Shown here: piece by piece, positions 1 through 64,000 of the stretch
Layout of the letters: each line of letters opens with the position of its first letter
Position numbering within the stretch: the stretch's first letter is position 1
Translations under genes and position numbers: made by a program
Assembly: GCF_030867385.1 (NCBI RefSeq)
Contig: NZ_JAPFBJ010000002.1
Span: 411,001 to 475,000 of the forward strand
Length of the DNA stretch: 64,000 nucleotides
Direction: 5' to 3'
Origin: Sphingobium sp. DEHP117
GTDB taxonomy: Bacteria; Pseudomonadota; Alphaproteobacteria; Sphingomonadales; Sphingomonadaceae
Notes under the pieces: model-generated
What the model was told of the DNA's origin: nothing
Database searches by the model: none
Seen by the model: only the letters and a program-made list of their open reading frames with translations

Positions 1-194
1 TGGTGCTGTTCCGCCACGGCGCCCTGCTCTCGGGGGGCGACACGCTGACGCTCGACCAGACTCAGCTGCTGGTGGAAGCGGCGCTCGACGAATGTGAGCG
101 TTTCTATCCTGTGTTCCAGTTCGTGCTGTGGGGCGGCAAGACCCCGGCCGAGGCGATTGCCGCCAGCATGATCGAAACCCGCGGCGAGGCGTGA
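1..194 (+). CDS. YbjN-like protein, 3' end only (5' truncated by window edge)
   Basis: Only the last 60-odd codons are present; the gene enters from the left edge and stops with TGA at 192-194, 10 bases before proC. The visible tail has the acidic helix DECERFYPVFQFVLWGGK and a short alanine-rich end, which resembles the C-terminus of the YbjN / type III secretion chaperone-like proteins that often precede proC in sphingomonads. That assignment rests on remembered context and a short motif. The short gap and shared strand suggest co-transcription with proC. Its exact role is unknown. Confidence 0.6.
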   Translation, partial: VLFRHGALLSGGDTLTLDQTQLLVEAALDECERFYPVFQFVLWGGKTPAEAIAASMIETRGEA

Positions 195-204
195 AGCGCG
201 GCTT

Positions 205-1035
205 ATGACGCTGAACTCTTTCAATCGCCCTCTGGTGATGATCGGCTGCGGCAACATGGCCGGGGCGATACTGGCTCGCTGGCTCGGCGCGGGATTGAGC
301 GCGGCAAGCGTGACGGTGGTAGATCCCGGCCGGACCGCGCCCCCTTCAGATGGCATAACCTTGTTACCTGCGCTGCCGCCCACCCTGCCAGCGCGCGCTG
401 TGATCATGCTCGGCGTAAAGCCACAGTCGCTGCCCGATATCGCGCCTGCACTGGCGCCACTGCTGGACCAGGGGCACCTCGTCATCTCCATGCTGGCGGG
501 TGTGACAACCGTGGGTCTGCGCAGCGCTCTGGGCAAGGCCGCCGATCTGGTACGCATCATGCCCAATACCCCTGCGGCGCTGGGAAAAGGTGTGGTGGCG
601 CTCTATGCCGACGCGCGAACGGATGCCACCGTGGTGGATGAAGCCTCGCACATGCTTGCTCCGCTTGGGCTGGTGGAGCGTATAGCGGACGAGGCGCAGC
701 TCAACCTCATCACGGCGCTGACCGGCTGCGGCCCCGCTTTCGTGTTTCGGTTTATCGATGCACTCGCGCAGGCCGCGACGGCACTGGGGCTGGAGCCGGA
801 TCAGTCTGCACGGCTCGCGTTGGCGACGGTCGAGGGCGCGAGCGCGCTAGCCGCCCAGGCCAATGAAGACCCCGCCATTCTTGCCGACAAGGTGGCGAGC
901 AAGGGCGGAATGACCCGCGAGGGGCTGGATGTCATGGATGAGGAAGGCCGCCTGATTGCGTTGCTGGGCGACACGCTGCGCGCCGCGCGCGACCGTGGCG
1001 AGGCGCTGGAACGGCTGGCGGCTGCGTCCGGATAA
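205..1035 (+). CDS. proC: Pyrroline-5-carboxylate reductase
   Basis: ProC reduces 1-pyrroline-5-carboxylate to L-proline with NAD(P)H, the last step of proline synthesis in the cytosol. The 276-residue product has the usual family length. An N-terminal Rossmann fold opens with IGCGNMAGA near residues 13-21. The conserved substrate region RIMPNTPA lies near 117-124. The C-terminal dimerisation half carries ALTGCGPAF near 170 and the signature SKGGMTREGLDVM near 233. The ATG at 205 follows the upstream stop by 10 bases. The stop codon abuts the stop of the convergent marR gene with no gap. Confidence 0.95.
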   Translation: MTLNSFNRPLVMIGCGNMAGAILARWLGAGLSAASVTVVDPGRTAPPSDGITLLPALPPTLPARAVIMLGVKPQSLPDIAPALAPLLDQGHLVISMLAGVTTVGLRSALGKAADLVRIMPNTPAALGKGVVALYADARTDATVVDEASHMLAPLGLVERIADEAQLNLITALTGCGPAFVFRFIDALAQAATALGLEPDQSARLALATVEGASALAAQANEDPAILADKVASKGGMTREGLDVMDEEGRLIALLGDTLRAARDRGEALERLAAASG

Positions 1036-1566
1036 TCAGCCGCGCAGGCCGAACACCATCTTGCGGTCTTCGGGCGGGATCAGCCCCTCCAGTACCTGCC
1101 AGAACCCGCTGACGGACCCCTGCCCCGCCTGAACATAGGCCGCCGCCATCTTGCCGCGCAAAGCCTCGAACAGGCTGGCTTCGAGCTTCGCGCCTTCTGC
1201 CGTCAGGCGCAGCTGCTTCTGCCTGCGGTCGCGATCCCCGGGCTTTGTTTCCACCAGCCCGCGCTCGATCAGGTCGTTGAGCACCCGGCCCAGCGACTGC
1301 TTGGTAATCGCAAGCAGCGCCAACAGCTCGCTCACGATCAGGTCTGGCTGGCGGGCGATAAAGTATAGCGCACGATGATGCGCCCGGCCCAACCCCTGCT
1401 GGCCCAGATCGTCGTCGATCGCGCGCGTCATGCGCGTGTAGCCGAAATAGAGCAGCTCTATCCCACGGCGAATTTCATCCTCGCGCAGGAACAGGGGCGA
1501 TGCGGTTGATCCGGTCGGGGCCATGCGCCTTGTGTTGGCGGCTTTGAGCGGCGTTGGCAAGGGCAT
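1036..1566 (-). CDS. MarR family winged-helix transcriptional regulator
   Basis: A 176-residue product with a MarR-type winged helix. The central part contains ALYFIARQPDLIVSELLALL, then KQSLGRVLNDLIERGLV (recognition helix) and the basic wing GDRDRRQKQLRL, followed by a C-terminal dimerisation helix. Such proteins bind palindromic promoters and respond to small ligands; target and ligand cannot be read here. The first 14 or so residues look non-conserved, so an internal ATG at 1524 is an alternative start. Its stop directly abuts that of proC, so the two genes are convergent. The tRNA-Gln gene lies upstream on the other strand. Confidence 0.88.
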   Translation of the reverse strand: MPLPTPLKAANTRRMAPTGSTASPLFLREDEIRRGIELLYFGYTRMTRAIDDDLGQQGLGRAHHRALYFIARQPDLIVSELLALLAITKQSLGRVLNDLIERGLVETKPGDRDRRQKQLRLTAEGAKLEASLFEALRGKMAAAYVQAGQGSVSGFWQVLEGLIPPEDRKMVFGLRG

Positions 1567-1657
1567 GCGTGCAGGCGGTCATGCCGCCGCAAAACCCTAT
1601 TCCCTTTCGCGCGCCAGCCGTTATATGCCGCTGTCTCGGCGCCGGGCATCCGGCCTT

Positions 1658-1732
1658 TGGGGCGTAGCCAAGCGGTAAGGCAGCGGTTTTTGGTACCGCC
1701 ATGCGCAGGTTCGAATCCTGCCGCCCCAGCCA
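1658..1732 (+). tRNA. tRNA-Gln (anticodon TTG)
   Basis: A complete cloverleaf can be drawn. The acceptor arm TGGGGCG (1658-1664) pairs with CGCCCCA (1722-1728), followed by discriminator G and an encoded CCA (1730-1732). The anticodon stem GCGGT/ACCGC (1683-1687/1695-1699) encloses the loop TTTTGGT, giving anticodon TTG at 1690-1692. The T arm contains GGTTCGAATCC. The 75-nt length, the U1-A72 pair and the anticodon fit bacterial tRNA-Gln. Confidence 0.97.
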
Positions 1733-1762
1733 GACCTTTCTACCTGGGGTTCCACAGAGTGG

Positions 1763-2632
1763 TTAATCCATCTCAAGCACGCGGCGCGCCTGCTTGAGAT
1801 GAGGGAAGTCGATCATCTTGCCGTCCAGCTGGAGTGCCCCTGAACCGGGATTTTCCGCAAAGGCGGCAACAACCCGGCGGGCAAAGGCCAGTTCCTCCTC
1901 GCTGGGCGCGAAGGCGGCCTCGATTATATCGACTTGGGCCGGATGGATCGCCATCATACCGGTAAAGCCATCGCGGCGGCCGCGTGCGGCATAGGCGGCC
2001 AGCGCGTCGAGATCACGGAAGTTGGGGAACACCGTCTCGATCGGCGCAACATCGGCGGCCGCCGCGCCGAAGAGCGTGAGGGCGCGGGCGATTTCATAGG
2101 GCGGGGTAAAGCTGCCGTCCGCTTCACGCGAACCCGACGCACCGATGGCGGCAGGCAGATCCTCCGCGCCCCAGGTCAGGCCGACCAGCCGGTCCGTCAC
2201 GCCACCATAGCTGCCCAGCAGAAACATCGCAGCGGGGGTCTCCGTTGCGATCGGCAGGATGGCGATCTGGCCGGGGGGCAGCCCCGCCTGCGCCTCCAGC
2301 CTTGCGATGCGCTGCTCCAGCTCAGCGAGCGCGGCGCCGCCCTCCGCCTTTGGAAAGACGATGCCGTCTGGCGCGGCGGGGATCACGGTGGCGAGGTCGT
2401 CGTCGGTCAGGCCACTGTCCAGCGGGTTGACGCGCACAAACAGCTTCTTGGGTCCCCGCTTCGCCGTGCCGAGAAATTCGGCTACCATATTGCGGGCATC
2501 GACCTTGCGGGCATGGGCTACCGCATCCTCGAGATCCAGAATCAGCGCGCGGGCAGCCGTACCCATCGCCTTCGCCATGCGCTCTGGCCGGTCGCCGGGG
2601 ACGAACAGCAGCGATCGTAGGTTCATCTTCAT
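1763..2632 (-). CDS. CoA ester lyase (HpcH/HpaI aldolase, CitE-like)
   Basis: A 289-residue TIM-barrel lyase of the CitE / malyl-CoA lyase family, which cleaves or forms C-C bonds in acyl-CoA thioesters using Mg2+. Diagnostic segments are RSLLFVPGDRPERM at the N-terminus, ILDLEDAVA near 30, FVRVNPLDSG (CoA binding) near 62, PKAEG, LPIATETPAA near 128 (metal ligand Glu) and WGAEDL near 155. GFTGMMAIHPAQV lies near the C-terminus. The start is set by coupling: ATG at 2632-2630 overlaps the TGA that ends a decayed maoC reading frame just upstream, and AAAGAG lies 8 bases before it. Pairing of a CitE lyase with a MaoC hydratase suggests a malyl-CoA or methylmalyl-CoA type reaction; the substrate is inferred. 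Confidence 0.88.
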   Translation of the reverse strand: MKMNLRSLLFVPGDRPERMAKAMGTAARALILDLEDAVAHARKVDARNMVAEFLGTAKRGPKKLFVRVNPLDSGLTDDDLATVIPAAPDGIVFPKAEGGAALAELEQRIARLEAQAGLPPGQIAILPIATETPAAMFLLGSYGGVTDRLVGLTWGAEDLPAAIGASGSREADGSFTPPYEIARALTLFGAAAADVAPIETVFPNFRDLDALAAYAARGRRDGFTGMMAIHPAQVDIIEAAFAPSEEELAFARRVVAAFAENPGSGALQLDGKMIDFPHLKQARRVLEMD

Positions 2633-2829
2633 ACCGCTCTCTTTCGCAGCAGGGCCATGCGCAGGCAAGAGCAGACTTCCTCGTTGCGTCGGTTGCGGGC
2701 GCGGTGAGTGACGGTGACGACGCCCGTTCCGGGCCCGGATTTTGACGGACCGATAAAGACCGGCTGGGGCATGACCAGCCGATCATACCCCAGATTCGCC
2801 ATCAGCGTGTCCAGCGTCTTGTTACAGGT
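2629..2829 (-). pseudogene. Remnant of a MaoC-family dehydratase (5' and internal deletions)
   Basis: Reading the minus strand between recQ and the CitE gene gives an open frame with LDTLMANLGYDRLVMPQP, then VFIG, then a jump to TGVVTVTHRARNRRNEEVC and the tail ALLRKRAV, ending in TGA at 2631-2629. These are the C-terminal landmarks of a MaoC hot-dog hydratase. The catalytic N-terminal part (roughly 90 residues) is absent, because similarity begins about where recQ ends at 2831. About 12-15 residues expected after FIG also appear deleted in frame. An ATG at 2802 could still express 57 residues, but they lack the catalytic Asp/His loop. The stop overlaps the lyase start (ATGA), the relic of a hydratase-lyase operon. 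Identification is from remembered family motifs. Confidence 0.72.
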
Positions 2830-2830
2830 C

Positions 2831-4591
2831 TTAAAATGCGGCGATCACTTCCAGAAACGCCTGTCCATAGGCCAAGCGCTTGCGCTCGCCTATGCCCGAT
2901 ATGGTCGCCAGCTCGCTGAGTGAGCGCGGCCTGCGCTCCGCCATTTCGCGCAACGTGCTGTCATGGAAAATCACATAGGGGGGAACCCCGGCCTCCAAGG
3001 CAAGCTCGCGCCGCCGCGCCCGCAGCGCCTCGAACAGCGGGTCTCCAACCGGATTGGCCTTGTCCTGCCGCCGCCCGCGCTTTTGCCGCGCCGGCGGCAG
3101 GATCAGCGGCATCTCCGCCTCGCCGCGCAGGAACGGCCGCGCTTCCGGGCCGAGCATCAGCCCCCCATGGTCCGTGGTCTCGAGCGCGTTGCGCACCATC
3201 AGCGCGCGGGCGACCGGCTTCAACAGCGCCGCTTCCGCGCTGTCGGCGATGCCGAACACGGACAGCCGATCATGCCCGCGTTGCGTGATGCGATCATTAT
3301 GCTGGCCGGTCAGCACCGCCTCGATATGGCCAAGGCCATAGCTCTGCCCGGTGCGATAGACGGCCGAGAGCAGCTTTTGCGCGGCCAACCGGGCATCGAC
3401 CGTAGCGGGCGGGGCGAGGCAGTTGTCACAATTGCCGCAAGTGGATGGTGGGTTCTCCCCGAAATGCCGCAACAGCACAGCCCGCCTGCATCCACCCGTT
3501 TCGACCAGTGCGCCCAGAGCGGTAATGCGGGCGCGCTCGCCCTGCTGGCGCGCGGGTTCGACCTCGGCCACGCGCTGGCGGGCGCGGATGAAATCCTCCG
3601 CACCCCACAGCAACGTCGCAACCGCCGGATCGCCATCGCGTCCCGCTCGCCCGCTTTCCTGATAATAGCCCTCTATCGACTTGGGCAGACCGGCATGGAC
3701 GACGAAGCGGACGTCCGGCTTGTCTATGCCCATGCCGAACGCGACGGTGGCGGCCATCACCATGTCCTCGCTGGCGATGAAGGCGGCCTGATTGGCAGCG
3801 CGGACCTCCGGGGCAAGGCCGGCATGATAGGGCAGCACCCTTCTGCCCTTGCCGCCCAGCGCGTCGGCCAGCTTTTCGGTGGCGGCGCGGGTCTGCGCAT
3901 AGACGATGCCGGGGCCGGGGTTGCTCGCCAGCACATCGCCCAGCTGACCCATCAGGCCATCGCGCGGGCGGACCTCATAGCGGATGTTGGGTCGATCGAA
4001 TCCGGAAACGATCAGCCCTTCTGGCGGAATCCCGAGCTGGGTCAATATGTCGGCCCGCGTATGCGCGTCTGCGGTGGCGGTGAGCGCAAGGCGGGGCACA
4101 TCGGCGAACGCATCGAGCAGGGGGCGGAGCAGCCGGTAATCGGGCCGGAAATCATGGCCCCATTCGGACACGCAATGCGCCTCGTCGATAGCGAAGAGAC
4201 AGATGCGCGCCCGCTCCAGCAGTGCGCGGAACCCGTCTCCACTCGCCCGCTCTGGCGCGACATAGAGCAGATCCAGCCCTCCCGCTAGCAGCCGGTCCTG
4301 CGTCTCGCGCCAGTCGGTATCGACTGACGTCAGGCTAGCGGCGCGGATGCCGAGCGCACGGGCAGCACGCAGCTGATCGTGCATCAGTGCGATGAGCGGC
4401 GATACGACAACGCAACAGCCCTCCAGCGCCACGGCCGGCAGCTGATAACAGAGCGATTTGCCTGCACCCGTCGGCATGATCGCCAGCGTGGGCACCCCGG
4501 CCAGCACGCGCGCGATTACCCGCTCCTGAACGCCGCGAAAGCTGGAAAAGCCGAAGACATCATGGAGAAGCGCACGGGCACGATCAGGCAT
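2831..4591 (-). CDS. recQ: ATP-dependent DNA helicase RecQ
   Basis: RecQ is a 3'-5' superfamily 2 helicase used in recombination and fork repair. In this 586-residue protein the Walker A motif TGAGKS lies at 41-46, with the RecQ signature CYQLPA after it. The DEAH box and aromatic loop DEAHCVSEWGHDFRPDYR follow near 137. Helicase motif VI is seen as YYQESGRAGRDG. The RQC zinc site carries a Cys pattern around CRRAVLL and CGNCDNC near 360-385. A C-terminal HRDC domain ends the protein (ATISGIGERKRLAYG). Length is typical. It sits directly upstream of the maoC relic on the same strand, and its 3' end may mark a deletion junction. Confidence 0.95.
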   Translation of the reverse strand: MPDRARALLHDVFGFSSFRGVQERVIARVLAGVPTLAIMPTGAGKSLCYQLPAVALEGCCVVVSPLIALMHDQLRAARALGIRAASLTSVDTDWRETQDRLLAGGLDLLYVAPERASGDGFRALLERARICLFAIDEAHCVSEWGHDFRPDYRLLRPLLDAFADVPRLALTATADAHTRADILTQLGIPPEGLIVSGFDRPNIRYEVRPRDGLMGQLGDVLASNPGPGIVYAQTRAATEKLADALGGKGRRVLPYHAGLAPEVRAANQAAFIASEDMVMAATVAFGMGIDKPDVRFVVHAGLPKSIEGYYQESGRAGRDGDPAVATLLWGAEDFIRARQRVAEVEPARQQGERARITALGALVETGGCRRAVLLRHFGENPPSTCGNCDNCLAPPATVDARLAAQKLLSAVYRTGQSYGLGHIEAVLTGQHNDRITQRGHDRLSVFGIADSAEAALLKPVARALMVRNALETTDHGGLMLGPEARPFLRGEAEMPLILPPARQKRGRRQDKANPVGDPLFEALRARRRELALEAGVPPYVIFHDSTLREMAERRPRSLSELATISGIGERKRLAYGQAFLEVIAAF

Positions 4592-4728
4592 GCCGAGGGC
4601 TATAGGGACAGCGCCGCGCGGGCGAAAGCCTTTCGAGCGCCCGCTGTCGCATCTCGCCCCCGGCTCAGGCCAGAGGTCGGGAGCGCGAGGCTCCGGGCGA
4701 AGGGATTATCTCCCCGCCCGGAGCCAGC

Positions 4729-4836
4729 CTAGAGCATCGTGCGCAAAAGTGGGAACCGGTTTTGCGCCAAAACGATGCGGTAAAACAAAAACTTAAAGCG
4801 CGCTGACCGATCCAGATTTAACGCAGCGCGCTCTAG
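4729..4836. repeat. Structured intergenic repeat, family 1, copy 1
   Basis: A 108-bp element between the serA stop and the recQ start. It is bounded by inverted CTAGAGC ... GCTCTAG. Its left half folds as GCATCGT / ACGATGC around GCGCAAAA / TTTTGCGC with the loop sequence GTGGGAACCGG. Its right half holds two copies of the self-complementary AGCGCGCT. A homologous copy with compensated stem changes lies at 43988-44116. Short repeats containing GGGAACCGGTTTT are, from memory, widespread in alphaproteobacterial intergenic regions. No protein is encoded. Confidence 0.8.
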
Positions 4837-4838
4837 CT

Positions 4839-6416
4839 TCAGAACTTCAGCGCCTTGGCGCGCTTCACACCGGGCAGCTTGCAGATAGTGTCCAGCACAG
4901 CCTGCGGAATGGCGTCGTCCACGGACAACAGCAGCACCGCCTCACCCCCCGCCGAGCGGCGGCCGAGGTTGAACGTGCCGATGTTGATCCCCGCCTCGCC
5001 CAGCGCCGTGCCGACGCGGCCGATGAAGCCGGGCGTATCCTCGTTGACGATGTAGAGCATGTGGCCTTCCAGCTCCGCCTCGACGCCGATGCCGAACATT
5101 TCGACCAGGCGCGCCGCGCTGTTGCCGAACAGCGTACCGGCGACTGAGCGTGCACCCTGGCTTGTGTCCACGGTGACGCGCACCAGCGTGTGATAATCGC
5201 CCTCGCGGTCATGCCGCACTTCGCGCACGTCAAGCCCGCGCTCACGCGCCAGATAGGGCGCGTTGACCATGTTCACCGTGTCGGAATAGCGACGCATGAA
5301 GCCCGAAAGCACCGCGCCGGTGATCGGCTTGATGTTGAGCTCGGCGGCAGCACCTTCCACCTCAATCGCGATATTGTCGAGGTCGTCCGCCGCGAGCTGG
5401 CCCACAAGGCTGCCCAGCTTCTCGGCCAGCGCCATATAGGGCTTGAGCTTGGGCGCTTCCTCGGCAGAGAGCGAAGGCATGTTGAGCGCATTGGTGACGC
5501 CGCCGGTCATCAGATAGTCGGACAGCTGCTCCGCCACCTGAAGCGCGACATTGACCTGCGCCTCGCTTGTGGAGGCGCCGAGATGCGGGGTCGAGATGAA
5601 ATTCGGCGTGCCGAACAGCGGGCTTTCCTTGGCGGGTTCGGTCTGGAACACATCCAATGCCGCGCCCGCGACATGGCCGCTGTCCAGCGCTTCCTTCAAT
5701 GCCGCCTCGTCGATCAGGCCGCCACGCGCGCAGTTGATGATCCGCACGCCCTTCTTGGTCTTGGCGAGGTTTTCCTTGCTCAGGATGTTGCGCGTCTGGT
5801 CGGTCAGCGGCGTGTGCAGCGTGATGAAGTCCGCGCGGGCGAGCAGAGTGTCAAGGTCCGCCTTTTCGACGCCCATCTCCACCGCGCGCTCGGGCGTCAG
5901 GAACGGATCGAACGCCACGACCTTCATCTTGAGGCCGAGGGCGCGGCTGGCGACGATGCTGCCGATATTGCCTGCGCCGATCAGGCCCAGCGTCTTGCCG
6001 GTGACTTCCACGCCCATAAAGTCGTTCTTCGGCCATTTGCCCGCCTGCGTCTGGGCATTGGCTTCGGGGATCTGGCGGGCAAGCGCGAACATCAGCGCGA
6101 TGGCGTGCTCTGCCGTGGTGATCGAGTTGCCGAACGGCGTGTTCATCACCACCACGCCCTTGGACGACGCATAAGGGATATCGACATTGTCCACGCCGAT
6201 GCCGGCGCGGCCGATGACCTTGAGGTTGGTGGCCGCGTCAAGAATTTCCGCCGTCACCTTGGTCGAGCTGCGGATGGCGAGGCCGTCATACTGGCCTATC
6301 ATCGCCTTGAGTTCTTCCGGCGTCTTGCCGGTGATGACGTCCACTTCGACACCGCGGTCGCGAAAGATCTGCGCGGCCTGCGGGTCCATCTTGTCCGAAA
6401 TAAGTACCTTGGGCAT
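4839..6416 (-). CDS. serA: D-3-phosphoglycerate dehydrogenase
   Basis: SerA oxidises 3-phosphoglycerate to 3-phosphohydroxypyruvate with NAD+, the first committed step of serine synthesis. The 525-residue product is the long type. An N-terminal substrate domain is followed by a Rossmann fold with GLIGAGNIGS near 145, the catalytic Arg region NCARGGLIDE near 228 and the catalytic His in PHLGASTSEA near 280. An intervening allosteric domain and a C-terminal ACT domain (from about 455; NEDTPGFIGRVGTALGEAGI) follow. The ACT domain implies possible serine feedback. It lies downstream of serC on the same strand, separated by a REP-like inverted repeat. Confidence 0.96.
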   Translation of the reverse strand: MPKVLISDKMDPQAAQIFRDRGVEVDVITGKTPEELKAMIGQYDGLAIRSSTKVTAEILDAATNLKVIGRAGIGVDNVDIPYASSKGVVVMNTPFGNSITTAEHAIALMFALARQIPEANAQTQAGKWPKNDFMGVEVTGKTLGLIGAGNIGSIVASRALGLKMKVVAFDPFLTPERAVEMGVEKADLDTLLARADFITLHTPLTDQTRNILSKENLAKTKKGVRIINCARGGLIDEAALKEALDSGHVAGAALDVFQTEPAKESPLFGTPNFISTPHLGASTSEAQVNVALQVAEQLSDYLMTGGVTNALNMPSLSAEEAPKLKPYMALAEKLGSLVGQLAADDLDNIAIEVEGAAAELNIKPITGAVLSGFMRRYSDTVNMVNAPYLARERGLDVREVRHDREGDYHTLVRVTVDTSQGARSVAGTLFGNSAARLVEMFGIGVEAELEGHMLYIVNEDTPGFIGRVGTALGEAGINIGTFNLGRRSAGGEAVLLLSVDDAIPQAVLDTICKLPGVKRAKALKF

Positions 6417-6436
6417 GGGAATAATCCTTTGCTATT

Positions 6437-6520
6437 CGTCACCCCGAACTTGATCCGGGGTCCCACTTTCTCTGCGGGGAATGATTACAGCTGGACCCCG
6501 GCTCGCTGGCCGGGGTGACG
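6437..6520. repeat. REP-like inverted repeat between serC and serA
   Basis: Two 28-base arms, 6437-6464 and 6493-6520, are inverted copies of each other with a few mismatches. The outer ends CGTCACCCCG and CGGGGTGACG pair exactly, and the inner part is CCGGGGTCC / GGACCCCGG. The 28-base spacer encodes nothing recognisable. This is the common GTCACCCCG-type extragenic palindrome seen in sphingomonad genomes. It could stabilise or attenuate transcripts between serC and serA. Confidence 0.75.
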
Positions 6521-6525
6521 CCGGT

Positions 6526-7659
6526 TCAGGCAGCGACCTTGGTGGTCGCGTAGGCCCAGTCGAGCCAGGGGCCGAGCGCCTCGATATCGGCGGTGTCCAC
6601 CGTTGCGCCGCACCAGATGCGCAGGCCTGCCGGGGCATCGCGATAGCCCGCAACGTCATAGGCCGCGCCTTCCTTCTCCAGCGCGCCCGCCATTGCCTTG
6701 ATGAAGGCTTCGTCGGCGCCTTCCACCGTCAGGCAGACGGAGGTGGTGGAGCGGGTGGCGGGATCTGCGGCGAGATGGCCGAGCCAGCTGCGTTCGTCGA
6801 CGATCTTGCCCAGCGCCGCCGCATTGGCGTTGCTGCGGGCTTTCAGGCCTTCGAGGCCGCCGACCGACTTCGCCCATTCGAGCGCGAAGATCACGTCTTC
6901 CACAGCCAGCATCGACGGAGTGTTGATCGTCTCGCCCTTGAACACGCCCTCGGCGAGCTTGCCCTTGGACACGAGGCGGAAAACCTTGGGGAGCGGCCAG
7001 GCAGGAGTGTAATTCTCCAGCCGCTCCACCGCACGCGGCCCAAGAATGATGACGCCATGGCCGCCCTCGCCGCCCAGCACCTTCTGCCACGAGAAGGTCG
7101 TCACATCGAGCTTGTCCCATGGCATGTCATACGCGAACACCGCCGAGGTCGCATCGCAGAAGGACAGGCCCTCGCGGTCCGCCGCAATCCAGTCGCCATT
7201 GGGCACGCGCGCGCCGGATGTGGTGCCGTTCCAGGTGAACAGCACGTCGTTCGACCAGTCGACCGCGTTCAGATCCGGCACGCTGCCATAGTCGGCGCGC
7301 AGGATTGTGGGATCAAGCTTCAGCTGCTTGGCCGCATCGGTGACCCAACCTTCACCGAAGCTTTCCCATGCGAGGGTGGTGACGGGCTTTGCGCCCAGCA
7401 TCGTCCACATCGCCATCTCGAACGCGCCGGTATCGGAGCCGGGCACGATGCCGATGCGGTGCGTATCGGGCACCTGCAAGACCTCGCGCATCAGGTCGAT
7501 CGCGAGGCCGAGGCGCGCCTTGCCGATCTTCGCGCGATGCGAGCGGCCCAGCGATTCGGTGGCTAGTTTGGAGGCCTCCCAGCCCGGCGGCTTCGCGCAG
7601 GGGCCAGAGGAAAAATAGGGGCGCGCGGGCTTGGTGCCCGGCTTGGTAACGTCAGTCAT
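6526..7659 (-). CDS. serC: Phosphoserine transaminase
   Basis: SerC converts 3-phosphohydroxypyruvate and glutamate to O-phosphoserine with PLP, the second step of serine synthesis. The 377-residue product is the alphaproteobacterial subtype, seen in FSSGPCAKPPGW at the N-terminus, TWNGTTSG near 145 and the PLP lysine in SWQKVLGGEGGHG near 192. The chosen ATG at 7659 has AAGGAG nine bases upstream; a longer in-frame extension to 7782 runs through a terminator and is rejected. It precedes serA on the same strand, so two consecutive pathway steps are clustered. SerB is not in this window. Confidence 0.95.
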   Translation of the reverse strand: MTDVTKPGTKPARPYFSSGPCAKPPGWEASKLATESLGRSHRAKIGKARLGLAIDLMREVLQVPDTHRIGIVPGSDTGAFEMAMWTMLGAKPVTTLAWESFGEGWVTDAAKQLKLDPTILRADYGSVPDLNAVDWSNDVLFTWNGTTSGARVPNGDWIAADREGLSFCDATSAVFAYDMPWDKLDVTTFSWQKVLGGEGGHGVIILGPRAVERLENYTPAWPLPKVFRLVSKGKLAEGVFKGETINTPSMLAVEDVIFALEWAKSVGGLEGLKARSNANAAALGKIVDERSWLGHLAADPATRSTTSVCLTVEGADEAFIKAMAGALEKEGAAYDVAGYRDAPAGLRIWCGATVDTADIEALGPWLDWAYATTKVAA

Positions 7660-7743
7660 GTATTGCTTCTCCTTGCAGAGAGCACGCGCGGCGTTGGGAC
7701 CGCGTGGCCCGTCGGCGGCTCTAGCGGCTGCAAGGTTAATGTC

Positions 7744-7776
7744 AAATGAAAAGAGGCACCCGTAAGAGTGCCTCTT
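7744..7776 (-). terminator. Rho-independent terminator after the msrQ/PepSY genes
   Basis: The arms AAGAGGCAC (7751-7759) and GTGCCTCTT (7768-7776) form a 9-bp stem with an 8-base loop. Read on the minus strand the stem is followed by the T-rich TTCATTT. It lies 33 bases past the stop of the PepSY gene and before the serC leader, so it should end the msrQ/PepSY transcript. Confidence 0.75.
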
Positions 7777-7809
7777 ATGCAAGATAATGATTTATAAGGG
7801 TAAATCGGC

Positions 7810-8127
7810 TCAGGGTGCCTTGTACAACACCTGCCCGCGCCGAAGCACCAGCCGCTTTTCCAACGTCACCGGGTGCCAGAATGACTCCACCTTGTCCCCC
7901 TCGGGTGTGATGCCATAGACTTCGTAGCAGTCCTTGTTGGGATGCGCCTTGGTGATTTTCCACCCCTCTGCCGTCATCTTGGCTTTCAGCGTATCGAGCG
8001 ATTTCCAGTTCTCTTTCGGCCCGGCGTTGCAGGTGACATTGCCATGGGCAAGCGCTGTGCCGGAGGCGCATGCCAGCCCGGCGCCCATCAGAGCGGCGGC
8101 GAGACGGAGGGAGAGAGAAGCTTTCAT
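7810..8127 (-). CDS. PepSY-domain-like exported protein
   Basis: A 105-residue protein with a clear Sec signal peptide (basic MKASLSLRLAA, hydrophobic core, cleavage near ALA-HG at residue 27). The mature part, AEGWKITKAHPNKDCYEVYGITPEGDKVESF and then HPVTLEKRL, matches the small PepSY-like repeat: one alpha/beta unit with a conserved GCYEVY-type strand and a HPVTGE-like turn. Two cysteines (in VTCNAG and KDCYEV) could form a disulfide. ATG overlaps the msrQ stop as ATGA, so the two are translated together. A periplasmic partner role for the MsrQ-like haem protein is an inference. Confidence 0.75.
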   Translation of the reverse strand: MKASLSLRLAAALMGAGLACASGTALAHGNVTCNAGPKENWKSLDTLKAKMTAEGWKITKAHPNKDCYEVYGITPEGDKVESFWHPVTLEKRLVLRRGQVLYKAP

Positions 8128-8738
8128 CTGTCAGTCCTTTTTCGTGCAAACAGGGGTCGAATCACCGCCGCAGCATAGAGCGCCAACATGGGCGCGACAT
8201 GAACGAGCGGCTCGCGCCAGCCATACATCAGGATTGCCCAGTGCACGAGCGTCAACGCGACCACCGGGTAGACCAGACGCTGCACCGGCTTCCACCATCC
8301 GCGCAGGAAACGCATCGCCCGGTCGTTACTGGCGGCGGCGGGCAGGGCCATGAGGGCTAGGGCAAGCCAGCCCGTCCATATGCCCGGCGCGCCGATCTCC
8401 GCCAGCATCAGGTCGAACGCTCCCATGTCCACTATATAGATGCCGAGATGCAGTGCGGCATAGGCAAATGCCACAACGCCGATATTGCGCCGCCTGCGCA
8501 TCAGCCAGCGCACGGCCTCGCTCCGCCCACCGGCAAGCCGGGCGAGCGGGCCGATCGCCATCGCCGCGAACATGATCAGCGCCGCCGCTTCCCCGCTCGG
8601 CGGCAGGGCATCGGCCAGCACCCAATCCTCCTGCTGCGCGCCTTGCAGCATAAGGCCGAGGGGCAGCGCCAACAGCACCGCCAGCGCCACGTTCGCGATC
8701 CTGCGCCAGCTTCGCATCTGCCCCACTCCGTTCACCAT
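8124..8738 (-). CDS. MsrQ-like haem-binding ferric reductase-like membrane protein
   Basis: A polytopic membrane protein of about 204 residues with six predicted helices, of the ferric-reductase-like (MsrQ/YedZ) family. Candidate haem-ligand histidines lie in AYAALHLGIYIVDMG and in VALTLVHWAILMYGW, and the family motif GWWKPVQRLVYPV is present. MsrQ passes electrons from the quinone pool to periplasmic MsrP for methionine sulfoxide repair. No msrP is adjacent; the upstream gene is a divergent extensin-like lipoprotein. The start at 8738 was chosen because GGAG lies 8 bases upstream; longer frames reach 8963 through non-conserved sequence. Translationally coupled (ATGA) to the PepSY gene. Confidence 0.82.
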   Translation of the reverse strand: MVNGVGQMRSWRRIANVALAVLLALPLGLMLQGAQQEDWVLADALPPSGEAAALIMFAAMAIGPLARLAGGRSEAVRWLMRRRRNIGVVAFAYAALHLGIYIVDMGAFDLMLAEIGAPGIWTGWLALALMALPAAASNDRAMRFLRGWWKPVQRLVYPVVALTLVHWAILMYGWREPLVHVAPMLALYAAAVIRPLFARKRTDR

Positions 8739-8841
8739 CCGGTTTGCTCCGCTCCCCTCCTGCGCGCTGTTCATTCCGGGTTCAATAGGTGTAAGGCGAA
8801 CTGGTGCACTCGAGGCAAGGGATAATCGGCATTTTCCGGCT

Positions 8842-9525
8842 ATGATCGCGATTGGACGCTCCGTATCCGCATGCCGCATCGGGCTGGCGCTCGTTTTGGC
8901 TTTTCTGCTCTCCGCCTGCGCCGGAGATATGATACCCACCGGCAAGCGCGCGGTCGCGCGCAAGCCCTCCGCCCCGCCGCATTACGGCGTGAACAGCCCG
9001 GAGTTCCGGCAGTGCACGGCCAAGCTATCCAGCCTCGGCGCGCGCTACACACCCTTGCCCGATCGCAGCTTCGGAGGAGGCTGCACGGCCTATGGCGCCG
9101 TGCAGCTCGATCAGATCAACGTACCGGTGACAGGGCTCGGCGCTATGACCTGCCCGGTGGCGCAAAATTTCGCCGCGTGGGCGCTTTACGGCGTGGCGCC
9201 CGCCGCGCGCATCTATTTCGGGGTCGAGCTGGTGCGTATCGACACCTTTGGCACCTATAATTGCCGCGTCGTCGCCGGAAGCAGCCGCCTCTCCGAGCAC
9301 GGACGTGCCAACGCAATCGACATTTCCGGCTTTCTGCTGGCAGACGGGCGGCGCATTTCCGTGCAGAACGGATGGAACGGCGACGACGCCAGCCGCGCTT
9401 TCCTGCGTGCCGTGCGCAATAGCGCATGCCGGAGATTTCGTACCGTCCTCAGCCCGGAATACAACGCCGCCCACCATGATCACCTGCACTTCGACATGGG
9501 CGGGCGCGGCGGATATTGTCGTTGA
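8842..9525 (+). CDS. Extensin-like C-terminal domain lipoprotein
   Basis: A 227-residue exported protein. The N-terminus is a lipoprotein signal with lipobox LLSAC (about residues 22-26). The rest matches the extensin-like_C domain found in many alphaproteobacteria. Cysteines occur throughout (QCTAK, GGGCTAYG, MTCPVA, YNCRVV, SACRRF, GYCR). The His/Asp pattern SEHGRANAIDISGF with HHDHLHFDMG resembles the metal site of LAS/M15-type peptidases. A cell-wall amidase or carboxypeptidase-like role is therefore plausible but unproven. ATG at 8842 was chosen because it starts the signal peptide directly; the frame extends upstream without conserved features. Confidence 0.85.
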   Translation: MIAIGRSVSACRIGLALVLAFLLSACAGDMIPTGKRAVARKPSAPPHYGVNSPEFRQCTAKLSSLGARYTPLPDRSFGGGCTAYGAVQLDQINVPVTGLGAMTCPVAQNFAAWALYGVAPAARIYFGVELVRIDTFGTYNCRVVAGSSRLSEHGRANAIDISGFLLADGRRISVQNGWNGDDASRAFLRAVRNSACRRFRTVLSPEYNAAHHDHLHFDMGGRGGYCR

Positions 9526-9574
9526 GGCCCACCCTTTTCTTCCGATCTTAACCAAAACCCGCTAGACCCGACCC

Positions 9575-10450
9575 ATGACACAAAAGAATATTGGAGAGCG
9601 CATCTTCCGCCCGGCTCGGCAGGAGGCGCGGGACGCGGAAATCAGCGTCGATACTCCCCAGACACAAAGCGCATCCTACCGCCTCGCCTTTCAGGATACC
9701 GAATTCCTCCTGCGCGAAGATCTGCGCCCCGTGCGCTTCCAGCTGGAACTGATGAAGCCCGAGGTGCTCCTTGATGAGGCGAATATCGTCTCGACCTTCG
9801 TGTTTTACGGCTCGGCCCGCATTCCCCCTCCCGAAAAGGCACAGGCGCTGATCGATGCGGCGCGGACGGAGCGCGACCAGCGCATCGCCCACAATCTCGC
9901 CGCCAAGGCCAAATATTATGACGAGGCGCGCAAGCTCGCCCGCCTTGCCGCCGCCTGCCCGGCCGATTCGGCAGGCTGCCGCCATTTCGTGGTTTGCTCC
10001 GGCGGCGGCCCGTCGATCATGGAAGCCGCCAATCGCGGCGCGCACGATGTCGGCGCGCGCAGCATCGGCCTCAACATCGTACTGCCTCACGAGCAGGCCC
10101 CCAACGAATATGTGACGCCGGAGCTATCGTTCCAGTTTCACTATTTCGCGCTGCGCAAGATGCATTTCCTCATCCGCGCCCGCGCGCTCGCCGTCTTCCC
10201 CGGCGGCTTTGGCACCTTCGACGAGATGTTCGAGCTGCTGACTCTGGTGCAGACCGGCAAGATCAAACCGATCCCCATATTGCTGTTCGGGCGCGAATTC
10301 TGGAACCGGGTCGTCGATTTCGAGGCGCTGGTGGAAGAAGGCGTGATCGCGCCGTCCGATCTCAACCTCATCACCTGGGTCGAGACGGCCGAAGAAGCGT
10401 GGACCGCGGTCGAAGCGTTTTACGAGGATGGGGACGCGCCAGCCTGTTGA
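9575..10450 (+). CDS. LOG-family Rossmann protein (TIGR00730-like)
   Basis: The 291-residue product carries the LOG-family signature PGGFGTFDE at 209-217, plus the nucleotide-binding SGGGPSIMEAANRGA near 142. Characterised members (LOG, YgdH/PpnN) hydrolyse nucleotide 5'-monophosphates to base and ribose phosphate. The first 60 or so residues are an extension typical of the longer proteobacterial forms. Which nucleotide is used cannot be read. It lies between the extensin-like gene and the prephenate dehydrogenase-like gene on the same strand with short gaps. Confidence 0.88.
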   Translation: MTQKNIGERIFRPARQEARDAEISVDTPQTQSASYRLAFQDTEFLLREDLRPVRFQLELMKPEVLLDEANIVSTFVFYGSARIPPPEKAQALIDAARTERDQRIAHNLAAKAKYYDEARKLARLAAACPADSAGCRHFVVCSGGGPSIMEAANRGAHDVGARSIGLNIVLPHEQAPNEYVTPELSFQFHYFALRKMHFLIRARALAVFPGGFGTFDEMFELLTLVQTGKIKPIPILLFGREFWNRVVDFEALVEEGVIAPSDLNLITWVETAEEAWTAVEAFYEDGDAPAC

Positions 10451-10498
10451 GGCTTGGCGTGCTGGACTTTCGCGCCAATTTCGTTAGGCGCTTGTCCC

Positions 10499-11236
10499 AT
10501 GAAAACGCTCGGCATCATCGGTTTCGGCGACTTTGGCCGGCTTGCCGCCGCACATCTTGGCGCGCGGTTCATTGTCGGGGCATATGACGCACATCTCTCT
10601 GCCGCCGCGATAGCCGCGCATGGCGCGCGCGCGCTCGGCTTTGCCGAGGCTGCGCAGTGCGATGTCGTGATGATCGCGGTGCCGGTGCAGCAGATGGAGC
10701 AGGTCATCATCGCGCTGGCGCCGCTGGTGAAGCCGGGCGCGACGGTGGTCGACATCGCCTCGGTCAAGATGTTACCCAGCCGCTGGCTGGCCGAGCATAT
10801 GCCGTCCAATGTGCACATCGTACCACTGCACCCGCTGTTCGGGCCTCAGAGCGTGGCGCGCGACGGGCTTGCCGGGCGGCAGCTCGTGATCTGCCCGGTG
10901 CGGGGGGAACAGCATCTGAAAGTGGCGGCGCTGGGTGAGGAGCTGGGCCTGCGCATCCAGATCACCACGGCGGAAGAGCATGACCGCGAAATGGCTTACG
11001 TTCAGGCGCTCACCCATCTCGTCGGTCGCACATTGTCATCAATGAACATCCCGGACGAGATGCTCAAGACCCAGAGCTACCAGCATCTGCTGGATCTGTG
11101 CGATCTGCTGAAGCGAGACAGCTTCGCGCTGTTCAGCGCGATCCAGACGCTCAATCCCCATGCCGAGGAAATCACGCAGACATTCGTCTCCCGCGCCAGC
11201 GAGCTGCTGGCGCAGGCACACCAGCCTCAGCGATAG
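10499..11236 (+). CDS. Prephenate/arogenate dehydrogenase-like protein (TyrA family)
   Basis: A 245-residue NAD(P)-dependent dehydrogenase. The Rossmann motif GFGDFG lies at residues 7-12. It is followed by VMIAVPVQQMEQVI, a conserved SVK, HPLFGPQSV (the substrate His/Phe loop typical of TyrA) near 110 and a helical C-terminal domain with AYVQALTHLVGR. TyrA decarboxylates prephenate or arogenate toward tyrosine. The ATG at 10499 places the Rossmann motif at the expected distance; an upstream TTG frame adds 15 non-conserved residues. The 3' end overlaps the convergent sleB-like gene by 10 bases. Confidence 0.85.
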   Translation: MKTLGIIGFGDFGRLAAAHLGARFIVGAYDAHLSAAAIAAHGARALGFAEAAQCDVVMIAVPVQQMEQVIIALAPLVKPGATVVDIASVKMLPSRWLAEHMPSNVHIVPLHPLFGPQSVARDGLAGRQLVICPVRGEQHLKVAALGEELGLRIQITTAEEHDREMAYVQALTHLVGRTLSSMNIPDEMLKTQSYQHLLDLCDLLKRDSFALFSAIQTLNPHAEEITQTFVSRASELLAQAHQPQR

Positions 11237-11898
11237 AAGATGTGATTGTCGATCGCGGCCACGCGGGGGCGCGCCCATGAAGTCTTGACCCGGCGCGCGT
11301 GAAAGAACAGCGCGCCCTCGGCGGCACTGGTCCATTTGTTGTCGAGCGCGATGCGCGCGATGGCTACCGCACGTTTCCAGTGCGGATGGCTCGTGTCTGG
11401 CTGGGGGATGGTCCCGCCGCGCACAAAGCTGAACTGCCCGGGCTGGCGCACGACGCCGCACAGGCTGTCGCCAAAGCGGCTGGACTTCGCCCGATTGATG
11501 ACCACACGGGCCACGGCGAGCTGGCCTTCGGCCGTTTCGCTGCGGGATTCATAGAAAACGGTGCTGGCGAGGCAGCGGGTCTCCTCGTCGAGCGGCGCGG
11601 CGACATCCGTGTCGGCGATCAGCGCGGCCAGGGAGGCGTAGGATCTCTCGGGCTGGGCCGGAGGGGCGCTCTGCTCTTCGGGAGCGGCGGGATCCGGCTG
11701 AGTCAATGTCGGAAGGCCCTCAGGCAGTACCGCATAGGCTACGGATACCGGGAGTGAGGCCGGGGCTGTGCTGGCCGTTGGCTGAGCCGCGCCCTGTGGG
11801 ATGTTATCGTCTGCTCGTGAGATGCTGCCGACAAAGGCAGTGGTCATGGCGAGCATGGCAATCGACGCGCTGAAAGCGGCCTTGGCGTAAACAGACAT
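11227..11898 (-). CDS. Cell wall hydrolase, SleB (Hydrolase_2) domain
   Basis: A 223-residue exported or membrane-anchored protein. An N-terminal hydrophobic segment (AAFSASIAMLAMTTAFVG) is followed by a Pro/Ala-rich linker to about 110 and then a SleB-type lytic domain. The domain shows CLASTVFYESRSETAEGQLA with the catalytic Glu, VVINRA, LCGVVRQPGQFSF and the C-terminal FFHARRVKTSW. Such enzymes cleave peptidoglycan glycan strands. It is convergent with the TyrA-like gene, overlapping by 10 bases. Substrate specificity is not readable. Confidence 0.88.
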   Translation of the reverse strand: MSVYAKAAFSASIAMLAMTTAFVGSISRADDNIPQGAAQPTASTAPASLPVSVAYAVLPEGLPTLTQPDPAAPEEQSAPPAQPERSYASLAALIADTDVAAPLDEETRCLASTVFYESRSETAEGQLAVARVVINRAKSSRFGDSLCGVVRQPGQFSFVRGGTIPQPDTSHPHWKRAVAIARIALDNKWTSAAEGALFFHARRVKTSWARPRVAAIDNHIFYR

Positions 11899-12071
11899 AG
11901 AACTTCAAAATATGCGGTTGGTCGGCCGCGCGCGTCATATGCTGTTCTGTTATCAGACGCCTGGCCGCCCCCCGTCTGCGTGTTTACCGCGTTCCGTCCC
12001 CTTTTGAACGACGATCGGCAACCTGCGCGTGGAGTGCTGGACGGGGCCTATGCTTCGGTTCGTCGCACATG

Positions 12072-12413
12072 TCAACTCTGGGTCATTATAGCAGCGGCCA
12101 AACGTTCCGCGTTTGCGCTATCGAGTTCAATATGCCACAGATCCGGATCGGACCTGAGGCGACGCTCAACATATTGTGCCAATTCCGTTTCATTTCCCCA
12201 AGATTGTGTAGCACATGGGGAAAGGACGTAACCCTTTGAAAAATCGGCCTGGCGCTCGAACAGGCGGGTTTCCGCGCCCTTGTCGCTGCACTGCACAAGA
12301 ACCGCGCCCGCGATCTCGTCCCCTTTGTGCAGAACCATGGCGAAACCGCCGTCAGCCTGCGTTGCACGGATCAGCGCCTGCACCAGCAGACGGCTGGTTG
12401 GCCGCGCCGTCAT
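12072..12413 (-). CDS. DUF1491 family protein
   Basis: A 113-residue protein matching the small alphaproteobacterial DUF1491 family from memory: an N-terminal LLVQALIRATQADGGFAMVL, a conserved KGDEIAGAVLV strand, and a C-terminal DPDLWHIELDSANAERL. Function unknown. Its ATG overlaps the thioesterase stop as ATGA, so it is the third gene of ptsN-thioesterase-DUF1491. The 173 bases between it and the sleB-like gene hold nothing I can identify. Confidence 0.85.
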   Translation of the reverse strand: MTARPTSRLLVQALIRATQADGGFAMVLHKGDEIAGAVLVQCSDKGAETRLFERQADFSKGYVLSPCATQSWGNETELAQYVERRLRSDPDLWHIELDSANAERLAAAIMTQS

Positions 12414-12919
12414 TCAGCAGGGATCGCATAGCCCGGCAGTGAGGAGAGCGCATATTGCGACCGCATGAAAGTGCCGGTGCCGCGCCCAACTTCCTCGCCG
12501 TCCGCATCGATCAATGTAGCTTCTGCTACATAAACGCGCCGCCGTCCGCTGAGCCAGCGGCCCTCCGCCCGCACCAGGCCGGAGCGCAGGGGACGGGTGA
12601 ACAGCAGGTTGAAACCGGTTGTGAGGAGAAAGCGGTCGCTCACCAGGCTATTCGCGGCATAGAAGGCCGCGTCATCCAGCATTTTGAAATAGACCGTGCC
12701 ATGCACCGCGCCTGCCGCGTGATAAACGCTTTCATCGACATTGAACGCGATCACGGAGCGCCCGGCTTCCGGAACGGAGAGGCGGGAGTGGAACATGCGG
12801 TTGATGGGCGCGGAGGCATAAAGCCGCTCAAGCGCGCGAAAATGATGCTGTTCGCCGCTTGAATCTCCGCCGGCGCCCGAACTTGCCGGCGGCGGGGCAT
12901 CGCCCTCAGGCGGCGTCAC
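12410..12919 (-). CDS. PaaI-family hot-dog thioesterase
   Basis: A protein of about 169 residues with a hot-dog thioesterase core. The central segment HAAGAVHGTVYFKMLDDAAF carries the HG-x-x-x-x-x-x-D/E pattern of PaaI-type acyl-CoA thioesterases, followed by TTGFNLLFTRPLRSG and VEA-type strands with GRGTGTFMRS. The start is taken as GTG at 12919, which overlaps the ptsN end and has GGAG about 10 bases upstream. An upstream ATG would lie far inside ptsN in another frame. The acyl-CoA substrate is unknown. Overlaps at both ends (ptsN, DUF1491) indicate tight translational coupling. Confidence 0.82.
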   Translation of the reverse strand: MTPPEGDAPPPASSGAGGDSSGEQHHFRALERLYASAPINRMFHSRLSVPEAGRSVIAFNVDESVYHAAGAVHGTVYFKMLDDAAFYAANSLVSDRFLLTTGFNLLFTRPLRSGLVRAEGRWLSGRRRVYVAEATLIDADGEEVGRGTGTFMRSQYALSSLPGYAIPAE

Positions 12920-13379
12920 GCGCCTCGTCTCCGACGAGCAGCGCATGCAACGCCTCACTCGACCCGGCGCCTCTGATTCGCGCAGCGTTCTGGCCGCTAC
13001 GCAAATAGCGAGACACCCGGGCAAGCATTTTCAGATGCTCTGCGCCGCTGTCGGCCGGCGAAAGCAGCGAGAAAACGATATCTACCGGAACTTCGTCAAC
13101 GGAATCGAACGCAATCGGCGACTCCAGGCGCAACACAAGTCCGCACACATGAGCAAGACCGGGAATCTTGGCGTGAGGGATGGCGATACCGTTGCCGAAG
13201 CCGGTAGACCCCAGCCGCTCGCGCTCGTTCAGCCGGTCGTACACCTCATCGGCGTTCAGCCCATATGCCTGAGCTGACAGATCCGCAAGCTGTTGAAACA
13301 GCTGCTTTTTGCTGCCCGCCGTTGCCCCAGACACCACTGTCTCAGGCACAACGAGATCATGGAAATCGGTCATCAACAT
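12906..13379 (-). CDS. ptsN: PTS IIA-like nitrogen-regulatory protein PtsN
   Basis: The 157-residue product is a full-length EIIA-Ntr domain. The phosphorylatable His is H69 in GIAIPHAKI, and the conserved LLSPADSGAEHLKMLA follows near 106. PtsN takes phosphate from the PTS-Ntr chain (PtsP-PtsO) and regulates targets such as potassium uptake and nitrogen responses. It follows hpf, as in the classical rpoN locus, but rpoN is not upstream here. The downstream thioesterase overlaps its 3' end. Confidence 0.93.
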   Translation of the reverse strand: MLMTDFHDLVVPETVVSGATAGSKKQLFQQLADLSAQAYGLNADEVYDRLNERERLGSTGFGNGIAIPHAKIPGLAHVCGLVLRLESPIAFDSVDEVPVDIVFSLLSPADSGAEHLKMLARVSRYLRSGQNAARIRGAGSSEALHALLVGDEARDAA

Positions 13380-13531
13380 GCTCTAACGCGCGGCAGATTT
13401 CCCCTGCCGGCGGCATCTCGCTGCCCCGAGCGAATGCCGCGCTCATTCCCAAAGCCAGCGGCCATAGGCGCACTGGTGCGCCGCGTCAACCGCGCGGCCC
13501 GACCCTTAGCATGATGCAGGTTAACATCGCG

Positions 13532-14125
13532 TCAAGCACGTGGTTCTACCCAGCCGATGGAGCCATCGTGCCTGCGGTAGACCATATTATAGGCGGTGGT
13601 GCCCGCGTTGATGAACAACAGCGCGTTCGTATTGCGCAGATCCAGCATCATCACCGCATCGGACACAGTGGCTTCGGGGATGTCCACCCGGGTTTCGGCG
13701 ATGATCAGCGGCGCATCAACCGGCTCCTCCTCCTCAGGCGGGGCGGCAAACACCGTGTAGGCGGCGTTATCGAAGCCATCCAGGCCGTTCTCGGGGTTGC
13801 GCGCGGCTTCGGCGGCGGCGGCCTGTGCGTGCCGGTCCTTGAGGCGGCGCATATAGCGGCGCAGCTGCTTTTCGATCCTGTCCGCAGCCTGATCGAAGCA
13901 CACATGGGCATCCTGCGCCTCGCCCGCGCCCTTCAGGATCAGGCCCGCCATCACATGACAGACGATATCACAATGGAACGCGCCGTGCGGCGCGCGTCGG
14001 AAGGTGACCTGCGAGGATAGTGCGCGGGAGAAATATTTGTCCGCGATCGCCGAAAGCCGGGTTTCGACGTGCTCCTGAAGCGCCTCGCCAGTATCGACCT
14101 GATGACCCGAAATCCGAATATCCAT
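13532..14125 (-). CDS. hpf: Long-form ribosome hibernation promoting factor
   Basis: A 197-residue long HPF/RaiA. The N-terminal ribosome-binding domain (MDIRISGHQVDTGEAL to about residue 105) has the S30AE pattern of basic helices. The C-terminal dimerisation domain starts near 137 with IIAETRVDIPEATVSDAVM and ends NMVYRRHDGSIGWVEPR. Long HPFs dimerise 70S ribosomes to inactive 100S in stationary phase. ATG at 14125 has AAGGAG eight bases upstream, better than an ATG 51 bases further out. The 152-base gap to ptsN holds only a short GGCGCA/TGCGCC hairpin without a T-run. Confidence 0.93.
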   Translation of the reverse strand: MDIRISGHQVDTGEALQEHVETRLSAIADKYFSRALSSQVTFRRAPHGAFHCDIVCHVMAGLILKGAGEAQDAHVCFDQAADRIEKQLRRYMRRLKDRHAQAAAAEAARNPENGLDGFDNAAYTVFAAPPEEEEPVDAPLIIAETRVDIPEATVSDAVMMLDLRNTNALLFINAGTTAYNMVYRRHDGSIGWVEPRA

Positions 14126-14181
14126 GATGCAGTCTCCTTTGCTCTTGCAGGGGCAGTCGCCCGTCCCTGATGACAACCCTT

Positions 14182-14898
14182 TCAGGCTGTTTTCTCTCCT
14201 TGCAGATGCCAGATCGGGTCTGTCAGCCCCGCCACGAAGGCGGCGTGACGTTCCTTCTCCTCATCCGTGGGATAGAATAGTCGCGGTGCGCGCATAACTC
14301 TTTGCGGCGCATCAAATCCGCCGGGTATCTGGGCGCTGTCGCGCGCAACGATCGGGCTGTCCTCTTCGGCCAGGCCAAGGCCGATCTGCCTGCCCCCGGT
14401 CAGCTCGATATAGACTTGCGCGAGCAGCTCAGCATCGAGCAGCGCGCCATGCTTGACGCGATGGCTGCGGTCGATGCCATAGCGGGTGCAGAGCGCATCG
14501 AGGCTGTGTTTGGCGCCGGGATGGGCGGCCCGCGCCATCGCGACAGTGTCGATCATGCGGTCGAGCGAGATGTCCCGCTTGCCGCACAGTTTCAGCTCGT
14601 GATTGAGGAAACCGAAGTCGAAGCGGGCATTGTGGGCAACCAGCATGGAATCACCAAGAAATTCCAGCAGGGCGTCAACCTCCGCGCCGAAAATCGGCTT
14701 GTCGGCCAGAAACGCGTCAGACAGCCCGTGCACCGCCTGAGCCGAGGCCGGCATCGCGCGCTTGGGATTAAAATAGCGGTGGAAAGTCGCGCCGGTGGGA
14801 ACCCGGTTCACCAGTTCGATGCAGCCGATTTCCACCATCCTGTCCCCGGTAAGGGGATCGAACCCGGTCGTTTCCGTGTCGAAGATGATCTCGCGCAT
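14182..14898 (-). CDS. dnaQ: DNA polymerase III epsilon subunit
   Basis: DnaQ is the 3'-5' proofreading exonuclease of the replicative polymerase. In this 238-residue protein Exo I is FDTETTGF (Asp7, Glu9). Exo II is AHNARFDFGFLNHEL near 93, and Exo III appears as HRVKHGALLDAELLA near 146-160, the H-x4-D form of DnaQ. The C-terminal 60 residues would contact the alpha subunit. It lies downstream of coaE in the origin-proximal minus-strand run. Confidence 0.95.
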   Translation of the reverse strand: MREIIFDTETTGFDPLTGDRMVEIGCIELVNRVPTGATFHRYFNPKRAMPASAQAVHGLSDAFLADKPIFGAEVDALLEFLGDSMLVAHNARFDFGFLNHELKLCGKRDISLDRMIDTVAMARAAHPGAKHSLDALCTRYGIDRSHRVKHGALLDAELLAQVYIELTGGRQIGLGLAEEDSPIVARDSAQIPGGFDAPQRVMRAPRLFYPTDEEKERHAAFVAGLTDPIWHLQGEKTA

Positions 14899-14926
14899 CA
14901 GACTCTGTGACTCTACTTCCCTGTCA

Positions 14927-15523
14927 CTATCTGCCTGCTTGCGCGAGAAGGCAAGCCATCAAAGCACGGACCTGGCCACGGGTGCGATGATAGGTGGTGC
15001 CCGTGTGGATGACATGATCGGCGCGGCGGCGTTTGAGGGCATCGGGCATCTGCAGACGCAGGATCGCGCGAAATTTGCGCTCGCTCATGCCGGGGCGGGC
15101 GAGCACCCGCTTGCGCTGCTTCCAGGCCGGAGCCGTGACGACGATGACGCCGTCCACGCGCTTTTCCCCATGGGTTTCGAACAACAACGGAATATCGAGG
15201 ATGACAAGCGGGCGAGAGACATGGTGGCGCAGGAATGTCTGTCGCGCCGCGAACACGAGCGGATGCACGATTGCCTCCAGCGCCTTGCGTTCGTGCGGAT
15301 GCGCAAGGATGATAGCGGCCATCTTCGCGCGATCCAGCCCCTGCGGGCCGGTGGTGCCGGGGAAGCGCTCCTCGATGGCAGCCAGCGCTTTTCCGCCCGG
15401 CCCCTGCAGCCGGTGCACTTCGGCATCGGCATCGAACAACGGCACGCCGAGCTTGCGGATCATGCCAGCCACCGCACTCTTCCCCATGCCGATCGAGCCG
15501 GTGAGCGCATAGACGCACGCCAT
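14927..15523 (-). CDS. coaE: Dephospho-CoA kinase
   Basis: CoaE phosphorylates dephospho-CoA to CoA with ATP. The 198-residue product starts with the P-loop LTGSIGMGKS (P-loop residues 9-16), then VPLFDADAEVH near 28-38 and the lid-region HPLVFAARQTF near 87. LVILDIPLLFE lies near 106. Family length and all main motifs are present. It is the third gene of maf-aroE-coaE-dnaQ, the usual alphaproteobacterial order next to the origin; the aroE stop is only 3 bases from its ATG. Confidence 0.94.
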   Translation of the reverse strand: MACVYALTGSIGMGKSAVAGMIRKLGVPLFDADAEVHRLQGPGGKALAAIEERFPGTTGPQGLDRAKMAAIILAHPHERKALEAIVHPLVFAARQTFLRHHVSRPLVILDIPLLFETHGEKRVDGVIVVTAPAWKQRKRVLARPGMSERKFRAILRLQMPDALKRRRADHVIHTGTTYHRTRGQVRALMACLLAQAGR

Positions 15524-15526
15524 TGC

Positions 15527-16354
15527 TCAGCCCTCCGCGGTCAGCAGAGCGCGCAACTCTGCGTCATGCTCGCGCGCGGGCTGCGCATCGAAGAATATGT
15601 CGAAAGCCAGCGCCGCCTGCCCGATCAGCATCTCAAGGCCGTCAATCGCGGCAAGACCCCGCTCTCGCGCTTGTACGAGCAGCGGTGTGTCCAGCGGGGC
15701 ATACACTATATCATAAACTACAGAATGCGAGGGGAGGGGCGCGAGATCGACGTCAAGCGGCGGTTGTCCCGCCATACCGAGCGGGCTGGAGTTGACCACC
15801 AGATCAGCCGCAGGCAACGGCGCGTCCAGGGAAATGACAGTTCCCGCCAGCCCAGCCCGATCCAGCAGTGCCTGCCCTTTGGCGGTATCACGCGCCATGA
15901 CGGTGAGTTCTCTCACGCCAATTTGACCCAGCGCATAAAGAATTGCCCGCGCCGCGCCGCCCGCGCCGATGATACATACGCTCCGGCCCTTGAACCCACT
16001 GCTCAACAGTGGGCCAAGGAAACCGCCCGCGTCCGTATTGGTGCCGATAAGCGGCCCGCCGGTCTCGCACGCAATAGTGTTCATCGCGCCGATCAGATCG
16101 CCGACCCTGCCTGGGTCACTGACATACTCCATCACCGCTACCTTGTGCGGGATCGTGACGTTGCAGCCGAGCCAGTCCGGATCCGCCCGGCGTTTCAGGA
16201 AATAGGCCGCGAGTTCCGCCGGTTTGACATGGGTTTTCCGATATTCCGCCTCAATCCCCAGCTTGTTGAGCCAGAAATTGTGGATGAGCGGCGATTTGCT
16301 GTGGGCGATGGGATCGCCGATTACCTCGGCATAGGGCAGGGCGGTGTCGGTCAT
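15527..16354 (-). CDS. aroE: Shikimate dehydrogenase
   Basis: AroE reduces 3-dehydroshikimate to shikimate with NADPH. The 275-residue protein shows the substrate-binding HSKSPLIHNFWL near 18, the catalytic lysine region GCNVTIPHKVA near 64, the NADP fold GAGGAARAILYAL near 130 and NSSPLGMAG near 188. A C-terminal GLEMLIGQAALAF completes the family. ATG overlaps the maf stop by 4 bases, so the genes are translationally coupled. Confidence 0.95.
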   Translation of the reverse strand: MTDTALPYAEVIGDPIAHSKSPLIHNFWLNKLGIEAEYRKTHVKPAELAAYFLKRRADPDWLGCNVTIPHKVAVMEYVSDPGRVGDLIGAMNTIACETGGPLIGTNTDAGGFLGPLLSSGFKGRSVCIIGAGGAARAILYALGQIGVRELTVMARDTAKGQALLDRAGLAGTVISLDAPLPAADLVVNSSPLGMAGQPPLDVDLAPLPSHSVVYDIVYAPLDTPLLVQARERGLAAIDGLEMLIGQAALAFDIFFDAQPAREHDAELRALLTAEG

Positions 16355-16956
16355 CGCGCCACAACGCCGCGAACGCGCAGAAAGTCAAGCATCGGCAAAA
16401 GGGGTAAGCCCTGGATCGCGAAATGCGTGCCCTTTATCGCGCTGAACAGCTGTGCGCCCGGTCCCTCAATACGATAGCAGCCGACGCACCAGCGGCATTG
16501 CTCCCAATCCTGGTCCAGATAGGCGGCGATGTAGGAGTCGCTTAACGGGCGCACCGTCAGGCTCGCGGTTTCGATAGCCCGCCACACCGGCACACCGTTT
16601 TCGCACACCACCGCCGCACTGTGGAGCTTGTGCGTCGTGCCGGACAGGCGGCGGAGAATGGCGGCGGCATCGTCCCTGTCCACCGCCTTGTCGAGCATGG
16701 CGCCGTCTTCCAGCTCCAGCGTCTGGTCACAGCCCAGCACCAGGGCGCCCGGCATACGGATCGAAAGCTTCAGCGCCTTGGCCTCGGCCAACGCATCGGC
16801 AAGTTGCCGTGCGCCGTGTCCTTCGGCCCGCAACGCTTCCTTCAGCGCTTCTTCATCCACAGCCGGGGAAACAGCATGATGCGGCACCTGCGCGGCAGTG
16901 AGCATCGCGCGGCGGCTCGCGCTCTGCGAGGCCAGAATCAGCTCAGGCGCGGTCAT
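16351..16956 (-). CDS. maf: Maf-like nucleoside triphosphate pyrophosphatase
   Basis: A 201-residue Maf protein that hydrolyses NTPs, often modified or non-canonical pyrimidine nucleotides, to NMP and pyrophosphate. The N-terminal signature LILASQSASRRAML (S-x-S-x-RR) is at 5-18. VDEEALKEAL follows near 33 and LVLGCDQTLEL near 77, and the tail IQGLPLLPMLDFLR is typical. It overlaps both ppsR upstream and aroE downstream by 4 bases. Confidence 0.92.
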   Translation of the reverse strand: MTAPELILASQSASRRAMLTAAQVPHHAVSPAVDEEALKEALRAEGHGARQLADALAEAKALKLSIRMPGALVLGCDQTLELEDGAMLDKAVDRDDAAAILRRLSGTTHKLHSAAVVCENGVPVWRAIETASLTVRPLSDSYIAAYLDQDWEQCRWCVGCYRIEGPGAQLFSAIKGTHFAIQGLPLLPMLDFLRVRGVVAR

Positions 16957-17810
16957 GATCGCAGTGCCTGCGCCTGTCCATGCTCCTGCTCCTGCTCCCG
17001 CGCCATCAGCCTGTCGTTGAACAGGTTGATGATCGCCGCGGCCGCTTCCTCGATCGAGCGGCGCGTCACATCAATGTGTGGCCAGTCATTGTCCGCGATC
17101 AGGCGGCGGGCAAAGGCCATCTCCTCCTGCACCTTGTCGATATCGACATAGGCGGTCTCCGGCGACTGGTTCAGCGAAAGCAGCCGGTTGCGCCGGATCT
17201 GGACCAGGCGCTCCGGGTTGATCGTCAGGCCCACCACCATCGGATGCTGCAGCTTGTATAGCGCGTCGGGCGGCGGTGACTCGGGCACCAGCGGCACGTT
17301 GGCAGTCTTGTATCCCCGGTTGGCGAGGTAGATCGAAGTCGGCGTCTTGGACGTGCGCGATACGCCCACGAGGACAATATCGGCATCCTCCCAATTCTCC
17401 GGGCCTACACCGTCGTCATGAGCGATCGTATATTGAATGGCGCCGATGCGCGCGAAATAGGCCTCGTCAAGCACATGCTTGCGGCCCGGACGAGTGCGCG
17501 TTTCCTGCCCCAAAATGTTGGACATCGCGTCGGTTGCGCTATCGAGCGGGGCGACATAGGGCAGGCCAAGCGCGCGGCACTTGTGCTCCAGCTTGCGGCG
17601 CAACTCCGGGTTGGCGAGCGTGAACAGCACCAGACCCGGATTGCTGGATATTTCACCCAATATACGTTGCAGATGTTCCTCAGACCGCACCATCGGCCAG
17701 AAATGGCGGATCGCTTCCACATCCTCGAACTGGCCGATCACCGCCTTGGCGATGCTTTCCAGCGTTTCGCCGGTGGAATCCGACAGCAGATGCAGGTGAA
17801 TGCGGCTCAT
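16953..17810 (-). CDS. ppsR: DUF299 kinase/pyrophosphorylase regulatory protein (PpsR/PDRP type)
   Basis: The 285-residue product belongs to DUF299, bifunctional kinase/phosphorylases that switch PEP synthase or pyruvate phosphate dikinase on and off. Diagnostic parts are the N-terminal HLHLLSDSTGETLESIA, the P-loop-like VGVSRTSKTPTSIYLAN near 155 and GLTINPERLVQIRRNRL near 210. Which partner is used is not shown here. The start at 17810 gives the family N-terminus; the frame runs 43 codons further into the origin region without similarity. This is the homologue that borders oriC in Caulobacter (called RP001 there), supporting the origin assignment. Confidence 0.92.
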   Translation of the reverse strand: MSRIHLHLLSDSTGETLESIAKAVIGQFEDVEAIRHFWPMVRSEEHLQRILGEISSNPGLVLFTLANPELRRKLEHKCRALGLPYVAPLDSATDAMSNILGQETRTRPGRKHVLDEAYFARIGAIQYTIAHDDGVGPENWEDADIVLVGVSRTSKTPTSIYLANRGYKTANVPLVPESPPPDALYKLQHPMVVGLTINPERLVQIRRNRLLSLNQSPETAYVDIDKVQEEMAFARRLIADNDWPHIDVTRRSIEEAAAAIINLFNDRLMAREQEQEHGQAQALRS

Positions 17811-18098
17811 GCGCGCAACATTGTTGGGGAGCTGTGGATAAATCAAGGGATAGAAATGCGGATGGTTGCTAAGCCACGATTTTTCCGCCTTCTTCCTGTG
17901 CTTATCCACAGGCTGTCCAGCGGGCGAGATTTGATCCACAGGGGGTGGATAGCGGGGATCGTCAATAATTTGTTAACGATTCCAGTGCCGATTTTTCTTC
18001 CGCCTGTTGGCAAAATTGGGGATGGCGCATAAACCCCGGCTTCAACCGACCAACTCTCAACAACAATTAGAATCTATATTAATAGGATATTAGGACTC
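17811..18098. other. Probable chromosomal replication origin (oriC)
   Basis: The 288 bases between ppsR and hemE hold two perfect DnaA boxes: TGTGGATAA at 17833-17841 and TTATCCACA at 17902-17910, in opposite orientation. A one-mismatch box TGATCCACA lies at 17932-17940, and a weaker GGTGGATAG at 17944-17952. AT-rich tracts follow at 17963-17980 (with TTGTTAAC) and 18061-18095, candidates for the unwinding region. GANTC sites for CcrM-type methylation lie at 17978-17982 and 18070-18074. A TTAACGAT at 17973-17980 resembles a CtrA half-site. Genes on the left run leftward and on the right run rightward. The hemE-oriC-DUF299 order is that of Caulobacter. Confidence 0.85.
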
Positions 18099-19148
18099 AT
18101 GAACGCGGTGCCCTTGAAACCTCTGCTTGCCGTACTCAAGGGTGAACGGTGCAAGCATCCTCCGCGCTGGATGATGCGTCAGGCTGGGCGCTATTTGCCC
18201 GAGTATCGCGCGTTGCGGGCCGAAAAGGGCGGATTCCTCGAGCTGGTCTATGATAGCCCCGCTGCGGCAGAGATCACGCTTCAGCCTTTGCGACGGTTCG
18301 GAACCGGGCCGGAGGGCCTTCAGGCCGCAATTCTGTTTTCGGACATCCTGATCGTGCCCTATGCGATGGGGCAGAAGCTATGGTTCGAGGCGGGCGAGGG
18401 GCCACGGTTGGCGCCCACGCTGCACGAGAGCAGCCTTGACGCCTTGACGTCAGATTTCAGTCGCTATGAGGCGATATATGAGACGGTGCGGCTGGTGAAG
18501 GCGCAGCTCGCGCCGGAGACGACCTTTCTGGGCTTCGCAGGCAGTCCCTGGACGATCGCAACCTATATGGTGGCGGGGCAGGGCAGCAAGGATCAGGGCG
18601 CGGCGCGGCGTATGGCCTATGCCGAACCGGAACGCTTTGCCGCCATCATTGACGCTATCGTTGCTGCGACCGTTCCTTATCTCATCGGCCAGATCGACGC
18701 CGGGGTGGATGCGGTGCAACTGTTTGACAGCTGGGCCGGAAGCCTTTCGCCGCAGCAGTTCGCGCAATGGGTTATCGCGCCCAATCGCGCGATCGTGGAA
18801 CAGGTGCGCGCGGCCCGCCAGGGCGTGCCGATCATCGGCTTTCCCAAGGGCGCGGGCGCCAAGCTGGTCGATTATGCGCGGGAAACCGGCGTGGACGCTC
18901 TCGGACTGGACGAGACCATTGATCCCGCTTGGGCCGATTCAGCGCTTCCGCAAGCTTTGCCGGTACAGGGCAACCTTGATCCGCTGGTGCTGATCGCTGG
19001 AGGCAAGGCGCTCGACGCGGCGATCGACGCCATACTTGCGGCTTTTCCCACCCGCCCCCATATCTTCAACCTGGGGCACGGGATCACGCCCGAGACCCCG
19101 ATAGCGCATGTGGAACAGATGCTGAAGCGGCTGGGGCAAGCAGGATGA
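18099..19148 (+). CDS. hemE: Uroporphyrinogen decarboxylase
   Basis: HemE decarboxylates uroporphyrinogen III to coproporphyrinogen III in haem synthesis. The 349-residue product begins with the signature PPRWMMRQAGRYLPEYR (residues 21-37), containing the catalytic arginines. It continues with QPLRRFG, ILFSDIL with the catalytic Asp near 86, FAGSPWTIATYM near 147, LFDSWAG near 208 and a closing NLGHGITPETP. It is the first gene right of oriC and overlaps hemJ by ATGA. Confidence 0.96.
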   Translation: MNAVPLKPLLAVLKGERCKHPPRWMMRQAGRYLPEYRALRAEKGGFLELVYDSPAAAEITLQPLRRFGTGPEGLQAAILFSDILIVPYAMGQKLWFEAGEGPRLAPTLHESSLDALTSDFSRYEAIYETVRLVKAQLAPETTFLGFAGSPWTIATYMVAGQGSKDQGAARRMAYAEPERFAAIIDAIVAATVPYLIGQIDAGVDAVQLFDSWAGSLSPQQFAQWVIAPNRAIVEQVRAARQGVPIIGFPKGAGAKLVDYARETGVDALGLDETIDPAWADSALPQALPVQGNLDPLVLIAGGKALDAAIDAILAAFPTRPHIFNLGHGITPETPIAHVEQMLKRLGQAG

Positions 19149-19588
19149 CGGGATTTCTGGGCAATGCCTATCTCTGGGTGAAGGCGGGGCACATCATCTT
19201 CGTCATCTTCCTGATGGCCGGGCTGTTCATGATGCCGCGTTTCTTTGTCTATCATCAGGAATGCACGCCCGGATCTGACGAGGATCGCAAATGGATCGAG
19301 CGTGAGGACAGGCTGCGCCGCATCATCCTCAATCCTGCGATCATAATCGTATGGATTTTCGGTCTCCTGCTGATGTTCGATATCGGCGCATGGGTAAATG
19401 GCTGGTTCCAGCTCAAATTGCTGATCGTTCTGGCGCTTTCCGGCTATCACGGCTGGATCGTCGGCTATGCGAAAAAGCTGAAGCGCGGTGAGCGGCCGCT
19501 CACCGGCAAGCAGCTGCGCATGCTGAATGAAGTACCCGGCCTGGCCGCAGTGCTCGCGGTCATACTCGCTGTCGTCAAACCCTTCTGA
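19145..19588 (+). CDS. hemJ: Protoporphyrinogen oxidase HemJ
   Basis: A 147-residue membrane protein with about four helices. The N-terminal helix YLWVKAGHIIFVIFLMAGLF carries the conserved His used for haem binding in HemJ. MPRFFVYHQEC follows, with REDRLRRIILNPAI in the loop, FQLKLLIVLALSGYHGW in the third helix and KQLRMLNEVPGL before the last. HemJ oxidises protoporphyrinogen IX in bacteria lacking HemG/HemY. Coupling to hemE (ATGA overlap) supports the haem pathway role. Confidence 0.9.
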   Translation: MTGFLGNAYLWVKAGHIIFVIFLMAGLFMMPRFFVYHQECTPGSDEDRKWIEREDRLRRIILNPAIIIVWIFGLLLMFDIGAWVNGWFQLKLLIVLALSGYHGWIVGYAKKLKRGERPLTGKQLRMLNEVPGLAAVLAVILAVVKPF

Positions 19589-19736
19589 CCAGCCTATTTC
19601 GCTTGAGATCGCTTGACTTGGCCTTTGCCCGGTCCTAACCCCGCGAAAAGGCATTGTGCGGTTCGTCCCCTGCCTTCCTCCTCACGGCCGGAAAACCGGC
19701 ACTTCTCATAGACATCTCCCCTGTTCGGACACACCG

Positions 19737-20993
<1,257 letters not shown>

Positions 20994-21016
20994 GCCGGAA
21001 AGAGCGTTACCCTGAC

Positions 21017-21736
21017 ATGATCGAAATTCTCTCCGCTGCAGCTGCCGCTGCGCCGTCTCTTGGTTCGCCCGCGGAGATATGGGCGCATATCGTCAGCGAC
21101 TTTTCCAATATCGGCTCACCTGCCGCGCTCGCCGCCTTTGCGCAGGTGCTGATGATCGATTTGGTGCTGGCGGGGGACAACGCGATCGTCGTCGGCGCTT
21201 TGGCGGCAGGCCTTCCGGCCGAACAGCGCAAGCGCGTGATCCTGATAGGCATTATCGCGGCGCTGGTGCTGCGCATCGGATTTGCCTTGATAGTCAGCCA
21301 GTTGTTGCAGATTGTCGGCCTCATCCTCGCTGGTGGCTTGCTGCTGCTGTGGGTAAGCTGGAAGATGTGGCGCGAGCTCCGCCACACGGGCGAAAGCGCG
21401 GGGTCGCCGGAAATGATGGGCGACGAGCATAGCGGGCTGCGGCCCGCCAAGAGCTTTGCCGGCGCCGCATGGGCGGTGGCGGTGGCGGATGTATCGATGA
21501 GTCTCGACAATGTGCTGGCGGTGGCCGGCGCGGCCAAGGATCATCCGGGCATCCTCATCATCGGCCTTATTCTGTCGGTCGCGCTGATGGGCGTGGCAGC
21601 GAATGTAATTGCGAAATATATCGAGCGCTATCGCTGGATCGCCTATCTCGGCCTCATCGTCATCCTCTATGTTGCAGTAAAGATGGTGTATGAGGGCTTT
21701 GTCGATCACAATGTCGGCCTCTTGACCTTGTTCTAG
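21017..21736 (+). CDS. TerC/YjbE family integral membrane protein
   Basis: A 239-residue membrane protein with about seven helices. The two inverted family repeats each carry acidic metal-ligand segments: VLMIDLVLAGDNAIVVGA near 44 and AVADVSMSLDNVLAVAGAA near 155. TerC/YjbE/Alx proteins export manganese and can protect or metallate secreted enzymes; the ion is inferred from the family. A terminator hairpin follows at 21741. It follows rho by 23 bases on the same strand. Confidence 0.88.
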   Translation: MIEILSAAAAAAPSLGSPAEIWAHIVSDFSNIGSPAALAAFAQVLMIDLVLAGDNAIVVGALAAGLPAEQRKRVILIGIIAALVLRIGFALIVSQLLQIVGLILAGGLLLLWVSWKMWRELRHTGESAGSPEMMGDEHSGLRPAKSFAGAAWAVAVADVSMSLDNVLAVAGAAKDHPGILIIGLILSVALMGVAANVIAKYIERYRWIAYLGLIVILYVAVKMVYEGFVDHNVGLLTLF

Positions 21737-21740
21737 CGCG

Positions 21741-21771
21741 GAGCCACTTTGCGGTGGCTCTTCGCTTCTAT
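21741..21771 (+). terminator. Rho-independent terminator after terC-like gene
   Basis: GAGCCAC (21741-21747) pairs with GTGGCTC (21754-21760) across a 6-base loop and is followed by TTCGCTTCTAT, a moderately T-rich tract. It starts 4 bases after the terC-family stop codon. Confidence 0.6.
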
Positions 21772-21787
21772 ACCAGGAACCCCGCCG

Positions 21788-22054
21788 ATGAAGTTCACCG
21801 TCAACTGTGATTGCACCCCCGAGGAAGCACGCAGCTTTCTGGGCCTGCCGGATCTCTCGCCTGTGCACGAAAAATATGTGGAAACCATGTTGTCCGCCAT
21901 GGACGGCGCGGGCAGCATCGAACAGATGGGCAAGATGCTGGGTGCCTTCGCGCCGATGGGGGACGCGAGCATGAAGCTGTTTTCCCAGATGATGGACATT
22001 GGGCTGGCAAGCGGCGGCCTTGGCAGCAGCAAGGGCGGTTCGTCCAAAGGCTGA
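21788..22054 (+). CDS. DUF6489-like small conserved protein
   Basis: An 88-residue soluble protein. The N-terminus MKFTVNCDCTPEEARSFLGL reads like the conserved start of a small sphingomonad family that I recall as DUF6489. The middle is amphipathic with many methionines (MDGAGSIEQMGKML, MKLFSQMMDIG), and the tail is Gly/Ser-rich. Function unknown. The ATG at 21788 was chosen over an upstream in-frame ATG at 21749, which lies inside the preceding terminator. It sits between terC and mnmE. Confidence 0.78.
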   Translation: MKFTVNCDCTPEEARSFLGLPDLSPVHEKYVETMLSAMDGAGSIEQMGKMLGAFAPMGDASMKLFSQMMDIGLASGGLGSSKGGSSKG

Positions 22055-22120
22055 ACCTATTTCCACGGTGGTTTCCTTGGTGCGAGATCGTCTGAACGTG
22101 TCAAGGCGACCGGGGGCGGC

Positions 22121-23434
22121 ATGACAGACACCATCTATGCGCTTTCGAGCGGGCGACCGCCTGCGGGGATAGCCGTTATCCGGCTGTCGGGGCCACATGC
22201 GCGGGATGTGACCGGCTGCTTCGTTGCCAGAGCCGATGCGCTTCGTCCGCGCACCGCGCACCTGCGCGCCCTGCATGATCCCGAAACAGGCGCGCTGCTG
22301 GATGAGGTATTGGTTATGCTGTTCCCCGCGCCGGGCAGCGTCACTGGCGAGGGCATGGCCGAGTGGCATTGCCACGGCGGGCAGGCGGTGGTGCGCGCGG
22401 TGCTGGGTGCGCTCGCGCGTCTGGCGGAGGCACAGCCCGCACTTCGCCTGCGGGAGGCCACTGTTGGAGAATTCACGCGCCGCGCATTCGAGAACGGGCG
22501 CATCGACCTCAACGAGGCGGAAGGGCTGGCCGACCTGCTCGCCGCAGAAACCGAGAGCCAGCGCCGCGCGGCACTGTTGATGGCGGACGGTCATTTCTCG
22601 CGTCGGCTCGATCAATGGCGGGCGCAATTGCTCAACTGCGCCGCGCTCGCCGAGTCGCTGCTCGATTTTTCGGACGAGGACGACGTGCCCGGCGCCGGGG
22701 CGGAAACAGTGTTGAGCGAGAGCATTGCCGCGCTGGCGGTGGAGATGGATCGTCAACTCGCCGTGGCTCCTGCGGAGCGATTGCGCGACGGCGTGCGCGT
22801 TGTTCTTGCCGGGCCGCCCAATTCCGGCAAGTCCACGCTGTTGAACGCGCTGTTGGGGCGGGAGGCGGCGATCGTGTCCGACATCGCCGGGACGACGCGC
22901 GACCGGATCGAGGCGCCAGTGGAGCTGGGTGGCATCGCGTTTGTCCTCACCGATACCGCAGGCTTGGCGGAGCAGACGGATGATGCGATCGAAGCAATAG
23001 GCATTGATCGTGCGCGACAAGCTATTGATTTGGCAGACATAGTGCTGTGGCTCGGGGAGCCATCGGATAGCCTGCGGGCAGACGCGCTCCGCCTGGCGAC
23101 GCAGATGGATCGGCCCGGCTGGGCGATGCCGAGGGGGTGTGAACTGTCAGTGTCAGCACACACCGGTGAGAACATGGACCGCCTGGTTGCCACCCTCATC
23201 GATCGCGCTCGGCTATTGCTGCCTGCGGAGGGCGAGGTGGCGCTACACAGGAGGCAGCGCGAGGGCGTAGCGGATATGCGTGATGCGTTGCGCGCTTGTG
23301 AAGGTGAGGGTGATCTTCTGGTGGTTGCCGAGCATCTGCGCACAGCCCGTCTGGCAATGGATCGTCTGAGCGGCAGGGCCGGGGTGGAGGACATGCTCGA
23401 TGCGCTGTTCGGCCGCTTCTGCATCGGCAAATGA
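22121..23434 (+). CDS. mnmE: tRNA modification GTPase MnmE
   Basis: MnmE works with MnmG to install carboxymethylaminomethyl (cmnm5) groups at U34 of tRNAs. The 437-residue product shows the N-terminal formyl-THF domain (ALSSGRPPAGIAVIRLSG; GEFTRRAFENGRIDL near 117). An inserted GTPase carries G1 GPPNSGKSTLLN near 228, G2 AGTTRD, G3 DTAG and the SAHTG G5-like loop. The C-terminal catalytic FCIGK ends at the last residue. A parS-like site begins one base after the stop. mnmG follows. Confidence 0.96.
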   Translation: MTDTIYALSSGRPPAGIAVIRLSGPHARDVTGCFVARADALRPRTAHLRALHDPETGALLDEVLVMLFPAPGSVTGEGMAEWHCHGGQAVVRAVLGALARLAEAQPALRLREATVGEFTRRAFENGRIDLNEAEGLADLLAAETESQRRAALLMADGHFSRRLDQWRAQLLNCAALAESLLDFSDEDDVPGAGAETVLSESIAALAVEMDRQLAVAPAERLRDGVRVVLAGPPNSGKSTLLNALLGREAAIVSDIAGTTRDRIEAPVELGGIAFVLTDTAGLAEQTDDAIEAIGIDRARQAIDLADIVLWLGEPSDSLRADALRLATQMDRPGWAMPRGCELSVSAHTGENMDRLVATLIDRARLLLPAEGEVALHRRQREGVADMRDALRACEGEGDLLVVAEHLRTARLAMDRLSGRAGVEDMLDALFGRFCIGK

Positions 23435-23450
23435 TGTTCCACGTGAAACA
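23435..23450. promoter_or_regulatory. parS-like centromere site (one mismatch)
   Basis: TGTTCCACGTGAAACA matches the bacterial parS consensus TGTTTCACGTGAAACA at 15 of 16 positions. It lies in the mnmE-mnmG gap, about 3.4 kb before parB and 5.5 kb from oriC, where ParB-nucleated centromeres are expected. Confidence 0.8.
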
Positions 23451-23500
23451 GTCATCGCGCACCCTTTGACCGCGCATCTGCGCTCGCTTATAGCCGCGCC

Positions 23501-25345
23501 ATGGATTTCGATGTCATTATTGTAGGCGGTGGCCACGCGGGCACAGAGGCGGCTGCGGCTGCGGCGCGGCGTGGCGCGCGGACCGCTCTGATCACGTTCG
23601 ATGAGACCCAAATAGGCGCAATGTCCTGCAACCCGGCCATCGGCGGGCTGGGTAAAGGCCATCTCGTGCGAGAGGTCGACGCGCTTGATGGTATAATCGC
23701 CCGCGCGTCCGATGATGCCGCGATTCACCACCGCATGCTCAACCAGAGTAAGGGAAGGGCGGTGCAGGGGCCTCGCGTCCAGGCCGATCGCGCGCTGTTT
23801 CGCGCCTCGGTGCAAAGGCAGATTGCGGCGCAGGCGGGTCTCACCGTCATTGCGTCTGAGGTCGCCGACCTGCTGGTTGAGCAGGGAAAGTTGTCTGGCG
23901 CAACTTTGGCAGACGGCAGCCTCATCCGCGCGCGCGCTGTGGTGCTGGCAACCGGGACGTTTCTCGGCGGGAAGCTGTTTCGCGGCGAAGAGAGTTTTGT
24001 CGGGGGGCGGGTCGAGGAGCGCGCGGCGACTCAGCTCGGTCTGCGGTTGCGCGCCCTGGGTCTTCCGCTGGGGCGCCTCAAGACCGGGACGCCGCCTCGG
24101 CTGGATGGCCGTACCATCGACTGGTCAGTGCTGCAGGCGCAACCGTCCGACAACGACGGGTGGACTATGAGCGCGCTGACACCCGTCCGCCGCAATCCAC
24201 AACTTGCCTGTGCCATCACGCGGACCAATGCCCGAACGCATGACGTCATTCGGGCAGGTCTTGATCGCTCACCCTTGTTCAGTGGCGCAATCGAGGGGCG
24301 TGGTCCACGCTACTGCCCGTCCATCGAAGATAAGATCCATCGCTTCGGAGACCGCGACGGGCACCAGATTTTCCTGGAGCCGGAGGGTCTTTCCACCCAC
24401 TTGGTCTATCCCAACGGGATCAGCACATCGCTGCCCGTGGACGTTCAGCTTGATATGGTGCGATCCATGCAGGGGCTCGAGCGGGTGGAGATGACCGTGC
24501 CGGGCTATGCGGTCGAATATGACTATGTTGATCCGCGTGCGCTCAACCGCGAGCTGGGTCTTGCTGCGCTACCCGGATTGTTCTGCGCTGGTCAGATCAA
24601 CGGCACGACCGGCTATGAGGAGGCGGCAGCGCAGGGACTGGTGGCAGGCGCAAACGCGGCGGCGTTCGCATTGGGGCTGGAGCCGCTCCTGTTGGATCGG
24701 GCCGAGAGCTACATCGGTGTGATGATAGACGACCTCATCCTGCATGGGGTGACCGAGCCCTATCGGATGCTGACGGCGCGTGCGGAATATCGCTTGCGGC
24801 TGCGTGCCGACAATGCTTCTTCGCGGTTGACGGGGCACGGCGTAAAGCTGGGCCTCGTGGCAGACGCACGCCGACGTTGGTTCGAACGACGGGAAGAGAC
24901 ACGTGCCGCGATCTTAGCTGAAATGGAAGCCGTTCACAGCTCGGCACAGATCGGCAAAGCCGGAGGCGACGTGCGTCAGGATGGCGCGCGCCGGTCGCTC
25001 TACGAATGGGCGCGCTTCCCGGAACTGGCCGAGGTTGTTGCCTCTCTGTCGCCGTTGCTGGCCGATGCGGATGAAGAGCTGCGCGCCGAGATTCTCGAGG
25101 ACGCGCGTTATGCACCCTATCTGCAACGGCAGGACGCCGACATTGCAGAGCTGCGCAAACACGAGGCGATCCGCATCCCCGAGCAGTTCGACTATGAAGG
25201 GGTAGGGGGATTGTCGCTGGAGATGCGCGAGCGCCTGGCGGCAGCTCAACCGGAAACCCTGGCTGCAGCGGGCCGTGTGGGCGGCATCACGCCGGCAGCG
25301 CTGGCGGCGATCATGGTGCATCTCAAGGCCAGGCGCGCTGCATGA
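23501..25345 (+). CDS. mnmG: tRNA uridine-5-carboxymethylaminomethyl modification enzyme MnmG
   Basis: MnmG (GidA) is the FAD partner of MnmE in U34 modification. The 614-residue product has the FAD motif [14 protein letters not shown] at 5-18, [15 protein letters not shown] near 45, [10 protein letters not shown] near 150 and [16 protein letters not shown] near 365. A long helical C-terminus ends with [22 protein letters not shown] overlap with rsmG shows translational coupling. Confidence 0.96.
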
Positions 25346-26010
25346 GCGAGGACGAGGCGAAAGTCTGGCTCCAGACCCAGTTCGATGTTTCACGTGAAAC
25401 AAAAGCCAGGCTGGAAGGCTATGTCAGCCTGCTGCTGGATGAAGGAGAGCGCCAGAACCTGATCGCAGAATCGACGCGCGCGCATGTTTGGGCGCGCCAT
25501 ATCGTCGATAGCGCCCAGCTTTTGCTGCATGCGCCCCAAGCGCAACCGGAAGCAAAGTGGATCGACCTCGGGTCTGGCGCAGGCCTGCCGGGCATCGTCA
25601 TCGCTATCCTCTCGGGCTATCAGGTGACAATGATTGAGATGCGGCGCAAACGTGCGGAGTTTCTGGAAGCGGTGGTTGCAGCGCTCAATCTGGCGAACGC
25701 GCGCATATTCTGCGGCAAGACCGAGCGAGCGGAAACCCCTGTTCCGGCCACGGTCATCAGCGCGCGGGCCTATGCCCCGATGGAGCGGCTGATCCCGTCT
25801 GCGCTGCATCTCGCGAACTTTTCCACAACTTGGTTGCTGCCGAAGGGGCAAAACCATCAGAATGAGTTGGCCATCGCACAGAGGCTATGGCATTGTGAGG
25901 CGAGCGCAGAGCCGAGCGTTACCGCGCGGGACAGCGCGATACTCAGGCTCCGCCACGTGCAAATGCAGCGCCGTGGCGCAAAAACCGGAAAGGCAGGCGG
26001 CAGAGCATGA
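25342..26010 (+). CDS. rsmG: 16S rRNA (guanine527-N7)-methyltransferase RsmG
   Basis: RsmG (GidB) methylates G527 of 16S rRNA with SAM. The 222-residue product has the SAM motif [17 protein letters not shown] near 75, the family segment [14 protein letters not shown] near 97 and [13 protein letters not shown] near 139. A perfect parS site lies within its 5' part (25386-25401) and encodes part of DVSRETK. It overlaps mnmG and parA by 4 bases each. Confidence 0.95.
25386..25401. promoter_or_regulatory. Perfect parS centromere site
   Basis: TGTTTCACGTGAAACA is a perfect 16-bp palindrome identical to the universal parS consensus. It is embedded in the rsmG reading frame, 1.4 kb upstream of parB. 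Intragenic parS sites near parAB and oriC are usual. Confidence 0.93.
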
Positions 26011-26798
26011 TCCGTATCGCAATCGCCAACCAGAAGGGCGGGGTCGGCAAGACGACGACCGCAATCAATCTGGCGACCGCTCTTGCCGCCACCGGGCTGC
26101 GCACGCTGCTGATCGACCTTGATCCGCAGGGCAATGCGTCGACCGGCCTTGGTATCAGCCACTCCTCGCGCGAATATTCCAGCTATGACCTGCTCATGGG
26201 CGAGGCAAGTCTGGCCGAGGCAGTGTTGCACAGCCGCGTGCCCAAGCTGGATATCATCACGGCGACGCAGGATCTTTCCGGGGCCGAAATCGAATTGATT
26301 GACGTGGCCGAGCGCACGCATCGGCTCAAGAACGCCTTGGACTCCGCCGCAGCGCAGTGGGACATCTGCTTGATTGATTGCCCCCCCTCGCTCGGTCTGC
26401 TCACCGTGAATGCGCTGGTCGCCGCGCAATCGCTGCTGGTGCCGCTGCAGTGCGAGTTTTTCGCGCTGGAAGGCCTGTCGCAGCTGCTCACCACGGTGGA
26501 GCGTATTCGCGGCCGCTTCAACCCCGATCTCTCGATCATGGGTGTGGCGCTCACCATGTATGACCGGCGCAACCGCCTGACCGATCAGGTGGCGGACGAT
26601 GTGCGTGCCTGCCTTGGCACGTTGGTGTTCGACACCGTGATCCCACGCAACGTCCGGCTTTCCGAAGCGCCGAGCCATGGGCTGCCCGCGCTGATCTATG
26701 ACCATCGCTGTTCAGGGTCAGAGGCCTATATGCAGCTTGCACGAGAGTTGATCGGGCGTCTGCCGCAGCCCGAGCCCCGGCCGGAGATGGCGGCATGA
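26007..26798 (+). CDS. parA: Chromosome partitioning ATPase ParA
   Basis: ParA/Soj is a deviant Walker ATPase that moves ParB-parS complexes over the nucleoid. The 263-residue product opens with IAIANQKGGVGKTTTAINLA (deviant Walker A, signature Lys within KGGVGKT, residues 10-16) and has LLIDLDPQGNAST near 36. The Walker B IDCPPSLGLLTVNAL lies near 125. The short N-terminus without a DNA-binding domain is the chromosomal type. It overlaps rsmG and parB by 4 bases each. Confidence 0.96.
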   Translation: MIRIAIANQKGGVGKTTTAINLATALAATGLRTLLIDLDPQGNASTGLGISHSSREYSSYDLLMGEASLAEAVLHSRVPKLDIITATQDLSGAEIELIDVAERTHRLKNALDSAAAQWDICLIDCPPSLGLLTVNALVAAQSLLVPLQCEFFALEGLSQLLTTVERIRGRFNPDLSIMGVALTMYDRRNRLTDQVADDVRACLGTLVFDTVIPRNVRLSEAPSHGLPALIYDHRCSGSEAYMQLARELIGRLPQPEPRPEMAA

Positions 26799-27784
26799 GC
26801 GGAGAAGGAGGGGCGAGCCTGATGGCGGATAACGGTGCTGGCGGTGAGAAGGCGAAGGCTTTGAGCCGCCCGCGTGGGTTGGGGCGCGGACTTTCGGCCT
26901 TGCTGGGCGAGGCGCATGGGGAGGAGCCGGCAAACGCCGCGCGCGCGGAGGGCGGCGGTGCCGCTCCGGCGGGTCGTGTCGTTCATCATCTTGATATTTC
27001 AGCCATTTCTCCACACCCTGATCAGCCGCGCCGCAGTTTTGACGAAGCTGCCCTGCAGGAGTTGACGGACAGCATCGCCCAGCGCGGCGTGATCCAGCCC
27101 ATCCTCGTCCGGGAAATGGAACCGGGGCGTTACCAGCTGGTGGCAGGGGAACGGCGCTGGCGCGCGGCGCAGCGGGCGCGTCTCCACCAGATCCCGGCGA
27201 TCATCCGCCCGCTTTCGGATGCGGAGACGCTGGAAATAGCGCTGATCGAGAACATCCAGCGGCAGGATCTCAATCCGGTCGAGGAAGCGGAGGCATGTTC
27301 GCGGCTGATCGCGCAATTCGGGCATAGCCAGGAAGCCTTGGGCAAGCTGGTGGGCAAATCTCGCAGTCATGTCGCGAACCTGATGCGTCTGCTCGACCTT
27401 CCGGCCTCTGTGCTGGAAGCTGTGCGGGGCGGCCAGCTGGGCATGGGCCATGCCCGCGCGTTGATCGGCGTTGAGGGCGCGGCGCAGCTCGCACGCCAGA
27501 TCATCGAGCGCGGGCTTTCGGTGCGGCAGGTGGAAAAGCTGGCGCAGCAAGCCAAGGGCCGGGAGGCAAAAGGCGAGGCCGCACCGAAAAAGCTTCGCGC
27601 TGGTGCGGAGAACGGTGCGCGCGATGCGGATATCGTTGCGCTGGAGCAGCATCTGGCTGACCTGATCGGCGTGAAGGTGTCGATCGATCATGCGGTGGGT
27701 GGAGGCGGCGCGCTGACGCTGCGCTATTCGACGCTCGATCAGCTCGATATGCTGTGCCAGCGTCTTTCCGGCGACGCGATTTGA
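26795..27784 (+). CDS. parB: Chromosome partitioning protein ParB
   Basis: ParB binds parS, clamps and slides on DNA by CTP hydrolysis and stimulates ParA. In this 329-residue protein the N-terminus has RGLGRGLSALLGE (28-39, the ParA-contact region). The CTP-binding segments follow: PHPDQPRRSFDEAAL near 73, LVAGERRWRAAQ near 115 (GERR 118-121) and ENIQRQDLNPVEEA near 152. A helix-turn-helix near 175-200 includes VGKSRSHVANLMRLL, and a C-terminal dimerisation domain ends the protein. The ATG at 26795 overlaps the parA stop; an ATG at 26822 is possible. Confidence 0.95.
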   Translation: MSGEGGASLMADNGAGGEKAKALSRPRGLGRGLSALLGEAHGEEPANAARAEGGGAAPAGRVVHHLDISAISPHPDQPRRSFDEAALQELTDSIAQRGVIQPILVREMEPGRYQLVAGERRWRAAQRARLHQIPAIIRPLSDAETLEIALIENIQRQDLNPVEEAEACSRLIAQFGHSQEALGKLVGKSRSHVANLMRLLDLPASVLEAVRGGQLGMGHARALIGVEGAAQLARQIIERGLSVRQVEKLAQQAKGREAKGEAAPKKLRAGAENGARDADIVALEQHLADLIGVKVSIDHAVGGGGALTLRYSTLDQLDMLCQRLSGDAI

Positions 27785-27823
27785 TACCGTGATTGCTGCC
27801 GCGATGCTCGCGCGTCGCGCCTC

Positions 27824-28435
27824 ATGTCATCATACCCCAACCGAGGAAAGCCATTGACCCAACGCGAAGCCGCTTACCCTGTTCTTCCCATGTTTCTCGA
27901 TCGCTGGTCCCCCCGGGCGTTTGCACGCAAGCCCATTGGTGAGGAAACGCTCAAGACAGTGGTAGAGGCGGCGCGCTGGGCGCCTTCGAGCATGAACTAC
28001 CAGCCGTGGCGCTTCGTCTATGCCCTCAATGGCGACGCACACTGGGAGGCCTTTCTGGCCGCGCTGGTGCCCGGCAATCAGCTCTGGGCCGCGAACGCCT
28101 CCGCGTTGATTTTCGTAGTTTCCGATACAATTTTAGAGGCCTACGGAAAGCGTGGTCCCTCCCATAGTCACAGCTTTGACTCAGGCGCCGCGTGGATGGC
28201 CATGGCCTTGCAGGCACACAGCATGGGCCTCATCACCCATGGCATGACGGGGGTCGATTTCGATGCTGCGGCCAAGGCCGTCAATCTACCCGAAGATTTT
28301 CGTGTGGAAGCCGCGATCGCGCTGGGCTATCAAGGCGATGCAACGGATCTCCCGGAGCCGCTCCGCGCCCGCGAAGTGCCGAGCGACCGTCGCCCTATCA
28401 GCAAAACCTTGTTTGCGGGGGCTTTTCCGGGCTGA
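27824..28435 (+). CDS. Nitroreductase family protein
   Basis: A 203-residue FMN-dependent oxidoreductase of the nitroreductase fold. It shows LDRWSPRAFARKPI near 25 and AARWAPSSMNYQPWRFVYA near 48 (FMN ribityl/phosphate contacts). DSGAAWMAMALQAHSMGLITH near 123 is the flavin/dimer helix, and AAIALGYQGD follows near 167. Substrate and physiological role are unknown. It follows parB by 39 bases. Confidence 0.85.
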   Translation: MSSYPNRGKPLTQREAAYPVLPMFLDRWSPRAFARKPIGEETLKTVVEAARWAPSSMNYQPWRFVYALNGDAHWEAFLAALVPGNQLWAANASALIFVVSDTILEAYGKRGPSHSHSFDSGAAWMAMALQAHSMGLITHGMTGVDFDAAAKAVNLPEDFRVEAAIALGYQGDATDLPEPLRAREVPSDRRPISKTLFAGAFPG

Positions 28436-28507
28436 GTGAGATTGTTTAGCCCTCACTAAAATAATACTTCTTTATCGCACACTAGGTATTTCAGGGAGCC
28501 GGGGAAG

Positions 28508-29800
28508 ATGGCCGACAGCGAAAACCCCGAGAGAGCCGAGAACAGGCTACAATATTGGATGTTCGCCGGTTTTGCAGGCGGTCTCGTCGCTGGCCTGGTG
28601 GCCTACAGCTTGGCGGACGGGGCGCCATGGATCAGCTGGACAGCCGCGAACATCACCGGTCCCATCGGCCAGATCTTCCTGCGGCTGCTCTTCATGCTGG
28701 TCATTCCCCTGCTGGTCTCGGCGCTGATCGTGGGCGTGGCAGAGATGCAGCAGATGCGTGCGCTGCGGTCTGTCGGCGTGCGCACGCTGGTCTACACGGT
28801 CTTCGTCTCGGCCATCTCGGTTGCGATCAGCCTTGCCGTCGTCAACCTGTTGCAACCTGGCGCGGGCGTCGACCCGCAAACCGCGCAGGCGCTCCTCGCC
28901 ACATCGGGTGACAATGCCCGATCCATCGTTGAGCATGCGGGAGAAGCCAAGACCGGCGTCCAGGCGCTGGTCGAGATCGTCCCCAGCAACTTCATCCACG
29001 CGATGAGCGAGAACGATATCCTTGCCGTGATGTTCTTCGCGCTGATGTTCGGAATCGGCTTCCTCGTCACCGATCCCGAGCGCACCGCAGTGTTGAAGTC
29101 GGGCATAGAGGGCCTGTTCGAGATCGCGATGCGGCTGATCGGCATTGTGATCCGCATGGCGCCGCTCGCCATCTTCTGTTTCATGTTCAACCTCGCCGCC
29201 TTGTTCGGGTGGGATCTGATCGTGCGGCTCTCCGCCTATGTCGGCGTGGTGTTGTTGGCGCTCTCGCTACAAATGTTCGGGGTGTTTCCGGCGTTACTGG
29301 CGCTGCTCGGGCGCAAGAGTCCGCTTGCCTTCTTTCGTGAGACGCAGGAGGCAAGCGTGATGGCGTTCGCAACCGCCTCCTCCAACGCCACTTTGCCCAC
29401 CTCGCTCCGGGTGGCGGACGAAAAGCTTAAACTACCCCGCCCGATCGCGCGCTTCGTGCTGACGATCGGCGCCACCGCCAATCAGAACGGCACGGCGATG
29501 TTCGAAGGCGTTACGGTCATCTTCCTCGCGCAGTTTTTCAGTGTCGATCTGACCCTCGGCCAGCAGCTGACCGTGATGCTGATCTGCATCTTGGGCGGGA
29601 TCGGCACGGCAGGTGTTCCCGCAGGATCCTTGCCGGTGATCGCGCTGATCTTGGGGACGATCGGCGTGCCGCCCGAAGGCATCGGGCTGGTGCTGGGCGT
29701 GGATCGGCTGCTCGACATGTGCCGCACGACCCTGAACGTCGTGGGCGATCTCGTCGCCGCGCAGGTGATCAGCGCACGCAGTGGGGTGACCGACGGCTGA
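28508..29800 (+). CDS. Dicarboxylate/amino acid:cation symporter (SDF family)
   Basis: A 430-residue member of the SDF/DAACS family (GltP/DctA-like), which co-transports acidic amino acids or C4-dicarboxylates with Na+ or H+. It has about eight helices plus two hairpins. HP1 is seen as FATASSNATLPTSL (serine-rich), TM7 as TIGATANQNGTAMFEGVT (the NMDGT-type cation site is NQNGT here), HP2 as GGIGTAGVPAGSL and TM8 as VDRLLDMCRTTLNVVGD. SD-like GGAG precedes ATG at 28508. Its stop abuts the stop of the convergent ridA-like gene. Confidence 0.9.
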   Translation: MADSENPERAENRLQYWMFAGFAGGLVAGLVAYSLADGAPWISWTAANITGPIGQIFLRLLFMLVIPLLVSALIVGVAEMQQMRALRSVGVRTLVYTVFVSAISVAISLAVVNLLQPGAGVDPQTAQALLATSGDNARSIVEHAGEAKTGVQALVEIVPSNFIHAMSENDILAVMFFALMFGIGFLVTDPERTAVLKSGIEGLFEIAMRLIGIVIRMAPLAIFCFMFNLAALFGWDLIVRLSAYVGVVLLALSLQMFGVFPALLALLGRKSPLAFFRETQEASVMAFATASSNATLPTSLRVADEKLKLPRPIARFVLTIGATANQNGTAMFEGVTVIFLAQFFSVDLTLGQQLTVMLICILGGIGTAGVPAGSLPVIALILGTIGVPPEGIGLVLGVDRLLDMCRTTLNVVGDLVAAQVISARSGVTDG

Positions 29801-30271
29801 TCAGGCCACTTCGAACATCGCCTCGACTTCGACCGCGCAATCGAACGGCAGCACCGCGACGCCGACGGTGGACCGCGCGTGGCGGCCGGCCTCGCCGAAG
29901 ACTTCGACCATCAGGTCCGACGCGCCGTTCATGATCGCGGGCAACGGCGCATAATCGGGCGCGGCATTGATGAAGCCGCCGAGGCGCACGCAGCGCGTGA
30001 CCTTGTCCAGATCACCCACAATTGCCTTGAGCTGCGCGATGACATTAAGGCCGCAGAGCCGCGCCGCCTCCTTGCCCGCTTCATCGGAAACATTGGCGCC
30101 CAGCTTGCCCTTGTGGCGGCCCGCCAGAGTCCCATCCGCGCCAAAGCAGACCTGGCCCGCGATCACGACGAGATTGCCGCTCCGCACCGCAGGCACATAA
30201 TTGGCGGCGGGGGCGGGAGCGGGGGGCAGCGTGATACCCAGCTCGGTCAGACGATCGTCGATCAGGCTCAT
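29801..30271 (-). CDS. RidA family protein (YjgF/YER057c/UK114)
   Basis: The 156-residue product is longer than classical RidA (about 130) and belongs to the branch with an N-terminal extension. It has AVRSGNLVVIAGQVCFGADG near 28, GKLGANVSDEAGKEAARLCGLN near 55, CVRLGGFINAAPDY near 92 and AGRHARSTVGVAVLPFD near 127, including the Arg that binds 2-imino acids in RidA. Deaminase activity on 2-iminobutyrate is the family role; this branch is less characterised. Convergent with the symporter, zero gap; upstream of it is rppH. Confidence 0.88.
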   Translation of the reverse strand: MSLIDDRLTELGITLPPAPAPAANYVPAVRSGNLVVIAGQVCFGADGTLAGRHKGKLGANVSDEAGKEAARLCGLNVIAQLKAIVGDLDKVTRCVRLGGFINAAPDYAPLPAIMNGASDLMVEVFGEAGRHARSTVGVAVLPFDCAVEVEAMFEVA

Positions 30272-30301
30272 GGAGACTTTCCTTGATGATGAGGTAAAAA
30301 A

Positions 30302-30772
30302 TCAGATCAGGTGCGCGAACTCGGCCAGAATGTCGCGGTAGAGCTTCTTCTTGAACGGCACGATCAGCTCCGGCAGATCCTCGGGCTTCACCCAGTTCCA
30401 GTCACGAAACTCCTGATGCTTGGTCGCGATGTTCACGTCACCGTCCGTACCGTGAAAGCGCATCAGAAACCAGGTCTGGCGCTGGCCGCGATATTTGCCG
30501 CCCCAGATCTGGCCGATCAGCTCGTCGGGCAGGTCGTAATAATGGTCTTCCTTGCTCTGCGCGATGATGCTGACGAGATCGGGGACGATCCCGGTCTCTT
30601 CCGCCAGCTCTCGATAGGCGGTCGCTCGGGCGTCTTCGCCTTCGTCGATACCGCCCTGCGGCATCTGCCACGCCTCGACCTTGCTATCGAGCCGCTGGCC
30701 GACGAAAACCAGACCATCCATATTGACGACCATCATCCCCACACAGGGGCGATAGGGAAGACTGTGCGGCAT
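30302..30772 (-). CDS. rppH: RNA pyrophosphohydrolase
   Basis: RppH removes pyrophosphate from 5'-triphosphorylated mRNA to trigger decay (Nudix fold). The 156-residue product has YRPCVGMMVVNMDGLVFVGQR near 7. A perfect Nudix box at 40-62 gives G-x5-E-x7-RELAEETGI. WQMPQGGIDEGE is the RppH signature, and the C-terminal DWNWVKPEDLPELIVPFKK is typical. It shares strand with ridA, 30 bases upstream of it. Confidence 0.93.
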   Translation of the reverse strand: MPHSLPYRPCVGMMVVNMDGLVFVGQRLDSKVEAWQMPQGGIDEGEDARATAYRELAEETGIVPDLVSIIAQSKEDHYYDLPDELIGQIWGGKYRGQRQTWFLMRFHGTDGDVNIATKHQEFRDWNWVKPEDLPELIVPFKKKLYRDILAEFAHLI

Positions 30773-30942
30773 AAATTTCTGTAACTCTTGCTATAAAAAG
30801 GCCCGGGGCTGTCGGGGTGCGATACAGTGGAAATATAGGAGATGCCTCGGCAAGCGTCCACCCGCCTTGTCGCGATTTCCCTAGGCAAAGAGTGTCGGCG
30901 AAAGCTTGACGGGCCGGATCAGGCGTGGAATGCGCTCAAGCC

Positions 30943-31935
30943 ATGGCAGAGAGCTGGAAATTGACCCTCCCCTGCACCCGTGCGGAGGCAGAAGCCATCA
31001 CGGATGATATGGGCGCGCTCGCGCTGCTGGATCCGCCGCCTGCACTGATGACGAGCGAAGCGGAAGAGGATGATCCGCTGAGCTGGCAGCTCCACGCCTA
31101 TTTCGAGGGGAAACCCTCGCGCAAGACCATCGCGCTGGTGCAGGCGATGCTGCCAAGCGCCGCCAAGGCCAAGCCGCAGCTGGAAAAATTGCCGGACGAG
31201 GATTGGGTGTCCCTGAGCCAGGAGGGAATGGAGCCGGTGGTTTCCGGCCGCTTCCACGTGCGCAATCGCGCAGAGGACACGGTGCCGGATGGCTTGACGC
31301 CGCTGCTGATCCCGGCCGGGCGCGCCTTCGGCACCGGCCAGCATCAGACGACGAGCGGCTGCCTTGCGATGCTCGACCGCTGCCGCCGGATCGGCGAACG
31401 GTTCGGCACCATCGCCGATATCGGGACGGGCACAGGGCTTCTTGCCTTCGCCGCACTGCGCCTGTGGCCGCAGGCGATCGTCACCGCGTCCGACATCGAC
31501 CCGGCGGCGGTCGAAGTCAGCGCCCATAATGCGGGGCGCAACGACGTGCGCCTCGGCCAGGGTCGGGGCGCGCTCGCGCTGTGCGTCGCGGCGGGGGCGG
31601 ATCATCCGCTGATACAGGCACGGGCGCCCTATCAGCTGGTGATCGCCAATATCCTCGCCGGGCCGTTGATCGAGCTCGCGCCTTCACTGAGCGCCATCCT
31701 GGCGGACGGCGGCACGTTGATTCTCGCCGGGTTACTCGATGAGCAGGCAGACTCCGTCATCCGCGCCTATCGCGCCGAGGGATTGCGGCTGGTGGACCGG
31801 CTGGAGGCAGGCGACACGCAGGGTCGGCACTGGCCGACGTTGCGGCTGCGCAAGCGCCCGGCGATCGGCTGGAAGCGCCCGCGTCGCGCAGACCCAGGCG
31901 CCCGGGGCGAGGTGCCCGGCTTCGGCAGCTGGTAG
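30943..31935 (+). CDS. prmA: Ribosomal protein L11 methyltransferase
   Basis: PrmA methylates lysines and the N-terminus of ribosomal protein L11 with SAM. In this 330-residue protein the N-terminal L11-recognition domain is followed by [15 protein letters not shown] near 127, the SAM motif [14 protein letters not shown] near 158, [12 protein letters not shown] near 180 and [15 protein letters not shown] (the NILA catalytic loop) near 230. The ATG at 30943 is chosen; a GTG at 30925 would add six residues. recF starts 11 bases after its stop. Confidence 0.93.
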
Positions 31936-31946
31936 CGCGGGCGAGG

Positions 31947-33014
31947 GTGCTCTCCCGCCTGACCCTGCGCGATTTCCGCAATCATGAAGACGCGCTGATC
32001 GTGCCCACCGCGCCGTTCGTGCTGCTCACGGGGGATAATGGCGCGGGCAAGACCAACATATTGGAGGCGGTGTCACTGCTGGTGCCGGGGCGCGGGCTGA
32101 GGGGGGCGCCGCTGTCCCGCATGGCGCGGCAGGGCGGGCCGGGCGGCTTTGGCGTAGCGGCGCAGGTCGATGGCGTGACGCTGGGCGCGGGTACATTTCC
32201 GCAAGCGCCGGACAGGCGACAGGTGCGCATCGGCGGCGCGGTTCAGCCCGCGTCCGCCCTTGCGGAATATCTCGCGGTCGTGTGGCTCACGCCCGCGATG
32301 GACCGGCTGTTCATGGACAGCGCAGGCGAGCGCCGCCGCTTTCTCGACCGGTTGACGCTGGCGCTCGATCCCGCCCATGCCGTTCACACCACCCGCTATG
32401 AGGCGGCAATGCGCGCTCGCAACAAGCTGCTGGCCGATCGGGGGCGAGGTTGGGACGAGCGATGGCTCGGCGCGCTGGAGGCGCAGATGGCCGAGCATGG
32501 CGCGGCGATGCAGGCCGCGAGGGCCGGGCTGGTGGCGCGCCTGCAAGACGCGCTGGCTGCGCGGCCTGACGGCGTTTTCGCGCGGCCGGAACTGGCGCTG
32601 TCCGGATGGGAGGGGGATGCGCGGCCGCTCGACGCCGTGCTGCGCGAGGGCCGCCGCCGAGACGCCGCCGCCGGGCGCACGCTCGCTGGCCCGCACCGGT
32701 CAGACCTCATCGTCACCCATGCGGAGAAGCATCAGGCCGCAGGTCTATGTTCCACCGGAGAGCAGAAGGCCTTGCTGTTGTCGATCATCCTCGGCCATGC
32801 CGCGCTGGTAGGGCACGAACAGGGGAGGCCGCCGGTGCTGCTGCTCGATGAAGTGGCGGCGCATCTAGACCCTGCCCGCCGTCTCGCCTTGTTCGTTCGG
32901 CTTGCGGATACCGGCAGCCAGATCTGGATGACCGGCACCGAATCTGCGCTGTTTGACGGGATCGGCGCGGCCAGCCGCCTGCATGTGGCAGACGGGCGGG
33001 TCAGCCCTGCTTGA
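31947..33014 (+). CDS. recF: DNA replication and repair protein RecF
   Basis: RecF loads RecA at gaps together with RecO and RecR. The 355-residue product starts with GTG ([15 protein letters not shown]). It has Walker [13 protein letters not shown] at 29-40, [24 protein letters not shown] near 112, the signature [14 protein letters not shown] near 268 and Walker [17 protein letters not shown] near 295. Unlike many bacteria, dnaA and dnaN are not adjacent. It converges with DUF3297, overlapping by 14 bases. Confidence 0.94.
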
Positions 33015-33282
33015 CGTCCTCGAACCAGGCCTCGACCGGGCCGGAAAGCTTGATCGTCAGCGGATTTCCGTGCCTGTCCCGCGCTTTTCCGGCGGCGACC
33101 CTGATCCACCCCTCCGAAATGCAATATTCCTCGACATCGGTGCGCACCCGGTCCTTGAAGCGGATGCCGATGCCGCGCTTCAGCACGTCCATATTGAAAT
33201 AGGGGCTGCTGGCGTTGACGGCAAGTCGGTCGGGCGGCGTGTCGCCCTGCGGCGCGGTGGCGGGAATATCGGTCTCGGTCAT
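33001..33282 (-). CDS. DUF3297 family protein
   Basis: A 93-residue small protein with the recognisable DUF3297 pattern: [14 protein letters not shown], then [32 protein letters not shown] and [16 protein letters not shown]. Function unknown; conserved in alpha- and betaproteobacteria from memory. Its last codons overlap the recF 3' end on the other strand. Confidence 0.87.
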
Positions 33283-33361
33283 GAAATCAGCGCCTAATAT
33301 GCGCGCGCGGCTTTATCAACTCCCTATCGCGGGCTAAGGGGTGGCGGAGGAGTTCCGCTGC

Positions 33362-34162
33362 GTGACAATCGACACTATTACCGCCGTCGTGCTGGCAGGC
33401 AGCAGGCCGGGCGCAGACCCGCTTGCGCAGGCGGCGGGTGTGCCGCTGAAGGCGCTGGTGCCCATTGCCGGGCGGCCGATGATCGACCATGTCGCGCGCG
33501 TGCTGACGGGCCACCCGCGCATCGGGCGCGTGGTGCTGATGGCCCAGCAGCCCGAGGCGCTGGCCGCCACGGCGCAGACGCAATGGCTGTCTCAGCATCC
33601 GGATATCGTCTTTCATGCCAGCGGCGCGGGGATCAGCCAGTCGCTGCTCGATTGGGCGGAGGCAAGCCCGCAAGCCCTGCCCGCGCTGGTGACGACGGCG
33701 GACAATGTGCTGCTCGATAACCGCATGATCGACGCCTTTCTGGCGGGCGTGGGCGAGGCGGACATCGCCGCCGCAATGGTGGAGCGGGCCGTGCTGAGGG
33801 CGGCCTATCCGCACTCGCGGCGCACCTGGCTCAAATTTCGCGGTGGCGCATGGTCGGGCGCGAACCTGTTCTGGCTCGGCGGACCCAATGCCAAACGCGC
33901 GCTACAGAAATGGCGAGAGATCGAGCAGGACCGTAAAAAGGGCTGGAAGATCGTGCGCGCGTTCGGGCCGACGTTATTGCTCGGTGCGGCGTTGCGGCTG
34001 GTGTCGGTGCATCAGGCCATCGCGCGCGCGGGCAGGGCCTTGGGTGTCAACGCGCGCATCGTGCCGATGCCGATGGCGGAGGCCTGCATCGATGCCGACA
34101 AGCCTGAAGACGTCGTGCTGATAGAGCGCATCATAGCTCACCGGCCGGGAGTAGGCGCGTGA
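33362..34162 (+). CDS. MobA-like NTP transferase domain protein
   Basis: A protein of about 266 residues with a nucleotidyltransferase-like Rossmann N-terminus: AVVLAGSRPGADPLA (the nucleotide-binding G-loop), a basic ALVPIAGRPMIDHVARVL, then ALVTTADNVLLDNRMID (metal Asp in TADN). It resembles uncharacterised proteins annotated as NTP transferase family. Product sugar or cofactor is unknown. The GTG at 33362 has GGAGGAG nine bases before it, better than an upstream GTG at 33341. It is coupled to the downstream transporter frame (GTGA at 34159). Confidence 0.75.
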   Translation: MTIDTITAVVLAGSRPGADPLAQAAGVPLKALVPIAGRPMIDHVARVLTGHPRIGRVVLMAQQPEALAATAQTQWLSQHPDIVFHASGAGISQSLLDWAEASPQALPALVTTADNVLLDNRMIDAFLAGVGEADIAAAMVERAVLRAAYPHSRRTWLKFRGGAWSGANLFWLGGPNAKRALQKWREIEQDRKKGWKIVRAFGPTLLLGAALRLVSVHQAIARAGRALGVNARIVPMPMAEACIDADKPEDVVLIERIIAHRPGVGA

Positions 34163-34191
34163 ACCCGGCAGGAACCGGGGAGGCCTCCGCC

Positions 34192-35082
34192 ATGCGCGGT
34201 GGATCGCGCGCGATCCTGCTCTGTGCGGCTGGCGTGGCGATGTTTTCCATGATGGACGTCTTGATGAAGGGCGCCTCACTTGCGGCAGGGGCCTACACCG
34301 CGCTGTTCTGGCGCAACATGCTGGCGACCCTGATGAGCGGAGCGGCGATGGCCAGAACGCCCTACCGCTGGCCGCCAGCCTCCGTGATGCGGCTCCATAT
34401 CCTCAGGGCCATGTTGATCGCGCCGATGGCATGGCTGTTTTTCTGGAGCCTCACCAAGCTTCCGCTTGCGGAAGTAATCGGCCTTTCGTTCATCGCGCCG
34501 ATCATCGCGTTGGCGCTTGCGCCGGTGCTGCTGGGTGAGAAGGTCCAGCCGAACGAGATTGGCGCTGCGCTGTTGGGCGTTGCGGGTGTGGCGATCATCC
34601 TCAGCGGCCGGTTCAGCGGCGCCTATTCGATCGACGCGCTGTGGGGGGCCGCCGCAGTGCTGGTTTCAGCCGCGCTCTTCGCTCTCAACCTGCTGGTGCA
34701 GCGGCGGCAGGCCCAGGTGGCGGGCGCGATCGAGGTGGCCTTTTTCCAGAATGTCTTCGTGCTGGCGCTGCTGCTGCCGTTCGCCCCCTGGATGATGGGC
34801 AGCGTCGGTTCGTTCAGCAGCTGGCTGGCGGTCGCCAGCGCCGCAGCTCTTACCGTTGGATCGCAGATCGCACTTTCGTCCGCTTATGCCCGCGCGCCGG
34901 CGAGCCGCCTGATCCCCCTAGAATACAGTGCATTCCTGTGGGCGTGCATCTGGGGCTGGCTGGTCTTTGCCGAGGTGCCTACGCTGACCGTGCTGGCGGG
35001 GGTGGTGCTGATCGTCGCCGCCTGCCTGCTCGCCGCGCGGCAAACGCCGGGCATCGCGCGCGTCGAGGCCGAATCGGCCTGA
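34192..35082 (+). CDS. DMT superfamily (EamA) transporter
   Basis: A ten-helix drug/metabolite transporter with two EamA repeats. Repeat one opens with LLCAAGVAMFSMMDVLMKG and includes FFWSLTKLPLAEVIGLSFIAPI. Repeat two includes LLVQRRQAQVAG and SAYARAPASRLIPLEYSAFLWA. The substrate is unknown. The ATG at 34192 has GGGGAGG eight bases upstream. A GTG at 34159 overlapping the previous stop would add 11 residues and is a real alternative. Confidence 0.86.
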   Translation: MRGGSRAILLCAAGVAMFSMMDVLMKGASLAAGAYTALFWRNMLATLMSGAAMARTPYRWPPASVMRLHILRAMLIAPMAWLFFWSLTKLPLAEVIGLSFIAPIIALALAPVLLGEKVQPNEIGAALLGVAGVAIILSGRFSGAYSIDALWGAAAVLVSAALFALNLLVQRRQAQVAGAIEVAFFQNVFVLALLLPFAPWMMGSVGSFSSWLAVASAAALTVGSQIALSSAYARAPASRLIPLEYSAFLWACIWGWLVFAEVPTLTVLAGVVLIVAACLLAARQTPGIARVEAESA

Positions 35083-35166
35083 AAGCGCGCGTCGACTCTT
35101 GACGGGGACTCCCGTGCCGGGGCATTGTCCGCGCACGGAACAAATCGGGAAAAACGGGGACTGACC

Positions 35167-37518
35167 ATGGCAAGCCGCGCACCGACGAAGGGCAATGCGG
35201 CCAAAGGCGGTGAAGATTGGCGCATGATGCTGAAGCGCAGCATGATGCGGGCGGCATTGCTCGTCGGGTCCATCCTGCTCGCGCTGTTCGGCCTGTTCGT
35301 CGCGCTCGCGCTGCTCGGCTATCACGAGAGCGATCCCTCGATGAACACCGCCGCTGGCGCCGCGGTGGAGAATGTCATGGGCCTGCCCGGCTCCTACGTC
35401 GCCGGTTTCCTGCTGTGGCTGGGCGGGCTGGGCGTGCTGTTGCTGCTGCCGCTGATCGCGTTGTTCGCGCGCAGGCTGTGGATCGCGGACGACATGCGCG
35501 GGTGGAGCACCCAGATCGGGCGCTGCCTTGGCGGCATATTGCTTGTCGGCATCGGGCTGGAGCTGCTGTCCCCGGGCGCGCCGGTCGGCCTGCCCGCCGG
35601 CCGGGGCGGTTTGCTGGCGCAGCTGTTCGCGCGGCAGGCGATGAACCTCACGGACCTGATCCCCAACGGATGGAGCCGCGCGGCTGACTGGGCGCTGCTG
35701 CTCGCCTGCATCATGGGCGGGCTTTTCCTGTGCGTGCGCTCGTGGAAGCTCGAGCGGCCGCTGTTTTCCCTGGTAACAATGCCGCTGCCCAGGTTGGGCT
35801 TTGCGCGATCCGCCGCCGCCGCCGCTCCGCCATGGGAAGACGAGGCGGAGGCACCCCGCGCCGCCCCTGCGGCCCCGCGCGCGCAGGTCTCGGCCGAGCC
35901 GAAGCCGCCGATCCGCATCCAGTCGCCCGAGCTGCCGCCGGCGCAGCGTCCCTCGGCCGCCGCCGCTCCCCGTCAGGACGATCTCTTCGGCGGCGCATCC
36001 GCCCGCCCCGCGATCCTGCCCTCGCCGGAGCTGCTGGCCGAAGCGCCGCCCAGCACCGGCGGCAAGATCGACAAGGCCGCGCTGGAGCGCAATGCGCGGT
36101 TGCTCGAAAGCGTGCTCGATGATTTCCATGTGAAGGGCAACGTCACCGAAGTGCGCCCCGGCCCGGTCGTCACCATGTATGAGCTGGAGCCCGCGCCCGG
36201 CATCAAGGCGAGCCGGGTGATCCAGCTGGCCGATGACATTGCGCGCAACATGTCCGCGCTGTCGGCCCGCGTCGCCACCATTCCCGGGCGCACGGTGATG
36301 GGGATCGAGCTGCCCAACGCCAAGCGCGAGGGCGTTTCGTTCCGCGAGCTGATCACCAGCGAGGCGTTCGCCAATCAGGGCGCGCAGCTTCCCATCATCC
36401 TCGGCAAGAACATCAGCGGCGAGCCGGTGGTGGCCGATCTCGCGCCGATGCCGCACCTGCTCATCGCGGGCACCACCGGGTCGGGCAAGTCGGTGGGCCT
36501 CAATGCGATGATCCTGTCCTTGCTCTATCGCATGACGCCCGATGAGCTGCGCCTGATCATGATCGATCCGAAGATGCTGGAACTCAGCATCTATGACGAC
36601 ATTCCGCATCTGCTCTCGCCGGTCGTCACAGAGCCGTCGAAAGCGATCCGCGCGCTCAAATGGGCGGTGGAGCAGATGGAAGACCGCTATCGCATGATGG
36701 CATCCATCTCTGTGCGCAATCTCGCGAACTACAACGAGAAAGTGCGCGCCGCCCGCGCCAAGGGCAAGCCGCTGGGCCGCAAGGTGCAGACTGGCTATGA
36801 TCCCGAAACCCACCAGCCGATCTATGAGGAAGAGCAGCTCGATTACCAGATCCTGCCGCAGATCGTGGTGGTGGTCGACGAGCTGGCCGACCTGATGATG
36901 ACGGCGGGCAAGGAGGTGGAATTCCTGATCCAGCGCCTGGCGCAAAAGGCGCGCGCGGCGGGCATCCACCTCATCCTCGCGACGCAGCGCCCGTCGGTCG
37001 ATGTCATCACCGGCGTCATCAAGGCGAACCTGCCGACGCGCATCAGCTTTTTCGTCACCAGCAAGATCGACAGCCGCACGATCCTGGGCGAGCAGGGCGC
37101 GGAGCAGCTGCTCGGCAAGGGCGACATGCTCTATATGGCGGGCGGCAAGGGCCTCACCCGCGTCCACGGCCCGTTCGTGTCGGATGACGAGGTGCGCGCC
37201 GTGGCGGATCATTGGCGTGGGCAGGGCACACCCGATTATATATCAGCCGTTACAGAAGAACCGGAAGAAGGCAGCTTCGCGCTCGACGGCGTGGATCTGG
37301 GTGACGACAGCGCCGACGCCCAGCTCTATCGCAAGGCATGCCAGCTGGTGTTCGAGAATCAGAAGGCATCGACCAGCTGGCTCCAGCGGCAATTGCGCGT
37401 CGGGTATAACAGCGCGGCGCGGCTCATCGAGCGAATGGAAGACGAAGGGATGGTTGGCCCGCCGAACCACGTCGGGCGGCGCGAGGTGCTGCGCGACGAA
37501 ATGGGCAATCCTTTGTAG
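35167..37518 (+). CDS. ftsK: DNA translocase FtsK
   Basis: FtsK pumps chromosome dimers at the septum and activates XerCD at dif. The 783-residue product has four N-terminal membrane helices (roughly 30-205), a Pro/Ala-rich linker, and a RecA-like motor. In the motor, Walker A AGTTGSGKSVGLN lies near 435 and Walker B QIVVVVDELADLMMTAG near 570, with FVTSKIDSRTILGEQGAEQLLGKGDML near 640. The C-terminal winged-helix gamma domain (from about 720) ends RREVLRDEMGNP. ATG at 35167 gives a typical start; a short in-frame extension exists. Confidence 0.95.
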   Translation: MASRAPTKGNAAKGGEDWRMMLKRSMMRAALLVGSILLALFGLFVALALLGYHESDPSMNTAAGAAVENVMGLPGSYVAGFLLWLGGLGVLLLLPLIALFARRLWIADDMRGWSTQIGRCLGGILLVGIGLELLSPGAPVGLPAGRGGLLAQLFARQAMNLTDLIPNGWSRAADWALLLACIMGGLFLCVRSWKLERPLFSLVTMPLPRLGFARSAAAAAPPWEDEAEAPRAAPAAPRAQVSAEPKPPIRIQSPELPPAQRPSAAAAPRQDDLFGGASARPAILPSPELLAEAPPSTGGKIDKAALERNARLLESVLDDFHVKGNVTEVRPGPVVTMYELEPAPGIKASRVIQLADDIARNMSALSARVATIPGRTVMGIELPNAKREGVSFRELITSEAFANQGAQLPIILGKNISGEPVVADLAPMPHLLIAGTTGSGKSVGLNAMILSLLYRMTPDELRLIMIDPKMLELSIYDDIPHLLSPVVTEPSKAIRALKWAVEQMEDRYRMMASISVRNLANYNEKVRAARAKGKPLGRKVQTGYDPETHQPIYEEEQLDYQILPQIVVVVDELADLMMTAGKEVEFLIQRLAQKARAAGIHLILATQRPSVDVITGVIKANLPTRISFFVTSKIDSRTILGEQGAEQLLGKGDMLYMAGGKGLTRVHGPFVSDDEVRAVADHWRGQGTPDYISAVTEEPEEGSFALDGVDLGDDSADAQLYRKACQLVFENQKASTSWLQRQLRVGYNSAARLIERMEDEGMVGPPNHVGRREVLRDEMGNPL

Positions 37519-37529
37519 CGAAGGCTACA
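37514..37529. other. Small hairpin containing both stop codons of ftsK and the DsrE-like gene
   Basis: TGTAGC-GAAG-GCTACA is a 6-bp stem with a GAAG tetraloop. The left arm holds the ftsK TAG stop and the right arm the complement of the opposite gene's TAG stop. It may act as a compact bidirectional terminator, but there is no T-tract. Confidence 0.4.
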
Positions 37530-37890
37530 CAATCATCAGCCGGTCCTCCGGGCCAATCGATTGCAGGAGCGAGACCGGCCCGCCTCCGATAACGCGCGGG
37601 TCAAGCGTGTCCGCTGCCAGCCCGGCGAGCGTCAGTCCGCTCTGGCAGGCGATGATCGCCACACCCGCGTCCAGCGCCTCCGTCACCAACGCCGCCAGCG
37701 TGGGCAGGCCGTGCGCGGCATGATCGCCATCGCGCGGCGCGGATATCGGCGGAGCGAGCAGGCGCACCGCATCGAGCTGGAGAAAAACCCGCGCCTCCCC
37801 GCCCAGCGCCATGTGCGCCATCGCCAGCGTCAGCGCGCCGCGCAGCCGCTCCGCATCATCGGTGAGAACAGCGAAACTCAGGCCGGACAT
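37525..37890 (-). CDS. DsrE-family (sulfur-carrier-like) protein
   Basis: A 121-residue single-domain protein with a DsrE-like fold: an N-terminal [20 protein letters not shown], a middle ARVFLQLDAVRLL and GVAIIACQSGLTLAGL with one cysteine, then GPVSLLQSIGPEDRLMIV. DsrE/TusD proteins carry sulfur between enzymes. The single Cys in ACQSG is the candidate sulfur carrier (family knowledge). Its start overlaps the moeB/thiF-like 3' end by 13 bases, which suggests a linked sulfur-transfer task; this is inference. Confidence 0.72.
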   Translation of the reverse strand: MSGLSFAVLTDDAERLRGALTLAMAHMALGGEARVFLQLDAVRLLAPPISAPRDGDHAAHGLPTLAALVTEALDAGVAIIACQSGLTLAGLAADTLDPRVIGGGPVSLLQSIGPEDRLMIV

Positions 37891-38651
37891 GGCTCTGCGG
37901 CGGCGGCGCAGGCCGGGCAGCCGGGGTCTGCGGGCAGGGCCAGCGTGCGAAAGCGCAGCGCGAGAAGGTCGGCGATCAGCAGCTTGCCCGCGCTGTCGTC
38001 ACCAAAGGGCACCAGCGCGCGGATCGTCTCCAGCGCGGCGAGGCTACCCATCACGCCCGTCAGCGCGCCGAGCACGCCCTGATCGGCGCAGCTCGCCTCC
38101 GCCCGCGCCGGGTCGCTGCCCACGAAGCAGCGATAGCAGGGCTGGCCCGCCTCCCAACCGCGAAACACGCCCAGCTGCCCCTCGAACTGCCCCACGGCGG
38201 AAGAAACCAGCGGGATGCGCAACCGCGTCGCCGCGTCGCTCACGATCAGGCGGGTGGCGAAATTGTCGCAGCCGTCGAGGATCACGTCCGAGTGGCGCAG
38301 CAGCGTCTCCGCGTTACCGGCGTCAAGCCGCTGGACGATCGGGATGAGCTTCACATGCGGATTGAGGCGCGCCACCGCCTGCATCGCGGCCTCTGCCTTG
38401 GGCGCGCCGATATCTTCGCTGCCGAACAGGGTCTGGCGCTGAAGGTTGGACAGCGCGACGACATCATCGTCGATCACGCGAATCGTGCCGACACCCGCCC
38501 CGGCAAGGTACTGGATCGCGGGGCAGCCGATGCCCCCCGCGCCGATGATGGTGACATGCGCGGACATCAGGCGCATCTGGCCGGCCCCGCCGATCTCTTT
38601 CAGCACGATATGGCGCGCGTAGCGATCCAGCAGCGGATCGTCGAGGCTCAT
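37878..38651 (-). CDS. HesA/MoeB/ThiF family adenylyltransferase
   Basis: A 257-residue E1-like enzyme that adenylates the C-terminus of ubiquitin-like sulfur carriers (MoaD or ThiS). The nucleotide fold starts [19 protein letters not shown] (GAGGIG at 37-42), then [17 protein letters not shown] and [12 protein letters not shown]. Zinc cysteines lie in QPCYRCFVG near 176 and in GCPACAAA near 246. ATGA overlap with dut upstream. MoeB versus ThiF cannot be separated without thiS or moaD nearby, so no symbol is given. Confidence 0.88.
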
Positions 38652-39112
38652 GATGCCGCTGCCACCTTGACGCCGGTGGAGCCAAAGCCGCCCGCGCCGC
38701 GCGCGGTGTCTGAGAGGGCTTCCACTTCGGCAAAGCGGGCGAGCTGCACCGGCGCCGCCACCAGCTGCGCGATGCGGTCGCCACGCTGGATGACGAACGG
38801 CGCCTCACCCAGGTTGATCATGATGATCTTCAGCTCCCCACGATAATCGCTGTCTATCGTCCCCGGCGTGTTCGGCAGGGAGATGCCATGTTTGAGCGCA
38901 AGGCCCGATCGCGGGCGCACCTGAATTTCGTAGCCATCGGGAATGGCAAGCGCGAACCCCGTCGCCACCGCATGGCGATCGCCCGGCGCGAGCGTCAGGT
39001 CTTCAGCCGAAACGACGTCCATTCCCGCCGCGCCTTCGGTGGCATAGGCGGGCAGCGGCAGGCCCGCCCCGTTCGGCAACCGCTTGATCTCGATCGTGAT
39101 GGGTATTGTCAT
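38648..39112 (-). CDS. dut: dUTP diphosphatase
   Basis: Dut hydrolyses dUTP to dUMP, preventing uracil in DNA and feeding dTMP synthesis. The 154-residue product has all five trimeric dUTPase motifs: AGMDVVSA (I), RPRSGLAL (II), [14 protein letters not shown] (III), RGDRIAQLV (IV) and the glycine-rich [10 protein letters not shown] (V). It overlaps coaBC by ATGA, a frequent coaBC-dut pair. Confidence 0.96.
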
Positions 39113-40356
39113 GCTTGATCCTGCAACCTGTCGGATATCCGCGCGATCAGCCGGTCGGCGACGATCTCCTTCGCCGCCTCGTCCCAGCTCTCGACCCTAT
39201 CAGCGCTTACGAGGTGGACGCGGTTCCGCTCCCCGCCCATCACGCCGCCAGACACGTCGTTCGCGACGATCATGTCGCAGCCCTTGCGCGCCAGCTTGGC
39301 CTGCGCATGCTCGACGACATGCTCGGTCTCCGCCGCAAAGCCGACGAGCAGTTTCGGCCGCTGCGCCGATATGGCGAGCGTCGCGAGAATATCGGGGTTT
39401 TCGGTGAGCGACAGCGGGGCGGGCGCGCCGGAGCCATCCTTCTTCAGCTTCTGCCCGGCCGCTTGCTCCACGCGCCAGTCGGCCACGGCGGCGACCATGA
39501 TCGCGGCGTCGGCGGGCAATGCGCTTTCGACGGCGGAGAGCATCTCGCGCGCGGTTTGCACGTCGATGCGCGTAACCCCGCGCGGCGTGGGTTGGTCAAC
39601 CGGCCCGGAAACGAGCGTGACGCGCGCGCCTGCCTCGGCCGCCGCGCGGGCGATGGCGAAGCCCTGCTTGCCGGACGAGCGGTTGGCGATGTAACGGACC
39701 GGGTCGATCGGCTCGTGCGTCGGCCCGGCGGTGACGAGCACATGCTTGCCCGAAAGCGGACCCGATGAGTCGGCCAACAGGCGCGCGGGCGGCATGGTGA
39801 TGACATCATCCCTTGCGCTGCCGAGCAGCCGCCGGATTTCACCGGCAATCGCTTCCGGGTCGGGCAGGCGGCCCTTGCCCCACTCGCCGCAGGCCATGTC
39901 GCCCTCGTCCGGTTCCATCACGATGATGCCGTCGCTGATGAGCTGACGGATATTGCGGCGGGTGGCGGCGTGGTCCCACATGCGCACATTCATAGCAGGT
40001 ACTACAAAAACCGGTTTATCGGTGGCGAGCAGGATCGTGGTGGCCAGATCGTCTGCCATGCCCGCCGCCATCTTCGCGAGGATATCCGCGCTCGCGGGGC
40101 ATATGACCACAAGGTCCGCCTGCCGCGAGAGCTGTATATGGCCGATCTCGCGCTCGTCCTTGAGGTCGAACATGTCGCTGTAAACATGGTCTTCGGTCAG
40201 CGCGCCGAGCGACAGCGGCGTGACAAACTCGGCCCCTGCCTTGGTGAGCACCGCGCGCACGGCGATGCCGTCGCGCTTCAACAGGCGCACAAGCTCCAGC
40301 GATTTATAAGCGGCGATCCCGCCGGAGACGATCAGGAGTATGCGAGGGCTGGTCAT
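39109..40356 (-). CDS. coaBC: Bifunctional phosphopantothenoylcysteine decarboxylase/phosphopantothenate-cysteine ligase
   Basis: CoaBC carries out two steps of CoA synthesis. The 415-residue product has the CoaC flavoprotein half, with [17 protein letters not shown] near 5, the catalytic His in [12 protein letters not shown] near 72, PAMNVRMW near 121 and [13 protein letters not shown] near 157. The CoaB half starts near 188 with [28 protein letters not shown] (shown in parts: [25 protein letters not shown]). With coaE elsewhere in the window, two CoA genes lie in this chromosomal region. The 110 bases to the divergent yqaA show nothing definite. Confidence 0.95.
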
Positions 40357-40466
40357 GCAATTCCTCTCTAGCCGCCCGGACGGACAGTGTCGAGCGGGTC
40401 AAGCCGTCCAAAAGCCGCCGTTCCCTCTGGCGCGGGCCATCTATTTCGGATAGGTGCGGGCGCCAT

Positions 40467-41111
40467 ATGCTCTCCAGCCTCTATCAATGGATGCTCGCCA
40501 AGGCCGCGCACCGCCATGCGGACCGCTGGCTGTTCGCCATCTCCTTCATGGAATCGAGCTTCTTCCCGATCCCGCCGCATCCGCTGCTGGGCCTTATGTG
40601 CCTCGCCAAGCCGCAAAGGGCCTTGTATTTCGGCTTCGTCTGCACCCTCGCCTCGGTGCTGGGCGGCCTGTTCGGCTACGCCATCGGCTATTTCCTCTAT
40701 GCCAGCGTCGGCACATGGCTGCTTAATGTCTTGGGGCTGACGGACAGCTTCCCGGTCGCCGCCTGCTATTTGCGCGAATATGGCGCGGAGATCATCCTCA
40801 TCAAGGGCGCGACGCCGATTCCGTTCAAGCTGATCACCATCACCGCCGGTTTCATCGCGCTGCCCCTGTTCACCTTCCTCTGGGCCAGCACATTGTCGCG
40901 CGCGTTCCAGTTCATGGCCGTCGGGTTCCTGTTCTGGAAGTTCGGCGCGCCGATCAAGCAGTTCATAGAGAAATATCTGGCGTGGGTTTCGGCCGGTTTT
41001 CTGGTGCTGGTGGCAGCGGGCTTTCTCGCCATCGGGCTGCTCTCCGGCGACAAGCAGGCCAAGCCCGGTGACAAGTGCAGCCACGCCGCTCCGCTGACTG
41101 TGCAACGCTAA
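40467..41111 (+). CDS. YqaA-like DedA-related membrane protein
   Basis: A 214-residue inner-membrane protein of the SNARE-associated/DedA-like (YqaA) group, with about five helices or re-entrant segments. FAISFMESSFFPIPPHPLLG near 28 is the family N-terminal amphipathic motif (E-S-x-x-P-I-P-P). KGATPIPFKLITITAGF near 112 is the second conserved re-entrant segment. DedA relatives act in lipid flipping and membrane-potential homeostasis; the role here is unknown. lnt follows 7 bases after its stop. Confidence 0.85.
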   Translation: MLSSLYQWMLAKAAHRHADRWLFAISFMESSFFPIPPHPLLGLMCLAKPQRALYFGFVCTLASVLGGLFGYAIGYFLYASVGTWLLNVLGLTDSFPVAACYLREYGAEIILIKGATPIPFKLITITAGFIALPLFTFLWASTLSRAFQFMAVGFLFWKFGAPIKQFIEKYLAWVSAGFLVLVAAGFLAIGLLSGDKQAKPGDKCSHAAPLTVQR

Positions 41112-41118
41112 GCGGCCC

Positions 41119-42663
41119 ATGCGCCTTACCACGCGCCATCCCATGATCGCCGCGATCCTGCTGGGCGCGCTGGCGGCCACCGGCTTCGCGCCGCTTGGCT
41201 GGTGGCCGCTGAGCCTCGTTGCGGTCGCGGGCCTGATGGCGCTGGCTGAGCGGGTGAAGCGCGCGGGCGGAGCCTTCCTGCTCGGCTGGTGCTTCGGGCT
41301 GGGGCATTTCACGGTGGGCAACAACTGGATCGCCCATGCCTTCACCTATCAGGATGCGATGCCGCACTGGCTGGGCTATGGCGCGGTCGTCGCGCTGGCG
41401 CTCTATCTCGCGGTCTATCCGGGTCTGGCGGTCTTGGGCCTTTACGCGCTGCGCAAGCGGTTCCCCCGGCTATTGGTGCCAGACATGTTCGCCGCGCTGT
41501 GGATCGTCAGCGAATATGGCCGCGCCACCATTTTCACCGGATTCGCGTGGGATCCGCTGGGGATGATCTGGCTCGACACCGGGGTGGATCAGGCGTCGCG
41601 CTGGATCGGCACTTACGGGCTGTCCGGGCTGGCGGTGCTGGCGGCGGGCGCGCTGCTGTCGATCGCGCGGGGGCGGTGGAGGCCTGTCATGCCGCTGGTG
41701 GTGATTCTCGGCGCGCTGGCGACATTCGGTCACCTCAGCCTGCGTGAACCCGAGCACCCAACCACGATCGCCGTCACCATCGTCCAGCCCAATATCAACC
41801 AGAACGAGAAATATGATCAGGGGCTTGAGGAAACGAATTTCACCAAGCTTGCGCAACTGACCGGCGCGCCGCGCCCCGGCCAGCCCCGGCTGATCTTCTG
41901 GCCGGAAGCGGCGGTGCCTGCGTGGCTCGATGTCGAGCCGGAGTGGCGCGCACGGCTGAGTGACCTGCTCGGCCCGCAAGACCTGCTGATGCTGGGTGGG
42001 GTGAAGCCCTATTTCCGCGAGGAGCGGAAGGGCGCGGTCACCGAACGCACGCTCGTCGGCGCGGCCAACAGCGCGTGGGTGCTGACGGCGGACGGTCAGA
42101 TCGCCGCGCGCTACGACAAGGCGCATCTGGTGCCCTATGGCGAATATCTGCCGATGCGCGGCCTGCTGGAGCCGCTGGGCTTGTCGCGCCTCGTGCCCGG
42201 CGACGCGGATTTCTGGCCCGGCCCGGGGCCGCGCTCGCTGCCGCTCCCCGTCGGCGGGGAAAAGCGGCCCTATATGGGCGTGCAGATCTGCTACGAGATG
42301 ATCTTTTCGGGACAGGTGGTGGGCGGCCCGGTGCGCCCGGCCTTCCTCTATAACCCCAGCAACGATGCGTGGTTCGGCGCATGGGGCCCGCCGCAGCATC
42401 TGGCGCAGGCGCGGATGCGCAGCATAGAGGAGGCGATGCCGGTCATCCGCTCGACTCCCACTGGTATCTCGGCCCTGATCGACGGGCGCGGGCGCCTGAT
42501 CGCTTCCATCCCGCATCATCAGGCGGGCGCCATCAACGCGCTGCTTCCGCGCGGCCTGCCGCCCACACTCTTCGCCCGTTTCGGCAATATCCTGCCGATG
42601 ATCGTCGCCGCCTTGCTGGCGTTAACCGCGATCCTTCTTGCCAGACCCCACCGCGCCCGCTAA
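41119..42663 (+). CDS. lnt: Apolipoprotein N-acyltransferase
   Basis: Lnt adds the third acyl chain to bacterial lipoproteins in the inner membrane. The 514-residue protein has about six N-terminal helices and a periplasmic nitrilase-like domain. Its catalytic triad is visible as the Glu in [11 protein letters not shown] near 265, the Lys in [14 protein letters not shown] near 335 and the Cys in VQICYEMIF near 393. The conserved tail helix [17 protein letters not shown] ends the protein. It is upstream of metK. Confidence 0.95.
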
Positions 42664-42677
42664 AGCGCCAAGCGCAC

Positions 42678-42693
42678 ATAAAGATTTCTTTAT
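42678..42693. promoter_or_regulatory. Near-palindromic operator upstream of metK
   Basis: ATAAAGATTTCTTTAT is a 16-base inverted repeat (7 of 8 paired positions) 38 bases before the metK ATG and 15 bases after the lnt stop. Symmetric A/T-rich palindromes occur upstream of S-adenosylmethionine-cycle genes controlled by SahR-like ArsR regulators; assigning it to SahR is an inference. No SAM riboswitch is visible. Confidence 0.5.
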
Positions 42694-42730
42694 ACGCAGA
42701 CACAGCAACACTATCGTGACTGGGAAAACC

Positions 42731-43945
42731 ATGCGTTCCAACTATCTCTTCACCTCCGAAAGCGTTTCCGAAGGCCACCCCGACAAGGTGGCGGACCAGA
42801 TTTCCGACTCCATCGTCGACCTTTTCCTCTCCAAGGATCCGCAAGCGCGCATCGCCTGCGAGACGCTCACGACCACGCAGCTGGTGGTGCTGGCTGGCGA
42901 AATCCGCTGCAAGGGCGTCTATGAAAACGGCGCATGGGCGCCCGGCGCGCGCGAAGAGATCGAGGCCACCGTGCGCAACACCGTGCGCGAGATCGGCTAT
43001 GAGCAGGACGGCTTTCACTGGAAGACGCTGCGCTTCGAAAACAACCTCCACGGCCAGTCCGCACACATCGCGCAGGGCGTGGACGCCAGCGGCAACAAGG
43101 ATGAGGGCGCGGGCGATCAGGGCATCATGTTCGGCTTTGCCTGTGACGAGACGCCGGACCTCATGCCCGCGACGCTGGATTACAGCCACAAGATCCTGGA
43201 GCGCATGGCGGCAGACCGCCATTCGGGCGCCGCGCCGTTTCTGGAGCCGGACGCCAAGAGCCAGGTGACGCTGCGCTTCGAAAACGGCAAGCCGGTCGCC
43301 GCGACCGCGATCGTCGTCTCGACCCAGCACGCGCCGGGCTATGACGCGGGCGAGAAGGAGGCGGAGCTGCACGCCTATGTGAAGAAGGTTGTGGCCGAGC
43401 TGCTCCCTGCGGAGCTGCTCTCCGACGCGACCGTCTATCACATCAACCCCACCGGCAGCTTCGAGATCGGCGGGCCGGATGGCGACGCCGGGCTGACCGG
43501 GCGCAAGATCATCGTCGATACCTATGGCGGCGCATCTCCGCACGGCGGCGGCGCGTTCTCGGGCAAGGACCCGACCAAGGTCGACCGCTCGGCCGCCTAT
43601 GTGACGCGCTATATCGCCAAGAACATCGTCGCCGCCGGCCTCGCGCGCCGCTGCACCATTCAGGTCGCCTATGCCATCGGCGTTTCCGAGCCGCTTTCGC
43701 TCTATGTTGACACGCACGGCACCGGCAGCGTGGCGGACGATGCGCTGGAAGCCGCCGTCACCAAGGTGGCGAAGGATCGTCTCGGCGGCCTCACCCCGCG
43801 CGGCATCCGCGAAGGTCTGGGCCTCAACAAGCCGATCTACAAGCGCACTGCGGCTTATGGTCACTTCGGCCGAACGGCGGATGGCGACTTTTTCCCGTGG
43901 GAGCGCACCGACCTTGCCGATGCGCTGAAGGCGGCACTGGCCTGA
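42731..43945 (+). CDS. metK: S-adenosylmethionine synthetase
   Basis: MetK makes SAM from methionine and ATP. The 404-residue product starts [20 protein letters not shown]. The catalytic His and Mg2+ Asp lie in [14 protein letters not shown] near 14, the P-loop-like [16 protein letters not shown] near 124 and [19 protein letters not shown] near 273. The chosen ATG at 42731 gives the standard N-terminus; the in-frame upstream extension crosses the palindromic operator. A GC-rich terminator hairpin follows. Confidence 0.96.
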
Positions 43946-43956
43946 AATAGTTTGCA

Positions 43957-43981
43957 GGGGGCGGGTTTCCGGCCCGTCCCC
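43957..43981 (+). terminator. GC-rich hairpin after metK
   Basis: GGGGGCGGG (43957-43965) pairs with CCCGTCCCC (43973-43981) with one G-U pair, 12 bases after the metK stop. There is no T-run, so termination may need Rho or the structured repeat just downstream. Confidence 0.5.
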
Positions 43982-43987
43982 CGCGAT

Positions 43988-44116
43988 TAAAGCATCGTGC
44001 CAAAAAGCCTGTCCTGAGCGAAGCCGAAGGGTGGGAACCGGTTTTTGGCAAAAACGATGCGACAACACAAAGATAGAGCGCGCATCATGCGTCAGACTTA
44101 ACGCAGCGCGCTCTAG
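43988..44116. repeat. Structured intergenic repeat, family 1, copy 2
   Basis: Homologous to 4729-4836. The outer stem GCATCGT/ACGATGC is unchanged, while the inner stem is GCCAAAAA/TTTTTGGC here instead of GCGCAAAA/TTTTGCGC, so pairing is kept by compensatory changes. The right half keeps TTAACGCAGCGCGCTCTAG. A roughly 25-base segment containing TGTCCTGAGCGAAGCCGAAGG interrupts the hairpin loop; it resembles another common sphingomonad repeat. It lies between the metK end and the DUF1761 stop, where the two genes converge. Confidence 0.8.
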
Positions 44117-44117
44117 C

Positions 44118-44525
44118 CTATTTCCAGCTGGCGAGGATCGCGCCCGCCACGCTGTGGCCGACGACGAGATGGGCTATGTCGAGCAGCGTGTGCTCGATCG
44201 GGCCGACACCATAGACCCAGCCGTAGAGCAACGCCGGCACGGCCGACGCGAACGCCACCAGCAGCGCCCATTTGATCCCGTTGCCGAGGCCGCTGACCCC
44301 CGCCCATTTGAACAGGACCGCAAGGCCCAGCGCCGTCATCAGCGGCATCACCGGGCTGTATGGCAGGCGCGTCATGCCGACCGCATTCATCTGTTCCTTG
44401 GTGATACCCGCGCCCGCCATCCAGGCTTCCGGGCTTACGAGCACGCCATAGATCAGCGCCCCCACGGCATAGATCGCGACAGCCGCGATGATCACGGCCA
44501 GTACATTTACACCCGCTATTCGCAT
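44118..44525 (-). CDS. DUF1761 family membrane protein
   Basis: A 135-residue integral membrane protein with four helices of the DUF1761 type (VNVLAVIIAAVAIYAVGALIYG at the N-terminus; PLMTALGLAVLFKWAG; ALLVAFASAVPALLYGW; HTLLDIAHLVVGHSVAGAIL). Function unknown. ATG at 44525 follows AGGAGG by seven bases; a longer upstream frame is not conserved. Confidence 0.82.
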   Translation of the reverse strand: MRIAGVNVLAVIIAAVAIYAVGALIYGVLVSPEAWMAGAGITKEQMNAVGMTRLPYSPVMPLMTALGLAVLFKWAGVSGLGNGIKWALLVAFASAVPALLYGWVYGVGPIEHTLLDIAHLVVGHSVAGAILASWK

Positions 44526-44637
44526 AGCATCCCTCCTGTTTATGCGCCGCCCCACTGACGGCGGCGCGAAAATATCACAGGCGGGCAGCAATTGCACATC
44601 TGGCCAAGCGGCGGGCGAGCGGCTATGCGGCCGCCCC

Positions 44638-45345
44638 ATGACCGCGCATAAATCCGGCGACCCGACTACCATCAACCGCCTTTATGGCCGCGCCAAGGGC
44701 AAGCCGCTGCGCGCGTTCCAGCAATCGCTGGTGGAAGATCTTCTGCCGCAGATCGCGGTGCCACCCGAAGGGCCGGTGACGGCGGAGCGCCTGTTCGGAG
44801 AGCCTCGCCCGCTGCATTTCGAGATCGGCTTCGGCGGCGGCGAGCATATGGCCTACCGCGCGGACATGCTGCCCGATCATGGCTTCATCGGCTGTGAGCC
44901 GTTCCTGAACGGCGTCGCCTCTGCGCTCGGCCATGTGCATGGCGATGCGCACAAGCCCGGCATTCCCAATGTCCGCATCCATCATGGCGATGCGCTCGAT
45001 GTGCTGGCGCGCGTGCCGGATGGCGCGTTGAGCTTCGTCTATCTGCTGCATCCCGATCCGTGGCCCAAGGCGCGCCATGCCAAGCGGCGGATGATGAACA
45101 GGGGGCCGGTCGATATGATCTCCGCCAAACTGAAGCCCGGCGGCGAATTCCGCTTCGGCACCGATCATCCCGTCTACCTGCGCTGGGCGCTGATGGTGAT
45201 GAACGGGCGCACCGATTTCGACTGGTTGTGCGCCAGCCCGAAGGACTTCCTCACCCGCCCCGGCGGCTGGCCCGAAACCCGCTATGAAGCCAAGGCGCGG
45301 CGGCAGGGCCACGAGGTCTGGTATTTTCGCTATCGCAAGCGCTGA
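44638..45345 (+). CDS. trmB: tRNA (guanine46-N7)-methyltransferase TrmB
   Basis: TrmB methylates G46 in the tRNA variable loop with SAM. The 235-residue product starts MTAHKSGDPTTINRLYGR; RLYGRAKGKPLRAFQ is a typical N-terminus. The SAM loop FEIGFGGGEHMAYRA lies near 62. The catalytic and tRNA-binding motif YLLHPDPWPKARHAKRRM follows near 136. GGEFRFGTDHPVYLRW lies near 168. The in-frame stretch upstream of 44638 overlaps the divergent DUF1761 start and is excluded. Confidence 0.94.
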   Translation: MTAHKSGDPTTINRLYGRAKGKPLRAFQQSLVEDLLPQIAVPPEGPVTAERLFGEPRPLHFEIGFGGGEHMAYRADMLPDHGFIGCEPFLNGVASALGHVHGDAHKPGIPNVRIHHGDALDVLARVPDGALSFVYLLHPDPWPKARHAKRRMMNRGPVDMISAKLKPGGEFRFGTDHPVYLRWALMVMNGRTDFDWLCASPKDFLTRPGGWPETRYEAKARRQGHEVWYFRYRKR

Positions 45346-45355
45346 GGCAGTGTCC

Positions 45356-45501
45356 TAGGGGCCGTGGGGATTCAGTTCAGATAGAGCCGAAAAGGGGGAT
45401 TTTCGAGCATCGGAGCGCAGCGTACTTAAAGGTACGTGAGCACCGAAGCGCAGAAAATTGCGCTTTGCAGGCCTATATGAACTGAATCCCCACAGCCCCT
45501 A
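45356..45501. mobile_element. MITE-like structured repeat, family 2, copy 1
   Basis: A 146-bp element with terminal inverted repeats of 24 bases (45356-45379 and 45478-45501) matching at 23 of 24 positions. It is framed by TA on both sides (TAGGGG...CCCCTA), as expected for TA target duplication by IS630/Tc1-like transposases. The 89-base core folds as ATTTTC/GAAAAT and CGTAC/GTACG around a TTAAAG loop, and is shared with 54296-54386 at about three quarters identity. It encodes no protein. The right end provides the TAG stop of the downstream lipoprotein gene. Confidence 0.75.
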
Positions 45502-45849
45502 ACTTATCCCGCAGGCTGAAAGCTCGGCATCCTTGCCATCAGGCCAGCGTGCCTCGGCAAAGCTCACCGTGGGCTCCTTGCCACGCGCACTAGTGTAAAG
45601 ATAGGCGTCGACGATGCAGCCGCCGGTCATGAACTGCAGCTTCCTCACCGTGCGGTCGCGGATGTCGAGCCGTGGTTCGCCCAGCCGGGCGATGAGCCGC
45701 TTGGCATCCAGCCCGATCAGCGGCTTGGGCGGGCCATAGGCGCTCGCCATCGGCGGGGTGGGGAGGGGGGCGACATCGGCCTGTTGCGGCGCACCGCAGG
45801 CGGAGAGCGCGAGCGCGCCCAGCAGGCTCAGGGAGGACAGACGGATCAT
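45499..45849 (-). CDS. Small putative lipoprotein
   Basis: A 116-residue protein with a lipoprotein signal: a hydrophobic N-terminus with lipobox ALSAC at about 15-19. After a Pro-rich linker comes a compact domain LIGLDAKRLIARLGEP, then VRKLQFMTGGCIVDAYLY and a C-terminal AELSACGIS with paired cysteines. The LDAKRLIARLGEP helix-turn resembles BamE/SmpA-like outer-membrane lipoproteins, but this is weak. The last codons and stop TAG lie in the right arm of the family-2 repeat, so the C-terminus may have been altered by insertion. Confidence 0.75.
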   Translation of the reverse strand: MIRLSSLSLLGALALSACGAPQQADVAPLPTPPMASAYGPPKPLIGLDAKRLIARLGEPRLDIRDRTVRKLQFMTGGCIVDAYLYTSARGKEPTVSFAEARWPDGKDAELSACGIS

Positions 45850-45890
45850 GGTTTCATCCTAAAGCGGTTTTCCGCGCGCGCCAATGGCGC

Positions 45891-47552
45891 TCAGGTGGCG
45901 GGAGTGCGCGCCTGCCGCATCCATTCCACGACACACAGCGCCACGGCGATAAAGCCGAGCCATGTGACGAACACGAACACGGCATAATAGCCCTGCGTCT
46001 CGATCATCTGCCCCAGCGCCCCGCGCCCCAGCGTGCCGACCAGAAACGTCAGCGAGGAAAGCAGCGCATATTGCACCGCGCTATAGCCCTTTGAGGTGAT
46101 GGAGCTCAAATACGCCACCAGCGCCGTACCCGCGAGCCCGCCCGCGATATTCTCGCCGCCGATCGCCAGCATCAGCTTGGCCATGCGTTCGTCGCCGCCC
46201 AGATGATCGACCGCCCAGGTAAAGCCCGTCAGCCGCGCGGACGCTGCCATCACATGCCCGCCGGTCGCGAGGTCGGCATAGAGCAGGTTGGTAAGCGCGG
46301 CGGTGAGCGCGCCCAGAGTCATCGTCGCCATGCGCCCCAGCCATGCCATGCACACCCCGCCCAGCGCCACGCCCAGCATCAGCGCCCCCACGCCGAAAAA
46401 CTTGGATGCCACCGCCATCTCGCTTTTCGTATAGCCCAGCTCAGTGAGGTAGAACGGCGAGGCGAAGCTGCCCCAGATCGTGTCGGTCAGGCGGTAGGTC
46501 AGCACCAGCGCCATCACCAGCACGGCGGCCCATTCGAGGCGCCCCATGATGTCAATGAGCGGCAGGATCAGGGCGCGATAGCCATGATCGAGCGCGCGGT
46601 CGCCCATGCTGCGCGCGGGTTCCGCCTGGCGCAGGACATAGCGCCCCTTCGCCTGCCAGCGCGCCAGCACTGCGGCGATGATCGCGGGGATCACCACGGT
46701 CGCCAGCACGATCACCGGCCCCTGCACCTTGATGAAGGCGGTGCTGTCCGGGCGCTGGTCTGGGGGCAGCGCGAGCGAGGCGATCATGTAATAGAGCACC
46801 AGCCCAAGAGACACCGCCCAGAAGGTGCCGACCAGCCCCAGCGCCATAGCGCGCACCTTCGGGCTCAAATGCCCCGCCGCACGCAGCTCATGCGCATCAT
46901 GCTCCGCCCGGTCGGCGGCGTGCGCGCTTTCGGGGGCAAAGATGCTCAACACCCCAAGCCCCAGCATCACGCAGCCCATCAGCGTATAGACCGGCACCCA
47001 GCCCCACGCGTCCGCCATGAACAGCGCCAGCGCCCCGCCGAGCAACACCGCCGCGCGGTATCCAAGCTGATAGACGGTCGAGAGCGTATCGACCGGTGCG
47101 TCCTCGCCCGCGACATCGACACGCCACGCGTCGATCACGATATCCTGCGTGGCGGAGGCAAAGGCGCCGATCCCTGCGCAGAGCGAGAACATCCCGATGG
47201 CATTCAGCGGGTCCATCTGCGCCATCGCCAGCAGCATCAGCCCCAGCAGAAACTGCGCGGGGACGATCCACTGTTTGCGCCGCCCCAGCCGCGCGAAGCC
47301 GGGCAGAGAGAGTCGGTCCAGCAGCGGCGACCACAGGAACTTGAACGCGTAGGCGAGGCCGATCAGCGAGATCACGCCCATCGTCTCCAGGTCCACCTTG
47401 GCGTCCGTCAGCCATGCCGTCAGCGTGCCGAGCAGCAGCGCATAGGGCAGGCCGGAGCCAAAGCCGAACAGCGTCATATAGCCGGTCTTGGGGTTGCCCA
47501 GCACCGCCCGCGCGCGTGCCAGTGCCGATGTCTTGACCGCGACCGTCGCCAT
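45891..47552 (-). CDS. AmpG-like MFS permease (muropeptide type)
   Basis: A 553-residue major facilitator with 12-14 helices. The N-terminal TLFGFGSGLPYALLLGTLTAWLTDAKVD matches AmpG, the anhydromuropeptide permease of the recycling pathway (partial motifs: GSGLPYALLLGTL, GLAYAFKFLWSPLLDR, ATQDIVIDAWRVD). ASATQDIVIDAWRVD carries the AmpG charged pair. AmpG imports cell-wall fragments and is linked to beta-lactamase control in some species. Substrate is inferred from family. Confidence 0.85.
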   Translation of the reverse strand: MATVAVKTSALARARAVLGNPKTGYMTLFGFGSGLPYALLLGTLTAWLTDAKVDLETMGVISLIGLAYAFKFLWSPLLDRLSLPGFARLGRRKQWIVPAQFLLGLMLLAMAQMDPLNAIGMFSLCAGIGAFASATQDIVIDAWRVDVAGEDAPVDTLSTVYQLGYRAAVLLGGALALFMADAWGWVPVYTLMGCVMLGLGVLSIFAPESAHAADRAEHDAHELRAAGHLSPKVRAMALGLVGTFWAVSLGLVLYYMIASLALPPDQRPDSTAFIKVQGPVIVLATVVIPAIIAAVLARWQAKGRYVLRQAEPARSMGDRALDHGYRALILPLIDIMGRLEWAAVLVMALVLTYRLTDTIWGSFASPFYLTELGYTKSEMAVASKFFGVGALMLGVALGGVCMAWLGRMATMTLGALTAALTNLLYADLATGGHVMAASARLTGFTWAVDHLGGDERMAKLMLAIGGENIAGGLAGTALVAYLSSITSKGYSAVQYALLSSLTFLVGTLGRGALGQMIETQGYYAVFVFVTWLGFIAVALCVVEWMRQARTPAT

Positions 47553-47579
47553 CTGTGCTCACTCCCTCGCCCACTCCTT

Positions 47580-47653
47580 CGTCATCCCCGCGAAGGCGGG
47601 GATCCAGTCTGGAATGCCTCGATCACTGGATGCCCGCTTCCGCGGGAATGACG
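47580..47653. repeat. REP-like inverted repeat upstream of ampG-like gene
   Basis: A CGTCATCCCCGCG-type extragenic palindrome. The arms CGTCATCCCCGCG (47580-47592) and CGCGGGAATGACG (47641-47653) pair with one or two mismatches, and inner GGGGATCCAG and CTGGATGCCC also pair. It resembles the palindrome at 6437-6520 in layout, though the sequence family differs. Confidence 0.75.
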
Positions 47654-47728
47654 TCGCACTATGGATCGCCGTTGTAGCGTACCCGTCGCGCAAGGCCAGC
47701 CCTGTTGCGCGCCAAGCCATCATCGGGC

Positions 47729-48604
47729 ATGGGCGGTGCGATGAAGCCGCCGTCCCGCCCCCCGCGCAAGCCCGCCGCCACCCCGGCCAAGGGGACCCGT
47801 CGCCCGCCCCGGCCTGCGCGCGCGGTTAAGCCCAAGGCACCGCCCGCCGCACAGCCTGTGCTGGAGAAGGAAGGCGGCGAACAGCGCATCGCAAAATTGC
47901 TGGCCCGCGCAGGCATCGCTTCTCGCCGCGAGATAGAGCGCATGATCGCGGAAGGGCGCATCGCTGTGAACGGCGAAGTGCTCACCACGCCCGCCACCCT
48001 GCTCACGTCCCTGTCCGGCGTCACCGTCGATGGCGCGCCGGTGGGCGAGGTGGAGCAGACGCGCCTGTTCCTGTTTCACAAGCCCTCGGGCTGCCTCACG
48101 GCGGAGCGGGATTTTTCCGGGCGCAAGACGATCTACGATTTCCTGCCCAAGGATCTGCCGCGCCTGATGCCGGTCGGGCGGCTCGACATGACGACCGAGG
48201 GCCTGCTGATGCTCACCAACGATGGGGGGCTGAAGCGCACGCTGGAGCTGCCTTCCACCGGCATCGAACGCACCTATCGGGCGCGCGCCTTCGGCTCCGT
48301 CAGCCAGGCCCAGCTCGAAAGCCTGATCGAGGGGGTGGAGATAGACGGTATGCGCTATGGCCGCATCGACGCCAATCTCGAGCGCAGCACCGGCCACAAC
48401 AAGTGGATCGAGCTGACGCTGACCGAGGGCAAGAACCGCGAGGTGCGCCGCGTGCTGGAGCATCTGGGCCTCACCGTCAGCCGCCTCATCCGCACCCGCT
48501 ATGGCCCGTTCGACCTGGCGGACAGCGCGCCGGGCGCACTGGTGGAGATAAGGAAGGGCGATCTCGACCGCTTCCTCGCCGCGCTCAAGAAGCTCAAGAA
48601 ATGA
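47729..48604 (+). CDS. Ribosomal large-subunit pseudouridine synthase (RluB-like)
   Basis: A 23S rRNA pseudouridine synthase of the RsuA/RluB family. A Lys/Pro/Arg-rich N-terminal extension of about 50 residues precedes an S4 RNA-binding domain (AKLLARAGIASRREIERMI). The catalytic domain follows, with FLFHKPSGCLTAERD and the active-site Asp in PVGRLDMTTEGLLMLTNDG. EGKNREVRRVLEHLGL comes near the end. The start is uncertain between ATG at 47729 and ATG at 47741; a TTG upstream is unlikely. It overlaps rsmD by ATGA. RluB versus RluE/F needs comparison. Confidence 0.85.
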   Translation: MGGAMKPPSRPPRKPAATPAKGTRRPPRPARAVKPKAPPAAQPVLEKEGGEQRIAKLLARAGIASRREIERMIAEGRIAVNGEVLTTPATLLTSLSGVTVDGAPVGEVEQTRLFLFHKPSGCLTAERDFSGRKTIYDFLPKDLPRLMPVGRLDMTTEGLLMLTNDGGLKRTLELPSTGIERTYRARAFGSVSQAQLESLIEGVEIDGMRYGRIDANLERSTGHNKWIELTLTEGKNREVRRVLEHLGLTVSRLIRTRYGPFDLADSAPGALVEIRKGDLDRFLAALKKLKK

Positions 48605-49140
48605 GGATCATTGCAGGCGAGTGGCGCGGGCGCACTTTGGTCGCGCCCAAGGGCGATACCACCCGCCCCACCGCAGACCGCACGCGCGAAGCCTTGTTCT
48701 CCATGCTCACCAGCCGCCTCGGCAGCTTCGAAGGGCTGGCAGTGGGGGATTTTTTCGCCGGGTCCGGCGCGCTGGGGCTTGAGGCGCTCTCACGCGGGGC
48801 GGCGACATGCCTGTTCGTCGAGCAGGACAAGACCGCGCTCGATTGCCTGCGGCTCAATGCCGAAAAGCTTGGGCTAGCTCGGCCCGAAATTCGCGCCGGA
48901 TCGGTGCTTGCGCTAGGCCCCGCGCCTGTGGCGCTCGACCTGATCCTGATGGACCCGCCCTATGAAAGCGGCGCGGGTGGCGTGGCGCTGGACAAGCTCA
49001 ACCGGCTCGGCTGGGTCGGCCCGCAAAGCTGGATCAGCATAGAGACCAGCCGCCGTGAGGATGTGGACGTGCAGGGCTTCACCGTGGAGACGGTGCGGGA
49101 TATCGGCAGAGCGCGCCTTCACCTGCTGCGCCCTGCCTGA
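48601..49140 (+). CDS. rsmD: 16S rRNA (guanine966-N2)-methyltransferase RsmD
   Basis: The 179-residue product starts MRIIAGEWRGRTLVAPKGD and carries PTADRTREALFSML near 22, the SAM loop VGDFFAGSGALGLEALSRGA near 48 and the catalytic LILMDPPYES near 119 (N-x-DPPY type). RsmD methylates G966 of 16S rRNA. Coupled to rluB by ATGA overlap. The stop is 15 bases before the end of a convergent Pro-rich gene. Confidence 0.93.
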   Translation: MRIIAGEWRGRTLVAPKGDTTRPTADRTREALFSMLTSRLGSFEGLAVGDFFAGSGALGLEALSRGAATCLFVEQDKTALDCLRLNAEKLGLARPEIRAGSVLALGPAPVALDLILMDPPYESGAGGVALDKLNRLGWVGPQSWISIETSRREDVDVQGFTVETVRDIGRARLHLLRPA

Positions 49141-49155
49141 ATTCCTTGCCGCGGA

Positions 49156-49545
49156 TCAGCGGCGCTTCATGCCCTTCTTCTTGCCATAGCCGCGCGGAGC
49201 CTCGCTCGGCTGCATGCACTGGTCGGTAATGGTCGCGCTGCACAGCGGATAGTCTTGTGTCGCAGGAGCCGGAGTGACCATGGCTGCTGTGTCTGGCGCG
49301 GCCGGAGCAGGAGGCACTGGTGTCGCGGAAGACGGAGCCGGCGCCGGTGCGGTCGTGGCGGAAGGGTCGGTGGTGGGTGCCGGCGTCTGCGGTGTCGATG
49401 GCATCGGCGCGCTCGGATTGGCCATAGGATCGGTCGGGTTGGTCATGGGATCGGATGGGGGGGTAGAACCGCCCATATCCTGCGCATGGGCGATCGCGCC
49501 GACGCTCATCAGCAGCGCGGTGCCGAGCAATAGGGTGGATTTCAT
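49156..49545 (-). CDS. Exported Pro/Ala/Thr-rich small protein, function unknown
   Basis: A 129-residue protein with a Sec signal peptide (cleavage near AHA-QD, residues 20-22), followed by a low-complexity Pro/Ala/Thr/Ser linker with repeats of the type NPTDPMANPS. The C-terminal segment is LCSATITDQCMQPSEAPRGY with two cysteines and a very basic tail KKKGMKRR. Repetitive Pro-rich exported proteins of this kind occur often in sphingomonads without known role. The basic tail could bind peptidoglycan or nucleic acid; that is speculation. Confidence 0.7.
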   Translation of the reverse strand: MKSTLLLGTALLMSVGAIAHAQDMGGSTPPSDPMTNPTDPMANPSAPMPSTPQTPAPTTDPSATTAPAPAPSSATPVPPAPAAPDTAAMVTPAPATQDYPLCSATITDQCMQPSEAPRGYGKKKGMKRR

Positions 49546-49705
49546 AATCGTACCTTTCCGAATGGAGGAATGCTGTTCCCGAATGCGCGAGGCGATCGAT
49601 ACGTTCCGGAGCCGGGCACAGCTCGTCGTGCGGGGCGGGGTGCTCGTCGGCGAATCGAAAAAAATGCCGCTTGCCCCGGTCTGGCATGTTCCCTAATTGT
49701 TCGTG

Positions 49706-51985
49706 ATGACCGCCGTTCCAACCCTGGCCCCCGATCACGAGCCACCCTATCTTTCTGGCCTCAACCCGCCCCAGCGCGAGGCGGTGTTGACGACCGAGGG
49801 GCCGGTGCTGGTGCTGGCCGGGGCCGGCACGGGCAAGACGGCGGCGCTTACCGCCCGCCTCGCACACCTGATCGCCACGCGGCGCGCCTACCCGTCAGAG
49901 ATTCTCGCCGTAACCTTCACCAACAAGGCCGCGCGCGAGATGAAGGAGCGCGTCGGCCGCCTGATCGGCGCTGCGGTGGAGGGGATGCCGTGGCTCGGCA
50001 CCTTCCACAGCATCGGCGCCAAGATGCTGCGCCGTCATGCCGAACTGCTGGGCCTGCAATCCAATTTCACGATTCTCGATACCGACGATCAGCTGCGTGT
50101 CATGAAGCAGCTGATTCAGGCCGAGGGGCTGGACGAGAAACGCTGGCCCGCGCGCCAGCTGGCGGGGCTTATCGATCAGTGGAAGAACAAGGGCCTCACC
50201 CCTGCCGATATCGGCGCGGACGAGAGCGAGCTCTATGCCAACGGGCGCGGGCAGAAAATGTACGCCGCCTATCAGGCGCGGCTGCTGGCGCTCAATGCCT
50301 GCGATTTTGGGGATCTGCTGCTGCTGCCACTCGTGCTGCTGCGCAAGGAGCGGGAGGTGCTTGGCCAGTATCAGACCCGCTTTCGCTACATCATGGTCGA
50401 CGAGTATCAGGACACCAATAGCGCGCAATATCTTTGGCTGCGGCTGTTGGCGCAGGAGCGCAAGAACCTCTGCTGCGTGGGCGACGACGACCAGAGCATC
50501 TACAGCTGGCGCGGCGCGGAGGTGGCGAACATCCTGCGGTTCGAGCGGGATTTTCCCGGCGCGACCATCGTGCGGCTGGAACAGAATTATCGCTCCACGC
50601 CGCACATATTGGGCGCGGCATCCGGCGTCATCGCCAGCAATGCCGGGCGGCTGGGCAAGACCCTGTGGACAGAGGTGGATCAGGGCGAGAAAGTGCGCGT
50701 GCTGGGGGTGTGGGACGGCGCCGAGGAAGCCCGCACGGTCAGCGACGAGGTGGAACAGCGCAATGCCGACGGCCAGCCGCTCGATGATTTCGCGATCCTC
50801 GTGCGCGCGCAGTTTCAGACGCGCGAGTTCGAGGAACGCTTTCTCCAGATCGGCCTGCCCTATCGCATCGTCGGCGGTTTCCGTTTCTACGAGCGCGCGG
50901 AAATCCGCGATGCGCTCGCCTATCTGCGCCTCGTTGCGCAACCGGCGGATGACCTCGCGTTCGAGCGGATCGTCAACGTGCCCAAGCGCGGGCTGGGCGA
51001 CAAGGCGGTGGAGAAGATTCATCGCCTCGCCCGTGCGGAAGGAACGCCGCTGCTCACCGCCGCCGCGCGCATCCTCGATTCGGATGAGCTGACCCCGCAG
51101 GCGCGCCGCGCGCTCGCCGGCTTCGTCTCCGCCCTTGCCCGCTGGCGCGACATGGCTTCGGCCATGCCGCATGCGGAGCTGACGCGCATCATGCTCGATG
51201 AAAGCGGCTATACCGCGATGCTGCAGGCGGAAAAGACCGCCGAAGCGTCCGGCCGTCTCGAAAACCTGTCAGAGCTTGCGCGCGCGATGGAGGAATATGA
51301 GACGCTCGGCGCGTTCCTGGAGCATGTCAGCCTGGTAATGGACAATGATGCGGCCGAAGACACCGCCAAGGTCACGATCATGACCATCCATGCCGCCAAG
51401 GGGCTGGAGTTCGGCCATGTGTTTCTGCCCGGCTGGGAGGAAGGCGTGTTCCCCTCGCAGCGCGCGCTCGACGAGGGCGGCGTCACGGCCTTGGAGGAGG
51501 AGCGCCGCCTCGCTTATGTCGCGATCACGCGCGCGCGCCGCCGCTGCGTCATCCTCCACGCCGCCAACCGCCGCATCTATGGCCAGTGGACCAGCTCCAT
51601 CCCCTCGCGCTTCATCGCCGAGCTGCCGCCCGAGCATGTCGAGGAACAGAGCAGCGTGACCGGCGGGGTCAACCTGTGGCGCAACAACTGGATGGAGCGG
51701 CCGGACCCGTTCGCTGACGTCGCGCGTGGGGCAGGGCGCGGGCCGGGCTGGCAACGCGCGGCGCAGGCAGGCGGGGTCGGCACGCCCGATGCCTGGGCGC
51801 GCGAGCCGCGCCCGTCGTCCGGCGTCGGTGCCGATCCCCGCAAGGACCTGGCGCTCGGCATGCGCGTCTTTCACCAGAAATTCGGTTATGGCCTCATCGC
51901 CGCGCAGGACGGCAACAAGCTGGAGATCGATTTCGACACGGCCGGGCGCAAGCGCGTGATCGACAGTTTCGTTGCCATCGCTTAA
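49706..51985 (+). CDS. uvrD: UvrD/PcrA-like ATP-dependent DNA helicase
   Basis: A 759-residue superfamily 1A helicase used in nucleotide excision and mismatch repair. The Q motif GLNPPQREAV near 17-26 precedes Walker A LAGAGTGKTAALTARL near 35 and motif Ia VTFTNKAAREMKERV near 68. Walker B appears as VDEYQDTN near 231. Motif III GDDDQSIYSWRGAE near 258, motif IV LEQNYRST near 290 and motif VI VAITRARRRCVIL near 608 follow. The ATG at 49706 is chosen over GTG 49703 or TTG 49697. Confidence 0.94.
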   Translation: MTAVPTLAPDHEPPYLSGLNPPQREAVLTTEGPVLVLAGAGTGKTAALTARLAHLIATRRAYPSEILAVTFTNKAAREMKERVGRLIGAAVEGMPWLGTFHSIGAKMLRRHAELLGLQSNFTILDTDDQLRVMKQLIQAEGLDEKRWPARQLAGLIDQWKNKGLTPADIGADESELYANGRGQKMYAAYQARLLALNACDFGDLLLLPLVLLRKEREVLGQYQTRFRYIMVDEYQDTNSAQYLWLRLLAQERKNLCCVGDDDQSIYSWRGAEVANILRFERDFPGATIVRLEQNYRSTPHILGAASGVIASNAGRLGKTLWTEVDQGEKVRVLGVWDGAEEARTVSDEVEQRNADGQPLDDFAILVRAQFQTREFEERFLQIGLPYRIVGGFRFYERAEIRDALAYLRLVAQPADDLAFERIVNVPKRGLGDKAVEKIHRLARAEGTPLLTAAARILDSDELTPQARRALAGFVSALARWRDMASAMPHAELTRIMLDESGYTAMLQAEKTAEASGRLENLSELARAMEEYETLGAFLEHVSLVMDNDAAEDTAKVTIMTIHAAKGLEFGHVFLPGWEEGVFPSQRALDEGGVTALEEERRLAYVAITRARRRCVILHAANRRIYGQWTSSIPSRFIAELPPEHVEEQSSVTGGVNLWRNNWMERPDPFADVARGAGRGPGWQRAAQAGGVGTPDAWAREPRPSSGVGADPRKDLALGMRVFHQKFGYGLIAAQDGNKLEIDFDTAGRKRVIDSFVAIA

Positions 51986-52043
51986 ATTTTTCTCGCCGCC
52001 CCTCAAGATTTAGCCGGTTGCCCAACCTGTCGATGCCGTGCAC

Positions 52044-53357
52044 ATGGGCAGCATGAGTGCCCGTGCCGAGCCGACCCATCCCCTGCATGTGCGGGATTAC
52101 CGCCTGTATCTGATCGCCCGGTTCGCGACGATTATCGGGCAATATGGCCTGATGCTGGTCATCGCCTGGCAGGCCTATTCGACCGCGCGCCTCACCATGG
52201 ATACGCGCGCGGCGGCGGTCCAGCTCGGGCTTATCGGTCTGGCGCAGTTCCTGCCCTTGTTCGTGCTGACGCCGGTATCAGGTTGGGTGGCCGATCATTT
52301 CGACCGGCGCAAGGTGGCCATGACGTCGATCCTGCTGCAGATGGTCTGCACGGCGATATTGGGGGTGGCGACCTATCGTCATGCCGTCTCGCTGCCGCTC
52401 ATCTTCACCATCGCGGGCTTTCTTGGGGTCGCGCGCTGCTTTGCCGGCCCTGCCTTCAGTTCCATGGCGCCGCGTCTGCTGCCCATGCCGCTGGTACCTC
52501 GGGCCGTCGCGCTCGGCGCGCTGGTGTGGCAATCGGCCATGGTCGCCGGCCCTGCGCTTGGCGGCTATCTCTATGCCGTTCAGCCATGGCTGCCGCACAT
52601 CACCTCTGTCGGCATGTTCATGGTCGCGATCGTGGCGACCTCGCAGTTGCCGCGCATCCCCCCGACCCAGGCGGACCAGCGCCGCCACCCGCTGCGGCAG
52701 ATGCTGGATGGCCTCGTCTATGTTCGCACCAACCGGCTGGTGCTGGGCGCGATCACGCTCGATCTCATGGCGGTGCTGCTCGCCGGGTCGACCGCCCTGC
52801 TCCCTGTCTATGCGCATGATATCTTCCATGCCGGGCCGGAGGGGCTCGGGCTACTCGCCGCCGCAACGGGGATCGGCGCGGGGTTGACGGCATTGTGGTT
52901 CGGTTTTCGTCCGCCCTCGACCAATGTCGGCAACCGCATGCTGCTCGCCGTTGCTGGCTTTGGCTGCGCCACCGCCCTGTTCGGATCGACCGCCTTCATG
53001 CCTGTCGTCATCGCGATGCCCATCGCCGTCATTGCCCTCTTCTTCTGCGGCGTGACAGACATGTACTCGGTGTTCGTGCGGCAGACGCTGATTCAGGTCT
53101 ATACGCCGGATGCGATGCGCGGGCGGGTCAGCAGCGTGTCGCAGCTCACCATCTCCGCCTCCAATGAGCTGGGCGAAGCGGAGTCCGGTTTCATCGCGTC
53201 GCTGATCGGCCCGGTAACAACGGTTATCGCGGGCGGGCTGGGCGCAATCGTGATCGTGGCGATCTGGTCTCGCCTGTTCCCTGAAATAGGGCTTGCGCGC
53301 CGCTTCGATGCGCACAACATTGACGATCACAATCCGCAGCAGGAGAAGCAGCCATGA
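52044..53357 (+). CDS. MFS transporter (EntS/enterobactin-exporter-like)
   Basis: A twelve-helix major facilitator of the EntS-like group: [25 protein letters not shown] at TM1, [26 protein letters not shown] (motif A-like [11 protein letters not shown] between TM2 and TM3), and a shorter second half with [25 protein letters not shown], a conserved EntS-family loop. The substrate is unknown; no siderophore genes lie nearby. Start uncertain between GTG 52038, ATG 52044 and ATG 52053. Overlap by ATGA with cysK suggests coupling. Confidence 0.82.
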
Positions 53358-54271
53358 TCGCGGCCAATATCCTCGAAACCATCGGCAAGACGCCGCATAT
53401 CCGCATGGGTCGCCTGTTTCCCAATGCGGACGTATGGATCAAGTCGGAGCGGGCGAACCCCGGCGGCTCGATCAAGGATCGTATCGCGCTGGCTATGGTC
53501 GAGGCGGCGGAGGCATCGGGTGACCTCAAGCCCGGCGGCACGATCATCGAGCCGACCTCGGGAAATACCGGTATCGGCCTCGCCATGGTGGCGGCGGTAA
53601 AGGGCTACAAGCTCGTGCTCGTCATGCCCGAGAGCATGAGCCTGGAGCGTCGGCGGCTGATGCTGGCCTATGGCGCGAGCTTTGATTTGACGCCGCGCGA
53701 AAAGGGCATGAAAGGCGCGATCGAGCGCGCGCTGGAGCTGGTGGCGCAGACGCCCGGCGCATGGATGCCACAACAGTTCGAGAACGCCGCCAATATCGAT
53801 GTGCATGTGCGCACCACCGCGCAGGAGATTCTCGCCGATTTCGCGGATACCCCCTTGGACGCGCTCATCACCGGCGTCGGCACGGGCGGGCATATCACCG
53901 GCTGCGCTCAGGTGCTGAAACAGGCATGGCCCGGCCTCAAGGTATTCGCGGTGGAACCGACGCTATCCCCGGTCATCAGCGGCGGCGCGCCCGGCCCGCA
54001 CCCGATTCAGGGCATCGGCGCGGGCTTTATCCCCACAAACCTGCGCACCCAGCTGCTCGATGGCGTGATCCAGGTCGATCCCGCCGTCGCCAAGGAGATG
54101 GCCCGCCGCGCCGCGCGCGAAGAGGGGATGCTCGTCGGCATATCATCGGGCGCGACACTAGCCGCCATCGCGCAGAAGCTGCCCGAACTGGGCGCGGGCG
54201 CGAAGGTGCTCGGCTTCAACTATGATACGGGCGAGCGCTATCTCTCCGTCCCGGATTTCCTGCCGGAATAA
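53354..54271 (+). CDS. cysK: Cysteine synthase A
   Basis: CysK (O-acetylserine sulfhydrylase) makes cysteine from O-acetylserine and sulfide. The 305-residue product has the PLP Lys at residue 41 in [12 protein letters not shown], the [10 protein letters not shown] loop near 68-76, the PLP phosphate loop [10 protein letters not shown] near 176, and [11 protein letters not shown] near 258. ATG overlaps the MFS stop. The stop lies just 9 bases before the left arm of a family-2 repeat. Confidence 0.95.
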
Positions 54272-54279
54272 CCCTCCCG

Positions 54280-54400
54280 CATTTGGTACATGCGGAGCCG
54301 AGAATGGTGGCGTTCGAGAACCGGCGCGGAGCGACCTTAAAGGGTCGTGAGCACCGGAAGCGCAGAACGCCGCAGTTCGCAGGCCCGCATGGAGCAAATG
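54280..54400. repeat. Structured intergenic repeat, family 2, copy 2
   Basis: A 121-bp element with 16-base outer arms (54280-54295 and 54385-54400; 14 of 16 pairs). Its core, 54296-54386, aligns to 45385-45473 at about 68 of 89 positions with one indel. It keeps the TTAAAG loop and GTGAGCACC strand. GCGTTC/GAACGC replaces ATTTTC/GAAAAT, and CGACC/GGTCG replaces CGTAC/GTACG, so at least five base pairs changed in a compensated way. It sits between the converging cysK and acyl-CoA dehydrogenase genes, ending one base before the latter's stop. Confidence 0.8.
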
Positions 54401-56203
54401 CTATCGGTCCGCAAACATCTCGGGCGGCAGCGCCATCAGGCTCTCCGCCCCGCCCTCCAGCTTGCGGCGCAACGCGCCCGCGTCCGGCATGATCCGCTCG
54501 GCATAGAAGCGCGCGGTGGTGAGTTTCGCTTCCAGCCACGCCGCGTCGTCCGCTCCCGTGTCCAGCCGCTCTGCCGCGGCCACCGCCATGCGCAGCCACA
54601 TCAGCCCCACCGCGACGATGCCCATCATGTGCATGTAGTGGTGCGATCCCGCCCCGGCGTTGTTGGGGTTGGTCATGCCGTTCTGCATCAGCCACATCGT
54701 CGCGGCCTGAAGCTGGCCGTTCGCCTTCTCCAGCGCCTCGGCAAAGCCTGCGGTGCGCGGATTGCCCTTGGCCGCCGCGACCTCCTCGCCGATGATTTTG
54801 AAGAACGCCTGTAGCGCGCGCCCGCCATTCTGGGCCAGCTTGCGGCCGACAAGGTCCATCGCCTGCACACCGTTCGCGCCCTCATAGATCTGGGCGATGC
54901 GCGCATCGCGCACGAACTGCTCCATTCCCCATTCGACGATGTAGCCATGCCCGCCATAGACCTGCTGGCAGTTGACCGTCACTTCGAAACCCTTGTCGGT
55001 GCCATAGCCCTTGATCACCGGGGTGAGCAGCGAGATGAGGTCGTCCGCCGCCTGCCGTTCCTCCGGCGTGGCGGCGTTGTGGGTGAGGTCCACCTGCACC
55101 GCGCCCCACAGCATCAGCGCGCGCAGCCCCTCGGTCAGCGCCTTCGCCTCCATCAGCATGCGGCGCACATCGGGGTGGACGAACAAGGTGTCGGCCTTCT
55201 CGGTGGGGTCCGCCGGGCCGGTGAGCGCGCGGCCCTGCCGCCGGTCCCGCGCATATTGCACCGCGTTCTGATAGGCGACCTCCGCCTGTGCCAGCCCTTG
55301 CAGGCCCACGCCCAGCCGCGCGTCGTTCATCATGATGAACATGGCGGCGAGCCCCTTGTTCTCTTCGCCCACCAGCCAGCCGGTCGCGCCGTCATAGTTC
55401 ATCACGCAGGTGGCGTTGCCGTGGATGCCCATCTTGTGCTCCAGCGAGCCGCAGGACACCGCGTTGCGATCCCCAAGCGAGCCATCGGCATTCACAAGGA
55501 ACTTGGGCACCACGAACAGCGAGATGCCCTTGCTGCCTTCGGGTGCGTCCGGCGTTTTCGCCAGCACGAGGTGGATGATATTCTCCGCCAGGTCATGCTC
55601 GCCTGCCGAGATGAAGATCTTGGTGCCGGTGATGGCATAGCTGCCGTCGGCATTCGGCACTGCCCTGGTCTTGATGAGGCCGAGGTCCGTGCCGCAATGC
55701 GGTTCGGTCAGGTTCATCGTGCCGGTCCACGTGCCCTCCACCATCTTGGGCAGATAGGTCGCCTGCTGCTCTGGCGTGCCCTTGGCGATCAGGGCGTTGA
55801 TCGCGCCGGTGGTGAGGCCGTGATACATCTCGAAGCTGTGATTGGCGGAGCAGAAATATTCGCCGATCGCGGTCGCCACGGCGGAGGGCAGGCCCTGCCC
55901 GCCGAACTCGGTCGGCGCGTGCAGCGTGGGCCAGCCGCCCGCGACGAACTGCTCATAGGCGGCCTTGAAGCCCTCGGGCGTCGTCACGCTGCCGTCGGCA
56001 TGGCGGGTGCAGCCCTGCGCATCGCCCACCGCATTCAGCGGCGCCATAACCTCTGCGGCGAACTTGCCGCCTTCCTCCAGCACCGCCGACACCAGATCGG
56101 GCGTCGCGCCTTCGAAACCGGGCAGGTTCGCATAGGCATCCAGGCGCACCACGGCATCGAGGACGAAGCGGGTGTCTTTCACCGGCGGGGAATAGACGGG
56201 CAT
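54401..56203 (-). CDS. Acyl-CoA dehydrogenase (DmdC-like C-terminal-extended type)
   Basis: A 600-residue flavoprotein. The N-terminal AcdA-like helical domain starts MPVYSPPVKDTRFVLDAVV. FAD/substrate regions include GTMNLTEPHCGTDLGLIKT near 165, the catalytic-base region YEGANGVQAMDLVGRK near 460 and the four-helix C-terminal extension typical of 3-methylmercaptopropionyl-CoA and long-chain acyl-CoA dehydrogenases. The true acyl substrate is unknown. The upstream MerR gene is 44 bases away on the same strand, so the pair may be a small operon. Confidence 0.88.
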   Translation of the reverse strand: MPVYSPPVKDTRFVLDAVVRLDAYANLPGFEGATPDLVSAVLEEGGKFAAEVMAPLNAVGDAQGCTRHADGSVTTPEGFKAAYEQFVAGGWPTLHAPTEFGGQGLPSAVATAIGEYFCSANHSFEMYHGLTTGAINALIAKGTPEQQATYLPKMVEGTWTGTMNLTEPHCGTDLGLIKTRAVPNADGSYAITGTKIFISAGEHDLAENIIHLVLAKTPDAPEGSKGISLFVVPKFLVNADGSLGDRNAVSCGSLEHKMGIHGNATCVMNYDGATGWLVGEENKGLAAMFIMMNDARLGVGLQGLAQAEVAYQNAVQYARDRRQGRALTGPADPTEKADTLFVHPDVRRMLMEAKALTEGLRALMLWGAVQVDLTHNAATPEERQAADDLISLLTPVIKGYGTDKGFEVTVNCQQVYGGHGYIVEWGMEQFVRDARIAQIYEGANGVQAMDLVGRKLAQNGGRALQAFFKIIGEEVAAAKGNPRTAGFAEALEKANGQLQAATMWLMQNGMTNPNNAGAGSHHYMHMMGIVAVGLMWLRMAVAAAERLDTGADDAAWLEAKLTTARFYAERIMPDAGALRRKLEGGAESLMALPPEMFADR

Positions 56204-56246
56204 GGCAATCCTCCAATTGTCTTATGACGGGGGAATATGGTCTATC

Positions 56247-56675
56247 TTACTTATCATTCGGTTTCGCGGCCTCGATCAGCGCCACAAACCCGGCGAGCTC
56301 GCCGATCGCGCCATTGATGTCTTCGCGCTGCCGCTCGAGCAGGGCGATGCGATCCCGGCATTTCCTTAGCGTCACTTCGCGCTGGGTCGCGCGGCCGTCG
56401 CCCAGATCGTACAGGTCGATCATCTCACGGATGTCGGCCAGTGAAAAGCCCACCCGCTTGGCGCGCAATATCCAGGCGAGGCGGGCGCGGTCGCGCTTGC
56501 CATAGATTCGCGTCGAACCCTGCCGATCCGGCGCGATCAGGCCCTCATCCTCATAGAAGCGCAGCGCGCGCGAGGTGATGCCGAACTCGTTCGCAAGGTC
56601 GGAAATCGAGTAGGTCGCTTGCGCCTTCGCATCGGGCAGCTCGACCCAGCCGGGCCTGGGACTCATATTGTTCAT
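56247..56675 (-). CDS. MerR family transcriptional regulator (LiuR-like)
   Basis: A 142-residue MerR protein. The N-terminal winged helix [28 protein letters not shown] (partial: [19 protein letters not shown]) and [25 protein letters not shown] are followed by a coiled-coil dimerisation helix ([22 protein letters not shown]). There is no metal-binding Cys loop at the C-terminus, as in LiuR-type acyl-CoA/branched-chain regulators. The downstream acyl-CoA dehydrogenase and the palindromic upstream operator fit that role. Confidence 0.85.
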
Positions 56676-56688
56676 GGCGGCTAGTGTA

Positions 56689-56706
56689 GTTTACGTTCAC
56701 GTAAAC
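56689..56706. promoter_or_regulatory. 18-bp palindromic operator upstream of merR
   Basis: GTTTACGTTCACGTAAAC is an inverted repeat with 8 of 9 pairs; only the central T/C step deviates. It lies 14 bases upstream of the merR ATG. MerR/LiuR operators often read ACGT-N2-ACGT, which matches this core, so autoregulation is the simplest reading (inference). Confidence 0.7.
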
Positions 56707-56728
56707 GTCAAGCGGTGATAGGTTTGCG

Positions 56729-56804
56729 GCACCGGCCCTCTCCCCCTCCCAACCTCCCGACAGGGTATACTATTGGGAGGTTGGGAGGGGGAGAGGGCTG
56801 GTGC
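56729..56804. other. Very long GC-rich hairpin (30-bp arms)
   Basis: Arms of 30 bases (56729-56758 and 56775-56804) are complementary at 29 positions. The loop is 16 bases, including GGGTATACTATT. Composition is C-rich in one arm and G-rich in the other. It lies between the start of the MerR gene and the stop of the lipoprotein gene, so it follows the minus-strand hisI-lipoprotein transcript. Strong termination or a repeat of unknown family are the options. Confidence 0.8.
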
Positions 56805-56842
56805 CGGTCATCCGAAACGCAGCAGAGCTGCCTGTTTCGGAT

Positions 56843-57376
56843 CTACAAACACAGTTTCTCCCCATCCCGTCCGCGCGCATCGCGCGCCACGCCCACCTCG
56901 CGCGAGACGCGCGGAAAGCTCACTCCCTCCAGGCTGCCGCGCTTGTTGCACAGCGCCGCACATTCCACATCGAGCGCGCCGGGGATCACCACCCTGTCCC
57001 CCTCATAGCCCGCCACGACGAGGCAGGCGGAGCGGTCGAAGTTCATCACCAGCCGCTCGCCCGAGCGGCGCAGGCTGCCGCGGCCGTGGCACTCGCTCTG
57101 CTCGCCGAACGCCGCCTCCAGCGCGAACCGCATTTTGCCCGGCTCGTCGGATGGGACGATGCAGAGGCTGTCCAGCCCGGCTTCGTGGCGGCTGCGATAG
57201 AGGCCGATGGGCGAGGCGCTGGTGTCGCTCACCACGCCCGCCTCGCGCGCCGCCTGCTCCAGCGCGGAGGCGGCGGGGGAGGCTGGCGGATCGCCCTTCA
57301 CCGGCGCGTCCTGCTGCCCGCCGCCGCATGCGCTGGCGAGGAGGATCAGAGCGAGCGCGGCCCCGCGCTTAGTCAT
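56843..57376 (-). CDS. Putative lipoprotein, function unknown
   Basis: A protein of about 177 residues with a lipobox ASAC (about residues 13-17 of the chosen start) and a Gly/Pro/Ala-rich linker. A globular domain follows, with [53 protein letters not shown] and a C-terminal [19 protein letters not shown]. Conserved cysteines may be disulfide-bonded. No named family is recognised with certainty. ATG at 57376 overlaps the hisI 3' end by 8 bases, so both are translated from one mRNA. Confidence 0.75.
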
Positions 57377-57734
57377 GCACCCTTTCAAGCCCATCGTCTG
57401 TGAGACGCCTATAGAAACAACTCGTCTCGCCAGTATGGCAGGCCGGGCCGGCAGGCCGCGCTATCACCCAGACCGCGTCCTGATCACAGTCGATCCGCAT
57501 CTCCACCACGTGCAGCACATGGCCGGAGGTCTCGCCCTTTTTCCACAGCCGCCCCCGGCTGCGTGACCAGAAATGCGCGATGCCGCTCGTTTGCGTCAGG
57601 CTCAGCGCCTCGGCGTTCATATGCGCAAGCATCAGCACCGCGCCGGTGCCCGCGTCCGTCACCACCGCGGTGATGAGGCCTTGTGGATCATATTTGGGGT
57701 TGAGGACAAGGCCCGTTTCGCGTTCGCTGCTCAT
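57369..57734 (-). CDS. hisI: Phosphoribosyl-AMP cyclohydrolase
   Basis: HisI hydrolyses phosphoribosyl-AMP in histidine synthesis. The 121-residue product is monofunctional, without the HisE part. It shows [19 protein letters not shown] near 34, [18 protein letters not shown] near 54, the metal site [13 protein letters not shown] near 84 and [11 protein letters not shown] near 104. No other his genes are in the window. Overlaps the lipoprotein by 8 bases. Confidence 0.95.
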
Positions 57735-57822
57735 AAGCGCAGACTATTAGGCGCGGCGGACTATCGCGGCAAGCGCGACATGGCTGGAGGCAGCATGGTC
57801 GGTGCAGGACGAGCCGCACGAC

Positions 57823-58248
57823 TCAGAGGAGGGCCGACATACTCTTTGCAGGAAGTGCGCCAGTCCGCGCTGCGATATCGGCAAGGGAATAGCGCCGCAA
57901 CACGTCAAGAAAGGCTGATAGCGCCTGGCCGAACAGGCCTTGCAGGCCACAGTCTCCCCCGATGCGGCAGGTTCCGCACGCTGCAATGCTAAGGTCCGAT
58001 TCCATTGCGAGCACCACCTCGCCAATGTTGATGTCACCGGGTTCGCGCGCCAGCTTGATGCCGCCGTAGCGGCCACGCACGGCGGTTACAAATCCCTTTT
58101 TGCCGAGCTGATGTACCACCTTCATCAAGTGGTTGTGCGAGATTCCATAGTGGGCGGCGATCGCGCTGATCGCGCAATGCTGGTCGGCGTTCTTCGCCAG
58201 ATACAGCAATACGCGCAATGCAAAATCGGTATGTCGGGTCAATTGCAT
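57823..58248 (-). CDS. nsrR: Rrf2-family regulator, NsrR-like
   Basis: A 141-residue Rrf2 protein. The winged helix carries YGISHNHLMKVVHQLGKKGFV near 34 and RGRYGGIKLA near 58. An iron-sulfur region has Cys91, Cys94 and Cys100 (CGTCRIGGDC), and Asp8 (HTDFA), a ligand in NsrR, is present. NsrR senses nitric oxide through a [4Fe-4S] cluster and represses NO-detoxification genes. It is divergent from a globin gene with an NsrR-type palindrome between them, which supports the assignment. Confidence 0.88.
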   Translation of the reverse strand: MQLTRHTDFALRVLLYLAKNADQHCAISAIAAHYGISHNHLMKVVHQLGKKGFVTAVRGRYGGIKLAREPGDINIGEVVLAMESDLSIAACGTCRIGGDCGLQGLFGQALSAFLDVLRRYSLADIAARTGALPAKSMSALL

Positions 58249-58307
58249 CGCTCGGTTCCGATCAGGTTATACATATATATAGATTGCATCATTGGAGAAT
58301 GATATAT

Positions 58308-58328
58308 AGATGTATCTGAAATACATTG
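58308..58328. promoter_or_regulatory. NsrR-like operator in nsrR-globin intergenic region
   Basis: ATGTAT-CTGAA-ATACAT (58310-58326) is a palindrome close to the NsrR box pattern ATGCAT-N5-ATGCAT. It lies 17 bases upstream of the globin ATG at 58343 and in the divergent control region. An ATG at 58310 overlaps the first arm but is judged not to be the start, because GGAG precedes the ATG at 58343. Confidence 0.7.
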
Positions 58329-58342
58329 AAGATGGAGACAGT

Positions 58343-58792
58343 ATGAGCGAGCCCCTGAACGAAACCACGATAGCTCTGGTTAAGGCGACAGCGCCTGCCA
58401 TCCAGCAACATGGCCTCGCCATCACCCAAAGGATGTACGAGCGGCTCTTTGTGAACGAGGACGTGAAAGCGATGTTCGATCAGGCTGCCCAGCAAAGCGG
58501 CGAGCAGCCCAAGCGCCTCGCTGCCGCCATTCTCGCTTATGCCCAGAATATCGACAAGCTTGAGGCGTTGACGGCTCCGGTTATGCGCATGGCTGCGCGC
58601 CATGTGGAGACGGGGGTCAAGCCTGAGCATTATCCGCTGGTCGCGGAAGCCCTGTTGCCTGCCATACGCGATGTCTTGAAAGATGCCGCAACCGACGAAA
58701 TCCTTGCGGCGTGGGGCAAGGCTTACTGGTTCCTGGCTGACATATTGATTGGCAAGGAAGCCGGGCTTTACGCGGAAATCGAGGCGAGGTGA
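58343..58792 (+). CDS. Single-domain globin (NO-detoxifying type)
   Basis: A 149-residue globin like the haem domain of flavohaemoglobin. It shows TyrB10 as Y32 in MYERLF, proximal HisF8 as H87 in AARHVETGVKPEHY, and W123 in LAAWGKAYWF. No FAD or NAD(P)H reductase domain follows, so it would need an external reductase. ATG at 58343 has GGAG nine bases upstream; an ATG at 58310 would put a regulatory palindrome in the coding sequence. NO scavenging under NsrR control is the likely role. Confidence 0.9.
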   Translation: MSEPLNETTIALVKATAPAIQQHGLAITQRMYERLFVNEDVKAMFDQAAQQSGEQPKRLAAAILAYAQNIDKLEALTAPVMRMAARHVETGVKPEHYPLVAEALLPAIRDVLKDAATDEILAAWGKAYWFLADILIGKEAGLYAEIEAR

Positions 58793-58827
58793 CACCCGGC
58801 GGGGAGGCCACCACCGCGCAGGTCTCG

Positions 58828-58862
58828 CTAACCCCGCCTGAAAACCCCGGCCAGCGCGCCAT
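58828..58862. repeat. Duplicate of the rlmD 3' end (left copy of a direct repeat)
   Basis: 58832-58851 is identical over 20 bases to 59479-59498, the last codons of rlmD, and the match extends imperfectly (about 30 of 36 positions). Read on the minus strand it would give the tail LAGVFRRG followed by TAG, as in rlmD. The two copies bracket the toxin-antitoxin remnant. Confidence 0.75.
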
Positions 58863-58902
58863 AGGTAGAGCGGTTATGCCGCACCACCGCGCGCAATCTA
58901 TA

Positions 58903-58932
58903 CGCCATTGACATATACGCCAGTGGCATATA
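58903..58932. promoter_or_regulatory. Tandem 15-bp repeat, probable toxin-antitoxin operator
   Basis: CGCCATTGACATATA (58903-58917) and CGCCAGTGGCATATA (58918-58932) are adjacent direct repeats matching at 13 of 15 positions. A TTGACA near 58908 and TATAGT near 58929 give a promoter-like pair with a short spacer. The repeats end 10 bases before the toxin remnant ATG and are the expected binding region of the downstream HTH antitoxin. Confidence 0.6.
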
Positions 58933-58942
58933 GTTTGCTGCG

Positions 58943-59122
58943 ATGCACAGCCTTCATATCGTTGTCGAGCTGGAGTTTTTTCTCAAGCGCGCCAGAGCGA
59001 TCATGTCGGACGAAGAGCGCATGGGCATCGTCACCCTTCTTGCCACCAATCCGGAGGCAGGCGTGGCGTTGGGTGGTGGCCTGCGCAAGGAGCTGCTCGC
59101 AACCTATGGAGACAAGGCATGA
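58943..59122 (+). pseudogene. Truncated RelE/HigB-like toxin remnant
   Basis: A 59-codon frame (ATG 58943, TGA 59120-59122) reads MHSLHIVVELEFFLKRAR, then MSDEERMGIVTLLATNPEAG, a short GVALGGGLRKELLATYGDK end and stop. The first two-thirds match the N-terminal half of RelE/ParE-type toxins (F-L-x-x-A-x-x-x-x-S-x-E-E-R, then NPEAG). The C-terminal strands with catalytic basic residues (GGARVIYYF region) are missing, and the last 12 residues resemble the normal C-terminus, so an internal deletion is inferred. It overlaps the antitoxin by ATGA. It is too short to be functional as a nuclease. Confidence 0.75.
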
Positions 59123-59409
59123 GCGAAGCAAATGACAGCCTGATGGAGGGGCTGAACGAGGCGCTGGCTTTCGCGCGTGGCGAGAAGACCGGGGCCATCG
59201 TTCACCATGTCGCGGTGCCAACAGTCGATGTCGCCAGGATCAGGGCCGAGACCGGCTTGTCGCAAACCGCATTCGCCAAGAGCATCGGCGTGGCAAAGGG
59301 AACGCTGCTCAACTGGGAGCAAGGCCGCCGCCGCCCCACCGGCCCCGCACAGGTGCTCCTCGCCATGATCGCCCGGAAGCCCTCGCTGGTGCGAGAACTG
59401 CTGCAATAG
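59119..59409 (+). CDS. HTH-type antitoxin (HigA/NadS-like)
   Basis: A 96-residue protein. A helix-turn-helix of the XRE type spans about residues 35-80 (DVARIRAETGLSQTAFAKSI, then GVAKGTLLNWEQGRRRPTGP), preceded by an N-terminal segment MSEANDSLMEGLNEALAFARGE that resembles antitoxins of the HigA/NadS type. It is intact while its toxin partner is deleted, so it may act only as an autorepressor at the tandem repeats upstream. Stop 65 bases before the rlmD 3' end. Confidence 0.82.
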   Translation: MSEANDSLMEGLNEALAFARGEKTGAIVHHVAVPTVDVARIRAETGLSQTAFAKSIGVAKGTLLNWEQGRRRPTGPAQVLLAMIARKPSLVRELLQ

Positions 59410-59474
59410 GCGGCTCTTCATCACTGTTTGGCGAGGTACGCCGATGGTTCGGCATCACCCTTCAAAGCCCCACC

Positions 59475-60677
59475 CTACCCCCGCCTGAAAACCCCGGCAA
59501 GCTCCACATGCGTCGACCAGCGGAACTGCCCCACTGGCTGTACGCTCTCCAGCCTGTAGCCGCCCTCGATCAGCATCTTGGCGTCGCGCGCGAAGCTCGA
59601 TGGGTTGCACGAGACATAGGCGATGGCGGGCACCGTCGCGGCGGCGAGCTGGATCGCCTGCTCGCGCCCCCCGGCGCGGGGCGGATCGAGCAGGATCGCG
59701 TCAAAGCGGTTTGCTTCTTGCGTCGTCAGCGGCCTGCGGAACAGGTCGCGATGGTCGGCGAACAGCTGCCGCTGCGCCCGGTTCGCCCCGCCTTTCAGCG
59801 CCATCACAAGGCCGCGCGCGGCTTCGGCCGCATAGACGCGCTTGCCTGCCCCCAATGACAGCGCGAAGGTGCCAAGGCCACTGAACAGATCGGCCCACAC
59901 GCCCGCGCTCTCCAGCGCAGGGCGCACGGCATTCACCAGCGCCGCCTCGCCGTCCGCCGTCGCCTGCAAAAAGGCATAGGGCGGCATCGGCACCGCAACG
60001 CCGCCGAACGTCACCGTCAGCGGCTCCGGCTCATGCCGCGTCTGCACGCCATAGCCATCGTCGATCGACAGCCTCGCCAGCCTATGGTCGCGGGCAAAAG
60101 CGGAAAGCCGCTCCGCTATGCTAAGCCCTTCCGCCTCCACCCCCTCGATCAGCACATCGACACCCTGATCGGCGAGGGTCAGCTTCACATGCGCCGCGCG
60201 CCGCTCGCCCACCATATCGCCCAGCAGCGCGCGCAGCGGCTCCACCAGCGCAAACAGCGCCGGGTGCAGCACCGCGCACATGTTCAGGTCGACGATCCGG
60301 TGGCTGCCCTCGCTCGAAAAGCCGAGCGCGGTCTTCTTGCCGAAGCGCGCAACGCGCAGGGCGGCGCGGCGGCGGGTCTGCGGCGCCGAAAGGATCGCGG
60401 GCAACACGGTCACACCCTCTATCCCCTGCCCTACAAGCGCGCCCGCCACGCGCCCGCGCACATAATCGGCAAGGCTTTCCTCATCGAGGTGCTGGAGCTG
60501 GCATCCACCGCATAGCGGATAATGCACGCAAGGCGGGTTGGCGTGGTGCGGGCCAAAGTCCAGCCCGCCGTCGCCCTTCAGCCGGTCTCCCGGCGCGCTC
60601 ATCGGCACATGGCGGCCATCCGCCGTCACGCCGTCGCCCTTCGCGGCGATGCGAACAATCAGGCCGGGGTCGCTCAT
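59475..60677 (-). CDS. rlmD: 23S rRNA (uracil1939-C5)-methyltransferase RlmD-like
   Basis: A 400-residue TrmA/RlmD-family RNA methyltransferase. Iron-sulfur cysteines lie in PPCVHYPLCGGCQLQHL near 48-60 and a fourth in LNMCAVLHP near 130. SAM-binding is LFSGLGTFALSLGAG near 262. A LLDPPRAGGREQ lies near 325, and the catalytic Cys region is AYVSCNPSSFARDAKML near 350. It lacks the N-terminal TRAM domain of E. coli RlmD, as in many alphaproteobacteria, so the precise target uracil is inferred. The ATG at 60677 is the first in frame after the nnr gene; longer frames overlap that gene. The 3' end is duplicated at 58828. Confidence 0.88.
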   Translation of the reverse strand: MSDPGLIVRIAAKGDGVTADGRHVPMSAPGDRLKGDGGLDFGPHHANPPCVHYPLCGGCQLQHLDEESLADYVRGRVAGALVGQGIEGVTVLPAILSAPQTRRRAALRVARFGKKTALGFSSEGSHRIVDLNMCAVLHPALFALVEPLRALLGDMVGERRAAHVKLTLADQGVDVLIEGVEAEGLSIAERLSAFARDHRLARLSIDDGYGVQTRHEPEPLTVTFGGVAVPMPPYAFLQATADGEAALVNAVRPALESAGVWADLFSGLGTFALSLGAGKRVYAAEAARGLVMALKGGANRAQRQLFADHRDLFRRPLTTQEANRFDAILLDPPRAGGREQAIQLAAATVPAIAYVSCNPSSFARDAKMLIEGGYRLESVQPVGQFRWSTHVELAGVFRRG

Positions 60678-60688
60678 TCCGATCGCGT

Positions 60689-62095
60689 TTACAGGCAGGC
60701 GGCGATGGCGGCGGGGATGTGGGGCAGCAGGTCGTCGGCGAGGAAGGCGGGGCCGGCGAGCCGCGCCGCCTCGCCATGCAGCCACACCGCCTCGCAAGCC
60801 GCGCGGAACGGGTCGCCCGTCACCGCCAGCCGCGCGGCGCACAGCCCCGCGAGCACATCGCCGGTGCCAGCGGTCGAGAGCCAGCTCGTCGCGGCATCCG
60901 CCACCATGGCGCGGCCATCGGGCGCGGCGATCACGGTCGTCGGGCCTTTCAGCACCACGACAGCGCCACAGCTTTGCGCTGCCGATTGCGCCAGCTCGAT
61001 CACGGTGCCGGAGATGTCGAGCCCGCTCACATTGGCGAAAAGCTGCGCGAATTCGCCGGTATGCGGCGTCAAAATCGCGTTTTCGGGCAGGGCCGCCATC
61101 GCGCCCTCCGCCAGATGCCACAAGGCGTCGGCATCGAGCACGACCGGGTGGCTGTGCACCAGCGCCTGGCCCAGCCGCTCCGCCCCAGCCTCGCCGCGCC
61201 CCAGCCCAGGGCCGATCAGCAGCGCGCGGATGCGCGGGTCGCTCAATGCCTCCTCGTTCTTCATTGATGCGCGCACGATCGCGTGGCTGGTGCGGTTGAC
61301 GGACTGCACGCCGATCAGGCGGATATAGCCCGCCCCGCCGCGCGCCGCCGCTTCGGCCGCCAGCGCGGATGCGCCGGGCATCTCGCCCGCCACCGCCGCC
61401 ACCAGCCCGCGCGTATATTTGTGCGCGTCGTCGGCGGGGGGAGAGAGACGCGGGCGCTCCAGCCGGACCAATGATGTGTTGGGCGCGGGGATGCCGATGT
61501 CGCACAGGAGCTTGCGCGTCCAATGGCCGGTCGCCGGGCGCAGCACATGCGCGCGCTTCCATTGGCCCAATGCGATGCACAGGTCGAAATGCGGAACGGC
61601 GGAGAGCGGCATGCCGTCGTCTGTGGATATTCCGCTTGGAATATCAATAGCATAGCTGCGTTCGGATGCCTCGACCAGCTGCACCAGCCGCGCCGCCGCC
61701 TTGCCCTCCAGCCCCCGGGTCAACCCCGTGCCGAACAGCGCATCCACCACCTGCGCGAAATGCGTTTCCACGTGGAAAAAGCCCTCGACTGGGCCTCCCC
61801 ATTCCGCCCGCGCCTGTTTCGCACTCTCCGTCACCGGATCCGCCAGCGCCGCCACCGTCACCGGCACGCCATAGTCGCGCAGCGCCTTCGCGATCACATA
61901 GCCGTCGCCGCCATTATTGCCCGGCCCGCACAGCACCAGCGTCTCGCGCCTGGCCCCCACCCGCCAGATCACCTCCGCCGCCGCCTTGCCCGCGCGGAGC
62001 ATCAGGTCATATTCGGGCACCCCACCCGCGATCACCGCCGCCTCCGCCGCCCGCATCTCGGCTGCGGTGAGAATGGGCTGAGCGTGCAAGCTCAT
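60689..62095 (-). CDS. nnr: Bifunctional NAD(P)HX epimerase/dehydratase
   Basis: The 468-residue fusion repairs hydrated NADH/NADPH. The N-terminal YjeF_N epimerase domain starts at [13 protein letters not shown] and has [19 protein letters not shown] near 58. [13 protein letters not shown] lies near 150. The C-terminal ribokinase-like ADP/ATP-dependent dehydratase shows [19 protein letters not shown] near 232 and [11 protein letters not shown] and [12 protein letters not shown] near 420. ATG at 62095 overlaps the ilvD stop (ATGA). rlmD starts 11 bases after its end. Confidence 0.93.
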
Positions 62096-63960
62096 GCGCC
62101 TCCGCGCTTCCCGCGAATCTGGCTCACATCGCGCACAGCGCCGCGCGCTGCGCTGGTCGTCATCGCGGCATAGGCCTGCAGTGCAGGCGAAACCTTTCGC
62201 GGGCGCTCTTTGGCGGGCTGCCATGCCGCGTCGCCTCTGGCCTCCATCGCGGCACGACGCGCGGCCAGCTCCTCGTCGCTGATGGCGAGGCTGATCCTGC
62301 GGCCAGGAATGTCGATCTCGATCCGGTCGCCGGTCTCGACCAGCCCGATCGCGCCGCCCTCCGCCGCCTCGGGCGAAACATGGCCGATCGAGAGGCCCGA
62401 CGTGCCGCCCGAAAAGCGCCCGTCGGTGATGAGCGCACAGGCCGCGCCCAGCCCCTTGGATTTCAGATAGCTGGTGGGATAGAGCATTTCCTGCATGCCC
62501 GGCCCGCCGCGCGGCCCCTCATAGCGGATCACCACCACGTCACCGGCCACGACCTGGCCGGTCAGGATCGCGGTGACGGCGGCGTCCTGGCTTTCGTAGA
62601 CCTTGGCGGGGCCGGAGAAGGTGAGGATGCTCTCGTCCACGCCCGCCGTCTTCACGATGCAGCCATCCAGCGCGATGTTGCCGGATAGCACAGCGAGGCC
62701 GCCGTCCTTGCTGAACGCATGGTCGGCCGAGCGGATGACCCCGGTGGCGCGATCGAGGTCCAGCTCGTCCCAGCGGCGCGATTGGCTGAACGCCGTCTGC
62801 GTCGGCACGCCGCCCGGCGCCGCCATAAAGAACTCCTGCACCTTGGCGCTATTGGTCCGCTTGATGTCCCACTGGTTGAGCGCATCGCCCAGCGTGCGGC
62901 TGTGCACCGTGGGGAGATCAGTATGCAGAAGGCCAGCCCGATCGAGCTCGCCGAGGATCGCCATGATACCACCCGCGCGGTGGACGTCTTCCATGTGCAC
63001 GTCCTGCTTGGCGGGCGCGACCTTCGAGAGGCAGGGCACCTGGCGCGAGAGCCGGTCGATGTCGGTCATGGTGAAGTCGACCCCGGCCTCATATGCCGCC
63101 GCGAGGAGGTGAAGCACCGTGTTGGTCGATCCGCCCATCGCGATGTCGAGGCTCATCGCATTCTCGAACGCGCCAAAGCTGGCAATGCTGCGCGGTAGCG
63201 CGCTCGCGTCATCCTCCACGTACCAGCGGTTACAAAGATCGACTATCAGACGCCCCGCCTCGCGGAACAGCTCGCCCCGGTCGGCGTGCGTTGCCAGCAT
63301 CGAGCCATTGCCGGGCAGCGACAGACCCAGCGCCTCGGTCAGGCAGTTCATCGAGTTGGCCGTAAACATGCCGGAGCAGGAACCGCAGGTCGGGCAGGCG
63401 GAACGTTCGATCGTCTGCACCTCCTCGTCGGAATATTTGTCGTCCGCGGCTGCGACCATCGCGTCGACGAGATCGAGCGCGACCTCCTTGCCCTTGAGGA
63501 TCACCTTGCCCGCTTCCATCGGCCCGCCCGAAACGAACACCACTGGGATGTTGATGCGCAGCGCCGCCATCAGCATGCCGGGCGTGATCTTGTCGCAGTT
63601 GGAGATGCACACCATCGCGTCGGCACAGTGGGCGTTGACCATATATTCGACGCTGTCGGCAATCAGATCACGGCTGGGGAGCGAATAGAGCATGCCGTCA
63701 TGCCCCATCGCGATCCCGTCATCGACCGCAATCGTGTTGAACTCCTTGGCGACGCCTCCCGCCGCCTCGATTTCGCGCGCGACCATCTGGCCAAGGTCTT
63801 TCAGGTGCACATGCCCCGGCACGAACTGGGTGAAGCTGTTGACCACCGCAATGATCGGCTTGCCGAAGTCGCTGTCCTTCATGCCGGTCGCGCGCCACAG
63901 CCCGCGCGCCCCGGCCATGTTGCGGCCATGGGTGGTAGTGCGGGAACGATAGGCAGGCAT
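62092..63960 (-). CDS. ilvD: Dihydroxy-acid dehydratase
   Basis: IlvD dehydrates 2,3-dihydroxy acids in isoleucine/valine synthesis. The 622-residue product is the long [4Fe-4S] (E. coli-like) class: [20 protein letters not shown] at the start, [12 protein letters not shown] near 42 (no Cys at this first position), [15 protein letters not shown] near 118, and [19 protein letters not shown] near 190 with cluster cysteines. [16 protein letters not shown] lies near the C-terminus. ATG at 63960 has GGAG nine bases upstream, better than a TTG at 63969. Confidence 0.96.
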
Positions 63961-64000
63961 GAGGCTCAACTCCGGTGTGGCATACTATATGGTGTTGCGC

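Follow-up and report, generated by a model that had tools for sequence, protein, structure and literature searches.

Does the divergent intergenic region between ppsR and hemE of Sphingobium sp. DEHP117 contain the chromosomal origin of replication, oriC? The region lies in the window, by which we mean the whole 64-kb stretch of DNA analysed, itself taken from contig C2 of a genome that totals 3.59 Mb in five contigs, and the first-pass annotation had proposed it as an origin from its DnaA boxes, AT-rich tracts, GANTC sites, CtrA-like half-site, strand switch and flanking genes. Judging from sequence comparisons, this reading is very probably right, and the segment would be an oriC of the type located, as in Caulobacter, at hemE/DUF299: it is supported by a conserved box cluster, by the hemE/DUF299 flanks, by the only two parS-like sites of the genome 5-7 kb away, by an AT tract and, in relatives, by a position opposite the terminus.

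The region is bounded by the minus-strand start of ppsR (17810) and the plus-strand start of hemE (18099) (Table 1), and its GC content is 48%, versus 65% in the window. At least seven genes had been said to run away from it on each side; we found ten with family matches on the minus strand to the left (ppsR, maf-like, aroE, coaE, dnaQ, S30AE, PTS-EIIA, 4HBT, DUF1491 and a cell-wall hydrolase) and eleven on the plus strand to the right (hemE, hemJ-like, rho, YjbE-like, mnmE, mnmG, rsmG, parA, parB, a nitroreductase and a dicarboxylate symporter), the maf and hemJ assignments being strong matches that nevertheless fall under the NCBIfam curated cut-offs. The claimed likeness to the Caulobacter origin also held, the region lying between hemE and a DUF299/COG1806 gene as in Cori (PMC1914354, which, like the other papers below, is cited from excerpts of its text).

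This gene arrangement is widely shared. Divergent ppsR stands beside hemE in 79 of 80 hemE loci from relatives, of which the nearest to this genome are Sphingobium (HemE identity 88-89%); the exception, locus L069, had no ppsR next to hemE and was left out, so that the 80-region counts given here comprise 79 relatives plus the window. At class level, hemE lies divergently beside a DUF299 gene in all 30 best-scoring loci, our own included (the search covered 144 genomes, of which 100 matched and 44 lacked a DUF299 match), and 26 of these 30 carry at least one DnaA box within one mismatch, with none in the other four.

We next examined the DnaA boxes themselves. The 80 intergenic regions together hold 258 boxes within one mismatch, whereas 20 rounds of shuffling gave 5.2 on average and 9 at most, a control that, like the others on aligned relatives, takes no account of shared ancestry. 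Every region has such a box, and a perfect box is present in 64 and absent from 16. The two perfect and two weaker boxes originally annotated in the window are the same four positions that stand out in the alignment. A purely accidental grouping of 9-mers in AT-rich DNA between two genes is therefore barely credible: so short a motif is often matched with one mismatch (124-149 times in the 1.36-1.68 Mb examined), but the excess over shuffles falls at the same positions and orientations, and this conservation already refutes such a reading. Perfect boxes, which number six genome-wide, also speak against it. The scans used general consensuses for DnaA boxes, parS, KOPS, dif, CtrA, IHF and CcrM GANTC sites; forms of the DnaA, CtrA and IHF motifs are also given in the excerpted PMC1914354.

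Table 1 Features of the ppsR-hemE region and its surroundings (window coordinates)
Feature	Position	Strand	Basis or remark
oriC (very probable), divergent ppsR-hemE intergenic region	17811..18098	.	288 bp, 48% GC
ppsR (PF03618/DUF299, COG1806)	16953..17810	-	family match
hemE, uroporphyrinogen decarboxylase	18099..19148	+	family match
DnaA box TTATCCACA, perfect	17833-17841	-	aligned site with <=2 mismatches in 63/80 loci
DnaA box TTATCCACA, perfect	17902-17910	+	aligned site with <=2 mismatches in 60/80 loci
DnaA box TGATCCACA, 1 mismatch	17932-17940	+	aligned site with <=2 mismatches in 60/80 loci
DnaA box CTATCCACC, 2 mismatches	17944-17952	-	<=2 mismatches in 74/80 loci; most conserved site
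CtrA-like half-site TTAACGAT	17973..17980	+	no second half at 7-bp spacing
GANTC (CcrM site)	17978..17982	.	motif scan
GANTC (CcrM site)	18070..18074	.	motif scan
GANTC (CcrM site)	18094..18098	.	motif scan
Conserved block CTGTTGGCAAA, probable -35 region (TTGGCA) of hemE promoter	18004..18014	+	conservation
Conserved trinucleotide-periodic array CCAACTCTCAACAACAATTAG	18050..18070	+	alignment; beside AT tract
Most AT-rich 30-mer of the window and probable DNA-unwinding element	18062..18091	.	
parS, 1 mismatch	23435..23450	.	genome scan
parS, perfect TGTTTCACGTGAAACA	25386..25401	.	genome scan
parA	26007..26798	+	family match
parB	26795..27784	+	family match

The distribution of boxes across the genome is similarly distinctive. 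The window contains 13 boxes within one mismatch versus 3.8 expected, a number reached in none of 100 shuffles. Two of the six perfect boxes of the genome lie here, 69 bp apart, and no other two perfect boxes in the genome are less than 1 kb from each other. Nowhere else in the 1.676 of 3.59 Mb examined do three boxes with at most one mismatch fall within 300 bp. Judged by perfect boxes genome-wide and by one-mismatch clusters over those 1.676 Mb, the cluster is unusual for its genome, as looked for in origins of the hemE/DUF299 type. Could the boxes nonetheless form a datA/DARS-like titration or regulatory site for hemE and ppsR, with replication starting elsewhere? The region must hold divergent promoters, a conserved block upstream of hemE resembles a promoter, and another box pair 18 kb to the left of oriC has no origin-like cluster around it. 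Against this stand the lack of a second three-box cluster in the same 1.676 Mb and of another perfect pair within 1 kb genome-wide, the occurrence of parS-like sites only near here, and a terminus opposite hemE in relatives; we thus consider a purely regulatory role very unlikely. The promoter-like block is assigned to hemE from conservation only, because a sigma-70 scan of positions 17600-18200 returned no promoter. The box pair to the left consists of a perfect box and, 12 bp from it, one with a single mismatch (C2:410600/410612; L108 19600-19620); it stands upstream of what on visual reading looks like an ORF, and may be a promoter regulated by DnaA or a site that titrates it.

An origin identity is further consistent with the segregation genes. 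Only two parS-like sites (at most two mismatches) occur in the whole genome, 5.3 and 7.3 kb from oriC, where they flank most of mnmG just before parAB, and thus parS and parAB are both close by, as looked for in bacterial origins; parAB is found near the origin in almost all genomes analysed by PMC8116508, as excerpted. The dnaA gene is at C2:368 kb, ~60 kb from the ppsR-hemE region, a distance that counts against an origin here; the same paper describes dnaA as not conserved near the origin in Sphingomonadales, as in this genome. The model of the DnaA ATPase domain also matches six same-scoring 281-aa open frames (C1:316979, C1:1289656, C2:138287, C2:850295, C3:441539 and C3:661555), with scores far under that of dnaA; these probably belong to a single insertion sequence as its IstB-type helper genes.

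Replication polarity gave a more mixed picture. A GC-skew minimum at the origin had been suggested as a check of the annotation; over C2:170-780 kb, cumulative skew passes a shallow local low at ~400-430 kb (about -3340), continues as noise and is lowest at 748 kb (-4757), not at ppsR-hemE. Within the window alone, the minimum is at 16-18 kb. Skew was sampled on all five contigs and read continuously over C2:170-780 kb with 5,000 masked bases; it was also noisy in the two relatives sampled, where it was not used, and according to the excerpted PMC1914354 it is insufficient in several alphaproteobacteria. We dropped it as an origin locator, as it neither confirms nor pinpoints the site, and counted it as evidence against.

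The skew minimum bears on a further scenario, in which the ancestral origin is conserved but initiation has moved in this strain, for example towards C2:748 kb or to an RPA-family RepA-type initiator encoded at C2:29.5 kb on the same contig. The surroundings of the minimum (C2:740-760 kb) hold two isolated one-mismatch boxes only, with no perfect box, parS or box cluster; the RepA gene belongs, together with those for ParA, TraG and a DUF3363 relaxase, to an integrated conjugative-type element; and both perfect boxes at ppsR-hemE are intact. Such a move appears more improbable still than a purely regulatory role of the boxes. A second, RepA-driven origin on C2 was likewise rejected because of the location of RepA inside that element. 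The element, on the contig that bears oriC, comprises a RovC-type regulator, DUF736, RPA-family RepA, ParA, a transglycosylase, the DUF3363 relaxase and a TraG/T4SS coupling protein (positions 6651-17635 of C2:20001-40000, L111), and presumably resembles Tn4371-family elements.

To return to the ppsR-hemE region as origin, the orientation of KOPS (GGGNAGGG) is partly as expected. In C2:170-780 kb, 53 forward and 19 reverse copies lie to the right of the site and 21 of each to the left (Fisher p 0.015), so that the expected bias is present on the right arm only and the left arm is balanced, not reversed. The cumulative KOPS minimum falls at 244 kb with GGGNAGGG or 294 kb with GGGCAGGG and, like the balanced left arm, weighs against the site; a separate search for GGGCAGGG in five genomes, which listed some of the matches, was not used for positions. 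On C1, of which 470 kb were covered, KOPS are mostly forward (89/15) to the left of ~968 kb and mostly backward (4/42) to the right, and exactly at this switch lies a single dif sequence (C1:968522-968542), found by a loose scan of the switch after a first pattern had given no match at up to three mismatches; the pattern was refined after that sequence had been seen, and in its refined form matches once in this genome. The dif of this strain and its oriC are on separate contigs, C1 and C2.

Relatives with chromosome-sized contigs, which we treated as circles, allowed both ends of replication to be compared. The refined dif pattern matched on other contigs only in Sphingobium sp. 15-1, with two mismatches and outside the KOPS switch in Erythrobacter, and nowhere in S. 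daechungensis; the termini of Sphingobium sp. 15-1 and Erythrobacter were placed by KOPS alone. In Sphingobium sp. 15-1, hemE is at 2.527 of 3.412 Mb, its antipode at 0.821 Mb and the sampled KOPS switch at 0.82-1.00 Mb, while in Erythrobacter EC-HK427 the corresponding values are 1.051 of 3.123 Mb, 2.613 Mb and 2.52-2.70 Mb; the origin-side switch is broad in both. In Sphingorhabdus sp. 109, whose contig measures 3.565 Mb, dif at 1.032 Mb and hemE at 2.598 Mb delimit arms of 44:56.

We then turned to regulatory sites. The GANTC sites mentioned in the first-pass annotation are three in number (Table 1), and the motif is threefold enriched across the 80 regions (322 versus a shuffle mean of 111, maximum 128) and present in all of them, with one or two copies only in each of the six closest relatives (L002-L007). 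The genome encodes a RAMA-domain protein that is probably CcrM; of 14 control genomes, Caulobacter alone matched. The CtrA-like half-site is indeed there, one of two TTAA in the region (17973 and 18079), yet it is not evidence for CtrA control, as neither the full site (TTAA-N7-TTAA) nor the looser TTWW-N7-TTWW occurs in the ppsR-hemE region of the window. Full sites number nine, in nine of the 80 aligned origins (shuffle mean 0.3), and looser ones 50, in 31 origins (shuffle mean 19.7, maximum 31), and thus CtrA sites may have been kept in some relatives. In this origin, judging from its motifs, CtrA repression of the Caulobacter type is not supported. Full CtrA sites mark Caulobacter-style control and not oriC itself, because related origins without them are reported in the excerpted PMC1914354. 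The IHF motif WATCAA-N4-TTR is absent from the region in the window and present in 1 of 80 loci; a shorter IHF-like core, TCAA-N4-TTR, occurs once in the region and 46 times in 44 of the 80 loci (shuffle mean 8.2 occurrences).

The hemE side of the region holds the most AT-rich DNA of the window, in keeping with the AT content and AT-rich tract looked for in hemE/DUF299-type origins. The AT-rich tracts noted earlier were borne out in that only the 30-mers starting at 18062 and 18063 contain at least 25 A/T, though by nearest-neighbour energy the tract (18004-18100) ranks second. DNA at ~58268 (58247-58350), in which no DnaA box of up to one mismatch lies, is less stable than any other in the window. 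The trinucleotide-periodic array next to the AT tract is the one under-described feature of the locus. At least three consecutive A[ACT]C triplets occur in 38 of the 80 regions versus 2.5 in shuffles (maximum 10), counts that are inflated by shared ancestry among the relatives, and self-matching is in excess at two lags, 3 (0.371 versus 0.289) and 7 (0.347 versus 0.287). Some relatives (L010, L034, L045) have CTACTA at the array, which is complementary to the 3'-GAT-5' trio of the excerpted PMC8287927; in the window the array lacks this sequence.

Could the array be the DnaA-trio part of a basal unwinding system? Requiring central-A trios no more than 16 bp away from a DnaA box, by motif comparison and not with the published program, we rejected this candidate: the array is ~100 bp from the nearest conserved box, which ends at 17952, and in the window it has no run of 3'-GAT-5' trios. 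A box on the unwinding side (at most two mismatches, aligned at 18039) is present in nine of 80 loci and not in the window, and both this scarcity and the 16-bp rule kept us from classing the array as such a system. A tentative and rather doubtful proposal is that Sphingomonadales origins open at a displaced, deviant trio-like array (CAA/ATC/CTA type, 18050-18070) some 100 bp from the four boxes, with GANTC kept and no CtrA site here; DnaA would reach it by looping or via a weak box on the unwinding side, still visible in a few relatives (e.g., Erythrobacter EC-HK427, L080) and decayed here.

In bacteria generally, DnaA-ATP binds its boxes, oligomerises and opens an AT tract. Here, DnaA would bind the four conserved boxes between 17833 and 17952 and then form an oligomer, which would open the hemE-side AT tract at ~18050-18096; DnaB would be loaded and two forks would depart in opposite directions. 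ParB, acting at both parS sites (5-7 kb rightward of the origin), would separate sister origins, and CcrM methylation at GANTC, suggested by the enrichment of the motif and the RAMA-domain gene, may mark newly copied ones.

Compared with known systems, the closest in layout is Cori of Caulobacter crescentus, which we take to share also the GANTC sites and parAB near the origin. Beyond its flanks, Cori has DnaA boxes and an AT-rich tract in common with our region, but carries five footprinted CtrA sites (PMC1914354), whereas here there is a single half-site. The predicted oriC of Sphingopyxis granuli TFA likewise adjoins hemE, with conserved boxes and a putative unwinding element in the intergenic region and a conserved neighbourhood (PMC4741004); it belongs to another genus and was compared by description, not box by box. 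The basal unwinding system of Bacillus subtilis (PMC8287927, PMC6669920) similarly combines DnaA boxes, a trinucleotide-periodic array and an AT tract on one side, but the spacing here far exceeds the 16-bp program maximum and its trio run is lacking from the array in the window. An oriC next to hemE has already been predicted for most Sphingomonadaceae, per DoriC as cited in the excerpted PMC4741004, and for Novosphingobium PP1Y a predicted origin with three boxes is described close to hemE (PMC4059872). In this respect the present locus is a correct, ordinary further case.

For this genome, the assignment would fix the replication start and an origin-proximal, high-dosage neighbourhood that includes parAB, parS, rho, mnmE, mnmG and hemE. 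Across the Sphingomonadales examined, the conserved origin elements are the four DnaA boxes, GANTC and the hemE-side AT tract with its trinucleotide array, full CtrA sites being patchy. These elements bear on the building of replicating vectors and on replication timing in alphaproteobacteria without a CtrA site at the origin.

Relatives also differ in several details, of which the regions lacking a perfect box, the missing ppsR of L069 and the extra box pair described below weigh against the origin reading, as do the few GANTC sites of the six closest relatives and the broad origin-side KOPS switch. Sphingorhabdus sp. 109, L002, L003 and Sphingobium sp. 15-1 each have two perfect boxes 69-112 bp apart at hemE; in the last of these, another such close pair stands at 630.5 kb, well away from hemE. 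No perfect box is present at hemE in Erythrobacter EC-HK427 or in L069, the latter a locus on the complete chromosome of Sphingomonas daechungensis in which a perfect box is absent from the entire 21 kb and dnaQ is ~1.6 kb closer to hemE, which suggests that genes were lost at the origin flank. In many Sphingobium loci (e.g., L008-L013, L015-L019 and L021-L030), the left side is conserved and rho, mnmG and parB were not found right of hemE in the stretch examined, suggesting a rearrangement just to the right of the origin.
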